From positions 1 to 44,949 of IMG/VR virus record IMGVR_UViG_3300034374_002211: a stretch of 44,949 nucleotides of DNA. One strand, given 5' to 3'. The notes beneath the pieces were generated by a model. It made no database searches. It saw only the letters and a program-made list of their open reading frames with translations, and was not told the origin of the DNA. The position numbers were made by a program, and so were the translations under genes. This document shows positions 1 through 44,949 of this stretch, in pieces; position 1 is the stretch's first letter; each line of letters begins with the position of its first letter. The stretch is from a virus.

Positions 1-412
1 AACGTAAATCTGTTTCATTCTGTTCAAAGTACACACCATCATTAGCACCAAAGTATCCTACACGTTGGCGTAAATTAGCCTGTGATTCAGCCATTGTAAA
101 GGTAGCAAGGGTAAGCAGTGACTTCCCCGGCTGGTATGGAAATACACGTTTTGTTTGCCGTATGACTTCACCAGTAGCAGTACCTACCGTCATAGAGTTA
201 CTACTTTCGTTAGGTAAATGAGCAAATGCCCCACTTCCTGTTGAACTGGTATCAAACTGTGGGTCAGCTTGAAAACGGTTCTGGCTATCAAACAAAGTGT
301 ATGGTTGACTTATACGCAGTCTACCAAACGCATCAACTGTATGGTCAGCAAATGCAACATCATTACCAATAGTACCAAATATTACCTTACTTGGATATGA
401 GGTGATGGACAT
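1..412 (-). CDS. Putative virion structural protein (3' part beyond the left edge)
   Basis: The reading frame starts at the ATG at 412 and stays open to position 1, so about 137 N-terminal residues are visible and the C-terminus is missing. The N-terminus reads MSITSYPSKVIFG, followed by VDAFGRLRISQPYTLFDSQN near residues 28-47. A motif of the FGRLRxSxPxTLFDS kind recurs in virion proteins of marine T4-like and short-tailed phages, so a baseplate, fibre or neck-associated structural role is likely but not specific. The gene follows the 86-aa gene directly, with its ATG next to that stop codon, and so is the last visible member of the lysis and small-protein operon. No catalytic motif is seen. 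Confidence 0.7.
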   Translation of the reverse strand, partial: MSITSYPSKVIFGTIGNDVAFADHTVDAFGRLRISQPYTLFDSQNRFQADPQFDTSSTGSGAFAHLPNESSNSMTVGTATGEVIRQTKRVFPYQPGKSLLTLATFTMAESQANLRQRVGYFGANDGVYFEQNETDLR

Positions 413-413
413 G

Positions 414-674
414 TTAGCTTACTTTTCTATAACGACGTACTTTTTTAGCTATCTTCTTCGGCTGTTTAGCCACCTGCTTGCCAGCGCGTGTAGCTGTTCG
501 CTTGGCACGAGTCGTAGCCGCGTACTCCTTCGAACTAAGGGCTTTAATTGCCTTTTCTGGAAGATAGCGTTCGCCCGTCGCTTTCGGGCCTTGTGTAGAC
601 GGCTTGCCACTCTTTGTGCGCCACTTTTGTTTGGTCCACGCACGAAGGCTCCTTTGTGGTTTTTTAATAGCCAT
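414..674 (-). CDS. Small basic conserved phage protein
   Basis: An 86-aa, very Lys/Arg-rich protein. The core SGKPSTQGPKATGERYLPE (about residues 22-40), followed by an EYAATTRAKR segment and a basic C-terminus, is a pattern I associate with short conserved proteins of marine phages, possibly the DUF5872 group; the family name is uncertain. The charge suggests nucleic-acid binding or packaging with the genome, but no fold is recognisable. It overlaps the upstream 75-aa gene by one base and abuts the following structural gene, so it is translated within one compact operon. Function unknown. Confidence 0.75.
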   Translation of the reverse strand: MAIKKPQRSLRAWTKQKWRTKSGKPSTQGPKATGERYLPEKAIKALSSKEYAATTRAKRTATRAGKQVAKQPKKIAKKVRRYRKVS

Positions 675-901
675 TAACTTTCGCTATCCAAGACATCAAG
701 TGCTTCCAAGCGGCTGTTAGCAGTTTCCCACATTTGGACCGCTTTATCCATTTCTTCAAGCAAATTCGGATGTTCACCCACAGCAACAGGGTTTGTCGCG
801 TAATTTTTGTAAATAAAGAGTGCATTTCTTTTTTGGGCCTCGTATTTGTAGCGAAGTGCGTCAAAAGCTAGTTTTTTCATTTCGTACCCCTCAACAAGCA
901 T
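674..901 (-). CDS. Conserved hypothetical protein, 75 aa
   Basis: A helical 75-aa protein with the core ALRYKYEAQKRNALFIYKNY and then NPVAVGEHPNLLEEMDKAVQ. Proteins with a YEAQ...GIGEHP...EEMDKLV pattern are frequent in marine T4-like and HMO-type phages and have no assigned function. Two starts are possible. The ATG at 901 follows AGAGGTG at good distance; a second at 880 (MKKLAF) follows GAGGGG. I take the first, without strong preference. It overlaps the next gene by one base. Probably a coiled-coil accessory or virion-associated protein; this is inference. Confidence 0.75.
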   Translation of the reverse strand: MLVEGYEMKKLAFDALRYKYEAQKRNALFIYKNYATNPVAVGEHPNLLEEMDKAVQMWETANSRLEALDVLDSES

Positions 902-931
902 TATACACCTCTTTTTTTAATTTGGCAAGAG

Positions 932-1399
932 TTATTTGTTGACAGCAAGCCAAAGAATAAACGAAATAAACGAAACGACTACCGCACCAAACAGAATGAT
1001 TGCGATAATTTCAAGAAACTTACGACGACGTTCGCGCTGGCGATACAAAGTTTCCTGCCGCTGTTTGCGGATGTCAGCTTCCATACGGATGAGTTCGTCC
1101 CATTTAGACTGGCCCATCGTGTATTGTATCCACGTCTTTAGTTCGTCTCGCTGCTTTTCTGCTTTGGTTTTTGCAGCAAAGGCTTCCATAGCCTCTTGTT
1201 CGACGGACGAACCTGCAAACAGCTTTTTAAAGATAGGCGGGTTCTTTGCTTCCTTTTCTGCCTGTTCCAAATCGGACAGGGCACCCATCCATCGGCCCAA
1301 GTCGCTGGCCATCTGTTCGATGTCACGACCTACCTGAAAACCTTTTTTTATTGTGTTAAAAGCCGCCGAAGCGGTTGCCATTGCGGTAATCGGGTCCAT
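932..1399 (-). CDS. Membrane-anchored conserved phage protein
   Basis: A 155-aa protein. Residues 1-60 are helical with a MDPITAMATASAAFNTI start and a RDIEQMASDLGRWMGALSDL segment. The middle is charged and probably coiled coil (about 85-125). A C-terminal hydrophobic span, FLEIIAIILFGAVVVSFISF, is a clear transmembrane helix followed by a short basic tail. Similar proteins occur in many marine phages without known role. Position in the lysis block and the single C-terminal anchor would fit an accessory lysis or membrane-remodelling protein, but nothing shows this directly. The start shares bases with the stop of the preceding gene. Confidence 0.75.
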   Translation of the reverse strand: MDPITAMATASAAFNTIKKGFQVGRDIEQMASDLGRWMGALSDLEQAEKEAKNPPIFKKLFAGSSVEQEAMEAFAAKTKAEKQRDELKTWIQYTMGQSKWDELIRMEADIRKQRQETLYRQRERRRKFLEIIAIILFGAVVVSFISFILWLAVNK

Positions 1400-1626
1400 C
1401 AGTATACTCTTACGTTGTCGGTGTTGATGTATTTAGGTACGCAGTATGCCGTGACCCTATCTTTGGGGTCGATGAAATCTTTGTATTGAAAGTTTCCGTA
1501 TCTTTGGGTTATCCTTTTTGCAAAGTAATTACAGCGGTCAATGTTCCAAAAGTACATGTCTTGACTGGCAGGTCTTCTAAAATCTCCGGTTCCAAGATAG
1601 ACCAGCAGTAAAAATACGTGTTCCAT
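1399..1626 (-). CDS. Hypothetical protein, 75 aa
   Basis: A 75-aa protein with a short hydrophobic N-terminus (MEHVFLLLVYLG) followed by an aromatic-rich, basic segment with DMYFWNIDRCNYFAKRI and a C-terminal AYCVPKYI motif. The N-terminus could be an uncleaved signal or membrane contact. Two cysteines about 30 residues apart might pair if the protein is exported. The start overlaps the stop of the 117-aa gene (TAATG) and its end overlaps the next ATG, indicating translational coupling. I do not recognise the family. Confidence 0.65.
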   Translation of the reverse strand: MEHVFLLLVYLGTGDFRRPASQDMYFWNIDRCNYFAKRITQRYGNFQYKDFIDPKDRVTAYCVPKYINTDNVRVY

Positions 1627-1979
1627 TAATCACGGTATCCGCCCCCTGCGGCTTTGTATTCACGAGCCAGCATTTGTGCTTTGCGGGCTGACCACTGTCC
1701 GGCTTTTCCGCCCTTGCTTCCGGCTTTAATTTTATTGAACAGTCGTTTTCTTAGTGCGGGCTTAGTATAGTTGCCAGCCTCATTAACTCTACTTTTGCTC
1801 TTCGCTTTAGGCTTCGACGATTTGCCAGCTTTTCCAACGCTGCCGCCTTTCGCTTTCTTTTCAACACCCGTGATTTTGCCAGCATTTGCTGTTGCGTAGA
1901 AGACTTGTTCACCTTTACGGCCCCCGTAGGTTCGCTTCATTGAAGACATGATTTCTTGGCCCTTTTTAGTCAAAGGCAT
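1626..1979 (-). CDS. Small basic conserved phage protein (DUF5872-like C-terminus)
   Basis: A 117-aa protein. The N-terminus, MPLTKKGQEIMSSMKRTYG followed by a K-GEQVFYATANAGKITGVE block, is a widely shared short phage motif. A Lys/Ser/Gly-rich linker follows, and the C-terminus carries IKAGSKGGKAGQWSARKAQM, which resembles DUF5872-type proteins of phages and giant viruses. No enzyme motif is visible. The strong positive charge suggests DNA or capsid-interior association; this is inference. It lies immediately after the lysozyme gene with one intergenic base. Confidence 0.75.
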   Translation of the reverse strand: MPLTKKGQEIMSSMKRTYGGRKGEQVFYATANAGKITGVEKKAKGGSVGKAGKSSKPKAKSKSRVNEAGNYTKPALRKRLFNKIKAGSKGGKAGQWSARKAQMLAREYKAAGGGYRD

Positions 1980-1980
1980 C

Positions 1981-2466
1981 TTAGAACTCTCCTGTTTTCA
2001 TTGCGTCAGAAAGCTTTTTAGCCCGTCCGCCTACCTGACGTGCCCATCTCGAATCCATCATCTCAAAGCTTGCGGCTTCAAAGTCTCCGCTGTGGATTGC
2101 ATTCCACATGTTTTTGAATTTGCAAAGGCGTGGCACACCCATATTGAAGGCCATGTCCATCAAAATCAGTTGGCGAACCGCAGATAAGCCCTCAACACAA
2201 GGGTGAACTCGTACCAGTTCGTTTTCTACAATCTTGATGTCATTCAAGGCTAAATATCTTGCATCCGCTTCTGTGATACCGTGTTCGTAAACAACAGCCA
2301 TAGAAGGAATGTCCATGTAATCCAGTTCTTCTTTACTGATTCCCCTGTCCTTTAAATTGCGCCCGATACCAATAGTGTCGATACCAAGAGAATCTTCGTA
2401 CACGGTAAGGACCATGCCTTCGTGTTCAATAAGTTTGTCTAGAAAATGTGATTCGTTGTATTTCAT
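1981..2466 (-). CDS. Endolysin, T4-type lysozyme (GH24)
   Basis: A 161-aa muramidase that would cleave the beta-1,4 bond between N-acetylmuramic acid and N-acetylglucosamine in peptidoglycan at the end of infection. The catalytic triad of T4 lysozyme (E11, D20, T26) is matched with identical spacing by E16 (IEHEG), D25 (YEDSLG) and T31 (TIGIGRNL). Length fits the T4 family. There is no signal peptide or SAR anchor, so release should need a holin, and two holin candidates lie directly upstream. Its ATG overlaps the stop of the 69-aa membrane gene (ATGA), which couples their translation. High confidence in the enzyme class. Confidence 0.93.
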   Translation of the reverse strand: MKYNESHFLDKLIEHEGMVLTVYEDSLGIDTIGIGRNLKDRGISKEELDYMDIPSMAVVYEHGITEADARYLALNDIKIVENELVRVHPCVEGLSAVRQLILMDMAFNMGVPRLCKFKNMWNAIHSGDFEAASFEMMDSRWARQVGGRAKKLSDAMKTGEF

Positions 2467-2672
2467 TTTTTATTTTCTCCGCCCATCCAGATACCAAACG
2501 CACCGGTCATGGCACCCATTACAACGCTTACAAAGGCGGATTGTGACGCTGTTGGGGCGTCCAAGTTCATAAACCACTCTGCACAACGCCAACTCATCAG
2601 AGTCATTGTCAGCATCATCAGTCGAGGCAGTATCTTCCATTGAAGGAGTCTTTCCATCGTGACTTCAGCCAT
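2463..2672 (-). CDS. Small two-helix membrane protein, holin candidate
   Basis: A 69-aa protein starting MAEVTMERLLQWKILPRL. Two hydrophobic segments, about residues 14-31 and 43-60, are separated by a short polar turn (NLDAPTASQ). Size, two membrane helices and direct overlap with the lysozyme start fit a small holin or an antiholin partner of the larger 129-aa protein upstream. The reading frame extends further upstream, but I chose the ATG at 2672 because it lies two bases after the previous stop and gives a sensible N-terminus. Which of the two membrane proteins makes the lethal hole cannot be told from sequence. Confidence 0.7.
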   Translation of the reverse strand: MAEVTMERLLQWKILPRLMMLTMTLMSWRCAEWFMNLDAPTASQSAFVSVVMGAMTGAFGIWMGGENKK

Positions 2673-2674
2673 TT

Positions 2675-3064
2675 TTATTTCTTTCCAAAGAATTTTGTCG
2701 CGCTGCGGACTCCAAAGCTTGCAGCAACAATAACGCCCAAGCTGTACTGGTACCATTCAGGCATTTGCTCCAGTTGTTGAAATCCGTGGGATACGACATC
2801 TTCCATTCCGGGGATGAACGCGAGAATCAGCGGTACTGAAAACAAAATAACCAGCCACTCATCTTTCCACGAGTTCTGGCTACCCTTTATTGCTTCTAAG
2901 TCCCAGTCAATTTCGCCGGTTGCTTTCTTTTCCATTATGATTGCTTCCGCTTTTGCTTTGGCAACCTTTGCACCTGTTTCAGCTTTTGTCTTTTCGACTT
3001 TGCCTTCTAGCCAAGTGCCAGCTAGCTGTGTAATCGGACCTACAAGTAGATTTAGCATTTCCAC
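2675..3064 (-). CDS. Putative holin (GTA_holin_3TM-like)
   Basis: A 129-aa protein. The N-terminal half is a charged, probably coiled-coil helix (EGKVEKTKAETGAKVAKAKA). The C-terminal half has two or three hydrophobic segments: DEWLVILFSVPLILAFIPGM (about 68-87) and YQYSLGVIVAASFGVRSATK. A WKDEW motif before the first membrane helix recalls the three-TM holins found with gene-transfer agents and many alphaproteobacterial phages. It lies two genes upstream of the lysozyme in the same operon, and its start overlaps the preceding gene by 13 bases. The likely job is timed permeabilisation of the inner membrane. Confidence 0.75.
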   Translation of the reverse strand: MEMLNLLVGPITQLAGTWLEGKVEKTKAETGAKVAKAKAEAIIMEKKATGEIDWDLEAIKGSQNSWKDEWLVILFSVPLILAFIPGMEDVVSHGFQQLEQMPEWYQYSLGVIVAASFGVRSATKFFGKK

Positions 3065-3348
3065 CTCTTCCGTGCTTGTCTAAGACGGCTGTTCGGGTCT
3101 TTTGCTGCTTTGGGAAACTTTTTCATTTGTCCAGCAGAACGGGCACAAAAAGATTTGCGACGCTTGGCATCTTTGCTTCCCGCCTTTACTTTTCCCGTGA
3201 CTGCTGTCTTTAGTTTGCTACCGGGGTTCTTTTTTCTGTACTCTTTCACACCTTTTGCAGTCATTCCTGCACCAGACTTGGTAGGGCGGTAGTTTGCACC
3301 CTTTCCTGTCGTGGTTCTTTTGATGGGTGTTTCTTTTTTGCGTGGCAT
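3052..3348 (-). CDS. Small basic conserved phage protein (DUF6321-like)
   Basis: A 98-aa strongly basic protein. Residues 25-70 carry SGAGMTAKGVKEYRKKNPGS and KTAVTGKVKAGSKDAKRRKS, followed by FCARSAGQMKKFPKAAKDPN and a C-terminal RKRWKC. This combination is very common in phages of marine and soil bacteria and is, I believe, the DUF6321 group; the number is from memory. Two cysteines near the C-terminus could bind metal but there is no full finger. It is the first gene after the 3.4-kb terminator/promoter unit. Function unknown, possibly DNA or virion binding. Confidence 0.8.
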   Translation of the reverse strand: MPRKKETPIKRTTTGKGANYRPTKSGAGMTAKGVKEYRKKNPGSKLKTAVTGKVKAGSKDAKRRKSFCARSAGQMKKFPKAAKDPNSRLRQARKRWKC

Positions 3349-3378
3349 AGTGGGTTTATCCCCGCAGGTGGTTCCCTG

Positions 3379-3407
3379 CTTATATCACAAAATTAAAAAG
3401 GTGTCAA
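3379..3407 (-). promoter_or_regulatory. Sigma70-type promoter for the lysis block
   Basis: On the minus strand, TTGACA (3407-3402) and TATAAG (3384-3379) are separated by exactly 17 bases, giving a start site near 3372 and a leader of about 24 bases before the ATG at 3348. The -35 box is built into the right foot of the terminator hairpin of the upstream capsid genes, so termination and re-initiation share bases. The boxes are seen directly; activity is inferred. Confidence 0.65.
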
Positions 3408-3429
3408 GGGGGCACGTGGCCCCCCTGAC
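3390..3429 (-). terminator. Rho-independent terminator after the capsid genes
   Basis: GTCAAGGGGGC (3403-3413) pairs with GCCCCCCTGAC (3419-3429) around a 5-base loop with one A-C mismatch. On the minus strand the stem is followed after three bases by TTTTTAATTTT. It lies eight bases after the stop of the decoration-protein gene, which would end the late capsid transcript here. Confidence 0.8.
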
Positions 3430-3436
3430 GTTTTAA

Positions 3437-3865
3437 TTAGGCAGAGGTGAACGATGAAATCGCAGTCTCGCCTGAACCCATGTCGCAGATAACTGCAAAC
3501 ACACGGGCTTTACCGTCGAACGTGGCAGTGTCAACTGTCAGGTCAATGGTGTCAGCAGCAGTGTACAGCTTCATTGTACCTGCAGCGTTGTTGATTTCGT
3601 GACCAGCAGTCGTGGCATCAAGAGCCGAAACATACAGGTCATCATCAGAGTCGCCCATGTCCAACACACAACCAGCGTTAGCTGTTACAGTTACAACTTC
3701 CACACCAGCGGCAACCACCAGCGTGTTAGCTGGAATTGTCAAAGCTTGGAAAGTATCTGCAGTGGTCAGATTGGTTGTTGAGAAGTCAGCCATAACTTCA
3801 ATGACTTGAAGCTTGCGGCCAACAGGGACGCCAGCAACGGCGTTAGTTACACTAAGAGTAGCCAT
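3437..3865 (-). CDS. Putative capsid decoration or head-associated protein
   Basis: A 142-aa acidic, beta-rich protein with many Thr, Val and Ala residues (TTNLTTADTFQALTIPANT, then VVTVTANAGCVLDMGDSDDD). No charged helices and no enzyme motif are visible. It lies directly after the major capsid gene, 16 bases away, and just before a strong terminator, so it should be among the most highly expressed late products. That position and the composition are typical of capsid decoration or stabilising proteins of marine short-tailed phages. The assignment rests on context and composition only. Confidence 0.6.
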   Translation of the reverse strand: MATLSVTNAVAGVPVGRKLQVIEVMADFSTTNLTTADTFQALTIPANTLVVAAGVEVVTVTANAGCVLDMGDSDDDLYVSALDATTAGHEINNAAGTMKLYTAADTIDLTVDTATFDGKARVFAVICDMGSGETAISSFTSA

Positions 3866-3881
3866 TATCTAGTCCTCCCTA

Positions 3882-4841
3882 TTACACGTTTACAACAGCG
3901 CGAACGATGGCTTCTGGACGCAGAACCTTACGGCCAAATACGTGCAGACCACGAACGATGTCGCTGAATGTTTCGGTTGAACGAACAACTTCTGTCTTTG
4001 CAATGTGCGAAGCAGTAGCAGTCGCTGACATGTGACCAGCCAGAACAACTTCTTCTGAGCCGTCAGTTGCCAGACCAGACAGTGTTACTTGGTCTGTGCC
4101 GCCGTTAGAAACGAGAGCAGTTGACTTGTAGCACTGGAAGCCAGCAATGTTGCCCAGAGAAACAAGGCCGTTACGCAGCGGAGAAGTTGCATCGCCAGTT
4201 ACCTGAACTTCTGCGAACTTTGCACCTGCTGAGAACAACTGCTTGTACCAAGCTGGGGGAGCAACGAACCAACGGTTCTCTTCTGGAACCGACTGCTCGT
4301 CGAGGGCAGCAGCCATTGCCAACATGGTGTTGACAGCAATGTCGCCCGTAGTAACAGCAAGAGCCGAACCCAAAGTTCCGATACCGGAGATTTGAGCAGT
4401 AGGCGCACCTGACTCACCGGTCAGACCTGCACCTGAAGCCATAGCTGTCAGGATGTTGGCGTCGTACTTACGCTTCAGCGAGTATGCACCCGAAGAAGTG
4501 GCAAGAGCCTCGAAGTTGACGTGAGAGTGACGCTCTTCGATGTCGTCAATCTTAAACGCAAAAGCGTTTGCTTGGTCAACAACCATAGTTGTCTGGTCGT
4601 CAGCGAGGTCTTGTGGGTTTACCACAGAACCACGTGAGTAGCTAGACACGGTGATTGTTGGTTCTTTGATGATACGTACTGTATCGCCGTAGTTCTCGAT
4701 TTCGCCCGCGTAGTCGGTGTTCGTGATGTCTTCAGCAACCGAAGCGCGACGGAAGAATTTGAGAACCTTTTGGCTGAAAATTTCCGGTGTAAAGTTACCG
4801 GAAGGCAGGTTGTTATAACCTGATGCGCTATCAAAAGCCAT
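3882..4841 (-). CDS. Major capsid protein (P22 coat / HK97-fold type)
   Basis: A 319-aa protein. The N-terminal region (FTPEIFSQKVLKFFRRASVA), the stretch EIENYGDTVRIIKEPTITVS near residues 47-66 and the segment RWFVAPPAWYKQLFSAGAKF are typical of P22-like coat proteins of marine phages. The C-terminus (VRGLHVFGRKVLRPEAIV) matches the usual end of the family. It would assemble the icosahedral shell around the scaffold encoded just upstream. Length is at the lower end for P22-type coats, with no obvious insertion domain. Position between scaffold and decoration genes agrees. Confidence 0.88.
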   Translation of the reverse strand: MAFDSASGYNNLPSGNFTPEIFSQKVLKFFRRASVAEDITNTDYAGEIENYGDTVRIIKEPTITVSSYSRGSVVNPQDLADDQTTMVVDQANAFAFKIDDIEERHSHVNFEALATSSGAYSLKRKYDANILTAMASGAGLTGESGAPTAQISGIGTLGSALAVTTGDIAVNTMLAMAAALDEQSVPEENRWFVAPPAWYKQLFSAGAKFAEVQVTGDATSPLRNGLVSLGNIAGFQCYKSTALVSNGGTDQVTLSGLATDGSEEVVLAGHMSATATASHIAKTEVVRSTETFSDIVRGLHVFGRKVLRPEAIVRAVVNV

Positions 4842-4868
4842 TGGTCTATTCCTTCCTCTGTTTGAGGT

Positions 4869-5750
4869 TTAAGAGTTAAAGTCGATTCGGCCCTCACTCC
4901 GTGCTTTATCGATCTCGCTTTCCAGCTTTTCGAATTCCCACGGCTTGAGTTTGCCGATTTCAGAAGCTTTCCAAATACGTTCAGAAGTACGGGATTCTGA
5001 AGTGATGTCCCTAGCTTTGGGAGCAGACACTGCAACAGCCGGATCTGATTTTGCGGATTTGGTTGTCTTCTTTTTACTGATTCCCATGTCTGCTTTGTAC
5101 AGATCGAGAACCCGCGAGGCCCAACGAGCATCGGTATTGTTTTTGTAAATACCGTCAGCAATAGTTGCTGGTTGTTCGTCTAGCCAAGCTAAGAACTTTT
5201 CATCCGATTTAATGTCGTCAAAATCTGGATGGTTGTTCAAGAGTTCGCGGTATGCGCTTTGAACCTCTAGTTCCTTTTCCCGCTTTTTAATTGTAGCCAG
5301 TTCTTCTTGCAAACCCTGTGATCGTTCAGATGCTTTCATTGTAGCAATAGTCTCTACAACATCGTAAACATCGGGGTATTGGTCTTTAAACTGCTCCAAT
5401 TCTTCTTGGGTTTTTGGAAGAGAAATATTCTGTTCCCTAGCTGCGTTTTGTAAATTTGCCTCTAGTTCTTTTTCTCTTTCTTTGAAGCTTTTTACTTTTT
5501 CATCGTAATGTTTTTTAAGATCGTCATACCGTTTTTTGTAGTCATGTCCGGTATCTTCTTTTGTATCAACAAACGATGTAGTTTCTTTTGCTTCAGATTC
5601 TTCTTGAGCCTCTACTTCAGTGGTTTCTTCATCGTCTTCTTCGTTATAGACTTCGTCTCTATACTTTCCACGATAAAGTGTTTCACTGTTCACGGTTCCA
5701 AAAGAATCGTTAGGTTTATTAGCGCGGTGTCCGCGTACTTTTTTTGCCAT
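4869..5750 (-). CDS. Scaffolding protein
   Basis: A 293-aa, highly charged protein. After a basic start (MAKKVRGHRANKP) there is a very acidic stretch with DDEEtTEVEAQEESEAKE, then a long coiled coil (about residues 75-185; DDLKKHYDEKVKSFKEREKE) and a helical, basic C-terminal region that in known scaffolds contacts the coat protein. Composition, coiled coil and position between the hydrolase protein and the major capsid gene identify it. The frame extends 23 codons upstream, but AGAGGT sits at good distance before the ATG at 5750. It should guide procapsid assembly and then leave the shell. Confidence 0.85.
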   Translation of the reverse strand: MAKKVRGHRANKPNDSFGTVNSETLYRGKYRDEVYNEEDDEETTEVEAQEESEAKETTSFVDTKEDTGHDYKKRYDDLKKHYDEKVKSFKEREKELEANLQNAAREQNISLPKTQEELEQFKDQYPDVYDVVETIATMKASERSQGLQEELATIKKREKELEVQSAYRELLNNHPDFDDIKSDEKFLAWLDEQPATIADGIYKNNTDARWASRVLDLYKADMGISKKKTTKSAKSDPAVAVSAPKARDITSESRTSERIWKASEIGKLKPWEFEKLESEIDKARSEGRIDFNS

Positions 5751-5843
5751 TTTATTTACCTCTTTCAGCGGGGCTACTTTGGCTTGTAGGTAGCCGCTTC
5801 GGTTGTGCTGGGGCCGCATCGCGGGTAGCCAGCGAATTCCTTT

Positions 5844-7634
5844 TTATGGAAATTCAGGGGACGCAAACGTCCTGTAAAACTCGTGTCCGCCAATTTCTGT
5901 GGCGTATTCTAAATCTTTTGATTCTCTCATCCACTGACTTGGAGCAGATGCCTTTGTATAAAACAGAGTCTGACTTGGCAGCCTTCTTGCAGCGGCTCTG
6001 TCTGGATCTTCACTAAGTACGTTTTCTGCAGCAGCAAAAGTTTTACGAAGACCTTCGCCAGCTAGTCCTTTACGTACTTCACTAAGTCGATTGTAAAGAG
6101 TTGTGGGTTCAAGTCCAGAAAACTGAAATGCGCCCCGTTTAGTCTGTTTTAACAAAACATCTTTTACGTTATTTGTGTCTTTAAAATCTCTGTAAGTGCT
6201 TTGTGCCCGATTTACTACGACTTCTCCGATTGCTTCCATACTTTCTAGCGGATCTGCCGTAGAAGATGTTTCGGTAAGAAGCAACAAAGCCATAGCCTCT
6301 TTGTCACTTAGGCCGCGAATAAATTGCTTGATGTCCGGTCTTTTTTGTTTTTTTATACCAAACTGTTTGAACTTTTCTAAAGTTTCTTTGGGAATGTCGG
6401 GAAGATCCATCGGAATGTCTTCTCCTACATCTCCCCCTTCATTATATCCGTTTATAAATCCGCCGCTGTTTGCAGCTTGACGGCGATCTACTTCAGGCTT
6501 TCCTTTGTCGTTTACTTCGTTCAAAAACGAATATCCGCCGTATTTATCTACGTCATCCACGTCGATAGCGTATTCGCCTTTTGAAAGAGCCACATCTACC
6601 ATTTTGCCGCCCTTTGCAGCGGAAACTTTACTCGTTTCCTTTGGCAACATTCCAGCAGCTTGTAATCGTTCCGTAGCAGGTGCGTTAAGAATAAAAGAGC
6701 CTTCGCGTACTTGCGTGTTTACAGTATCCGCTACTGTCATTCCCTTTGAATAGTTTTGAGGTGGGCCTTCAACAAACCCTGTATCTTGGACGGCACCTCC
6801 ATCAGCGTAATAACCGACTGCACCGCGTCCAGCCTCTCCGTAGGCTGATGCACCGCCGCCACCCCAATCAGACTTAGTCGTACCACTACCAGCTTGTCCG
6901 CCACCATCTCCACCGCGATCAAAAGATGCTTCTTGCGTAGCTTGTGCTGCTTGAGCGCCACTTTTAGAAGCTGTATTTAAAGAATTTACGTACCTTAAAA
7001 TTTCAGATTTTACGGTCTTACGGGCCACGTTTTCCGGAAGATTGCCATAAATTTTACCGTCCACTACCGCAATAGTTTGTCCGTTTAGGGTTATCAAACC
7101 ATTATTTTGTTTTCCAGCCGCCGCGTTAAGTGCAGCTTCTTTTTGCCTAGATTGAATATATCCTGAAACTGCACCTACAAAGGGTGATGCTAGTCCAAAG
7201 CCCATCATAGATAAATTCGGAGCAGTTGTGGTCATTGTTCCCGTTGCAGGATTGTACTTCGGAGTCATTCCAAATAGTCTGTCAGTAAACTGGCCGGTTC
7301 TACTTTGTGCGTACGATGTAGCCTTGTAAACACTTTCCGGAGAAGCCATTTCCAAAGTTCCAAACTCAAGACCTGCAGCAGACAGTTGAGATGGAGCCAT
7401 TCCCCCATCCCCTTCTTCTGGCATTGCGGAGGGCATTGCACCAGAAACTTGTGCGGGTGTTTTTTTAGCCGGAAGAGGAAAAGAAGGGGCACCTGCCATT
7501 GCAGAACTTGGCTCTGGTCTAGAAAGAATTGCAGATGGGGCTTCTAAGTATGGTGCCGCAGCCCTTCCGACGCTTTCACCTACGCCTCTAGCTATACCGT
7601 CTCCAACTATATTTTTTGTAAAAAAATCACTCAT
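5844..7634 (-). CDS. Virion protein with C-terminal SleB-like cell-wall hydrolase domain
   Basis: A 596-aa protein. Residues 1-210 are low in charge with Pro/Ala-rich stretches. The middle has a Gly-rich segment (GGDGGGQAGSGTTKSDWGGG) and a region with YADGGAVQDTGFVEGPP and LSKGEYAIDVDDV. The last about 150 residues resemble the SleB hydrolase family: EAMALLLLTETSS..ESMEAIGEVVVNRAQS, then KRGAFQFSGLE and a final GGHEFYRTF. SleB enzymes cut peptidoglycan, so the protein may help the phage cross the wall at entry, or act in maturation. The putative catalytic Glu is the one in LLTET. It lies between portal and scaffold, where other phages have internal proteins or proteases. Confidence 0.72.
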   Translation of the reverse strand: MSDFFTKNIVGDGIARGVGESVGRAAAPYLEAPSAILSRPEPSSAMAGAPSFPLPAKKTPAQVSGAMPSAMPEEGDGGMAPSQLSAAGLEFGTLEMASPESVYKATSYAQSRTGQFTDRLFGMTPKYNPATGTMTTTAPNLSMMGFGLASPFVGAVSGYIQSRQKEAALNAAAGKQNNGLITLNGQTIAVVDGKIYGNLPENVARKTVKSEILRYVNSLNTASKSGAQAAQATQEASFDRGGDGGGQAGSGTTKSDWGGGGASAYGEAGRGAVGYYADGGAVQDTGFVEGPPQNYSKGMTVADTVNTQVREGSFILNAPATERLQAAGMLPKETSKVSAAKGGKMVDVALSKGEYAIDVDDVDKYGGYSFLNEVNDKGKPEVDRRQAANSGGFINGYNEGGDVGEDIPMDLPDIPKETLEKFKQFGIKKQKRPDIKQFIRGLSDKEAMALLLLTETSSTADPLESMEAIGEVVVNRAQSTYRDFKDTNNVKDVLLKQTKRGAFQFSGLEPTTLYNRLSEVRKGLAGEGLRKTFAAAENVLSEDPDRAAARRLPSQTLFYTKASAPSQWMRESKDLEYATEIGGHEFYRTFASPEFP

Positions 7635-7857
7635 CTCGCATGTTTACCGCTGCTTCGTAATCAGCTTTAAGACCCTTGATCTGTTCCAGTGAAGTTATCT
7701 TCCCCTGAAGCCGGAACACTTCCAACTCCGATTGTGCCGCCACCAACGCCCGAAGCGTCATCTGGATTTGCTCCTGCAGGTACTCCTCCAGACTGTCCCA
7801 CGCCTTGCTGTTCGCCACCAGCGGGCTGACCTTGCTGGCTTGCTTCTTGTTGAGCAT
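7627..7857 (-). CDS. Small helical protein overprinted on the portal 3' end
   Basis: A 76-aa protein, MLNKKQASKVSPLVANSKAW through QSELEVFRLQGKITSLEQIK and ending AAVNMRDE. The pattern of a short helix, a W, and then QSELEVFRLQGKIxxLEqlk is one I associate with small phage proteins of unknown role next to portals. The first 191 bases lie inside the portal gene in another frame. Three facts support it as real: AAAGGA seven bases before the ATG, an 8-base ATGAGTGA overlap with the following start, and a protein-like helical sequence opposite a low-complexity portal tail. Function unknown; association with the portal or head vertex is inferred. Confidence 0.72.
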   Translation of the reverse strand: MLNKKQASKVSPLVANSKAWDSLEEYLQEQIQMTLRALVAAQSELEVFRLQGKITSLEQIKGLKADYEAAVNMRDE

Positions 7858-9781
7858 TAGCTAATCCTTTCAGCATTTCTGCAAATATTTGCGCTTCATT
7901 TATATCGTTTACCAAACTATCAGGATCGATATCTTGTGCTATAGCCAGTTCACGAATTAAGTTTGGAATTTTGATAAATGGTGCCAACATAGGGTTTGAT
8001 ACGGTTTGCAAAAGAGTAGTAAGACGTTGGCTACGAACTTCTTTTTGCATAACTGCCGCCACACCGCGTGGCTTAATCTCAAGATCGCCTTCAATGTCAG
8101 GGGCATCTTCGTTAAACTGCATGTTCCATTGAAAATAAGCTTCACCCAGTGGCTTCAAAAGGCAGTCGTCAATGTTTTTAATTACAGTCTTCAACGACAG
8201 GCTTGCACCGCCAAGAAGCATAGACAAACCTGATGCAGTGCGCCCTGTTCCCGTTACGCCCGTCTGTCCGTGCATAATTGAAGGAAGGCCCGTCTCTTCG
8301 TCTGCAAGCTGGCGTGAAATCTGATACATCTGTATGTTTTCACCAGCAGTGTTGGGAAACTTGAGTCCATTAATTGCTGTACCCGTAACACCGGACTGTC
8401 TGCGGAAAATTTTTCCGGGGAATATGTCCATGTTTTGTCCGGGAACCAAACTGGCTTCATCCACGTCAAATACAAGATTACCCGCTAGTGCAAGGTTATC
8501 AATTGCCATCCGAACGTGTCCGTTCATCAGCAACTGTGCATCTTCCATGTTTTCTGCAACACCAACACCCCACACTTGATACGGATTAATTTCGTAAGGA
8601 AATACTTGGTATGGAATACGCGCAGGTGTAAATGGATTCAAAACACAACGTAATACCATTGTGCCGCAGACCCACACATTAACTTGTACCTGATCAAATT
8701 CACTCATAGAATCAGGAACGTCCATTCCCGCTTCGCGGGCAAACTTAGCGTCAAGAACTCCCCAGTATTCTAGGACTTCGTAACGATTTTCCTGTACGTA
8801 TGGCTCTGTTTCATCTTCGCGAATAGTGTCTTCGTAATATTTGTCCTCGTAGTTTGGACCTTTTGTAAGACACTCTTCAATTGCATCTTTGTAAAAATAC
8901 GGGCTGTTAATCAGCGCACGTAGTTGTTGGCGATTCATACGGTGGCGTTGAATCACGTATTCACAATCGTCAATGCTTGTTGCAGATGGATCAGGATGAA
9001 AATCCCACGCAGAAACATGTTCAATACGTGGAACAATCTTTTCGTACGGATTGTACATACGACCATCGGGGCCGCGTTCCCACTTGTGTACTCGCTTGTA
9101 GTGGTTAAACGGACCTTTTACAATACCCGTTCCTAACAGTGCAGATTCGAATATTGCACTACGCAAAACATTTACAGCCCGTGTATCAAGCAGTTGATCG
9201 TGGATTTGTTTTTCCATGTTCAAAGCTGCAATTTGTGCGGGGCTTATCTGCGGCTCTCCCATTTTGGACGGGCCTTCAGATATTGGCATGTTAGCGTATT
9301 TAGACTCTAGGCCGCCTAAAAAGTCAGCAGCCGGAGCCGCTTGCATTGATCCGGGACCAAACTCACGTCCATCTCCCGGAAAACCATAAAGGTCTTCGAC
9401 TTCTGTCAGTTGATCTGCAGGAGTAGTAAGATGTGCAAATTCTGCGATTCCTTCGGGAACCGGAGTTGGTTCGATAACAAGAGGAAACTTTTTGTTGGCA
9501 AACAGAATATCTACAATTTGACCGTACGCAGCAAGAACTTTTGTCTTTGTAATTTTAATAAAGACTTTTGACTTTTCGCTTTCACGGTACTGAGTTGTTG
9601 AATCGTAGATACCACGAAAGTTTTTATACGCCTTTAGCCATCGCTGCTCGTAGGCGTACCTTCCGTTTTCTGCATCTTCAAATTTCGCCTTGATATGGGC
9701 GGCAAGACCCGGAAGTTGTTCTTCAGGGTCAACTACTGCTACCGTAGTATCATCGGCGGGTTCCAAAAAGTTATCGGACAT
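7667..9781 (-). CDS. Portal protein
   Basis: A 704-aa portal, the dodecameric head vertex through which DNA is packaged and ejected. The N-terminal region YAYEQRWLKAYKNFRGIYDS, then KVFIKITKTKVLAAYGQIVD and ILFANKKFPLVIEPTPVPEG, is characteristic of P22/HMO-type portals. The core includes SAWDFHPDPSATSIDDCEYV and GETGLPSIMHGQTGVTGTGR-like stretches (here ADEETGLPSIMHGQ). The last about 70 residues (from QQEASQQGQPAGGEQQG) are Gly, Gln and Ser rich and contain no recognisable fold; this is the part overprinted by the 76-aa gene. Length is as expected for the family. Confidence 0.88.
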   Translation of the reverse strand: MSDNFLEPADDTTVAVVDPEEQLPGLAAHIKAKFEDAENGRYAYEQRWLKAYKNFRGIYDSTTQYRESEKSKVFIKITKTKVLAAYGQIVDILFANKKFPLVIEPTPVPEGIAEFAHLTTPADQLTEVEDLYGFPGDGREFGPGSMQAAPAADFLGGLESKYANMPISEGPSKMGEPQISPAQIAALNMEKQIHDQLLDTRAVNVLRSAIFESALLGTGIVKGPFNHYKRVHKWERGPDGRMYNPYEKIVPRIEHVSAWDFHPDPSATSIDDCEYVIQRHRMNRQQLRALINSPYFYKDAIEECLTKGPNYEDKYYEDTIREDETEPYVQENRYEVLEYWGVLDAKFAREAGMDVPDSMSEFDQVQVNVWVCGTMVLRCVLNPFTPARIPYQVFPYEINPYQVWGVGVAENMEDAQLLMNGHVRMAIDNLALAGNLVFDVDEASLVPGQNMDIFPGKIFRRQSGVTGTAINGLKFPNTAGENIQMYQISRQLADEETGLPSIMHGQTGVTGTGRTASGLSMLLGGASLSLKTVIKNIDDCLLKPLGEAYFQWNMQFNEDAPDIEGDLEIKPRGVAAVMQKEVRSQRLTTLLQTVSNPMLAPFIKIPNLIRELAIAQDIDPDSLVNDINEAQIFAEMLKGLANAQQEASQQGQPAGGEQQGVGQSGGVPAGANPDDASGVGGGTIGVGSVPASGEDNFTGTDQGS

Positions 9782-9793
9782 TACCGTTTCCTT

Positions 9794-10012
9794 TTAGTAG
9801 TCGCGTTCTTCAGCCATCTTCATTACTGAAGGATCAACTGCAGTTTTGGACATCTTCTTTGGCATGTCTTCTGTAAGAACGTCAGTTTTCGCACGAGTGT
9901 CGAATTCCAAGCCCTCACGGTAAAGCTGGTTTGAACCCATTGCGTCATCGACGCTGGTTTCATCAGATGCCATGATGTACGATGCACCATAATTGTAGTT
10001 GTTGTTTGGCAT
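9794..10012 (-). CDS. Hypothetical protein, 72 aa
   Basis: A 72-aa polar protein starting MPNNNYNYGASYIMASDETS and ending KMAEERDY. It has no hydrophobic core pattern and is probably largely disordered, with a short C-terminal helix. It lies between the recombinase-like 661-aa gene and the portal, with 12 bases to the portal start, inside the late operon. Small adaptor or head-completion accessory proteins are often found here, but I do not recognise this one. Confidence 0.6.
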   Translation of the reverse strand: MPNNNYNYGASYIMASDETSVDDAMGSNQLYREGLEFDTRAKTDVLTEDMPKKMSKTAVDPSVMKMAEERDY

Positions 10013-10034
10013 TTTGCCCTCCGTTTAAGAGTTT

Positions 10035-12020
10035 TTAGCGGACTATACCGCCGTAGAGAAATGATTGAGCCATTGGTGTTTCTTCTCCTTGCATCGCGGC
10101 TCTACGTGCTAGGTTACGTTTTTCTACAAATCCTTCTGCTGCAAGCTGACCTTGATCAGTAGCTACAGGTTCTGGAATATTTACTGGGCCAGTAGGCTGT
10201 GGTGTAGGCTGGGAAAACAACTCAGGTTGATCTGCCATTACCCGTTCTACAGGACGTGGAGAGGTAACAGACGGGGAAACTTCAGACAACGCCTGTCCCG
10301 CAGTAACAACGTCAGACGGAGTAACGGGTAAAAATTCTGTAGCCCCAGCTATCGTTCCTAAAGTTTTTGCAGCACCCGAAGGAAGGCCCATAGCTTGTGC
10401 TTGCTGCGATACTGCGCTGTAAGTCTGCTCTGCTGCTACTGCAGAAAGTCCAACTGCTGCGGGTGGAAATACTACCTTTAAGACTTTTCCGGTACCCTTT
10501 GTAATCGGCTTTCCAAAAGTTTCTATCGCATCCGAAAGATAAGACTTTCCAACTTCTATAGACGACTTACGTGCTGCTTGTGATTTTGCTTTTGCCAGTT
10601 CCTGCTGTGCAGCCGCAATTTCAGGGGCTTGCTTGGCACGTTCTAGCAGTTTGGCTTCCGCTGCTTGTGCCTTTTCCTGTGCAGATAGTTCGGCTGTAGC
10701 TGTTGCTTCTGCAGTCTTTGCTGCCCGAAGCTGTTCGCCTTGTGCAATCTCTTCCGGCGTTGCTGCTCTAGTTTCTACAGGTGCGCCAGACGGACGCGCC
10801 AACGCTTCCACTTCAGGATATTCTGCGTTAAATTCTGCAGGAAGGTCTAGTCGAAGGGCTTCGCCCAATCCTTTTGCGTCTGCAGCCCCGACGGCATCTG
10901 CCATCATTTTTTCGTAGGCTGTTAGAATTTGTCCGCGCTGTTGTAGGCCACCGATATCTTCTACGTCAATATAGTAGCCCGTCATCACTTTATCAATAAG
11001 GGCTTCACCACCACCTTTGTGGCTTATAATTTCGCTTGCTAAGTCTGGTCGTCCAAGCTGGTTAGCAATTGCAGATGCAGTAATACGGCGAAGATCAGTG
11101 TACCCTGACGGCGCAGTCAAAAGCTGATCAAGAACTTTTTTTGGTATTTTTGGAAAAACGTGTTTTTTAAGGGCCGCTGTTATTTTCCCCGTTGTCATGC
11201 CGGGAAAAAGTTCGCCCGTTTCTCCTGCCGCGTCAAAACGACGATTTAAAATTTCACGAAGAACTGGTCCGGGAGGCTTATCCGGTCCTTTTGCCTTACG
11301 ACCACCACCTTCTGCTACTTCTGGATCTCGTGCAATTCCTAGTTCTCTGTCGTAATATGGTCGAACTGGCTTTGAACGGATTGCCAATTCACGAGATGTA
11401 CGCATACCAGAAAGATCTTCGCCCCGATAGCCAAGAAGAGACGCCATAACAGCATCTCTCGTTACGGGATCAGGAATGTCTCCGATGCCTTCTAGGACAG
11501 ACTGGAGAACTTCAGGAGGGATAGCACCTTTTGCAAGCTTACGTGTCCCTTTTGCTGCACCTGTACGGGCAAGCTTTTTATTCAATACGTTTTGAGTAGA
11601 TTGATAAAGCGGATCAACATTAGTGCGACGATAACTTTCAGATATTCCGCTTTCATCTGTAAGGCTAAACGATTTAAACTCGTCAAACGAAGAATTTAAA
11701 TCTACCTTTTTTGATATTGTGTTTATTCGAGAACTAATACCCTGCGTGTTTGGTGCAGGACCAGTTACTTCTTTAGAAAAAACTTTTTCAAATTGATTAT
11801 AAAAATCTTTTGTTTCGTCTAGTTCAGAAAGAATCGGCTCACTTGGTACGCCTTTGTTGTACATGTCGGCAATAAACGAATCGGCAACAGTGTGAGTGCC
11901 CGCTTCAATGCGCGAACGTACTTCGTTCATCGATGGAATTTTACCACTAGGAAAAAGAGTTTGCTGAATGTTTTTAAACGCAGCAACTACCTTTTTTTCT
12001 TGTTGGGTTAATTGGGCCAT
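10035..12020 (-). CDS. Tyrosine-recombinase-like core fused to an Ala/Pro-rich tail
   Basis: A 661-aa protein in the packaging module. Residues about 165-380 follow the plan of a tyrosine recombinase catalytic domain: LLGYRGEDLSGMR (R199 as first arginine with the usual following E201), ELFPGMTTGKITAALKKHV before the core as in P4-type integrases, TDLRRITASAIANQLG (R311 as second arginine; the usual His is T308), IISHKGGG (H334, exactly 23 residues after R311 as in Cre and XerD), and Y349/Y350 in a VMTGYY segment followed by a YEKMM helix. Residues 1-160 are helical and might be an arm or core-binding part. Residues 415-660 are Ala/Gln/Pro rich and carry a hydrophobic patch near 515-530. It is either an integrase that moved into the structural operon or a virion protein that kept the fold. 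The fold call is mine and unsearched. Confidence 0.6.
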   Translation of the reverse strand: MAQLTQQEKKVVAAFKNIQQTLFPSGKIPSMNEVRSRIEAGTHTVADSFIADMYNKGVPSEPILSELDETKDFYNQFEKVFSKEVTGPAPNTQGISSRINTISKKVDLNSSFDEFKSFSLTDESGISESYRRTNVDPLYQSTQNVLNKKLARTGAAKGTRKLAKGAIPPEVLQSVLEGIGDIPDPVTRDAVMASLLGYRGEDLSGMRTSRELAIRSKPVRPYYDRELGIARDPEVAEGGGRKAKGPDKPPGPVLREILNRRFDAAGETGELFPGMTTGKITAALKKHVFPKIPKKVLDQLLTAPSGYTDLRRITASAIANQLGRPDLASEIISHKGGGEALIDKVMTGYYIDVEDIGGLQQRGQILTAYEKMMADAVGAADAKGLGEALRLDLPAEFNAEYPEVEALARPSGAPVETRAATPEEIAQGEQLRAAKTAEATATAELSAQEKAQAAEAKLLERAKQAPEIAAAQQELAKAKSQAARKSSIEVGKSYLSDAIETFGKPITKGTGKVLKVVFPPAAVGLSAVAAEQTYSAVSQQAQAMGLPSGAAKTLGTIAGATEFLPVTPSDVVTAGQALSEVSPSVTSPRPVERVMADQPELFSQPTPQPTGPVNIPEPVATDQGQLAAEGFVEKRNLARRAAMQGEETPMAQSFLYGGIVR

Positions 12021-12023
12021 CTA

Positions 12024-13724
12024 TTAATATCCGAATACTTCGTCTTGTACCTTGTAGACGTGATTTTTAATTGCGCTTAGCTGTGAGTGTATGGATGCGT
12101 ATCCTGTCATGCGTGTCATCAGCATGTAGCGAAGTGCATCGTACGCGTGATCTTCAGACTTTGTGTCTACGTCTTCGCTGTTAGACTTAGACAGCGGAAT
12201 ACCTGCTATTTGTTTTACAATGTTTTGACACGAAGAAAAGAAACGCAAACGGGGTTCGCCAGAATACGGCTCGTCAGCCAGCCGTCGGTGAACCTCCATT
12301 TTTCCTTGTATTCTATTTCGATCTGCGGGTGTCCATCGGACTCCTTGTCTCATCATTACTTCTGCAATGGACGGTCCGAAACCTGTTTTGTTCCAGCACG
12401 AGGAGTCAAGAACTGTGTAGTGAGGAACTGGATCTAATTCCTCTGCTTCTAGTATTCTATCAGCTAGTTGTTCTGCTGTCAAGTGTTTTTCGTATAATTC
12501 TCTGTAAATCCAAATGTTGTTGTCCCAGTCAATTGCGCCCCAAAGAACACATGACGGTGCAGCGTACCCATAATCGGCTGCTCTGATGCGCGGCCAATTC
12601 GTTGGAAGTTCGAACGGCTCAACAACGTGCTTTGATCTACTGAATTCGGGAAAGGCTGCTCCCTCTGCCACGTCCCAATCCCCTTCGAGAAGTCTCTTCC
12701 GTTCAACTTCCGGGAGCGATCTGAGCATGGCCTCATACTGGCCGTCTGCCATCAGATAGGGGTTGTCAGTCAGCCGTGCGGGAACAAACTTGCGGAAGAA
12801 CAGCGGCTGACCTGCTTTTTCGTGACCAGCGGGCCACACAAAAGGAGATTTTGTATCTAAATCAAAGGCAGGGAAAGGCTTATTTTCAGGTGTACCTTCG
12901 ATGTACATCTTTTTAACCCACCATCCTCCGACGCCACCGGGGTTGGCGGTGCATCGCATGTAAAGGTGGTTTTGCAACTCTGGATCGGTAGAACGAAGAC
13001 GAGAACGCAAATAATCCCAAACGTACGGCGTGGGATACTGGGTAATTTCATCAATTCCAATCCAGTTAAACGCTTGACCTTGAAATCGGGTTACGTCTTT
13101 GTCTTTGTCGAGGTAGGTAAACCAAATGGTTGCACCGGAGGGAAAGTGCCACGTAGATTTTGACTCGCGAAACTTTGCTCCGGGGAACGCCTTTGTGTAA
13201 AGCTGGCGTGATTTGTCGATCAATTCGGTCAGTTCGTCGAGTGTGCGACGAAGAAGAAGGCCACGATGATTAGGATTGTGGCAAAAACGAAGCGGATCAG
13301 CAAGAAGCGCAAAGCTTTTTCCACCACCTGCAGCGCCGCCGTAAAGAACATCTCGTTCACTAGCTGAAAGAAACTCTTCTTGAGGGCCGCTGTTTGGCTT
13401 GAAGACAATTTCGGAATCTTCAATAAGATCACTGACAGCAGGTGGCAAATCGGAGAGATCGCCCTGATCAATGACGGTTGTTTCGGAGCCGTTAAGGGCT
13501 TTTTCGACCTTACCCATGCTCTCCGCCATCTTACGGGCGTAGCGACGCTTATCCTCCGCTGCCTTTGTAGATTTCTCCGCACGTTTCTTTGCAGCACGTA
13601 GTTTCTTTTGAGCCGCACGGCGGGCACGTTCCTTTACGGATAGGTTGTACGAGGATTTGGGTGCGTTTGGGTCTTTTTTTGGTCTACCGGTTTTTTTCGG
13701 CTGTGCTTGCTGCTTGTCTGCCAC
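12024..13724 (-). CDS. terL: Terminase large subunit
   Basis: A 566-aa packaging motor. The ATPase has Walker A GGAAGGGKS (129-137) and Walker B IGIDE (222-226). The nuclease half starts near RAADYGYAAPSCVLWGAI, with its first acidic residue in AADYG and a later YTVLDSS segment as second acidic site. The last acidic residue is probably in the SEDHAYDALRY motif near the C-terminus. The first about 75 residues form a long basic extension (TGRPKKDPNAPKS, then Arg/Lys/Ala repeats) resembling an AT-hook or a DNA-contacting tail. It follows the small terminase gene by two genes. Confidence 0.93.
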   Translation of the reverse strand: MADKQQAQPKKTGRPKKDPNAPKSSYNLSVKERARRAAQKKLRAAKKRAEKSTKAAEDKRRYARKMAESMGKVEKALNGSETTVIDQGDLSDLPPAVSDLIEDSEIVFKPNSGPQEEFLSASERDVLYGGAAGGGKSFALLADPLRFCHNPNHRGLLLRRTLDELTELIDKSRQLYTKAFPGAKFRESKSTWHFPSGATIWFTYLDKDKDVTRFQGQAFNWIGIDEITQYPTPYVWDYLRSRLRSTDPELQNHLYMRCTANPGGVGGWWVKKMYIEGTPENKPFPAFDLDTKSPFVWPAGHEKAGQPLFFRKFVPARLTDNPYLMADGQYEAMLRSLPEVERKRLLEGDWDVAEGAAFPEFSRSKHVVEPFELPTNWPRIRAADYGYAAPSCVLWGAIDWDNNIWIYRELYEKHLTAEQLADRILEAEELDPVPHYTVLDSSCWNKTGFGPSIAEVMMRQGVRWTPADRNRIQGKMEVHRRLADEPYSGEPRLRFFSSCQNIVKQIAGIPLSKSNSEDVDTKSEDHAYDALRYMLMTRMTGYASIHSQLSAIKNHVYKVQDEVFGY

Positions 13725-13986
13725 GCGCTTTTCCTATTCGTTTGCTTAAAATATCAGAAAATTCTTTGCCAGTCATGCCGTCAGGAACACGCATTCCATC
13801 GCCGCGTTTTATAGCTTCGTTGACAGCAGCATCAGCACTATATCTTTTAAGCTTACCTTCCACCATACGAATGGTAGGGGCTACATACAGAATACCATCT
13901 ACTTCGTAGTCAACGGTTCTTACGGTTTCATTTCCGTTAAGAGTAGGCGTAGATGGGTCCATAGCCCTGTATAACCAGTCAGCCAT
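13684..13986 (-). CDS. Conserved hypothetical protein between terminase genes
   Basis: A 100-aa protein starting MADWLYRAMDPSTPTLNGNE. A beta-rich N-terminal part (TVRTVDYEVDGILYVAPTIR) is followed by a helical part with VPDGMTGKEFSDILSKRIGK and a basic tail. It overlaps the large terminase start by 41 bases in another frame and its own start overlaps the preceding stop by one base. Similar small genes lie beside terL in other marine phages. A packaging accessory role is possible from position; there is no direct evidence. Confidence 0.7.
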   Translation of the reverse strand: MADWLYRAMDPSTPTLNGNETVRTVDYEVDGILYVAPTIRMVEGKLKRYSADAAVNEAIKRGDGMRVPDGMTGKEFSDILSKRIGKARGRQAASTAEKNR

Positions 13987-14384
13987 TAGTTTTTTTCAGA
14001 ACTCGATGACGCTTTACGGCCCCGATGTGCCTTTACATAATAGTCTGAATACGGATATCTGTATACGACTTCGTTGGGGTTTGCTGATAAATTTTGATAA
14101 GTATCTTGAGAATAGCGAATTTTGTATCCTGATTTTGCTTTACTCGCAGTTTCAAGGGCGTTTTTCAAATCTTCTTTTAATTTTTTAACTTCTTCAGCAT
14201 TTTCCAGTAGCAGTTCACGCCCAAGTTGAGTTTGATATAAACGTCCAGCCTTAAAAGTTTTGGCTTTGGGAGTTGCTTTAGATAATTCTTTAATCCGGTT
14301 TTGTAATTCTTGTATCCCGCGATCTACCCCTGCTGCGTATTGTTCTGGAGTAACCCTTTTTGCGTTGTCTATTTTATCAGCCAT
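13986..14384 (-). CDS. Hypothetical coiled-coil protein
   Basis: A 132-aa protein starting MADKIDNAKRVTPEQYAAGV. Residues 10-100 are mainly helical and charged (QELQNRIKELSKATPKAKTF, then ENAEEVKKLKEDLKNALETA), while the C-terminus is Tyr rich (NEVVYRYPYSDYYVKAHRG). The ATG at 14384 is preferred over the TTG one codon earlier; GAGG lies nine bases upstream. It overlaps the small terminase gene by eight bases. The function is unknown; it lies between the two terminase genes. Confidence 0.65.
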   Translation of the reverse strand: MADKIDNAKRVTPEQYAAGVDRGIQELQNRIKELSKATPKAKTFKAGRLYQTQLGRELLLENAEEVKKLKEDLKNALETASKAKSGYKIRYSQDTYQNLSANPNEVVYRYPYSDYYVKAHRGRKASSSSEKN

Positions 14385-14781
14385 CAATTACGACCTCTTT
14401 TTTCGGTGGCAGCAGAACTACACCGTGTACTGCCGTTACGTTGTGGTTTATTTGCTCCGGAGCCTTTGCTCCAACGCGGTTTAGTAGCGACTCCGCTGCT
14501 TTTAGTCGCAAATCGTCTCCGCGTTCGGGGGCGGGGTTGTCGATTGTAGCAACTAAGCGGTTTGCTGCACGTAGCGCGTTCATAGAAAGGATGTCTTTTG
14601 TGCGTTCGACGATCTCATCAGCAAGATTTCGACGCAACCACGCAGCGGAGCCGCGAGAATAACCCGCATCTACGGCTGCAGCGGTGACCTGACCACCATT
14701 TTCGAACAAAATGTCAAGAAACAACTGCTGTTGCTCTGTCAACTGACGTTCTTTTTTCTTTTGTTGGGGTAACAAGTTCAT
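14377..14781 (-). CDS. terS: Terminase small subunit-like protein
   Basis: A 134-aa protein. Residues 15-60 form a helix-turn-helix unit of the terminase small subunit type: LTEQQQLFLDILFENGGQVT, then AAAVDAGYSRGSAAWLRRNL. A central helical region (ALRAANRLVATIDNPAPERG, then DLRLKAAESLLNRVG) fits the oligomerisation part, and a short C-terminal tail follows. The protein should recognise phage DNA and hand it to the large subunit, which lies two genes downstream. The assignment rests on the HTH and position. Confidence 0.78.
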   Translation of the reverse strand: MNLLPQQKKKERQLTEQQQLFLDILFENGGQVTAAAVDAGYSRGSAAWLRRNLADEIVERTKDILSMNALRAANRLVATIDNPAPERGDDLRLKAAESLLNRVGAKAPEQINHNVTAVHGVVLLPPKKEVVIDG

Positions 14782-14783
14782 TT

Positions 14784-14984
14784 TTACGTTTGTTCTCCGA
14801 CATCAGTAGCACAACGAGTGGCTCTAACGACTAACTCTGGGCTGATTTCACGTATTGTACCTATCATTTCCGCTAATCGGACGATACATTCGTCTTCAGT
14901 TTTGTAAGGGCCGCGTGTATCGTCGAATTGTACGCAATTTGTTGGTAAATAAATCGAACACGCCAGCAACATTGCAGTAAACAT
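14784..14984 (-). CDS. Small probably exported protein
   Basis: A 66-aa protein starting MFTAMLLACSIYLPTNCVQF. The N-terminus is a short hydrophobic signal-like segment, and the remainder has cysteines at the signal end, at DECIVRL and near the C-terminus (ATRCATDVG). The frame extends to 15167, but the extension covers promoter DNA; the ATG at 14984 follows CCGGAG at seven bases and is preferred. It is the first gene of the packaging operon. Small Cys-containing proteins with such an N-terminus occur at the same place in other marine phages, without a known role. Confidence 0.6.
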   Translation of the reverse strand: MFTAMLLACSIYLPTNCVQFDDTRGPYKTEDECIVRLAEMIGTIREISPELVVRATRCATDVGEQT

Positions 14985-15095
14985 AGCATGTCTCCGGTAA
15001 GTAAAGGTGAGGCGCACCCGTGTCCGGCCACTAAATCGTAAAATATAGAGATCGTTTGAGGGGTGGTGCGACGCAAAAGTGCGGCTCACAACACA

Positions 15096-15124
15096 AGTAT
15101 AGTCATTTATTAGCTGTATGTCAA
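15096..15124 (-). promoter_or_regulatory. Strong sigma70-type promoter for the packaging/capsid operon
   Basis: On the minus strand TTGACA (15124-15119) and TATACT (15101-15096) are 17 bases apart, close to the consensus. The start site would be near 15089, giving a leader of about 105 bases before the ATG at 14984. It would drive terS, terL, portal, capsid and decoration genes to the terminator at 3.4 kb. It lies back to back with a rightward promoter nine bases away. Boxes seen; use inferred. Confidence 0.75.
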
Positions 15125-15133
15125 CTTTTTTTC

Positions 15134-15162
15134 TTGACAAAATAAAAATCGGAGTGTACAAT
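15134..15162 (+). promoter_or_regulatory. Rightward sigma70-type promoter into non-coding DNA
   Basis: TTGACA (15134-15139) and TACAAT (15157-15162) are separated by 17 bases on the plus strand. The spacer contains ATCGGAGT (15148-15155), the inverted form of the ACTCCGAT core of the iterated repeat downstream, so a protein bound there would sit between the boxes. No plus-strand gene follows; the transcript would begin near 15169 and cross the repeats and hairpins, then run antisense to the 15.4-16 kb genes. Confidence 0.65.
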
Positions 15163-15314
15163 GGCATTGAGCCTGCCGGGGTAAATATATACCCCCCACG
15201 GGTACACGTTACAACTCCGATTCACAGCCCGTTACGACTCCGATGCACTCCCGTGTCGGGGTCGTCTTCGTTTGGGTAGCCCGTCAAGGGGGTGCACGTT
15301 ACGACTCCGATTCA
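15148..15314. repeat. Iterated 18-bp repeat, three direct copies plus one inverted core
   Basis: The word CGTTACrACTCCGATkCA occurs at 15207-15224, 15230-15247 and 15297-15314. Copies one and three are similar for a few bases further upstream (GGGTrCA). A fourth, inverted 8-bp core lies at 15148-15155 inside the rightward promoter. Spacing is 23 and then 67 bases, about two and six helix turns. Such arrays usually bind a protein: replication initiator, repressor or recombinase arm sites are all possible. Confidence 0.8.
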
Positions 15315-15413
15315 TAACCATATCGATAACCCCTAAAAAATAAAATTGAGAGGGGTATTGTTAGACCTTGTACTAGGGGGTGGGGTGGCCCTAGTGACCC
15401 CTATAGGGGTAAA
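15168..15413. other. Structured non-coding region with several hairpins
   Basis: No credible gene lies here. Besides the iterated repeat there are GGGGTAaatataTACCCC (15178-15195), ACCCCT/AGGGGT arms at 15329-15334 and 15351-15356, ACTAGGG/CCCTAGT arms at 15372-15378 and 15389-15395, and the perfect palindrome ACCCCTATAGGGGT (15397-15410). The same GGGGT/ACCCC word therefore recurs in four separate structures. The region could be a replication origin, a regulatory RNA from the rightward promoter, a packaging site or an attachment site; the sequence does not decide. Confidence 0.7.
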
Positions 15414-15575
15414 TCATCTTGCCAATACCGAGGTTCCCCCATTCACCGACAAGCCGGACAATCCCTGCCAATTTCCCCGCCGATATATCGCGAAACAGTC
15501 GTTATTTTTATCTTTTCGGTGACAGATAAACATACCGTTTATTTTTCCCTGCCGGATATTGATGCCGTAAATCAT
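15414..15575 (-). CDS. Doubtful small protein, 53 aa
   Basis: From the ATG at 15575 (MIYGINIRQGKINGMFICHR) a 53-aa frame runs to a stop at 15414. GGTGG precedes the ATG at short distance. The frame continues upstream through a terminator, so the longer version is not expected. The sequence is basic with two cysteines and an Arg-Arg-Gly-Asn-Trp stretch, and no family is recognised. It may equally be chance; without it, 15168-15650 holds no gene. Confidence 0.3.
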   Translation of the reverse strand: MIYGINIRQGKINGMFICHRKDKNNDCFAIYRRGNWQGLSGLSVNGGTSVLAR

Positions 15576-15649
15576 AGCACCACCCGAACACACGGCCCGC
15601 CAGTTTATCCCGCAAAAACAAACCCGTTGGTTATTTTGTAACGATTGGC

Positions 15650-15685
15650 AAAAAAAGAACCCCGCCGGACTAGCCAAACGGGGTT
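15650..15685 (-). terminator. Rho-independent terminator of the DUF932 operon
   Basis: AACCCCG (15658-15664) pairs with CGGGGTT (15679-15685) around a 14-base loop. On the minus strand the stem is followed, one base later, by a run of about six T. It lies 28 bases beyond the stop of the 90-aa gene and closes the leftward early transcript before the non-coding region. Confidence 0.8.
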
Positions 15686-15713
15686 AAGGTTGGGAGGATC
15701 TCGCGCCGCGTTT

Positions 15714-15986
15714 TTACGCAGTCAATCCGATTTTGATGTCGTCCACTGTTTCGTCACGGGCTGGATCACCCTCTACATTGTCACCGAAAGCCTCGCGAAT
15801 GCTTTGTTTGATTTGCTGGCCAGCCGCAATGAAAAGCTTGATCTCAAAGCGTCCGCCCCGTTGATCTGTCCCGTGAAGCTTGAACACGTCAAAGCCGCCG
15901 TGCTTCACCCGTACTGCTTCAATCTCAACATCGCGATCATAATATTTGCGGGCATTGTCCTGATCTGCGTAAATATTGATTTCCAT
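15714..15986 (-). CDS. Hypothetical protein, 90 aa
   Basis: A 90-aa acidic protein starting MEINIYADQDNARKYYDRDV, with a central beta-like part (VKHGGFDVFKLHGTDQRGGR) and a C-terminal helix and acidic tail. The frame extends upstream, but the ATG at 15986 follows the leader AAGGAAGGGACCGAAC shared with the next gene upstream and is preferred. It is the last gene before the terminator at 15.65 kb. No family recognised. Small acidic early proteins of phages are often inhibitors or modifiers of host enzymes, but nothing here specifies a target. Confidence 0.6.
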   Translation of the reverse strand: MEINIYADQDNARKYYDRDVEIEAVRVKHGGFDVFKLHGTDQRGGRFEIKLFIAAGQQIKQSIREAFGDNVEGDPARDETVDDIKIGLTA

Positions 15987-16005
15987 TTGTTCGGTCCCTT
16001 CCTTA
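15984..16005 (-). repeat. Shared translational leader, copy 1
   Basis: A 22-bp block ending in the ATG of the 90-aa gene is identical to 16366-16387, before the 121-aa gene. It contains AAGGAAGG and GGGACCGAAC. A shorter version, GGGACCGAAC plus three bases, precedes the Gp88-like gene at 18835. It may be a duplicated initiation region or a common translational control site. Confidence 0.75.
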
Positions 16006-16368
16006 CTCGTTGGTTTCAATAGTTGGCAAAACGTGATGAAAAAGGTTGTTGGGTACATAATCCAATGTTTCCTCGTCTATCGCCCAGCCGTTTTCCTCTT
16101 CAACACAAGATACAGATAACGCACCATCAAAGCCGCCATCAGCACATCCAGTTGTCCACTCCGGAGTATTGCCCAGATGAATAGCTACCTCATAACCGCG
16201 ACAAGATACATAAACAGAACCAAATTCAGGGTCAAAAAGAAGTTCTACACCCTCGAATAATTCCCCGCCTATTAGATTTGAAAAGCCGCTTTTGGTAAAA
16301 GCAACCTCTACCTGCCTGTCGACTGGCGCATATTTTCTGCCTGTTTCTAACATTTCTAAACCATTCAT
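16003..16368 (-). CDS. Hypothetical acidic protein, 121 aa
   Basis: A 121-aa acidic protein (MNGLEMLETGRKYAPVDRQV) with predicted beta structure: VEVAFTKSGFSNLIGGELFE, then LLFDPEFGSVYVSCRGYEVA and a C-terminal EEENGWAIDEETLDYVPNN stretch. Three cysteines are scattered and no metal site is obvious. It starts with the same 22-bp leader as the next gene, suggesting coordinated control or a duplicated leader. I do not recognise the family. It lies between a winged-helix candidate and the 90-aa gene in the DUF932 operon. Confidence 0.6.
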   Translation of the reverse strand: MNGLEMLETGRKYAPVDRQVEVAFTKSGFSNLIGGELFEGVELLFDPEFGSVYVSCRGYEVAIHLGNTPEWTTGCADGGFDGALSVSCVEEENGWAIDEETLDYVPNNLFHHVLPTIETNE

Positions 16369-16387
16369 TTGTTCGGTCCCTTCCTTA
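16366..16387 (-). repeat. Shared translational leader, copy 2
   Basis: Identical over 22 bp to 15984-16005 and likewise ending in the ATG of its gene. The identity stops just upstream (TATT versus CTCG on the plus strand), so only the initiation region is shared and the coding parts are unrelated. Confidence 0.75.
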
Positions 16388-16442
16388 TTTGGGGTTGTGT
16401 GAGGCGGGCAAACAACGCACCCGCCCCACTGTTTTATCTGCT

Positions 16443-16847
16443 CTACGCGGATTTGACAAGCCGGTAAAGCTTACGGTAGCCTTTGCGGCCATTGCCCACA
16501 TGTCCGATGTCGCGCTTTTCCAATACGAACCCGTGATGCACGGTAAGGTCGTTCAGGTACTGGACAACAGTGCTTCGCTTCACGTCCACCAGTCCGGCAA
16601 TCGTTGGGATTGCAAAGAACCGCGAACCGGACAAAAGCTCGATCACCCGTTTATGGCCCGCGCCGATCTTTTTATTGGCAACAACACGCGCCCGCTGCGG
16701 CTCCGATTTTAACGCGGGGAATTCCTGTTGAAAGCGTTCAAGTAACCGCTGGCGTTCGTTGGCCCGTATTTCGGACTCGAATTCATTGGTCAGTTTTGCA
16801 AACTTGTTGATCAGTTCTGCGGGGATTTCAAAGTTTTTCGTTGTCAT
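16443..16847 (-). CDS. Putative winged-helix DNA-binding regulator
   Basis: A 134-aa protein. The N-terminal 55 residues form a charged helix (ELINKFAKLTNEFESEIRAN). The C-terminal part looks like a winged helix: HKRVIELLSGSRFFAIPTIA, then GLVDVKRSTVVQYLNDLTVH as the recognition part and a wing ending in KLYRLVKSA. This would suit a phage transcription regulator acting as a dimer through the N-terminal helix. It lies between DUF932 and the small acidic genes. Its target is unknown; the inverted repeats at 15.1 and 21.5 kb are candidates. Confidence 0.55.
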   Translation of the reverse strand: MTTKNFEIPAELINKFAKLTNEFESEIRANERQRLLERFQQEFPALKSEPQRARVVANKKIGAGHKRVIELLSGSRFFAIPTIAGLVDVKRSTVVQYLNDLTVHHGFVLEKRDIGHVGNGRKGYRKLYRLVKSA

Positions 16848-16883
16848 GTTTCAAGTCTTTCTGCCCATCGGGCCTTAGTTGTG

Positions 16884-16964
16884 TCAGCCAAAAACGGCCA
16901 ATATGATCAAGATCAAAAAGATAATCCAGACCACTTTAAAAAGGTTGGCGATAAATTCAGTCAC
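16884..16964 (-). CDS. Single-membrane-helix micropeptide (GTG start)
   Basis: A 26-aa frame starting at a GTG whose last two bases are the first two of the DUF932 stop (GTGA). The product, VTEFIANLFKVVWIIFLILI followed by ILAVFG, is an almost pure membrane helix with a short polar N-terminus. The stop/start overlap and uninterrupted hydrophobic stretch argue for a real product, but it has no independent SD, and a chance T-rich stretch could give the same. It may be a membrane-acting toxin-like or superinfection peptide; inference only. Confidence 0.4.
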   Translation of the reverse strand: MTEFIANLFKVVWIIFLILIILAVFG

Positions 16965-17986
16965 GCGGCCATCCCTTCCAAATACTGCCAAGTAGGAGAT
17001 TCAAGAACACTCCGAACCTTGTCATTACGCTGTCGCTGGACCATGTGAACGGTTCCCGTCTTTTTGCCGGTCTGGCGTTCGACACCATCTTCACCGGTCC
17101 AAGTTTCGTTCGTATGGGTTGCCCAGTGTGTGAGGGCATTGTAACCGGCCCACAACGTCAGGCCCAGTTCGTCCCGTTCTTCGTTGAACCGATGCAAAAG
17201 ATAGTTCATCAGCCGTTCGTTGACGGGGTTGGCGTGGCCAAGTTCTGCCGCCTTGCCCGCCTTACGACAAACAGTCTCCGATAAAATCTGTGCAAAGTTC
17301 TCCGGAGTAAGCGGAGTTTCTGCCCACTTGGTCATCTGGTCCCGATTGCTGGTCCACATATCCAAACCCATCTCTGCCTTGCCCATCAAAGCTTCCGGCG
17401 ACAAGTTGGCCGTGTGTTTGCGCTTTTGGTGATATGCCTTCTGGCCACCAAAAACAAGCGTGTTGCGACACAGGTCACGATACGCCCCGCTGAATATCTG
17501 GAAAGCCCACGACATGTCTATTGAGTTAAAGACATCCATTCGGCACCGGACGTTGTCGGCCCCGTTCTTTACGGTTGCCTGTAGGTCGTTAAAGTAAACG
17601 GTTCTGTGAGCGCGTAGACCGTCATCATAGATTCGGTCCACAACGGTCAAGTCACCCTGCGGCAAGCTGGACTGTGCAAGCATCTCCGCCTGAGTTCGAA
17701 ACAGTCTATCGTGTGGGACCAAATTGTAGGTCTTACCAATTGGACGGGTATTCAATACCTCACCGGTCTCTGTATTCATCAAAGCCGAAAAGTTGGGCAT
17801 CGGCTCCGGTTCGCTGTACTCTTGGCCAAGCGGGTCATTAAAGATTCGCCGCGCTTCAATCGGCACCCGCCGGACTGCACCCATCTCTGTAAACAGACTG
17901 CAATCTGCGGGGTTCTTATGTGTAAATTCCCAGTTGCCTTTACCGGCAAGCTGGCGACGTTCGTTTGTTTCGATTACGTCAAACAT
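16961..17986 (-). CDS. DUF932 family protein
   Basis: A 341-aa protein of the DUF932 / phage-plasmid-like family (TIGR03299 type). Typical stretches are EPMPNFSALMNTETGEVLNT, IGKTYNLVPHDRLFRTQAEM, and a central NVRCRMDVFNSIDMSWAFQI with GAYRDLCRNTLVFGG. Members occur on phages and plasmids close to early or replication genes; their function is not established. GAAAGGAAAGAAAG precedes the ATG. It is the first gene after the promoter at 18.04 kb and should be the most expressed product of this early operon. Confidence 0.82.
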   Translation of the reverse strand: MFDVIETNERRQLAGKGNWEFTHKNPADCSLFTEMGAVRRVPIEARRIFNDPLGQEYSEPEPMPNFSALMNTETGEVLNTRPIGKTYNLVPHDRLFRTQAEMLAQSSLPQGDLTVVDRIYDDGLRAHRTVYFNDLQATVKNGADNVRCRMDVFNSIDMSWAFQIFSGAYRDLCRNTLVFGGQKAYHQKRKHTANLSPEALMGKAEMGLDMWTSNRDQMTKWAETPLTPENFAQILSETVCRKAGKAAELGHANPVNERLMNYLLHRFNEERDELGLTLWAGYNALTHWATHTNETWTGEDGVERQTGKKTGTVHMVQRQRNDKVRSVLESPTWQYLEGMAA

Positions 17987-18036
17987 GTCTTTCTTTCCTT
18001 TCGTTGTCCGGCACCCCCAGCGGGTCCGGTCATTTA

Positions 18037-18064
18037 TTTATACACCAAAAAAACAACAGTTGAA
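18037..18064 (-). promoter_or_regulatory. Putative promoter for the DUF932 operon
   Basis: On the minus strand TTCAAC (18064-18059) and TATAAA (18042-18037) are 16 bases apart, about 50 bases upstream of the DUF932 start. The -35 is imperfect. It follows directly on the terminator at 18.07-18.13 kb, as at two other places in this genome. Confidence 0.5.
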
Positions 18065-18073
18065 CCCCCAGAC

Positions 18074-18127
18074 AAAAAAAAAGATAAAAAAAAATGGGTG
18101 GCTGGCCCCATCGACTCGCCGCCACCC
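18074..18127 (-). terminator. Rho-independent terminator after the Gp88-like gene
   Basis: GGGTGGC (18096-18102) pairs with GCCACCC (18121-18127); the loop is 18 bases. On the minus strand it is followed by two runs of nine T separated by three bases. The rest of the 234-base gap 17987-18220 is C-rich and shows no gene. Confidence 0.72.
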
Positions 18128-18220
18128 GTGATCATCCCGTCACCCCGCCCCCGAACAAACAGACGGAAACATCCAGACGATCCCCAAAACAAGCGCAAAG
18201 CTTTACACTGACATTTTTTT

Positions 18221-18835
18221 TCATTTTACCGCCTCGACAATTGTTTGAACCCCGTTGCCGATAGTATAGCAAAGCAAACAATCGCGGCATTTTTGCCCCG
18301 TGCAGTTCTGTTTAATTCCTTTAAAGTGCTTTTCCACATTGTTGAACGTACGGTCAAAGAATTCAGGCGGGGATTGCATAACGCGATTGATGGTCGGGTT
18401 GCTGTAAATAAGAACAAGGTTCGCTGGTTTTTCCCGCTGGCTGTAAAACTTGCGGACAATATCTTTGCGCTTAGTCCACAACGCAAACGAACAATGCGGA
18501 TTGTGCAGGGTTATGTTGTGCAAATTTTCAAGGTGTGTTTCGTTAATCAATTCCCCGTGCGCGGAAAACCTAAAGAAAGCGTCCAGTATTGTTGGCAACA
18601 TATGTTCTGGAATTAATCCGCCGGACAGCATGTCGCTGTTGTGTTGCCAAGCCGGAGCGCAGTTTTTGCGAAGCCCGTTCAACATCTCGACACTGTAACA
18701 TTTTGTGCAGATTAAATCTTTCTTTTTGCTGTTGTACATTTTGACGCAAAACGGATTCGTCAAGGTGTTTGTGCTTATTGCGCGAAGCCCGTCAAGCTTG
18801 CCGGACATTTTTGAGATTTTAATAACGCTGTTCAT
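18221..18835 (-). CDS. Gp88-family phage protein
   Basis: A 204-aa protein resembling the phage Gene product 88 family. Matching stretches are NPFCVKMYNSKKKDLICTKC, a following CYSVEMLNGLRKN, then THLENLHNITLHNPHCSFAL, WTKRKDIVRKF and ANLVLIYSNPTINR. Cysteines occur as CTKCYS and as a C-terminal CTGQKCRDCLLC cluster, enough for an iron-sulfur or zinc site. Function of the family is not known. The ATG at 18835 is chosen because GGGACCGAAC, the leader seen before two other genes, precedes it; the frame extends 22 codons upstream. It is the last gene before the 18.1-kb terminator. Confidence 0.78.
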   Translation of the reverse strand: MNSVIKISKMSGKLDGLRAISTNTLTNPFCVKMYNSKKKDLICTKCYSVEMLNGLRKNCAPAWQHNSDMLSGGLIPEHMLPTILDAFFRFSAHGELINETHLENLHNITLHNPHCSFALWTKRKDIVRKFYSQREKPANLVLIYSNPTINRVMQSPPEFFDRTFNNVEKHFKGIKQNCTGQKCRDCLLCYTIGNGVQTIVEAVK

Positions 18836-18875
18836 CGGTTCGGTCCCCGTTGTTGTGTGTATGTGTTCGGGAACC

Positions 18876-19061
18876 TTACGGATAATAGCCGGTATGGTCA
18901 AGCTGAATTATTTTTTTACCTTGTTTTTTCAGCCAACACTCCGGACACCACAAAACTTGCTGTTCGTGAACCATTGCCGGTTCGCCGCATTTGTGGCATT
19001 CATAGTACGGATCAAGCGTGGTCTTGCGAGGCTTTTTGCTGACAATATTTTTGGCTGACAT
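18876..19061 (-). CDS. Zinc-ribbon small protein
   Basis: A 61-aa protein. A basic N-terminus (MSAKNIVSKKPRKTTLDPYY) precedes a zinc ribbon: ECHKCGEPAMVHEQQVLWCP followed by ECWLKK, that is CxxC, 15 residues, CxxC. Such ribbons in small early phage proteins usually bind nucleic acid or host transcription or translation factors. The frame extends upstream, but the ATG at 19061 gives the compact domain. A GCTGACA repeat overlaps the start codon. Partner unknown. Confidence 0.65.
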   Translation of the reverse strand: MSAKNIVSKKPRKTTLDPYYECHKCGEPAMVHEQQVLWCPECWLKKQGKKIIQLDHTGYYP

Positions 19062-19180
19062 TTTTTCCTCTTTAAAACTTTGGCAACCACAAGCGGCCTT
19101 CGTTAAACGCTGACAAAAATTTTGACAATTCTTCTCTTTCGCGCTGACAATTTTCACCGTTCCAGTCTTTGTCGCTGACA
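19038..19180. repeat. Cluster of five GCTGACA repeats flanked by A/T runs
   Basis: GCTGACA occurs at 19038, 19054, 19109, 19143 and 19174, each followed by AT-rich sequence; a related TTGACAATT lies at 19122. On the minus strand the consensus is AAwwTTGTCAGC. The word is read in three different codon frames within the two genes it crosses (GTC-AGC, TGT-CAG, TCA-GC), so the similarity is at DNA level rather than due to the protein. Confidence 0.75.
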
Positions 19181-19266
19181 ATTTTTTTAAGTCTCTTGGC
19201 ATTTTCAGTGACATTAACTAAGCGCGGATCGACATCATTTGTCGGGTATGGAATTGGTTTGTACAT
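19072..19266 (-). CDS. Hypothetical protein, 64 aa
   Basis: A 64-aa charged protein starting MYKPIPYPTNDVDPRLVNVT, mainly helical after residue 20, with NGENCQREREELSKFLSAFN and ending LWLPKF. One base separates it from the upstream stop (TGA-A-ATG). Four of the GCTGACA-type repeats lie in this gene and are translated in three frames. I do not recognise the protein. Confidence 0.6.
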   Translation of the reverse strand: MYKPIPYPTNDVDPRLVNVTENAKRLKKIVSDKDWNGENCQREREELSKFLSAFNEGRLWLPKF

Positions 19267-19267
19267 T

Positions 19268-19438
19268 TCAATTCACTCCAAAGTTCCACTCGACAAACTG
19301 TTCGCCAAGTTTTAATTCAGCTTGTATTTTGTTGTAAACCTCGACAGCCGATTCGCCGTGTTTGTCTGTCCACTCCTCGCGTGACATATCCAGCGCATCT
19401 TGTTCCATTTCGATTACCCAATCTTTTACCTTACCCAT
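19268..19438 (-). CDS. Hypothetical protein, 56 aa
   Basis: A 56-aa acidic, helical protein beginning MGKVKDWVIEMEQDALDMSR and ending VEWNFGVN. The start lies inside the end of the previous gene (ATGGGTAA overlap), and its stop is one base before the next ATG, so it fits exactly into the operon. The motif REEWTDKHGESAVEVYNKI resembles small conserved proteins of marine phages but I cannot name it. No metal or nucleotide site is visible. Confidence 0.65.
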   Translation of the reverse strand: MGKVKDWVIEMEQDALDMSREEWTDKHGESAVEVYNKIQAELKLGEQFVEWNFGVN

Positions 19439-19601
19439 TTTTCATCTCGTCCCACTGTTGGTTGATGTCTTGGCGAGTGTACGGACATAGCATGTACAAT
19501 TGCTGTAGTAGATTTGCCACATACTCTGCTGTGCTTTCGTCACCGTTGCAATCGCGCAAATCATCTTTTGCAATTTCGAAAAAGTCAATCTCGTCATCCA
19601 T
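19431..19601 (-). CDS. Hypothetical acidic protein, 56 aa
   Basis: A 56-aa acidic helical protein, MDDEIDFFEIAKDDLRDCNG then DESTAEYVANLLQQLYMLCP. Both ends overlap neighbouring genes by eight bases, which supports the call. Two cysteines are far apart. No family recognised; small acidic early proteins may mimic DNA or bind host enzymes, but this is only a possibility. Confidence 0.65.
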   Translation of the reverse strand: MDDEIDFFEIAKDDLRDCNGDESTAEYVANLLQQLYMLCPYTRQDINQQWDEMKNG

Positions 19602-19755
19602 TTTCTGTTTCCTGTTCTACTGTAATGTTACAGCCAACCATGTTGGTTTCATCCCAAATAGTATCAACGGCTTCCTCACGGGCCTCGTCCATGTTGTCCG
19701 CTTCTACTTCGATTCGGTGAGTCAAGTCAACCCACACTATCCACGTTTTACTCAT
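19594..19755 (-). CDS. Hypothetical protein, 53 aa
   Basis: A 53-aa protein starting MSKTWIVWVDLTHRIEVEAD with an N-terminal beta strand pair followed by a helix (NMDEAREEAVDTIWDE) and a strand (VGCNITVEQET). This strand-helix-strand plan is shared with the 59-aa product two genes upstream (YRVVLRDTVDYEVHVVATDP, then DDAVEKACES), suggesting two related copies. AAGGAG lies seven bases before the ATG at 19755; two earlier ATGs are less well placed. Confidence 0.65.
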   Translation of the reverse strand: MSKTWIVWVDLTHRIEVEADNMDEAREEAVDTIWDETNMVGCNITVEQETENG

Positions 19756-19903
19756 CGTCATTCTCCTTTGGATACCATACTTCCACATCACATTTGCAAT
19801 TGGGGCAGTGTAGCGCAGTCATCATTGAATAGGATTCATCCTCGTGGTCAATGTCGAAGTCACTGCCCCAAATAAGTTCTGTGTTACAGTTCCAGCAGTT
19901 CAT
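19748..19903 (-). CDS. Zinc-ribbon small protein, 51 aa
   Basis: A 51-aa protein, MNCWNCNTELIWGSDFDIDH, then SMMTALHCPNCKCDVEVWYP. Two CxxC knuckles about 27 residues apart, at the very N-terminus and before the last strand, form a zinc ribbon. Small proteins with MNCWxCxTELIWG are frequent in marine phages, with unknown targets. Its stop overlaps the following gene and its start overlaps the preceding one by four bases. Confidence 0.75.
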   Translation of the reverse strand: MNCWNCNTELIWGSDFDIDHEDESYSMMTALHCPNCKCDVEVWYPKENDDE

Positions 19904-20163
19904 GTGTCATTCTCTTCTGTCAGTATCCACCCATTTTGGGCAGAGTTTGTTTGCCAATTGTCGTTCACCCATATGCAATCATAAACTACACAGACAAACT
20001 TTCCTGTGTCCTCATCTGCCCATGCGTTCAGGTCAAACATCCTGTCACCTATCTTAACACCGAACCAATCCTCGTCACAACTGTCTGCCATAGCATCAAA
20101 CACAACTGTGTCATAATAGGCAGTCAGATAGCCACGTTCGTAATCTGTCAATTGCAAGGTCAT
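19900..20163 (-). CDS. Hypothetical acidic protein, 87 aa
   Basis: An 87-aa protein starting MTLQLTDYERGYLTAYYDTV, followed by DSCDEDWFGVKIGDRMFDLN and a beta-rich KFVCVVYDCIWVNDNWQTN region. The ATG at 20163 follows GGAGAT at good distance and overlaps the previous stop (ATGA-type). Acidic, with four cysteines or fewer and no clear metal site. Family not recognised. Confidence 0.65.
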   Translation of the reverse strand: MTLQLTDYERGYLTAYYDTVVFDAMADSCDEDWFGVKIGDRMFDLNAWADEDTGKFVCVVYDCIWVNDNWQTNSAQNGWILTEENDT

Positions 20164-20339
20164 TCGCTTATCTCCACTTCCAAGCATTCGAGTTCGCTGT
20201 TAGCATCGGACACAATGTGCATCTCGTCAAGAGAAGATTCACACGCCTTCTCTACGGCGTCATCTGGGTCGGTTGCAACAACGTGAACCTCGTAATCCAC
20301 AGTGTCACGCAAAACAACACGGTAAAGTTTCTCAGCCAT
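20160..20339 (-). CDS. Hypothetical protein, 59 aa
   Basis: A 59-aa protein starting MAEKLYRVVLRDTVDYEVHV with strand-strand-helix-strand layout (VVATDPDDAVEKACESSLDE, then a final CLEVEISE strand). It appears structurally related to the 53-aa product at 19.6-19.76 kb, which has the same order of elements. The upstream extension of the frame overlaps the 57-aa gene and is not used. Function unknown. Confidence 0.65.
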   Translation of the reverse strand: MAEKLYRVVLRDTVDYEVHVVATDPDDAVEKACESSLDEMHIVSDANSELECLEVEISE

Positions 20340-20505
20340 CTGTTTCGACTCCCAATTCTTTAAGCAGGGAATTGACACGGGACTGAAGAACACTGATTGC
20401 AGTGTGGATGTGACCCGTGTCGTGGGGTTGCAACATGCTGTCAAGATGGTCTATCTCGTCCAGCAAAACGCTGATGTGCGTTATCAAGCTTTGTCTGTCT
20501 CGCAT
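20332..20505 (-). CDS. Hypothetical helical protein, 57 aa
   Basis: A 57-aa protein, MRDRQSLITHISVLLDEIDH then a second helix HTAISVLQSRVNSLLKELGV. It looks like a helical hairpin, perhaps a dimer. The stop overlaps the next start by eight bases, and its start is one base after the preceding stop. No family recognised. Confidence 0.6.
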   Translation of the reverse strand: MRDRQSLITHISVLLDEIDHLDSMLQPHDTGHIHTAISVLQSRVNSLLKELGVETDG

Positions 20506-20506
20506 T

Positions 20507-20782
20507 TTACGGCCTCAAATTAAATTCGTTGGCGAACCTGCTGACGGTGCATTCAAGTTCTTGCAAATCATATGCAGACACATATTTGATACCACCATTG
20601 TCAGGATACAGGGCTATGTCAAGTATCTCATCAAGCTGTTTGTAGATTTGATGTATCACAAGCTTTTGCTCGTCTGTGAGTTTGTCAAACGCAGTTTGGC
20701 GTTGCTTTCGTTCTTGTTCGCGGAATTTTGCCCAATACGCCATGCGTTCTTTGTCTGTCATGTCTTTAAGTTCTTTTTTCAT
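20507..20782 (-). CDS. Hypothetical helical protein, 91 aa
   Basis: A 91-aa helical, charged protein: MKKELKDMTDKERMAYWAKF, then QTAFDKLTDEQKLVIHQIYK and a C-terminal AYDLQELECTVSRFANEFN. I place the start at 20782 because a promoter -10 would lie at 20818-20823 and AAGGG precedes the ATG; a start at 20815 is possible. First gene of the leftward cluster that ends at the 18.1-kb terminator. Function unknown. Confidence 0.65.
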   Translation of the reverse strand: MKKELKDMTDKERMAYWAKFREQERKQRQTAFDKLTDEQKLVIHQIYKQLDEILDIALYPDNGGIKYVSAYDLQELECTVSRFANEFNLRP

Positions 20783-20817
20783 CTTCTTTAACCCTTCAGG
20801 TTTGTTTCGATACATAA

Positions 20818-20846
20818 GCCATATCGGAAACAAATGGGGGTGTCAA
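20818..20846 (-). promoter_or_regulatory. Putative promoter after the 20.86-kb terminator
   Basis: TTGACA (20846-20841, minus strand) is followed after 17 bases by TATGGC (20823-20818), a weak -10. It begins where the T tract of the terminator ends, the same terminator-then-promoter layout as at 3.4 and 18.1 kb. It would drive the small-gene cluster 20.8-18.2 kb. Confidence 0.5.
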
Positions 20847-20888
20847 CACAAAAAAGAAAAAGGGGCCAAGATTTCTCCCAGCCCCTTT
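20846..20888 (-). terminator. Rho-independent terminator of the first early genes
   Basis: AAAGGGGC (20859-20866) pairs with GCCCCTTT (20881-20888) around a 14-base loop; on the minus strand TTTTTCTTTTTT-type sequence follows. It lies 23 bases after the stop of the 87-aa gene. Confidence 0.8.
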
Positions 20889-20911
20889 CCCACACAACAA
20901 CGAAAGGTACC

Positions 20912-21175
20912 CTACGGCGTTACCTCATAGGGTATGCAAAGCTTTAACACGGCCTTTCGGTTCGTGTCAAGCCACTTTTTGCAGTCCGATTCATTTTTTC
21001 CGACAAACAGTGTGACCCATTTGGCATAGTCCACACAATCACGCTTCTTCACAGACTCGCGATCTGTTTCTCCGATTCGGACTGACGACAACGGTGCAAC
21101 AACTTCCCACCGCCACCGATTCGAAATAATGGGAAGCAAATCATTGCCCCGCCTATCTTTAAAACAGCGTATCAT
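20912..21175 (-). CDS. Hypothetical protein, 87 aa
   Basis: An 87-aa basic protein, MIRCFKDRRGNDLLPIISNR, then RWRWEVVAPLSSVRIGETDR and a C-terminal VTLFVGKNESDCKKWLDTNR. Four or so cysteines and an Arg/Trp-rich centre are visible but no known fold. The start overlaps the stop of the ribbon-helix-helix candidate by four bases. It is followed by a strong terminator, so it ends the first leftward transcript. Confidence 0.65.
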   Translation of the reverse strand: MIRCFKDRRGNDLLPIISNRWRWEVVAPLSSVRIGETDRESVKKRDCVDYAKWVTLFVGKNESDCKKWLDTNRKAVLKLCIPYEVTP

Positions 21176-21363
21176 TCTTGCTCCTCTTCCAAAGCTTCCA
21201 AGTAGATATCTATAGCCTCCCTGATCAAATCAGCCACCGCTACTTGTTCTCGTGATTTCTTTTGCATATCGTGTGCATATTTTGAAAGTTTGTTGTACTG
21301 TTCTTCTTTCATCAAAAGATTGTACGTCTTTGTAGGCTCAAGTATCTTGTTTGGTCTTGGCAT
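21172..21363 (-). CDS. Ribbon-helix-helix-like regulator candidate
   Basis: A 63-aa protein. TKTYNLLMKEEQYNKLSKYA gives a strand then first helix, and REQVAVADLIREAIDIYLEA a second helix, the order of CopG/MetJ-type ribbon-helix-helix dimers. Size and early position next to a divergent promoter region suit an autoregulator. The operator could be the GTCAAC/GTTGAC repeats at 21.54-21.57 kb or the 15.2-kb iterons. The family call is from pattern only. Confidence 0.6.
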   Translation of the reverse strand: MPRPNKILEPTKTYNLLMKEEQYNKLSKYAHDMQKKSREQVAVADLIREAIDIYLEALEEEQE

Positions 21364-21487
21364 CAGCAATCTCTCTCTTCATTTCTTTTTCTCTTTTTTT
21401 ATTTCTTTTATCTTCTACAATTCTTTTACGAAATTTATTATCCCTTAAATCTTTAGCTATAGGATTGATTTTATTTATTTTATTCAT
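21338..21487 (-). CDS. Small basic conserved phage protein, 49 aa
   Basis: A 49-aa protein, MNKINKINPIAKDLRDNKFR then a run of Lys/Arg (EDKRNKKREKEMKREIADAK). The opening NPIAKDLRxxKFRxRIV is common in very small proteins of marine phages, usually just ahead of replication genes. The ATG at 21487 gives this canonical start; the frame extends 18 codons upstream through the promoter region. It overlaps the next gene by 26 bases. Nucleic-acid binding is likely from charge alone. Confidence 0.6.
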   Translation of the reverse strand: MNKINKINPIAKDLRDNKFRKRIVEDKRNKKREKEMKREIADAKTKQDT

Positions 21488-21534
21488 AATAGGGTTTCCC
21501 TTAAAGGGTGAGTGTTCTGTAGTGTTACCACGGC

Positions 21535-21594
21535 TTGTCAACTGCCGTCAACCAAAAAATTGCTGTTGACAAAGTTTTTTTTGTGGCGTATCTG
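21535..21594. promoter_or_regulatory. Divergent control region between early and replication operons
   Basis: Rightward: TTGACA (21566-21571), 17 bases, TATCTG (21589-21594), start near 21601. Leftward: TTGACA (21541-21536 on the minus strand) without a good -10. The two -35 boxes lie in a set of repeats: TTGTCAAC (21535-21542), GTCAAC (21547-21552) and GTTGAC (21565-21570); the last two form an inverted repeat with a 12-base spacer. A dimeric repressor binding here could cover both promoters. Confidence 0.55.
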
Positions 21595-21631
21595 TTGTCC
21601 AATGTCTTTTGACAAAAAAAGGAATGCAACA

Positions 21632-22438
21632 ATGAAATCACCGTCTTGGCTCGTAGGATATGTTGAATCGCTCGACATTGTTCCTCTGACAAAATATCGG
21701 TCAGACTGTCCTGTCTGTGCCGGTAAAAATACTTTTAGCGTATCCGATGACGGAATGCAACGTCTGTGGTACTGCTTTCACGCAGATTGCAACGTGTCTG
21801 GGCGAACCGGAGTCACTCTGACAAAAGATTACGCTGACAAAGCTTTTAGCAGAAGGGTAAACAAACCACCCGCTACCCCTGTTGTGGCCAATGTTACATA
21901 CGAGGTGCCAGACACTTTTGTCAGTCTTTCTCGTAGTTTAGAGGCCGAACTTTATGTAAAACGTGTACACGCTTACGATGCCTATCTCTCTGGATTGGCT
22001 GACATTCGTTTTGATTTTAAACGAAACAGAGCAGTGTATCTTGTCAAAGATAGAAACAAAGTTGTTGATGCGGCGGGCAGATCTTTGGATGGAAGAAATC
22101 CAAAATGGTACAGATACGGCACAAGCAAGCATCCATTTATTTGTGGAAATCACAGTACAGCTTTGCTTGTTGAAGATTGCGCCAGCGCGTGTGCAGTAAG
22201 CAACGTGGCAACAGGAATAGCTTTACTGGGTACAAATCTACTACAGGAACACATTGACAAAATTTCACACTACCCCAGTTTCTTTGTAGCGTTAGACAAA
22301 GACGCAACGGACAAGGGCATAGAGATGGTGCGTGTGTTGCGAAATTATGTACCTACAAAATTAATTGTATTACGAACAGATCTGAAAAACATGGAAAAGG
22401 ACGAACGGGATGACTTCTTACGATCCTACATCGATTGA
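21632..22438 (+). CDS. DNA primase (zinc finger plus Toprim)
   Basis: A 268-aa primase. The zinc-binding N-terminus has C26 and C29 (CPVCAGKNTF) and C48 and C53 (WYCFHADCNVSG). The Toprim core shows the conserved Glu in ALLVEDCASACAVS and the DxD-type DKDATDKG. It would lay RNA primers for the helicase and polymerase encoded downstream. AAAGGA eight bases before the ATG at 21632 decides this start; a start at 21602 has no SD and would fall on the predicted transcript end. The gene is shorter than T7 gp4 because primase and helicase are separate proteins; it overlaps the helicase gene by 29 bases. Confidence 0.9.
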   Translation: MKSPSWLVGYVESLDIVPLTKYRSDCPVCAGKNTFSVSDDGMQRLWYCFHADCNVSGRTGVTLTKDYADKAFSRRVNKPPATPVVANVTYEVPDTFVSLSRSLEAELYVKRVHAYDAYLSGLADIRFDFKRNRAVYLVKDRNKVVDAAGRSLDGRNPKWYRYGTSKHPFICGNHSTALLVEDCASACAVSNVATGIALLGTNLLQEHIDKISHYPSFFVALDKDATDKGIEMVRVLRNYVPTKLIVLRTDLKNMEKDERDDFLRSYID

Positions 22439-23639
22439 CAAACAAGTTCTTGGATTTTGCTTGAGTGCAGAATTCTTTAGCAAAGTCAGTAACATAGTGG
22501 GAAGGGACATGTTCACGCGAGAGATGCGTGATGTGTTTGACACGATATTTTTCTCTCACACAAAGTATAACAAAGATCTGACAATAAACGAACTGTCTGC
22601 TTTGTTTAACGACAGAAATCCAGCTATGCCTGATAGCAGTCGAGAAAAGGCACAAGACTTAATCCGAAGCTTGGAGACAGGCAATCCGGAGAACACGGAC
22701 TTGCATCTTGATTTGGTGAATAACTTTTGGTTGCGTGATCGCGCCCGCCAAATCGGAGAAAAGGCGTTGGATATCTTTACAGGTGACAGTGAAGAGTTCG
22801 GAGAATTGCGTAAGCTGATTGAAGCTGTAGAAGATGGTCGCATATCCGATAAGACAACATACAGCATTGTTGAATCGGATTTGCTGGAACTTCTTGAGGA
22901 ACACGCGGGACCAAAAGATTTCCCTTTTGAGTTTGACCTGATCAACGAGAGAATAGATGGGCTTGATCGGGGCAACTTGGGAATATTGTTTGCCCGTCCA
23001 GAAGTAGGCAAGACAACTTTCTGCTGTTTTCTTGCGGCATCGTACATCCGGCAAGGATTCAAAGTGACGTATTGGGCAAACGAAGAGCCAGCCCCAAAAA
23101 TTAAATTGCGTATGATACAAAGTTACTTTGGCGTAACACGACAGGAGATGGTAGACAAAAAGCACGAGTATATGGAACGCTACCTCTCCGAAATAGAACC
23201 GTTCCTGACGATCATGGATTCAGTCGGAACATCTATGGAAGAAGTCAACGAGTATGCCAAGCTAAACAAACCTGATGTTATATTCATGGATCAGCTTGAC
23301 AAATTCAGGATTTCTGGAGAGTACAATCGTGGTGATGAACGCTTAAAGGAGACGTATGTTCTTGCCCGTGAGATAGCAAAGCGAAACGGGCTTCTTTTGT
23401 GGGCCGTCAGTCAGGCCAGTAACGATGCACACGACAGACAATTTATTGACTACTCGATGATGGACAATTCCAAAACAGGAAAAGCTGGTGAGGCTGATAT
23501 CATTATCGGGATCGGAAAGACGGGATCAAGCGACATCGAAAATACCGTCCGACATATCTGTATTTCAAAAAACAAATTGAACGGATGGCACGGCAAAATC
23601 GATGTTATGATTGATGTGGCAAGAGGGGTTTACTATTGA
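22410..23639 (+). CDS. Replicative DNA helicase (DnaB/gp4 type)
   Basis: A 409-aa helicase of the RecA-like hexameric group. An N-terminal helical domain is followed by the motor from about residue 170. Walker A is ARPEVGKT (195-202), Walker B lies in PDVIFMDQLDKF, then LLLWAVSQAS and a C-terminal HICISKNKLNGWHGKIDVMI that holds the arginine-finger region. It should unwind DNA at the fork and load the primase whose gene it overlaps. The start ATG at 22410 lies inside the primase end. Confidence 0.9.
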   Translation: MTSYDPTSIDKQVLGFCLSAEFFSKVSNIVGRDMFTREMRDVFDTIFFSHTKYNKDLTINELSALFNDRNPAMPDSSREKAQDLIRSLETGNPENTDLHLDLVNNFWLRDRARQIGEKALDIFTGDSEEFGELRKLIEAVEDGRISDKTTYSIVESDLLELLEEHAGPKDFPFEFDLINERIDGLDRGNLGILFARPEVGKTTFCCFLAASYIRQGFKVTYWANEEPAPKIKLRMIQSYFGVTRQEMVDKKHEYMERYLSEIEPFLTIMDSVGTSMEEVNEYAKLNKPDVIFMDQLDKFRISGEYNRGDERLKETYVLAREIAKRNGLLLWAVSQASNDAHDRQFIDYSMMDNSKTGKAGEADIIIGIGKTGSSDIENTVRHICISKNKLNGWHGKIDVMIDVARGVYY

Positions 23640-23791
23640 TGAGCAATCACGAAAACGAAGAAATTTTAGAACGCCTGTACGATGAGGAGTACAAAAGAGT
23701 GATGGAAAGGTGGCCCAAACTTGACGAAGATCAGGTGGGGATGTATGCTGCTTACTTTGCGCGTAAACGATTTGAGGAAGAATCACAATGA
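23639..23791 (+). CDS. Hypothetical protein, 50 aa
   Basis: A 50-aa acidic helical protein, MSNHENEEILERLYDEEYKR, then VMERWPKLDEDQVGMYAAYF and a short ARKRFEEESQ tail. Its start overlaps the helicase stop (TGATG) and its stop overlaps the exonuclease start (ATGA), so it is translated between two replication enzymes. Codon pattern and coupling support it. The acidic helix could be a replisome linker, by inference only. Confidence 0.65.
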   Translation: MSNHENEEILERLYDEEYKRVMERWPKLDEDQVGMYAAYFARKRFEEESQ

Positions 23792-24369
23792 AAGTGTTGA
23801 CATACGATGTGGAAACAACACACATCCATAAGCCAAACGGAGGTACGACTGCTCTACCCTATTTCGGCAACACTCTCGTTTCTATTGGTTACAAGTGGCT
23901 GGATGAAGATCAGGTGTTTTATGATTGTTACTACCACTCAACGGAGCCACCTACCCCGTCCGCCGCACAAGACTTTCAATCTGCGTTGAACTACGCTGAT
24001 GTTCTTGTTGGGCAGAATATTAAGTTTGACCTGCAGTGGATACGCGAGTGTGGGTTCACATACGATGGAGACGTTTATGATACTATGGTTGCAGAGTATG
24101 TTTTATCAAAAGCCCAAAGGTGGCCTCTTGGACTTGCTTCTCTTGCAGAAAAGTATGGTGGAGTGCAAAAGGAAAAAGACCTTGTTCAGCCGTACATGGA
24201 TTCGGGCAAAACATTTTACGACATCCCGTGGGAAATAATAAAAGAGTATGGTATAGCTGACGTACTTGCCACAGAGCATGTGGCTCTGAAACAGCTAGAA
24301 GCCTTTGGCACAACATTTGAGGAACTTTACAATGAACACGCTACTGCCAACACTACGCTTGTCGCTTGA
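23788..24369 (+). CDS. DnaQ-like 3'-5' exonuclease (DEDDy), polymerase proofreading partner
   Basis: A 193-aa exonuclease. D7 and E9 (TYDVET), D81 (NIKFD) and the Y164-xxx-D168 pair (EYGIADVL) give the DEDDy active site. In most family A polymerases this domain is joined to the polymerase; here the polymerase follows as a separate frame starting 38 bases before the exonuclease stop. It should remove misincorporated bases in complex with the polymerase. Length equals that of the isolated exonuclease domain. Confidence 0.88.
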   Translation: MKVLTYDVETTHIHKPNGGTTALPYFGNTLVSIGYKWLDEDQVFYDCYYHSTEPPTPSAAQDFQSALNYADVLVGQNIKFDLQWIRECGFTYDGDVYDTMVAEYVLSKAQRWPLGLASLAEKYGGVQKEKDLVQPYMDSGKTFYDIPWEIIKEYGIADVLATEHVALKQLEAFGTTFEELYNEHATANTTLVA

Positions 24370-25870
24370 GATGACTGACACGCTTTCTCGCATCGAAAGA
24401 AACGGACTCAAAATAAACAAAGACACGCTGATTGAAATCGAAAGGCAATACACAGAAGAACTAGAAGAACTGGAGATCAACTTGAACGCTATGGCTCGTG
24501 AGGCTATGGGAGACACGCCGGTCAGCCTGACGAGTCCGGATGATCGTTCGATGCTTCTCTATTCTAGAAAAGTAAAAGACAAAAAGGCGTGGTCGCGTGT
24601 ATTCAATTTGGGAATGGAGCAACGTGGTGCAACTATGAAACCAAAGCAACGGACGCGCATGAAACGCAAAGACTTTGTTTCAACTGTCCGGAGCATGACA
24701 GATGTTGTCTACAAAACAAGAGGACAGCAGTGCAGTAACTGCTATGGAGACGGTAGATATAAGGTGACAAAAAAGGACGGCACATTGGGAAAGGCCACCC
24801 GTATTTGTCGGGTGTGCAACGGTGCCGGTATTTTGTATGTACCTACGCGAGAGGTAGCTGGATTCAAAGTTGTCCCGCGCAACCCGTTCGATGTAGCATC
24901 TGCCGGATTCAGGACGGACAAAGAAACTCTTGGGGAACGGCAAATGGAACTGTCAGGTGATGCCTTACAGTTTGTCAAATCGTACGTCCGATACAACGCG
25001 CTTCGTACTTACCTCAACACTTTTGTAGAAGGAATAAAAAACAATGTTGATGAAAAGGGCTTCATCCATCCGGAGTTTATGCAGTGTGTTACGGCAACGG
25101 GTCGCCTTTCGTCTCGCAATCCTAACTTTCAGAATATGCCACGTGGAAATACCTTCGCTATACGGAAGGTTGTCGAGAGCCGTTTCGAGGGTGGTTCGAT
25201 CCTTGAGGGAGATTATTCCCAACTAGAGTTTCGTGTTGCGGGGTTTCTTGCCAAAGACGGACAAGTATATGTGGATGTGAATGCCGGAACGGACGTGCAT
25301 AGTTACACTGCCAGCGTGATTGGTTGCACCCGTCAAGAAGCAAAGGCTCACACCTTCAAGCCGCTGTACGGTGGCACCACCGGAACAGAGGACCAGAAAC
25401 GCTACTACACGGCGTTTAAAGAAAAGTATGAGGGTGTGACCCAATGGCACGATGACCTCCAGCGAGAGGCCGTAGAAAAGCGCGTAATCACCCTTCCAAG
25501 TGGTAGACAGTACGCCTTTCCAAATGCACGGTGGACAGAGTACGGAACAGCGGTGGGGCGGACCAACATATGCAACTATCCGGTTCAGGGTTTTGCTACG
25601 GCAGATTTGTTGCCAACTGCTCTTGTCAGGCTTGACAAATTATTTCAAAAAAATAATCTCAAGTCTGTAATTTGCAACACCGTTCACGATTCAATTGTTC
25701 TGGATGTACACCCCAGTGAAAAGGACATTTGTATCAGTCTGATGCGGGAGGCAATGCTTGCTCTACCTGAAGAGACAGAACAAAGATATGGCGTACGCTA
25801 CGACATGCCTGTCGGAATTGAATTAAAAATAGGCGAAAATTGGCTTGACTTAGATGTGGTTGATGACTAA
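24332..25870 (+). CDS. Family A DNA polymerase with DnaJ-type zinc finger
   Basis: A 512-aa polymerase. Palm and finger motifs are complete: TGRLSSRNPNFQNMP (about 256-270), motif A EGDYSQLEF with D294, motif B RQEAKAHTFKPLYGG with R334, K338, Y346, and motif C TVHDSIVLD with D453. Between thumb and palm lies a DnaJ-like finger: CSNCYGDG (C134, C137) and CRVCNGAG (C159, C162). This insertion is the known hallmark of HMO-2011-type phages. The ATG at 24332 follows GAGGAA at good distance. The proofreading domain is in the preceding gene. The finger may bind DNA or a chaperone-like partner; its role is not known. Confidence 0.93.
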   Translation: MNTLLPTLRLSLEMTDTLSRIERNGLKINKDTLIEIERQYTEELEELEINLNAMAREAMGDTPVSLTSPDDRSMLLYSRKVKDKKAWSRVFNLGMEQRGATMKPKQRTRMKRKDFVSTVRSMTDVVYKTRGQQCSNCYGDGRYKVTKKDGTLGKATRICRVCNGAGILYVPTREVAGFKVVPRNPFDVASAGFRTDKETLGERQMELSGDALQFVKSYVRYNALRTYLNTFVEGIKNNVDEKGFIHPEFMQCVTATGRLSSRNPNFQNMPRGNTFAIRKVVESRFEGGSILEGDYSQLEFRVAGFLAKDGQVYVDVNAGTDVHSYTASVIGCTRQEAKAHTFKPLYGGTTGTEDQKRYYTAFKEKYEGVTQWHDDLQREAVEKRVITLPSGRQYAFPNARWTEYGTAVGRTNICNYPVQGFATADLLPTALVRLDKLFQKNNLKSVICNTVHDSIVLDVHPSEKDICISLMREAMLALPEETEQRYGVRYDMPVGIELKIGENWLDLDVVDD

Positions 25871-25907
25871 TATCAATCTACCAACCCTTAACGCATAGGA
25901 GTTAAAA

Positions 25908-26777
25908 ATGCTAGGGACAGATATAGTAGACATTAATAGTGAACTTGACTTGATCGAAAATGCGTTCTCCAGTGAGAACACAGAAGAACTGATGAAGCTT
26001 ACCGGACAAAGTTCTGGTGAGGAAAAGAAAGGGCTTCCACGCCTGAGTATTAACTACGACATGGAGACTGAGGGCGGGTCAGCACTCACTCGTGGCGATT
26101 GGAAAATCTATCTTGGTGGTAGGTTCCTTTACGCACCGGAGATGACACTGCGCCCACTGCTTCGGATGTACGAGTATAGCTTGTGGGACGCCGAAATGAA
26201 TGAGGGCAGGGGCGGTTTCTCTGCTAAGTCGGTACAAAAACCAAGCTTCTCCGGTTCGTTTCCTGACACTGCGGGGGGCAACAAGTGTGGTCGCCTGTCA
26301 CGAGATGAAGAAGAAGGGCTGGATAAAGATGATCCTGCTTACCTAAACTCTCGTGCTGTTATCTGTAATCAGGTAATTTACGGAAGAATCAGCGGCGACT
26401 TCAAAGACGAACACGGAGAATCTGTGCGCGTAGATAATGAGCCACTGGTATGCTACTTTAAGAAGTCTGGTTTCAAACCGATGTCAGACTTTATTGCAGG
26501 ACTTGCCAGCCAAAAGAAGCTGATGGCTCACTGCGAGGTTCTGATGAAAACTGCCAAAAACAAAAAGGGAAGTGTAACATACTGGACTCCGCTTCCTTCT
26601 TTGTCTGGAATCACTGATATTACAGAAGAAGACAAAGAACTGTTTAGCATGTTCCGCGAAACGATTGAGGGACATAACAACTATGTTATGAATGCTTATC
26701 GTGAAGCGCAGAAGCTTATGGTATCTGACGAAGACAGTGATCTTGCATCGGACTTCAGTGATGCTGACGCTGCTTAA
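25908..26777 (+). CDS. Putative single-stranded DNA-binding protein (acidic C-tail)
   Basis: A 289-aa protein after the polymerase. The N-terminus is acidic and helical; the middle is beta-rich (LPRLSINYDMETEGGSALTR, DWKIYLGGRFLYAPEMTLRP, then AVICNQVIYGRISGDF). The C-terminus is strongly acidic (VSDEDSDLASDFSDADAA), as in T7 gp2.5 and bacterial SSBs, where this tail contacts other replication proteins. The position between polymerase and exonuclease fits. TAGGAG lies six bases before the ATG. No OB-fold motif can be proven by eye, so the role is inferred. Confidence 0.6.
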   Translation: MLGTDIVDINSELDLIENAFSSENTEELMKLTGQSSGEEKKGLPRLSINYDMETEGGSALTRGDWKIYLGGRFLYAPEMTLRPLLRMYEYSLWDAEMNEGRGGFSAKSVQKPSFSGSFPDTAGGNKCGRLSRDEEEGLDKDDPAYLNSRAVICNQVIYGRISGDFKDEHGESVRVDNEPLVCYFKKSGFKPMSDFIAGLASQKKLMAHCEVLMKTAKNKKGSVTYWTPLPSLSGITDITEEDKELFSMFRETIEGHNNYVMNAYREAQKLMVSDEDSDLASDFSDADAA

Positions 26778-27651
26778 AATCCAAGACTTCATGTCAAAAG
26801 CTATTCAGGGGGACACCGCTGTCTCCCTGACTAGCATTTCTAATTTTGCGGAAGAGTGCAAAGACTCTGCGTTGCGCCAGCTTACACGTGAACGTGGAGA
26901 GTGGCGTCTTCGCATGTCTGGAATCGGACGCCCTATGTGTCAGCAGTTGCTTGACAAACAGGGTGTCGAAGAAGAGATGGAGTACAACTCTCTATTCCGT
27001 TTTTTGTTTGGCGATATCACAGAGTCTATTCTTATGCTTGTTATGCGTGAGGCAGGTGTCGATATCGTTGACTTTCAACGTCCGGTAGAGTTGGACTTGG
27101 ACGGCATAAAAGTAAAGGGCACACTTGATGTCATCATCCGTGATGAGGCTGGCATTGAAAAAGTTTGGGATATTAAATCTGCAAGCGACTGGGCTTTTAA
27201 AAATAAATTTACAAATTTCGGAGGATACGAAAAGCTAAAAGAAGATGATCCGTTTGGATATCTTATGCAGGGCTTTTTGTACGGAGAAGCTACTGGATTG
27301 CCGTTTGGTGGGTGGATTGTCGTCAACAAGTCCAGCGGAGAAGTCGCCGTAGTGGAATCCGGAGATTGGTCAGGAGAAGATAAAAACTATTATCTTGATT
27401 TGGCAAAGACACGTGTCAAGCAGTTGACTGGCTCTGACACAAAAATGGTAAAGTATCCCGATGAGTTCGAAACGTATAAACGAGGCGGAGAGGTGATTCG
27501 GACTGGCAACAAAATACTTGCGCGTCCGTGTCATCTGTGTGGGTATCGTCATCATTGCTGGCCTAACTCTCAGTTGCATCCAAAGGTTACATCGCGGGCA
27601 AAGACACCGCCTATGACGTGGTACTCGAAGCTTACAAAAAAGGAAGTATAA
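26761..27651 (+). CDS. PD-(D/E)XK exonuclease (RecB/Cas4-like)
   Basis: A 296-aa nuclease. The active-site series appears as GTLDVIIRDE (Asp), KVWDIKSASDW (D-x-K with the catalytic Asp and Lys), and a PFGYLMQGFLYGEATG helix with the conserved Gln. The C-terminus carries ARPCHLCGYRHHCW, a CxxC...C cluster that, with an upstream residue, may hold iron-sulfur or zinc as in Cas4/AddB. It probably degrades host DNA or processes ends in recombination. The start could be 26761 (overlapping the SSB end) or 26791; neither has a clear SD. Confidence 0.75.
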   Translation: MLTLLKIQDFMSKAIQGDTAVSLTSISNFAEECKDSALRQLTRERGEWRLRMSGIGRPMCQQLLDKQGVEEEMEYNSLFRFLFGDITESILMLVMREAGVDIVDFQRPVELDLDGIKVKGTLDVIIRDEAGIEKVWDIKSASDWAFKNKFTNFGGYEKLKEDDPFGYLMQGFLYGEATGLPFGGWIVVNKSSGEVAVVESGDWSGEDKNYYLDLAKTRVKQLTGSDTKMVKYPDEFETYKRGGEVIRTGNKILARPCHLCGYRHHCWPNSQLHPKVTSRAKTPPMTWYSKLTKKEV

Positions 27652-28031
27652 TGCCTTACATATTTGTAAGAGATTACGATGTAGAGTTGATGGAGATGAA
27701 TAAAGATCTTCACCACATCTACATAGAGTCGCACAGAAAACATGGTGGCGAACGCCGCATAGTGTACTTGCGTCAAAACGCCAGAGGCATTCCTCTTACG
27801 TTGCGCGACAACTACTCCGAAATGGGATTGCTTTCCGCAGAGACAGAGAAACGTGACATAACAACGGTAGAATCAGAAATACAAACAATAAGCAGAGTGT
27901 CACAATCTGGAGTTAATGTATGCGTTCCTCTGAACCATCTGACAAACGAACTTTCTCACATCGAAAGACAATCCCCAAAAGTGGCAGGGTACGTTCTAAA
28001 AAGACTGGCGTCTATAGGAATGGCGTTGTGA
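27651..28031 (+). CDS. Hypothetical protein, 126 aa
   Basis: A 126-aa protein starting MPYIFVRDYDVELMEMNKDL. The N-terminal half is mixed (HIYIESHRKHGGERRIVYLR), the C-terminal half helical with a final SPKVAGYVLKRLASIGMAL. AAAAGGAAG gives a good SD and the ATG overlaps the previous stop (TAATG). No family is recognised. It lies between two nucleases and its stop overlaps the GTG of endonuclease I, so a DNA-metabolism accessory role is plausible. Confidence 0.65.
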   Translation: MPYIFVRDYDVELMEMNKDLHHIYIESHRKHGGERRIVYLRQNARGIPLTLRDNYSEMGLLSAETEKRDITTVESEIQTISRVSQSGVNVCVPLNHLTNELSHIERQSPKVAGYVLKRLASIGMAL

Positions 28032-28417
28032 AAAAAAGTTCCGCACAAAAGGCGGGATACAGATCAACCTTTGAACTACACATAGCAAAATCCCTAGCCA
28101 ATAATAAAGTTCCATTTGAATACGAAAACGTAAAATTAACTTACGTTCCAAAGCCGCGTGTTTACACACCGGATTTTTATTTGCCTGAATCAGACGTGTA
28201 TGTCGAAGCAAAAGGATATTTAGACAAGGGTGACAGAGTAAAGATGCAACTGGTAAAGGAACAGCATCCTGATCTAGATATTCGATTTGTTTTTCAAAAT
28301 GCCAACAATAAGATTTACAAGGGTAGCAAAACAACCTATGCTACTTGGGCAACACGGTATAACTTTAAATGGGCAGAGGGCACAATCCCTGCAGATTGGT
28401 ACAAACCAGATGAGTGA
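28028..28417 (+). CDS. Phage endonuclease I (T7 gp3-like Holliday junction resolvase)
   Basis: A 129-aa nuclease resembling T7 endonuclease I, which cuts branched DNA before packaging and helps degrade host DNA. YRSTFELHIAKSL holds the first Glu (E15), VYTPDFYLPE the Asp (D49), and VYVEAKGYLDKGDRVKM the E-x-K (E60, K62). The end, NNKIYKGSKTTYATWATRYN then IPADWYK, matches the family. The GTG at 28028 gives normal family length, has AGGA eight bases upstream and overlaps the previous stop (GTGA). An ATG at 27920 would add 36 residues inside the previous gene. Confidence 0.88.
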   Translation: MKKSSAQKAGYRSTFELHIAKSLANNKVPFEYENVKLTYVPKPRVYTPDFYLPESDVYVEAKGYLDKGDRVKMQLVKEQHPDLDIRFVFQNANNKIYKGSKTTYATWATRYNFKWAEGTIPADWYKPDE

Positions 28418-28784
28418 TGATACATACACAGAAGAAGATGACTTGACAGTAGCTATGGAACGGATGTCTTTGCTTCCAGACAGGTATTACATAATACTTT
28501 CTCCTGAAGAAAGACCTGACGGCGGCGAAGGCACATTTCGTTTAACAGCGTACGACACAACAAGTAAGACGTACGAAAAAGATGAAGACTTTGATGCCGC
28601 CATGATTATGCAAGAAGGAGTTCTGTCAGCCATACGCGAGAGAGCAGAAGATCTATATGATATGGGTGTGGCATCTATAAAGTTCAAAATCCTTGCAGAA
28701 GAAATGCTCAAGCACGAAGACATTCCGCTTCCTGAAAGCGTAGGGGAAAATGTTGTAAAAGTAGACTTCGGAAAGAAACAATGA
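28410..28784 (+). CDS. Hypothetical protein, 124 aa
   Basis: A 124-aa acidic protein, MSDDTYTEEDDLTVAMERMS, then RYYIILSPEERPDGGEGTFR and VLSAIRERAEDLYDMGVASI. The order is strand, strand, long helix. The ATG at 28410 overlaps the endonuclease stop. A frame extending further upstream overlaps endonuclease I and is not used. Conserved in position in related phages as far as I recall; function not known. Confidence 0.6.
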   Translation: MSDDTYTEEDDLTVAMERMSLLPDRYYIILSPEERPDGGEGTFRLTAYDTTSKTYEKDEDFDAAMIMQEGVLSAIRERAEDLYDMGVASIKFKILAEEMLKHEDIPLPESVGENVVKVDFGKKQ

Positions 28785-29116
28785 TTAAGAACAATTGGAA
28801 TCTTAACAACTACCAAATGCAAGCCCGCAAAACGGCCATCTATCCGGATGAATCAAAGATAGTGTACCCTGCGCTGGGTCTAGCTGGTGAGGCCGGTGAG
28901 GTTGCAGACAAGGTAAAGAAAATTATTCGAGATGGTCGCACGGATGCACTTTACTACGGAGAAATCGCAAAAGAGATTGGCGACGTACTTTGGTATTGCG
29001 CTGTCCTTGCAGATGATTTAGGATTTTCGCTACAGCAAATCGCAGAGATGAATATTCACAAGCTTAACTCTCGTGCGGCAAAGGGAACAATTAGCGGTAG
29101 TGGAGATAACAGATGA
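28781..29116 (+). CDS. MazG-like nucleotide pyrophosphohydrolase
   Basis: A 111-aa all-helical protein. GLAGEAGEVADKVKKIIRDG holds the E-x-x-E metal site (EAGEV), and EIAKEIGDVLWYCAVLADDL the second (KEIGDVL, E-x-x-D). Such MazG-type enzymes hydrolyse nucleoside triphosphates or alarmones such as ppGpp. In phages they are thought to hold the host in a growth-like state or to clean the nucleotide pool, alongside the RNR gene two places downstream. It overlaps both neighbours by four bases. Confidence 0.88.
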   Translation: MIKNNWNLNNYQMQARKTAIYPDESKIVYPALGLAGEAGEVADKVKKIIRDGRTDALYYGEIAKEIGDVLWYCAVLADDLGFSLQQIAEMNIHKLNSRAAKGTISGSGDNR

Positions 29117-29409
29117 CAGACTACAACAAAATAATGAAAGAAATAGAAATGAAACGCCAGTGGAAAGATGTAGACTGGCTAGAAGAAGTGAGGCCCGATA
29201 ATGTCAACCATCCGCCACACTATAATCAGGCAGGTATCGAATGCCTTGACGCAATCGCGGCGGCGACAGGTGACGGCTTCGAACACTACCTGCAAGGAAA
29301 CATCCTCAAGTACCTCTGGAGATACCGTTACAAAAACGGACTCGAAGACCTCAAAAAAGCCCAGTTCTACTTGAATAAACTTATCGCAACAAAGGAAGAA
29401 ATAAAATGA
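29113..29409 (+). CDS. DUF3310 (SaV-like) protein, nucleotide kinase-like
   Basis: A 98-aa protein with the DUF3310 signature: VNHPPHYNQAGIECLDAIAA, then HYLQGNILKYLWRYRYKNG and a DLKKAQFYLNKLI end. Members are found in many phages and are sometimes annotated as nucleotide kinase, without firm biochemistry. Position between MazG and the RNR fits nucleotide metabolism. It overlaps both neighbours by four bases. Confidence 0.88.
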   Translation: MTDYNKIMKEIEMKRQWKDVDWLEEVRPDNVNHPPHYNQAGIECLDAIAAATGDGFEHYLQGNILKYLWRYRYKNGLEDLKKAQFYLNKLIATKEEIK

Positions 29410-31334
29410 ATAATATGCTGCCCACACCGTATCAACAATTTATCCACAAGTCGCGCTATGCTCGTTGGCTAGAAGACGAACAGCGCAGAGAAAACTGGGA
29501 TGAGACAGTTGACCGGTACGTAAACTTTATGGTTAATCAAGTACAAGGTAAATGTAATTACAAAGTAGATACAAAAGTTGTAGAGGAGATTCGGGAAGCC
29601 ATTCTGAATCTTGAAGTGATGCCGTCCATGCGGGCAATGATGACTTCTGGTCCAGCCCTTGCGCGAGACAACATCTGTGGGTACAATTGTAGCTACATTC
29701 CTGTAGACAGCCCCCGTTCGTTCGATGAGTGCATGTACATTCTTATGTGTGGTACGGGTGTCGGATTCTCTGTGGAACGGGAGAATGTGGACAAGTTGCC
29801 CACTGTTTCGGATAACTTCGATGATTCGGATATTGTCATCACGGTTGGCGACAGCAAGATTGGCTGGGCCAAAGCATTTCGCGAACTGATTGCGTTGCTT
29901 TACGCAGGGCAAGTTCCCTCGTGGGATATGTCAGGGGTTCGTGAAGCGGGCGAACGCCTAAAGACTATGGGTGGCCGTGCGTCTGGTCCGCAACCATTGG
30001 CTGACCTGTTTAATTTCACCGTCCAGATGTTCAAAAAGGCAAAAGGACGTAAGCTATTCCCCATCGAATGTCACGACTTGATGTGTAAGATTGGGGAGAT
30101 TGTTGTTGTTGGCGGGGTGCGGCGTTCTGCGCTTATCTCCCTTTCGAACCTGAACGATGACCAAATGGCCCACGCTAAATCGGGTCAGTGGTGGGAACAT
30201 GAAGGTCAACGTGCCCTCGCCAACAACAGCGTTTCGTACAAAGGCAAACCAGAGATGGGAACCTTCATGCGGGAGTGGCTTGCACTGTACGACAGCAAGT
30301 CTGGTGAGCGCGGCATCTTTAACCGTGAGGCTGCTGACAAACAGGTGGGCCGCAACGGACGCCGTGAACAAGGCCACATGTGGGGAACGAACCCGTGTTC
30401 CGAAATCATCCTTCGCCCGTACGAGTTTTGCAACCTTTCGGAGTGCGTGGTTCGCGAAACGGACGACCTGAAGTCTTTGAAGCGTAAGGTTCGTCTTGCA
30501 ACCATTATCGGAACCATGCAGTCAACGCTGACTGACTTCAAATATTTGAGGAAGATATGGAAGGACAACACAGAAGAAGAACGATTGTTGGGCGTATCTT
30601 TGACTGGTATCATGGACCACTCCGTGCTTTCAAAGAATACAGACTCAAAGAAGTGGCTCGAAGAAATGCGGCAAACAGCAGTGGATACGAACAAGGAGTT
30701 TGCCCAACTTCTAGGAATCCCACAAAGCAGTGCCATTACTTGTGTCAAGCCGTCGGGCACTGTGTCTCAGCTAGTGGACGCAGCAAGCGGTATTCACGCC
30801 CGCCACAATGACTATTACATCCGTACGGTTCGCGGCGACAACAAAGACCCGCTGACCCAGTTCCTTAAAGAGCAAGGTGTACACAGCGAACGTGACGTTA
30901 CAAAGCCAGAGTCTACAACTGTGTTTTCGTTTCCGGTAAAATCTCCAGAGGGGGCTATTACACGGACACAGATGACAGCCATAGAACAGCTAGAGTTGTG
31001 GAAGACGTACGCTTTGCACTGGTGCGAACACAAGCCATCAATCACTGTCTCTGTAAAGGAACACGAGTGGATGGAAGTCGGTGCGTGGGTGTACGCGAAC
31101 TTTGACGTGGCATCAGGTGTTTCGTTCCTTCCGTTCAGTGACCACACCTATCAACAGGCTCCGTATCAAGACATCGAACCCGATGACTATCTTGAGTGGA
31201 TGCAGGTGTACAAAGACATGTACATAGACTGGTCTGCACTTTCGGAGTACGAAAAAGAAGACCACACTACAGGTTCACGAGAGTTAGCGTGTACGGCTGG
31301 GGTTTGTGAAGTTGTTGACTTGAATGCGGCGTAA
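29406..31334 (+). CDS. nrdJ: Ribonucleotide reductase, adenosylcobalamin-dependent (class II)
   Basis: A 642-aa monomeric-type class II reductase that makes deoxyribonucleotides from ribonucleotides using B12. NPCSEI (329-334) holds the radical cysteine C331 and E333. C342 (EFCNLSE) is 11 residues later as in the Lactobacillus enzyme, and pairs with an N-terminal cysteine in the CGYNCSYIPV stretch. The C-terminus has the redox pair C-x4-C in ACTAGVCEV (C629, C634). As a B12-dependent enzyme it needs no oxygen and no second subunit. The gene overlaps DUF3310 by four bases. Confidence 0.93.
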   Translation: MNNMLPTPYQQFIHKSRYARWLEDEQRRENWDETVDRYVNFMVNQVQGKCNYKVDTKVVEEIREAILNLEVMPSMRAMMTSGPALARDNICGYNCSYIPVDSPRSFDECMYILMCGTGVGFSVERENVDKLPTVSDNFDDSDIVITVGDSKIGWAKAFRELIALLYAGQVPSWDMSGVREAGERLKTMGGRASGPQPLADLFNFTVQMFKKAKGRKLFPIECHDLMCKIGEIVVVGGVRRSALISLSNLNDDQMAHAKSGQWWEHEGQRALANNSVSYKGKPEMGTFMREWLALYDSKSGERGIFNREAADKQVGRNGRREQGHMWGTNPCSEIILRPYEFCNLSECVVRETDDLKSLKRKVRLATIIGTMQSTLTDFKYLRKIWKDNTEEERLLGVSLTGIMDHSVLSKNTDSKKWLEEMRQTAVDTNKEFAQLLGIPQSSAITCVKPSGTVSQLVDAASGIHARHNDYYIRTVRGDNKDPLTQFLKEQGVHSERDVTKPESTTVFSFPVKSPEGAITRTQMTAIEQLELWKTYALHWCEHKPSITVSVKEHEWMEVGAWVYANFDVASGVSFLPFSDHTYQQAPYQDIEPDDYLEWMQVYKDMYIDWSALSEYEKEDHTTGSRELACTAGVCEVVDLNAA

Positions 31335-31348
31335 GAAAAGAGTTGATT

Positions 31349-31465
31349 ATGCTGGTACTTTTCGTAGACCCTTTAAATCAAGAGGCCATTTATGGTAGGG
31401 ATAGGCCGGAAAAGCTAAGAGAATGGATGTGTGACTGCCAGCACCACTACAAGGAGTTTTATTGA
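31349..31465 (+). CDS. Doubtful small protein, 38 aa
   Basis: Between the RNR and the 72-aa gene a 38-aa frame reads MLVLFVDPLNQEAIYGRDRP then EKLREWMCDCQHHYKEFY. It ends three bases before the next ATG, and the last codons include AAGGAG, which serves that next gene. Only a weak SD precedes it. A second frame (MRRKKRVDYAGTFRRPFKS) also exists from 31324. Either may be a small gene or chance; this stretch of 130 bases has nothing else. Confidence 0.4.
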   Translation: MLVLFVDPLNQEAIYGRDRPEKLREWMCDCQHHYKEFY

Positions 31466-31468
31466 CAC

Positions 31469-31687
31469 ATGGAACTATCAATCACAGTAACAGATATCGT
31501 TGAAACGTCAGACGGTGGTGCCGCTGTAGTTTTCGAACTGAGTGAAGATGCACGTCAAGCCTTGCTTTCCTACGCTTTGCGTGATATCTTGACAAAGAAC
31601 TTAACAGAGGTAATCAATGACGAAAAAATCGGTGACTTCGAAACAGTCGACATCGAAGAGTACATTGCTGGTATGGAAGAGGGGTGA
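31469..31687 (+). CDS. Hypothetical acidic protein, 72 aa
   Basis: A 72-aa acidic protein, MELSITVTDIVETSDGGAAV, then VFELSEDARQALLSYALRDI and a C-terminal acidic tail. The strand-strand-helix order and the FELSEDARQALL stretch suggest a small alpha/beta fold. AAGGAG lies about 13 bases upstream. The stop overlaps the next GTG start. Function unknown. Confidence 0.65.
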   Translation: MELSITVTDIVETSDGGAAVVFELSEDARQALLSYALRDILTKNLTEVINDEKIGDFETVDIEEYIAGMEEG

Positions 31688-32274
31688 GGATTGGATACAA
31701 TTCAATCCCCCTCGCAATTCGGAACAATGGGATGAGTGGCAAAAAGCAAAACAAAAAGATAAAGAACGATCTTAGAAATTACACAAGATCGGAGCCAAGA
31801 TTCGAAGATGGTGAATGGTGGTACATTCGTCCAAGTGGTGTGAGAGAAAGAGTAAAGTCTCACGCCAAAAAGAATCTTACTCGAATGTTCGTTAATGGCA
31901 GGTATATACCTAAGTCACACCCCCTGCACAAGCCCGGACGATACAAATCGCTTGACGATGCGTGGTCACACGAAGAAATCGAAAAGACTAGCGAAGGATA
32001 CGTATACGCCATTGTGAATCCAGCATGGCCTGAGTGGATAAAAGTCGGAAAAGCAGTGAGTGCTGATGATAGACTTTTGGGATATCAAACCTCATCACCG
32101 CACAGAGATTATAAAATTGTAGCCACAATGACATCGGACGATAGACACGAACAAGAAAAAGTCATACACAGAGTATTTGCGAACAAGTGCTTGCAAAGAA
32201 AAGGTGAATGGTTTAAGCTTGCGGAACAATCTGCAATAGACATTTTTGAAAGACAAGGAACAAAAGATGAGTGA
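31684..32274 (+). CDS. GIY-YIG-like (T5orf172-type) protein
   Basis: A 196-aa protein. Residues 110-190 resemble the T5orf172/Mug113 branch of GIY-YIG nucleases: GYVYAIVNPAWPEWIKVGKA, then ADDRLLGYQTSSPHRDYKIV, a DDRHEQEKVIHRVFANKC helix with the conserved Glu, and GEWFKL. The N-terminal part (EDGEWWYIRPSGVRERVKSH) may bind DNA. It starts with a GTG overlapping the previous stop, or with an ATG at 31732. It could be a homing-type endonuclease or a repair nuclease. There is no sign that it sits in an intron. Confidence 0.72.
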   Translation: MRIGYNSIPLAIRNNGMSGKKQNKKIKNDLRNYTRSEPRFEDGEWWYIRPSGVRERVKSHAKKNLTRMFVNGRYIPKSHPLHKPGRYKSLDDAWSHEEIEKTSEGYVYAIVNPAWPEWIKVGKAVSADDRLLGYQTSSPHRDYKIVATMTSDDRHEQEKVIHRVFANKCLQRKGEWFKLAEQSAIDIFERQGTKDE

Positions 32275-32509
32275 TACTCAGCGAACGATTACAATAAACG
32301 ACAAACAAGTTAACGTGTCCGATTTGGATGGGGTGCAACAATACTACCTACGTCACATTGACGATCTTGATGCACGTATATCTTCGGCCCAGTTTGGGCT
32401 GGATGAAATGCGGGCAGCACGGGAATACTTTGGTAACTCCCTTGCGGCGTCTTTTATTCAAGGCGAAATTGACGAGGCTGTAAATGACTCCGATTCAGAT
32501 AACTCCTGA
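32267..32509 (+). CDS. Hypothetical protein, 80 aa
   Basis: An 80-aa acidic protein, MSDTQRTITINDKQVNVSDL, then YYLRHIDDLDARISSAQFGL and a helical end with Asp/Ser tail. It begins as two strands, then a long helix; a coiled-coil dimer is likely. The ATG at 32267 overlaps the previous stop by eight bases. No family recognised; similar short helix proteins are common in phage early regions. Confidence 0.65.
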   Translation: MSDTQRTITINDKQVNVSDLDGVQQYYLRHIDDLDARISSAQFGLDEMRAAREYFGNSLAASFIQGEIDEAVNDSDSDNS

Positions 32510-32978
32510 TATCATTAGCCGTGCCAAAATAAAAGCTGCCTCTGTAGGTAATCTACAGGGCAGCATAACTGGTAGCCTAAGTAATGTTGTTGGTGCCATT
32601 GGCGAGATTATTGTAGCGGACGCGCTGGGTGCTACTGAAGCGAACACCTACGACTACGATCTTGTTAAAAACGGACGACGTATTGACGTGAAGACAAAGC
32701 GGTGTAACACTGCGCCGCGAAGTAATTACGATTGCTCCGTTGCTGCACACGGCTCCAAGCAAGACTGTGATAGCTACGTCTTTGTTCGAATACTGACAGA
32801 CACGTCAAAAGCGTGGATACTTGGTGAAATAAACAAATCCGATTTTTACGAACTCGCAACACGATACCGCCGTGGAGACATTGATCCGGATAACGGATTT
32901 GTATTCAAGGCCGATTGCTACAATCTACCTATAAAAGAATTGAAACAAATCAATGCAAAGCAAAGCCAATCTTTTTAA
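32484..32978 (+). CDS. PD-(D/E)XK endonuclease-like protein
   Basis: A 164-aa protein with the core of restriction-type nucleases: GAIGEIIVADALGA (Glu), then YDYDLVKNGRRIDVKTKRC, where the first Asp and the D-x-K (IDVKTK) form the metal site. The C-terminal half is beta-rich with SYVFVRILTDTSKAWILGEI. It may degrade host DNA or take part in recombination; it is distinct from the RecB-like gene at 26.8 kb. It overlaps both neighbours by 26 bases. Confidence 0.72.
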   Translation: MTPIQITPDIISRAKIKAASVGNLQGSITGSLSNVVGAIGEIIVADALGATEANTYDYDLVKNGRRIDVKTKRCNTAPRSNYDCSVAAHGSKQDCDSYVFVRILTDTSKAWILGEINKSDFYELATRYRRGDIDPDNGFVFKADCYNLPIKELKQINAKQSQSF

Positions 32979-33168
32979 GTTCGAAGCTAATCTTCGCCAA
33001 GACGGAAAAGTAGAACTGAATACTGACTGTGTAAACATTGAACAATTTGAACGTACAATGAACGAAGGGTTGCCAGAGTATGACGGCGCACACTCGATAG
33101 CAACCCTTTTACGTTATCTCAAATCTATGTCCGATGAAATGATGGACAAGTCGAGTAGATATATTTAA
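32953..33168 (+). CDS. Hypothetical protein, 71 aa
   Basis: A 71-aa protein, MQSKANLFKFEANLRQDGKV, then ELNTDCVNIEQFERTMNEGL and a helical LLRYLKSMSDEMMDKSS end. It is the last gene of the rightward operon, and its stop codon shares two bases with the stop of the converging minus-strand gene. No terminator hairpin is visible on either strand. Function unknown. Confidence 0.62.
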   Translation: MQSKANLFKFEANLRQDGKVELNTDCVNIEQFERTMNEGLPEYDGAHSIATLLRYLKSMSDEMMDKSSRYI

Positions 33169-33458
33169 CGCATTTTTACGCCGCGACCTTTGAGAATGTC
33201 GGCACGTGTTACCTTGCCGTCACCTGTCAGGTCAGGAAAAGCTTTTCCGCCCATAGCCATCGCTGTCATGCCCATAGGCTGCATCTGATTCTTCCGCTGC
33301 ATGTTTTGCTGCATCGGAGTCGTTGACATCATGCCCCCCGCTTGAGCCTTCTTGCGGGGCTTTTTTGTGGCCATTCCGCCGTACATCATCGGCTTGCGAG
33401 TCTTTCCCCCACAAGCGTACGAAGCGGATTTGCGAGGGCCGTTGTTATAATTTTTCAT
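33165..33458 (-). CDS. Small basic protein with EF-hand-like loop
   Basis: A 97-aa protein. The first two thirds are low complexity with Lys, Gly and Met (GGKTRKPMMYGGMATKKPRK, then QQNMQRKNQMQPMG). The C-terminus, KAFPDLTGDGKVTRADILKG, has the D-x-T-G-D-G-x-V-T-x-A-D pattern of an EF-hand or dockerin calcium loop. This pairing is found in many marine phage proteins next to virion genes. It may bind calcium in the particle. It is the last gene of the right-hand minus-strand operon. Confidence 0.75.
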   Translation of the reverse strand: MKNYNNGPRKSASYACGGKTRKPMMYGGMATKKPRKKAQAGGMMSTTPMQQNMQRKNQMQPMGMTAMAMGGKAFPDLTGDGKVTRADILKGRGVKMR

Positions 33459-33472
33459 CTAATTCTCCCGTT

Positions 33473-36400
33473 TTAAGGCGTTGGTTGTAGGCTGGGAAGA
33501 TTCAAACGACCAGTATAGTCACCCTCGTATCCCATGCGTTGTTTTTGTGCGGGCGTGGCTCTGACAGTGAATTTTTGTCCAGTCACATCCACTACCTCTT
33601 TTTCTTCTGTGCCGTGAATTCTAGAGTGCAAAGCTGCTGTTTGCAAAAGAAGCTGGCGGAATCTGGCGTCTCTGGCTGGCGTAAGGGGCTTACCGATACG
33701 GACCATCTCAAGGAACAGTGAACCAAGTTCCGGATCAGTGACCACAGATTGCAAAAAGTTAAAGTTGCGTGTTCTTAGTTGTTGTAACGCAGCTTCCGTC
33801 CCCACGTACTGAACACGAACAACGCCTCTGTTGATAGCGTAAAGCCTACTGATGTAGCTTTCCACAGATAACGAACGGGGAACTCCCTTCATAACAATAC
33901 CACGAGCAGCAAGCGGATTGCCCTGAAGTTCTGCCATAAATCCTGCAGTCGCTTCCCAAACTTCGTACGTATCTTTTCCGATTATATCTTTTACAAGACG
34001 CCTTTGTTCGTCTGTTCTACCAAGCATCAGATTTAAAGAGGCTATGTCTTCTGTCAACTCGTCCGATTCAATCATTACGGGGTTGCCAGACGAGTCTTGC
34101 CCGCGCTTTACAAGCTTTCTTCCCGTAGGCTTGAACATGCGCCTACGTAAATCGAGGAGGTATGCGTCTCTTATTATTGTGTTCACTTCTTCTGGTGTGT
34201 ATTTTAAGCTGCCGTCTTCAGTTTGCAACTCATTAAGAGCCTTCTTTATTCTCGTGTATCTATCTCTTCCACCGCCTACGAGATATGTGCCTATGTCTTC
34301 TGCATTTAATTGTATACTGTCAGCACGTCTGATTACTTCTACAGCATCGTCCAGTGCTTCTTTCCGTTTTCTTGCAGGTTCTGTTGCTACACGTATTGCG
34401 TTGTTTATGTCAATTCGAAGCGACTCGTTAGCTGCATCAAGGACTTGCTTTGGAACAGACTTCTCAAGACTGCCTATAGTGTCATCAACAATTTTAGCAA
34501 CAGATATCAATGGCTTTTTAGCACCGTTAGCATCTACCATATAGATGTTATTTTCTATGTCTTGTGCAAGCTTTGTCAAGTCTTTGGCGTTTGTCCCTGC
34601 TTTACTCAAACCACTTATGTGTTGCGCTACTGCAGCACGAACGTACGCTTGGGCCGTCTTCGTGTCTGCCGCGCCTTCAATAAGTCTGAAGCCAAGAGAG
34701 CCAACAGGCTGACCCAATGTGCGTCCTAAAGAAAGCATGAGTGCTTCGGATTTTGCCGGATCAACCATATTCTCAACACTCAGCCATTGATTTACAGGCT
34801 TGTTGAATCGGACGCCCGCCGGATTGTCTGCAGTCACGGGCACTTTTGTTTGATTGCCCCACGACATAAGATTTGGAACAACCGCATCTTCAGACAAATC
34901 GTGCCAGTTTTGCTTGTACTGTTTCCATCCTTCATTAGCATCGTCTAGGTATTGTTTAAAAGATACGATATTTCCTGACTCGTCTTTTATACCTATTTGT
35001 CCGACTGGAACACCGTCCACTTCGAAATCATCAAATTTCGAGGAAATCAGAGTCTCTACGTTTCTGAGTTTGTCAGATGTTTCTCCGCTGGTTCTGTATT
35101 TGAATTGCAAATCGTTTGTTGCCATTTCAAGTCTACGAAGCTGCGCGGGATTCATATCAAAAAACGGAAGATTTACCCCTGCTTTTGCTGCTTGCTGCAC
35201 CATGTGTTCTGCAAGTATGCTTTGTGAACTTCTTCCTTTTGGAAAAGACACTCCTGCTTCTTCTGCCTCTGTTCGTAAATCTTTTAAAAGCTGAGACTTT
35301 GATACTCCGTTCTTTTGAGCCAAAGCATCAAAAAACGGATTGGTCATTTCTTCAGTTAAGTTGTCTATGACTTTTCGATCTGCAGGACTGATGTCCGTCT
35401 TTGATATCGGAGACAAAGCCCCTACTCCCGGAACAGGAACATCAAAGTAACTCTGTATCACGTCAAGTACGTTTACAGTAGGCTCACCTTCCAGAAGATT
35501 CTGCTGAACATCGTAAAAGCGAACATCTTCACTTTTTAAATATTCATAAGGCCGTGAAGCGATAGCTTTATCTGCCGACCACTTCGTATGCAGATGCAAT
35601 GAAAACAAACCTGATGGTGTTACGTTGTTATCCACATTCAGACTTTGTTCAGCAGAAAATACTGCTCGTGCATCGGCTTCGTTTCCTATCCGTGACACAA
35701 GTTCGTTTGCTTTTAATTCTATCTGCGAGTTTACAACGCCGTTCGTAACATTGATTTGTGCCTTGAATTCATCAGTTGGAAGTGCAGAATAGTCGATAAG
35801 AGTTTTTCTGTTAAGAGATTCCAAAGCTTCAGGATAAGATTTGAACTTTGTGGTGTCGTCAACCCCAAGCGGAGACGTGTGCTTTAAGGCAGCAGTGTTC
35901 CCATTCAGGATATTCATGTAGTGTCCGACACCTTCTCTTTCCATAATTTCGATGTCGTTTCCGATGCGATCTCTGGCAGTTTTTGTTTCATCGATAAAGT
36001 ATCGAATCATTTCAAAAAACTCTTTGTCCGCCTCAGTGCCCGTTTCAAAATCGGCAAGCACTTTGTTCAACTCTCCGTTTAATCTTTGATTCAAGCTGTA
36101 GATTTCTTGAATCTGTTCGGACTCTTTGCCAGACATCGACGCCTTTGCAGCAATAGATTGATTGAGTGAATTTTCAAAGTGCCGAAGTGTTACGATATCT
36201 GTTATAATTGGAAGCGAAACTTTTAAAACTTCGGGGTTAACACCCTGTGCTACAAGTACATCTTGATAGGCGGCAATTTTTTCTGCTTGCAGTTCTATCA
36301 TCTTTTGCATTTCAGGAGATGCGTTTTGTAACTCCTGTACTGCGAAGCTTAGTTTCTTTCTTTCGTCAGATGTAACGCGACTTGCTATAAATCCATACGC

Positions 36401-38059
36401 AGCCGGAAACTTGCCTTTAGACAGGTACAGTATCATACCAGTTCCCATGCCCGCCAAGATACCAATGTCCTTGTCGGCATATCCGGATTCCCCAAAGAAA
36501 TGTCCGAATGAAGCAGCCCCAACCGTGATGTACGTATCTTGGATACGGCTGTCTCTGATGAATTTTGGAATGCTACTGCGGCGTTCTACTTTTGAAAGTT
36601 CGATTGTAGCATCGCCAATAAGGCCATCTATTTTCGCAATTTCAGAAGATATTTTCGGTGTTGGAGCATCAATCATCGCCTTTGTCAGACCATCACGTCT
36701 GGCGTGTAGGCCGGAAAGATATTTTACTTGCTGCATAACTTCGGCTCGTTCTGCTGCAGGTAAGGCCGCATCTTGAAGCTGGAACCCCGTAACAAGACGC
36801 TGTTCGTAAGTCTTTTTTCGAGCCGCTTCTCTGTACGGAAGCTTGAGCCATGTCTCTTGCTCCCGCATATCTAAGAAGCCTGTAATCAATTCTTCTTGTG
36901 TCAAATCTTTGTTTTTGGCAAGCATGTTGGCTGAGTAAGCCTCAAAAAGCTGTACTTCTTTTTTGCCTGTAAATCTTTGTACTGCGGTTACTCCCTTTGA
37001 CGGACCCACAATTTCTGCGGCAAGCTGACCAAGAAGCGGAGTAAATCCGGTATACATCCGCGTAATATCTTCTGCGTCTGCCAGATCAAGAATAACATTT
37101 TGTTGTGCCCAATAGTCTTGCACCTCGTAAGACATAGGACGCCACCAGTTATCTACCACAGTCTGACGGGTTTGATAGTCGGCTATTGTGCCACTCATAT
37201 TTACGCCCATCATGTCGCCAATAAATCCGGCTGTTTCTCCGGCTCCCCACAAAACTGTCTCTACAATCCCGCCGCCAATGGTTTCTACTGCACCAAGACC
37301 TATACGAACAGCCTCATCCGTAGCAGGACGCTGTTGCGCCTGATTAATAATCATGTAGCGACCACGCGCATCAACTCCGTTTTTAATAAGAACTTCGTTA
37401 ATATATTGCGCGTGTATGGCACGTCCCAATTCCGGATTCGGAGTGGCAAGGGTAGAAAATGCCCTGTTAGCAAGGACCATATTTCTATATTGATCGAAAG
37501 ACATGTTGGCTATGTCAAGCTTCGCTTCTCCAACATCAATTTCTTCGGGAAAGCGTGTAAACTTGGTTATTGACCTTTCCCACGGAATGTCAATAGACAT
37601 GTCGTCTTCGTAGCGGAGCATTTTTGTTGCTCCAAATCTATCGGCAACGCTAACCCGCTGGGCGTAATCGTATCCAGCCAAAGATATTGTATCACCCTGT
37701 GCGTTTTCGAACGCATCGAACTTCATAAATTGAGTTTCAACATACTCCGGATTGTCAAGGGGAAGAATATCTGTAACAGAAACGCTTGGCGTTGCAAGTC
37801 TCCAATCCACAGGGACTTGGCGACCAGTGGCTACACCTGCACCCAAAAATTGCTTTTCCGTAAACGGAATCATAGCGGGTTCAGTAGTCACAACTGCTGC
37901 TTGTGTGTCAACAGCCGGATACATCAGTCCCATCTTTTCTGATGCACGTTGTTCCGCTGCTTCTATCGTTGGACCCGCAAGCGGAGCAAAAGAACGATAG
38001 CTGGCGGGAGGCTTGAATCCAAGACGTTCCGCTTCACTTTGCAATGTGGAGTTTGCCAT
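33473..38059 (-). CDS. Giant internal virion / ejection protein, 1528 aa
   Basis: A 1528-aa protein, the largest product in the window. It has long helical stretches (AKIDGLIGDATIELSKVERR, then a Lys/Gln-rich region near 560-640 and ETKTARDRIGNDIEIMERE) and a hydrophobic patch near 490-520 (GILAGMGTGMILYLSKGKF). No peptidase, lysozyme or transglycosylase motif is seen. Size, composition and position beside the 928-aa gene match T7 gp15/gp16-type proteins that leave the head with the DNA and form a channel through the envelope. The role is inferred from these features. Confidence 0.65.
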   Translation of the reverse strand: MANSTLQSEAERLGFKPPASYRSFAPLAGPTIEAAEQRASEKMGLMYPAVDTQAAVVTTEPAMIPFTEKQFLGAGVATGRQVPVDWRLATPSVSVTDILPLDNPEYVETQFMKFDAFENAQGDTISLAGYDYAQRVSVADRFGATKMLRYEDDMSIDIPWERSITKFTRFPEEIDVGEAKLDIANMSFDQYRNMVLANRAFSTLATPNPELGRAIHAQYINEVLIKNGVDARGRYMIINQAQQRPATDEAVRIGLGAVETIGGGIVETVLWGAGETAGFIGDMMGVNMSGTIADYQTRQTVVDNWWRPMSYEVQDYWAQQNVILDLADAEDITRMYTGFTPLLGQLAAEIVGPSKGVTAVQRFTGKKEVQLFEAYSANMLAKNKDLTQEELITGFLDMREQETWLKLPYREAARKKTYEQRLVTGFQLQDAALPAAERAEVMQQVKYLSGLHARRDGLTKAMIDAPTPKISSEIAKIDGLIGDATIELSKVERRSSIPKFIRDSRIQDTYITVGAASFGHFFGESGYADKDIGILAGMGTGMILYLSKGKFPAAYGFIASRVTSDERKKLSFAVQELQNASPEMQKMIELQAEKIAAYQDVLVAQGVNPEVLKVSLPIITDIVTLRHFENSLNQSIAAKASMSGKESEQIQEIYSLNQRLNGELNKVLADFETGTEADKEFFEMIRYFIDETKTARDRIGNDIEIMEREGVGHYMNILNGNTAALKHTSPLGVDDTTKFKSYPEALESLNRKTLIDYSALPTDEFKAQINVTNGVVNSQIELKANELVSRIGNEADARAVFSAEQSLNVDNNVTPSGLFSLHLHTKWSADKAIASRPYEYLKSEDVRFYDVQQNLLEGEPTVNVLDVIQSYFDVPVPGVGALSPISKTDISPADRKVIDNLTEEMTNPFFDALAQKNGVSKSQLLKDLRTEAEEAGVSFPKGRSSQSILAEHMVQQAAKAGVNLPFFDMNPAQLRRLEMATNDLQFKYRTSGETSDKLRNVETLISSKFDDFEVDGVPVGQIGIKDESGNIVSFKQYLDDANEGWKQYKQNWHDLSEDAVVPNLMSWGNQTKVPVTADNPAGVRFNKPVNQWLSVENMVDPAKSEALMLSLGRTLGQPVGSLGFRLIEGAADTKTAQAYVRAAVAQHISGLSKAGTNAKDLTKLAQDIENNIYMVDANGAKKPLISVAKIVDDTIGSLEKSVPKQVLDAANESLRIDINNAIRVATEPARKRKEALDDAVEVIRRADSIQLNAEDIGTYLVGGGRDRYTRIKKALNELQTEDGSLKYTPEEVNTIIRDAYLLDLRRRMFKPTGRKLVKRGQDSSGNPVMIESDELTEDIASLNLMLGRTDEQRRLVKDIIGKDTYEVWEATAGFMAELQGNPLAARGIVMKGVPRSLSVESYISRLYAINRGVVRVQYVGTEAALQQLRTRNFNFLQSVVTDPELGSLFLEMVRIGKPLTPARDARFRQLLLQTAALHSRIHGTEEKEVVDVTGQKFTVRATPAQKQRMGYEGDYTGRLNLPSLQPTP

Positions 38060-40845
38060 TATGTTTCCTTTTGTTTAGAAAGGCGTCTATTCAGTGTGTC
38101 TAGTATTTTTGGTACGTTGGAACTAAACATCGGGTCGTTTTTAGCATCTTCTATGCTGTTGAATACAGGATCACCAACTGCGGATCTGTTTTTGTTGATC
38201 TCTTCAAGGAGGCGATTGTTGTATTCCTCTTCCCCAAGACCGTAAAAATCACCCGCACCTGCTGAAGGAACTGCTTCGCTTGAAAACTCAGATACAACGT
38301 AGTCAGTTGTGTAATACTCTGCTGGGCTGAATCCTGCCGCCACAAGCATGTTTTCTGCAGTAAGATACGCTGCTCGTGATTTCAAATCTCTGCTATCAGA
38401 CATAAGATTTGCGCGGAATTCAAATCTTTCCAGCATTCCCTTTACTGCGTTCAAAGCTGCAAGCTGTGCAACGGCATCGTCAGACCATCGCTGACGAAGA
38501 CCTCTAAAAATCAAAGCAACGTCTTGGTCAGAAATCGTACGTCCACCAGTTCCACCCTGAATAGCTGCAGCAACTTCGTAAGCAAGAACAAGAGTAAAGA
38601 ATTCACGCTTGGCGTATTGCGAGTTTGCAGCCAGTCTGATATCTTCTTCGATTCGAGCAAGTGCGTCACTGTCTTCCTTTAAGCCACCAAGCGCTTTTAG
38701 CTTCGCCCTAGATCGTGTTACATAATCCATACCTGCTGATACAACAGCTTCCTTGTTGTTAAAGTCAATTCCTATGAAGTCTGCTGCTTTTCCGCCTAGA
38801 TATTTTGCACCTTCTACAAACAGTGATATGTTACCTACAAATTGAGTACCTGTTTCTCCTCCGCTTACAGGATTAGTGAATGTACCTATAGCTTGATTGA
38901 CGACATCTATACCCCTTCGAGCAGCATCGCGTACGCTACGTTGATCACGAACAAACTCAGCTTCTTTGTTTTTGCTGTTTCCAAAAGCGAAGCGAGTGTT
39001 CATAGCTTGGTTGACGCCCGCACTACTCCGCATCATCGGAGCAACAACTTGAACTGCCAGCTTTATGTCTCCTTGAACAGCGTCAGAAAAACGGATGGAA
39101 ACTTCTTTGTGGTTAGCATCCATCTGATCTACTTTACTTTTACGAGGATCAAGAATCTCTATAAACTTATCAAACAGAGTAAGATTTGTTCCGCCAATAC
39201 CCGCTACACGTAGACTTTCAAGGTACTCCAAAATGGGTTGATCATCAGATGGAATCGGATTCCTCGCGCCATCTCGTACAAGTAGTCCTCGTTCATCTGT
39301 TTTGTATGTAATGAACTTTCCAAACGCCAGATTAACTGCATCTTCTTTTGGAATTTCTTCACCAAGACTGTTGCGAGAATCTCCTATAGCCTGATTTAGA
39401 TAGGGCTTGAGCACTGTATCTACTAAAATTTGATACTTTTGAGGATATCTGTCCACAATTGCAAGTTCTAGTGTGTGAGGTACACCGTCGAGAGCAGCCA
39501 GTTCTTCCGGTGCTTTTTCTTTGATTACAGATACGCTTGCAACAGTATTAGCAGTTGTGTTCTGCTGGGTAAGAACATTTTTCCGATTTTGTCTGCGTCC
39601 CTCGTCTTGCTGTTTAATCTTGTCCTGCATTCCGGGGATTTCGAGCAAAGACGGGTAGTTATCGTTCACAAATTCTGTAAAAGTCACCTCTGCCTTGTAC
39701 GTGTACAGAAGCTGACCGTCTGGTCCGACTTTTGTGTCGTTGTACGCATCATAAGCGTCTTTAAAAATACCGTTTACAAATCTATTCGCGGAACCGGAGT
39801 TGCTAGAAATACCTTGTGAAAGAGCATTGAACGATTCGGGAGAGTTTGCCAGTTGCGTCAAAACGCTGCTTATTCGGTCTTCTGGTTTGTTTTGCTTTGA
39901 CCCGACGATTGTTTCTCCGACTTTAAAATAATACGGAAGTTCTCCTACATTTATTGCTTTTTGAAGTTCCGATACTTCAGCCCTTTCTGGTTCGTCTTCT
40001 TTTCCGGCTGGAAAATATTCTATTGCAGAGGGTTCCCACTTGTCACCTACTTTCGTTCCAGTAGTTTTTGACTTTACGTCATAGGGATCATATTTCCTGT
40101 TTTCCGACTCATAGAATTGTGTACCGTCCTTCAGTGTAATCAGAATGTCCTTTGTACTTGTCGGCCCGTTGTCTTGTACTTCTTTAATGAAATTGAAAGC
40201 GGAGTCGTTAGAAATAACCTCTACACCTTCGTTATTTGTCGCCAGTAGATACTGTCTTCCACTCAGCTTTGGGTCGTCAAGCTTTATGTTGTTTTTATTT
40301 ATCCAGTTAATTACATTCTCGTAGCTTCCCTTGAACTCCCCGTGATCTGGATGTGCGGCACTGTATTGACGCTTCGGATTTGATGCCAAAGGATCACCAG
40401 CTTCGCGACGTTTGATTATATGATCGGCGTCGTATTTAATCTCGCCAGTCAAACCGTCTTGAATGCCTATGCGATAGGGAGGATTTTTAAGCTGATCGTC
40501 AAAAGAAAACACAGACATCGGGCCTTCTTTTTTGGTTTTCGGATCACGATAAATAGGTATTGGTTGCTGTTTTTCTGCAGGAACGTCATAAGAAAGCTGA
40601 CTAGGCTGTCCTGTTTTCACGGCTCTTGCACCTTCATTAACGAAAAACGAATTACGAGCCTTGTCATCCATGCGGGCAGCACCAAAGGTGTTGTTTGGCA
40701 GTTCGTACAAAGTCCAAAGAGCAGTTTCGTCTTGCTTTTGCTTTGCTTCCGCTTTTAACTTTTGTGCTGCTTCGTTACGTGCCCTGTCGCCTTTTTGTTT
40801 TGCAGACCAAGCGTACGCTGCAAGCAGTGCTAGTGGTGCCCCCAT
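38059..40845 (-). CDS. Large virion protein, 928 aa (probable internal/ejection protein)
   Basis: A 928-aa protein starting MGAPLALLAAYAWSAKQKGD, a short hydrophobic N-terminus followed by a long basic helix. A charged mid region and many helices follow, with the stretch EFFTLVLAYEVAAAIQGGTG then GRTISDQDVALIFRGLRQRW near 765-805, a motif I have seen in other marine phage virion proteins. No enzymatic motif is recognised. Its stop shares a base with the start of the 1528-aa gene, and both probably act together at DNA delivery. Confidence 0.65.
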   Translation of the reverse strand: MGAPLALLAAYAWSAKQKGDRARNEAAQKLKAEAKQKQDETALWTLYELPNNTFGAARMDDKARNSFFVNEGARAVKTGQPSQLSYDVPAEKQQPIPIYRDPKTKKEGPMSVFSFDDQLKNPPYRIGIQDGLTGEIKYDADHIIKRREAGDPLASNPKRQYSAAHPDHGEFKGSYENVINWINKNNIKLDDPKLSGRQYLLATNNEGVEVISNDSAFNFIKEVQDNGPTSTKDILITLKDGTQFYESENRKYDPYDVKSKTTGTKVGDKWEPSAIEYFPAGKEDEPERAEVSELQKAINVGELPYYFKVGETIVGSKQNKPEDRISSVLTQLANSPESFNALSQGISSNSGSANRFVNGIFKDAYDAYNDTKVGPDGQLLYTYKAEVTFTEFVNDNYPSLLEIPGMQDKIKQQDEGRRQNRKNVLTQQNTTANTVASVSVIKEKAPEELAALDGVPHTLELAIVDRYPQKYQILVDTVLKPYLNQAIGDSRNSLGEEIPKEDAVNLAFGKFITYKTDERGLLVRDGARNPIPSDDQPILEYLESLRVAGIGGTNLTLFDKFIEILDPRKSKVDQMDANHKEVSIRFSDAVQGDIKLAVQVVAPMMRSSAGVNQAMNTRFAFGNSKNKEAEFVRDQRSVRDAARRGIDVVNQAIGTFTNPVSGGETGTQFVGNISLFVEGAKYLGGKAADFIGIDFNNKEAVVSAGMDYVTRSRAKLKALGGLKEDSDALARIEEDIRLAANSQYAKREFFTLVLAYEVAAAIQGGTGGRTISDQDVALIFRGLRQRWSDDAVAQLAALNAVKGMLERFEFRANLMSDSRDLKSRAAYLTAENMLVAAGFSPAEYYTTDYVVSEFSSEAVPSAGAGDFYGLGEEEYNNRLLEEINKNRSAVGDPVFNSIEDAKNDPMFSSNVPKILDTLNRRLSKQKET

Positions 40846-40847
40846 AT

Positions 40848-41378
40848 TTACTCTCCTTCAACGGACAAGAACGATTCAGACGGCTCTTGTTCTTCTACTT
40901 GTTGTCTAGGAGCCTCTTGACTCATCCGCTGTTCACGATTTATTTCTTCTACCATATCGCGGTAAAGCTGTGGGTTTCTTTGGCGCATGATCTGGAAGAA
41001 CGTGGCGTCTTCCATTTGTTCGCGTTGCAATTCCGGCTCTTTGTTAAATAGTACAGGTTCGAATCCCGCATCGTCAGCAAGACCAACCAAATATACAGCC
41101 AAAGCTGGCTTTATGAGTTCGGCTACGTCTGGCGTAAATGTACCCGCCATAAAACCTTTAAAGGCAATTTGCGACACAATTTCTTCTACAGTAATTCCCG
41201 CCAACATCATCTTAGCAAGGTCTTCTTCGCCACCGCCTGTTTCAAATTTTGAAATAATAAAGTCGATTGCATCGTCAGGATTTACAAGCTGTGGTGGCCG
41301 TTCCCACGGCCAACGACCCGGCGTACCCGTTAAAGAGTGACCGGGAGGTGCAGCAAGAGGAGTAATTTTATCTAGCAT
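40848..41378 (-). CDS. Conserved virion-associated protein, 176 aa
   Basis: A 176-aa acidic protein. The opening TPLAAPPGHSLTGTPGRWPW, then ERPPQLVNPDDAIDFIISKF, is shared by marine phage proteins of unknown function found in virion gene clusters. The middle is helical (GGGEEDLAKMMLAGITVEEI) and the C-terminus Gln/Glu rich. It lies two bases before the 928-aa gene and overlaps the preceding stop by one base. Probably a small virion or assembly protein. Confidence 0.7.
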   Translation of the reverse strand: MLDKITPLAAPPGHSLTGTPGRWPWERPPQLVNPDDAIDFIISKFETGGGEEDLAKMMLAGITVEEIVSQIAFKGFMAGTFTPDVAELIKPALAVYLVGLADDAGFEPVLFNKEPELQREQMEDATFFQIMRQRNPQLYRDMVEEINREQRMSQEAPRQQVEEQEPSESFLSVEGE

Positions 41379-41860
41379 TACGATACCGTCCTTTTTCTGC
41401 GGGATGTTACTTTGCTGGATGCCAGCGAAATTGTTGATCCTGTTGCGGGTATATTTGGTCGGGGAATCGGAATGGTTTGGACACGAGATAGCATATTTTT
41501 AACTCTTCCTGAATTACTGATATAATCCGGAACTCTGTTTCCTGATCCCAGAGGTACTCTGGCGGCTTGTCCTGCCGCTTGCATACGAGCCGCCGCCATC
41601 GAGGAAACGCTGGGAAGATTTACGGATGGCAGATCTGACAACTGAAGACCTTTGTCTCCGGAAATGGCGCTTGCCACAGCGGACCCTATCTGTCCGGCAA
41701 AACTGCTGTCTTCTCCTACTTTAGGTCCAAACTTACTTAAAAAAGATCCGATGCCGGATTCGGACCCAAAATATTCTGTTCCGTACTCTGCGACTTTTTC
41801 GATGCCTGTTCCTAAAATTGAAGGAGCAGCAGCGACAAGTATTTTACTAAATATTGACAT
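41378..41860 (-). CDS. Hypothetical protein with amphipathic N-terminus, 160 aa
   Basis: A 160-aa protein, MSIFSKILVAAAPSILGTGI then KVAEYGTEYFGSESGIGSFL. The N-terminal 60 residues are Gly/Ala rich and amphipathic; the rest is Ser/Pro rich with a basic end (KVTSRRKRTVS). It may be a membrane-active internal protein like T7 gp14, given its small size and its place ahead of the giant virion proteins. That comparison is inference from context. Confidence 0.6.
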   Translation of the reverse strand: MSIFSKILVAAAPSILGTGIEKVAEYGTEYFGSESGIGSFLSKFGPKVGEDSSFAGQIGSAVASAISGDKGLQLSDLPSVNLPSVSSMAAARMQAAGQAARVPLGSGNRVPDYISNSGRVKNMLSRVQTIPIPRPNIPATGSTISLASSKVTSRRKRTVS

Positions 41861-41868
41861 CGCTTATC

Positions 41869-43218
41869 CTATGAAAATATATTATCTATAGTTTTTGTGA
41901 TCAAAAAGTCTTCGTACTTTTCGTCGTACATGTTTTCACTAGCGGCAATAGACGCAGCTTGCATGGCGGCGTTGTGTGCCCGCGCCAAATTGTTTTCCGA
42001 AATTTGCATTGTCCAAGCCGCCTGATCACGATATAGTTGCCACAAATTTGCTTGGGCTTGTTGCGTCATAGCCAGCAAGTTTTGAACATTCTGCTGATTT
42101 GCGGCGTTTTGCTGCGCCGTGTTGGCTGTGTTGATATCTCTGCGCCACTGTGCGTTGCTCTGTGCGATCTGAGCAGACATGTTTGCGTTGAACTGGTCGC
42201 GGGCAGCAGTCATCTGCGTGTTAAACTGGGCCATAGAATTTTGTTGGGATACGTTAAACTGCTCTACGGCTGCTTTTCTGTTTACGTTGGCCGATTCAAT
42301 TTGCGTACCCAAATCAGCAAAAAACATATCCACTTCAGCTTGTGTTTTTGCGTTAAACTGTTTTGCTGCATTCTCTTGTGCTTGATCAGACAACATAGCT
42401 TGAAGTTGTCCCTGATAACTAATTGTAGCACTTTGTTGCTCATTAGTCAAGTTTTGCATGTCCATAGCAAGAAACGCTTTGGCATTATTCGCAGCGGCAG
42501 CTTGACGATTATTCAAATTCGCCATGTCCATCTGCGCTGAAGCTGCAGCGTTTTGCAATACTGCTTGCTGTTTGTTGCTCAAATTCTGCAGTTGGATGGT
42601 GGCGTATTTGTTTGCATCTTGAGCCGCAATCGGAATACCTGCCTCAAGCAAGGCTTGTGTAGCCGCCGCTGCAGCCATAGATGAAGAACCAAGACCTCGT
42701 TGCTGCATTATAGCTGTAGCATTTCGTACTGCAGGAGATGCCCAAGCAGGTAATGGCTGGCCTTCTTCTACGCTTTTAAATAACTCAGCAAGCTGGTAAC
42801 GAGTGGTGGCACGAGGATCAAGTTCCGCTGTCGCAGCTTCGGCCAAACTTTCCGGAGACAACTCCCCTTGAGCCGCCGCCATCACAGATTCGTCTGATAT
42901 TTTTCCCGCTGCAGCTTTGGCCGGAGTCACCTCTCCGACTTTAGCAGCTTCAACTTTGGGGGCTTCTGTAGGAATCGGAGCCGCCTGTTCTAGTGCAGCC
43001 GTGTCTATCTCAGGAGCAGAAACAGCCGGAGCAACTTCTGGCATCTTTGCCACGTCAGGAGAAACAAACTCGTCAGCTTTTGCTTCCAAAGCAGTCGGAG
43101 TTATTTGTTGCTCTGCTGGCAATGCTGGCATTTCAGCTTGTTCAGCTTGTTTTTGAACAAGTGCGGACTCTAGTTCCTCACCAGTTTTTCCAGCAAGTGT
43201 TGTATCTTGTTCCGCCAT
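41869..43218 (-). CDS. Ala/Gln-rich coiled-coil virion protein, 449 aa
   Basis: A 449-aa protein. Residues 1-160 are acidic, Pro/Ala/Glu rich and disordered-looking (APEIDTAALEQAAPIPTEAP). Residues 195-430 are a long, regular Ala/Gln/Asn-rich helix with repeats such as KAAVEQFNVSQQNSMAQFN, QMTAARDQFNANMSAQIAQ and AQQNAANQQNVQN. Proteins with this QFN...Q repeat are found in virion clusters of many marine phages. It probably forms an elongated coiled coil in the tail or ejection apparatus. No catalytic residues are visible. Confidence 0.7.
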   Translation of the reverse strand: MAEQDTTLAGKTGEELESALVQKQAEQAEMPALPAEQQITPTALEAKADEFVSPDVAKMPEVAPAVSAPEIDTAALEQAAPIPTEAPKVEAAKVGEVTPAKAAAGKISDESVMAAAQGELSPESLAEAATAELDPRATTRYQLAELFKSVEEGQPLPAWASPAVRNATAIMQQRGLGSSSMAAAAATQALLEAGIPIAAQDANKYATIQLQNLSNKQQAVLQNAAASAQMDMANLNNRQAAAANNAKAFLAMDMQNLTNEQQSATISYQGQLQAMLSDQAQENAAKQFNAKTQAEVDMFFADLGTQIESANVNRKAAVEQFNVSQQNSMAQFNTQMTAARDQFNANMSAQIAQSNAQWRRDINTANTAQQNAANQQNVQNLLAMTQQAQANLWQLYRDQAAWTMQISENNLARAHNAAMQAASIAASENMYDEKYEDFLITKTIDNIFS

Positions 43219-43221
43219 ACC

Positions 43222-43446
43222 TTAATCCCTACTCAATACTTTGTCTAGCTTATCTTCAACCCGATGCAACGCATCCATGACCTGCCTCATATCATCACGC
43301 AATTCGAACTTGGTTGCGTACTCTTCACGTGTCTTGTTCACAAGGATGTTTATTCGCTTTTGTTCTTTGTTTTGTTCAGCCAAGAACCAAGCTACCCCTG
43401 CCACAACAAGGCCAAGTAACATATCAATGAGGCTAGTCATTTCCAT
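43222..43446 (-). CDS. Membrane-anchored coiled-coil small protein
   Basis: A 74-aa protein. MEMTSLIDMLLGLVVAGVAW (2-24) is a transmembrane segment, followed by a charged coiled coil: NKEQKRINILVNKTREEYAT, then MRQVMDALHRVEDKLDKVL. This topology resembles an inner-membrane spanin (Rz) or a membrane-tethered tail-tip component. The outer-membrane partner usual for spanins was not found. AGGTGG lies six bases before the ATG at 43446. Conserved in marine phages as far as I recall; the role is open. Confidence 0.65.
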   Translation of the reverse strand: MEMTSLIDMLLGLVVAGVAWFLAEQNKEQKRINILVNKTREEYATKFELRDDMRQVMDALHRVEDKLDKVLSRD

Positions 43447-43456
43447 CGCTTACCAC

Positions 43457-43699
43457 CTATGCAGTATATGCTTTACCAGCGGTAATCGCAGCATTGGCAG
43501 CAGTCATGTCTTCTGATGTCCAGAAGTCTTTTGCCACCATGATTTCCAGATGCTCTACATTGCGGTCAACACAATCTTGTTTGTCAGCCGCATCGTCATC
43601 TGCCATTGCGTCACCAGCAATAATAGCATTGATAAGGTCAACGCTGTGACCCATCGCTGTGTAATGCTGTGCAATCTGTTCTGCTGTAATTTCGTCCAT
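43457..43699 (-). CDS. Conserved hypothetical protein, 80 aa
   Basis: An 80-aa acidic protein, MDEITAEQIAQHYTAMGHSV, then AIIAGDAMADDDAADKQDCV, DRNVEHLEIMVAKDFWTSED and MTAANAAITAG. The DRNxxHLEIMxAKDFWTxxDM pattern recurs in marine phages just after fibre and adhesin genes. Function unknown; a chaperone for fibre assembly is possible given the neighbour with a tail-assembly-chaperone-like region. Confidence 0.72.
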   Translation of the reverse strand: MDEITAEQIAQHYTAMGHSVDLINAIIAGDAMADDDAADKQDCVDRNVEHLEIMVAKDFWTSEDMTAANAAITAGKAYTA

Positions 43700-43714
43700 T
43701 TTCTTTACTCCTAA

Positions 43715-44266
43715 TTAAAGTTCATCAGGCCAATCGGCAATAGGTGCATTGCCAGTTGGTACTCCATTTGCATCAACAGGTGCATCAAACAGTGCCACGA
43801 AAGCAGTGTGGTCTGCCGCACCGTCAATGCTTGCTTCAATCGTGTTGCTTGATGTACGCACAGCCGCACGGTAAGTCGTTACGTCCGCAGGTACGGTGTA
43901 TCCCGCAACCTCGTTGGCTTTGATAACCATCCAGTCGGTAGGCTGAAGCAAGCCACCTGCCTGTTCCTTGACGGTAGCTTTCCACTGGGACTTGAGGCCA
44001 AGCGTTAGACCTTGCTCACCTGTCGTTGGGTCAATGATTGGGTCGTTGTTATCGTCTACCCACAGTGTATCACCAAGTTCCTTTGGCGTGTTGGCATCCC
44101 ACCAGAAGCGATTGTCAAACGGTGCAGGTTCGTCTTCCCACACAAGACCAGCAGCGGCTTTGTCTTCATCTGACCAAATCATCCAGTTGCGTGGATGCGT
44201 AATGCCATCGCTGTTTGTCCAACTGCGTCCAGCACGGATGTATGTGTCATTATATTTCCAAGCCAT
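43715..44266 (-). CDS. Putative tail fibre assembly/chaperone-like protein
   Basis: A 183-aa protein. The N-terminus (MAWKYNDTYIRAGRSWTNSD) is aromatic and beta-rich. Residues 105-160 read GGLLQPTDWMVIKANEVAGY, then TVPADVTTYRAAVRTSSNTI, which resembles the Phage_tail_APC / DUF4376 motif (LLxxTDWxxxR..., YRxxLR). Such proteins assist fibre folding or sit on the fibre. It follows the cut adhesin-like gene and precedes the 80-aa gene in the late operon. The ATG at 44266 is used; one codon earlier is also possible. Confidence 0.65.
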   Translation of the reverse strand: MAWKYNDTYIRAGRSWTNSDGITHPRNWMIWSDEDKAAAGLVWEDEPAPFDNRFWWDANTPKELGDTLWVDDNNDPIIDPTTGEQGLTLGLKSQWKATVKEQAGGLLQPTDWMVIKANEVAGYTVPADVTTYRAAVRTSSNTIEASIDGAADHTAFVALFDAPVDANGVPTGNAPIADWPDEL

Positions 44267-44276
44267 CATTCACTCC

Positions 44277-44949
44277 TTATCGTGCGTTGGCATATTTAAA
44301 TGGTTGTTCGGCAAAGGCGAGGTAGATGTAAGTGCCGCCAGATGCGTTCCAACCAGCCTCACTTGTGCGAACTTTGAAACCATTGGATAAAAAGTCCACA
44401 CCATACGACCCGCCGCTGTCCTCTGCGCTAGACAGGTTCAAATAAAGCCGCCAGTCGTTGACATTATATGGACCACGTTTATTGTCGTGACTATTCCAGT
44501 TGTTTGAACTGTCATATCGCTTAACCACAACCCAAGCAGGGCGGAAACCTGTGTAAATAAATGTTCCATCGCTAGAACCGTTGCCGACATACGACCCCGC
44601 CTTGCTGAATCCGTCAATGTCAGTAAAAACATACGCAACGTGACTGTCGCCTGACTGGTTTGTATTGTTAGCGGTGCCAAGACTAAACACTGATGATGTA
44701 GGCTCCGTGTTATTCCAATAAACAATATTTGCGTTATTTGTGGCGGTACTGCTCAAAACCATCTGTCCAGTCGCACCGATGGAGCCGTGTTGAACAGGCC
44801 AATCTTGTGCGCCATCATCTCTGTTTTTGACGATAATCATCGTGGGCTTCTTGCCCAAGCCGTGACCTACTGTAGCACCAGCAGTTGCATTACCAGTATA
44901 AGTTACAATGCTAAACCCTGCATCGGTATTAGCCGACACAGTTGATGTG
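44277..44949 (-). CDS. Putative tail fibre/receptor-binding protein (5' part beyond the right edge)
   Basis: The frame is open through the right edge and ends at 44277, so the visible about 223 residues are the C-terminal part. A domain GFSIVTYTGNATAGATVGHG, then LGKKPTMIIVKNRDDGAQDW, is typical of marine phage fibre-like proteins. It is followed by a second, similar beta-rich half with FIYTGFRPAWVVVKRYDSSN and LSNGFKVRTSEAG, ending AFAEQPFKYANAR. The two halves look like an internal repeat. It probably contacts the host surface. An in-frame GTG at 44937-44939 is not taken as the start, because the family normally has a long N-terminal part. Confidence 0.75.
   Translation of the reverse strand, partial: TSTVSANTDAGFSIVTYTGNATAGATVGHGLGKKPTMIIVKNRDDGAQDWPVQHGSIGATGQMVLSSTATNNANIVYWNNTEPTSSVFSLGTANNTNQSGDSHVAYVFTDIDGFSKAGSYVGNGSSDGTFIYTGFRPAWVVVKRYDSSNNWNSHDNKRGPYNVNDWRLYLNLSSAEDSGGSYGVDFLSNGFKVRTSEAGWNASGGTYIYLAFAEQPFKYANAR

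Follow-up and report, generated by a model that had tools for sequence, protein, structure and literature searches.

Phage integrases are usually seen as proteins that the cell produces at an early stage of infection or upon induction. Among the HMO-2011-type podoviruses, the conventional integrases (HMO-2011, CRP-1, CRP-2, CRP-3) are proteins of 292–374 aa without a long tail, and those published sit upstream of the replication genes (PMC9038755). For one of these phages, CRP-3, integration has been demonstrated, with a tRNA-Met gene as the site (PMC6918029). The tyrosine recombinase fold also occurs in a phage protein used outside integration, the SPbeta master repressor MrpR, which has lost most catalytic residues and acts as a repressor (PMC10516654). 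A further relevant class is that of the polyvalent, or injected, phage proteins, which are large, multi-part and encoded among the late virion genes; a survey of such injected multidomain proteins makes no mention of a recombinase or integrase domain (PMC5512222).

The protein described here, of 661 aa and referred to as P0001, resembles each of these in part. It comes from the same phage group as the conventional HMO-2011-type integrases and appears to belong to the same superfamily, but it is longer, carries a long tail and is encoded away from their usual place. Like the polyvalent proteins it is large, multi-part and encoded among late virion genes. Unlike MrpR, its branch keeps the catalytic residues invariant.

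The gene and its operon

The window, i.e., the whole stretch of DNA that was analysed, is a 44.9-kb virus record from IMG/VR (IMGVR_UViG_3300034374_002211). Its large terminase subunit (TerL) is 49–57% identical to the TerLs of HMO-2011-type podoviruses (SAR116, Roseobacter and SAR11 hosts) and of the HTVC103P group, and, like HMO-2011, it encodes an endonuclease I and a DnaB-like helicase, along with ORFs for an exonuclease and a DNA polymerase. The DNA polymerase, a single gene in HMO-2011, is represented at 23788–25870 by two ORFs, one for a 3'-5' exonuclease and one for a polymerase that contains a CxxCxGxG zinc motif of the DnaJ type. Between the late and the replication genes (16961–18901), a DUF932 protein (16961–17986) and a Gp88-like protein (18221–18901) are encoded on the minus strand.

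The initial annotation had pointed to a 661-aa product between portal and large terminase, and this arrangement was borne out, with TerL upstream of the minus-strand ORF and a 72-aa ORF and the portal gene downstream:

12024..13724, minus strand: large terminase subunit (TerL)
10035..12020, minus strand: whole ORF of the late tyrosine recombinase (P0001, 661 aa); 53 distinct relatives aligned
11526..12020, minus strand: N-terminal helical region (residues 1–90) and presumed core-binding domain (residues 91–165), domain boundaries inferred
10881..11525, minus strand: catalytic domain, residues 166–380
10038..10880, minus strand: Ala/Pro-rich C-terminal tail, residues 381–661, exchanged among relatives
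9794..10012, minus strand: 72-aa acidic conserved ORF between recombinase and portal
7667..9781, minus strand: portal / head-tail adaptor protein

Read from 12020 down to 10035, the recombinase ORF starts 3 nt past the end of TerL and is followed by a 22-nt spacer and then the 72-aa ORF, with the portal gene next. Scans of viral contigs brought the total to more than 80 loci, and the alignment statistics below are from 53 distinct sequences. In every locus with enough DNA, the order TerL, recombinase, 72-aa ORF, portal is constant and on a single strand. In the same comparison, the TerL and portal of the relatives are mostly 73–93% identical to those of the window and the recombinase 34–74%, so the recombinase gene evolves much faster than these neighbours. 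The initial annotation knew of no description of such a protein in this operon, and none for a recombinase there was found in open full text.

The 72-aa protein (9794–10012) is acidic and mostly 57–88% conserved. Its C-terminal motif, VDPSxxxMAEERDY, recurs in the same slot in Pelagibacter phage HTVC033P and in a SAR11 single-cell contig. A role as excisionase was considered and rejected: the protein is acidic, its conservation exceeds that of the recombinase, and the motif is also present in the isolate HTVC033P, whose slot has no recombinase. It is possibly a head or portal assembly factor.

Fold and active site

Searches of Pfam, PHROGs and PDB sequences gave no match for P0001, and the INPHARED phages yielded nothing convincing; weak matches to CMAS, Focal_AT and ribosomal L9 were judged to be chance. 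The integrase model PF00589 matches the conventional integrases in the three genomes searched, but it matched neither P0001 nor 15 aligned relatives, and BLAST detected no similarity between P0001 and the conventional HMO-2011-type integrases. A profile of 27 relatives was compared with one built from 13 recombinases, among them lambda Int, XerD and those of HMO-2011 and CRP-3; the two aligned with a score of 33.1 (E 0.0016), in a register that places R199, R311 and H334 opposite R212, R311 and H333 of lambda Int. As the hhalign probability for this match is only 16%, the weight rests on the shuffle control, in which 200 column-shuffled profiles scored 22.5 or less (the reversed profile scored 14.5).

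An AlphaFold model of residues 1–398 had a mean pLDDT of 76, with mostly 80–95 in the helices of the N-terminal region and below 50 at 333–362, the segment bearing Y350. The first 17 PDB matches of this model in Foldseek were all tyrosine recombinases; structure matches included XerA, lambda Int, XerH, a staphylococcal integrase and an integron integrase, with probabilities of up to 1.00 and a best E of only 3.5e-3. The model thus appears to contain the core-binding and catalytic domain fold of tyrosine recombinases, its Tyr segment being poorly modelled. The full-length model gave weak structure matches because of the disordered tail. Structure prediction was one of the checks that the initial annotation had proposed, and it agrees with the profile comparison, with the conservation described next and with the integrase domains in positional homologs; the 661-aa protein almost certainly has the tyrosine recombinase fold.

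The residues of the putative active site are as follows:

11424..11426, minus strand: R199 (Arg I), invariant in 53; aligned with lambda R212
11415-11417, minus strand: D202, acidic residue at R+3 (as lambda D215), invariant in 53
11295..11297, minus strand: K242, candidate beta2-3 lysine, invariant in 53
11097..11099, minus strand: T308, at the position where box II usually has His (T 47, S 5, A 1)
11088..11090, minus strand: R311 (Arg II), invariant; aligned with lambda R311
11019..11021, minus strand: H334 (second His), invariant; 23 residues past R311; aligned with lambda H333
10971..10973, minus strand: Y350, candidate nucleophile, invariant in 53

Catalytic domains of the 53 distinct relatives are 41–89% identical to that of the window, and 21 of the 215 columns are invariant. 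R199, R311, H334 and one of Y349/Y350 had been named beforehand, in the initial annotation, and all fall among these 21 columns, for which simple counting gives a chance of ~1e-4; the invariance of K242 and D202 was noticed afterwards and is outside this count. Each named residue was found at the position given for it, R311 within TDLRR, and the 23 residues from R311 to H334 equal the spacing in E. coli XerD, which was compared directly. For the nucleophile, the initial annotation had offered Y349 and Y350. Only the latter stood: Y350 is present in 53/53 sequences and position 349 varies (Y 26, F 26, H 1), which makes Y350 the nucleophile candidate. Neither of the two outcomes that the initial annotation would have taken as refutation, a model lacking the recombinase fold or homologs lacking R199, R311, H334 and the Tyr, was observed.

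The Thr before the second Arg, also remarked on in the initial annotation, is typical of the family, as the box II His of the RKHRH pentad is absent from position 308 in all 53 relatives. In this the 661-aa protein is like the integrases of HMO-2011 and CRP-3, in which box II is an xDLRR without His (Met and Arg, respectively, at that position). Since the CRP-3 integrase has Arg there yet integrates, loss of this His is not in itself evidence against activity. The residue is weakly conserved in the IntBPP-1 subgroup and is Tyr in IntDes (PMC8138268).

XerA, XerD and lambda Int share with the 661-aa protein the fold, as judged by structure search, the R, K, R, H and Y residues and the acidic residue at R+3. 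The order of the catalytic residues is that of a tyrosine recombinase (Arg I, Lys, Arg II, second His, Tyr), but the Tyr spacing is unusual (16 residues from the second His vs the usual 9), and the Thr for the box II His, the extra N-terminal region and the 280-residue tail are further differences from these three enzymes. Judged by its sequence, the active site is intact-looking (R199, K242, T308 for His, R311, H334, Y350), and the protein is probably an active enzyme. Outside the catalytic domain, the median identity to relatives is 49% for residues 1–90 and 36% for the presumed core-binding region (residues 91–165), which is highly variable.

Other proteins between TerL and portal, and their tails

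TerL relatives were fetched regardless of their recombinase content. In 30/30 complete slots with a TerL at least 74% identical, a single ORF, never shorter than 548 aa, occupies the 1.9–2.5 kb between TerL and portal. Many of the more distant TerL relatives also have a large protein in the slot and in others the slot is empty or short; in HMO-2011 and CRP-2, TerL adjoins the portal gene directly. Most slot proteins of these distant relatives are unmatched by the P0001 family profile. PF00589, in turn, matched L231 (2.6e-30), L238 (5e-23), L236 (6e-21) and L212 (1e-6), and HxxR...H...Y patterns are present in L231, L232, L236 and L238. These five proteins are like the 661-aa protein in having an N-terminal integrase domain and a long tail in the same slot. 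They differ in that they are not found by similarity to P0001 and have tails without recognisable kinship to that of the window, and in that the integrase domains of L231, L232, L236 and L238 are canonical. Three of them (L231:3458-6400, L236:6088-9108, L238:2109-5261) are tyrosine recombinases of ~1000 aa, with the N-terminal integrase domain followed by a C-terminal extension of ~700 residues without recognised function.

Group profiles of slot proteins were compared with the recombinase profile. A match that exceeded each of 15 shuffles was obtained for groups B, C, E, F, H, I, J, L and Q3, with E values between 2.6e-3 and 2.7e-14, and weakly for groups D and G. There was no match for groups K1, K2, M1, M2, O, P, Q1 and Q2, the tail-only pair L233/L227 or five control proteins of the window. 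In the checked sequences of groups C, E, F and H, Arg replaces the second His, so that some members of the slot family have apparently altered active sites. These groups, along with the slot proteins that have no recombinase domain, indicate that recombination is not essential to the slot. L208, L210, L194 and L212, in which the Arg is exactly 23 residues past the box II Arg, at the second-His position, form a natural altered-active-site set.

Pairwise identities indicate that residues 1–380 and the last 200 residues behave as separate pieces. L202 and L208 are 99.5% identical over the first 380 residues and 45% over the last 200, and L010 and L029 are 96% and 44% identical; for L013 and L063 the relation is reversed (49% and 96.5%). 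Recombinase halves and tails have thus been swapped between phages. Tails are also common to slot proteins whose N-terminal halves BLAST leaves unrelated to the P0001 family (for example, L208 and L010, 71% over ~200 aa), and part of the L231 tail recurs in L233 and L227, both without a detected recombinase domain. A tail is present in all full-length relatives. A short end motif containing Phe or Tyr (e.g., SFL, GFI) is found in 25/47 slot proteins vs 6% of shuffled tails, a ratio that is descriptive only, as the sequences are related. Sequence analysis with its controls establishes four points: to which fold family the protein belongs, that the active site is conserved in this branch, that the place in the operon is constant and that the tail is modular.

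Mode of action and candidate sites

We favour the reading that the 661-aa protein is a divergent late-operon tyrosine recombinase with an exchangeable tail, whose target would be the phage genome, either during packaging or right after entry, and we give this statement as a whole a probability of roughly 45%. Its constant place inside the packaging operon suggests that the recombinase is made late. It would cut DNA via Y350 at a specific site, and through its tail it may be coupled with packaging or with the particle. This coupling is the most likely further step, considering that clearly different recombinase types recur in the slot, each with a long tail, and that tails are exchanged; slot proteins without a recombinase domain argue against it, and a tie to packaging or particle is proposed tentatively, at a little under even odds. 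The enzyme could act on the phage genome at packaging or, alternatively, be carried in with the DNA, with circularisation or integration right after entry. A more specific version, in which the recombinase rides in the particle by its exchangeable tail and is delivered with the DNA for site-specific recombination before any phage gene expression, is speculative and rather unlikely.

The same gene could instead be a temperate-phage integrase that is lodged in the late operon with an incidental tail and acts only in the infected cell at a host site. Conserved active-site residues are consistent with this, as is the highly variable presumed core-binding region, which would be expected with changing target sites. 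The distribution of integrases also fits: PF00589 gave no match in 12 late-recombinase records (40–54 kb long in five cases, none established as complete), the same search picked up the integrases of HMO-2011, CRP-2 and CRP-3, and PF00239 gave no match in eight records, the window included. Records with the late recombinase thus have no conventional integrase detected, and isolates of the group with an integrase do not have this gene, as if one had replaced the other. However, the spacers flanking the gene, only 3 nt and 22 nt, leave no intergenic space beside it for an attP-like site, and a pattern-based search of 84,980 species genomes of bacteria and archaea, which was not exhaustive and in which marine hosts are poorly sampled, confirmed no homolog. 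A TerL scan of bacterial and archaeal genomes returned mainly metagenome-assembled contigs, with no significant match to the late recombinase family. Moreover, the tail is kept by every full-length relative and exchanged between them, and a protein synthesised late would be badly timed for integration unless it were carried over. We consider such an integrase possible but doubtful.

Whether the protein is a working enzyme or a reused fold was left undecided in the initial annotation. If reused, it would be a DNA-binding, head or packaging protein that no longer recombines, for which MrpR is a precedent (PMC10516654). The location among head and packaging genes would suit such a protein, and so would the sister slot proteins with Arg for the second His (groups C, E, F and H) or without the domain. 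Yet the window branch keeps all catalytic positions except the box II His invariant despite its fast evolution, whereas MrpR lost most of them (PMC10516654). This strict conservation favours a working enzyme in the window branch, the altered sister proteins notwithstanding, and reuse of the fold seems unlikely here. Far less plausible still is a telomere resolvase, which would give a linear phage genome hairpin ends. A palindrome search gave only three imperfect candidates, the longest with 16-bp arms, vs two in one shuffled copy, and the structural matches are led by XerA, lambda Int and XerH, with no telomere resolvase among the 50 matches listed. Phage telomere resolvases are similar in length to the 661-aa protein, which counts in favour of this idea. 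They are also of the same catalytic superfamily (PMC12270096).

On the favoured reading, the late recombinase would be a variant of tyrosine recombinases, and delivery in the particle would be a new kind of use for them. A fast-evolving recombinase that many lineages of marine phages keep in this slot, with different recombinase types each on a long tail, would tie site-specific recombination to packaging or to delivery in the particle. Prediction of lysogeny from marine viral genomes would be affected as well, since the standard Pfam model misses the 661-aa protein and such phages are scored as integrase-less.

Direct repeats were considered as possible recombination sites. The intergenic region at 15147–15316, upstream of the late genes and ~3 kb upstream of the recombinase, contains GTTACRACTCCGATKCA three times in direct orientation (~0.2 expected by chance) and once more as a partial, inverted copy. 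In several relatives, other direct repeats lie at this place, e.g., TATGAAACCGACGTGTAGGGG. Among the fetched loci, the only other one with the repeat motif of the window is a second contig of the same virus, and further matches in the collection are single copies. The repeats at 15204–15316 may serve in regulation, packaging or recombination; as recombination sites they are a lead only. A 12-mer common to the window and a distant place in G001 lies in a coding region and was judged to be chance. The repeats adjoin a conserved GGTTAYCGATA element and promoter-like sequences.
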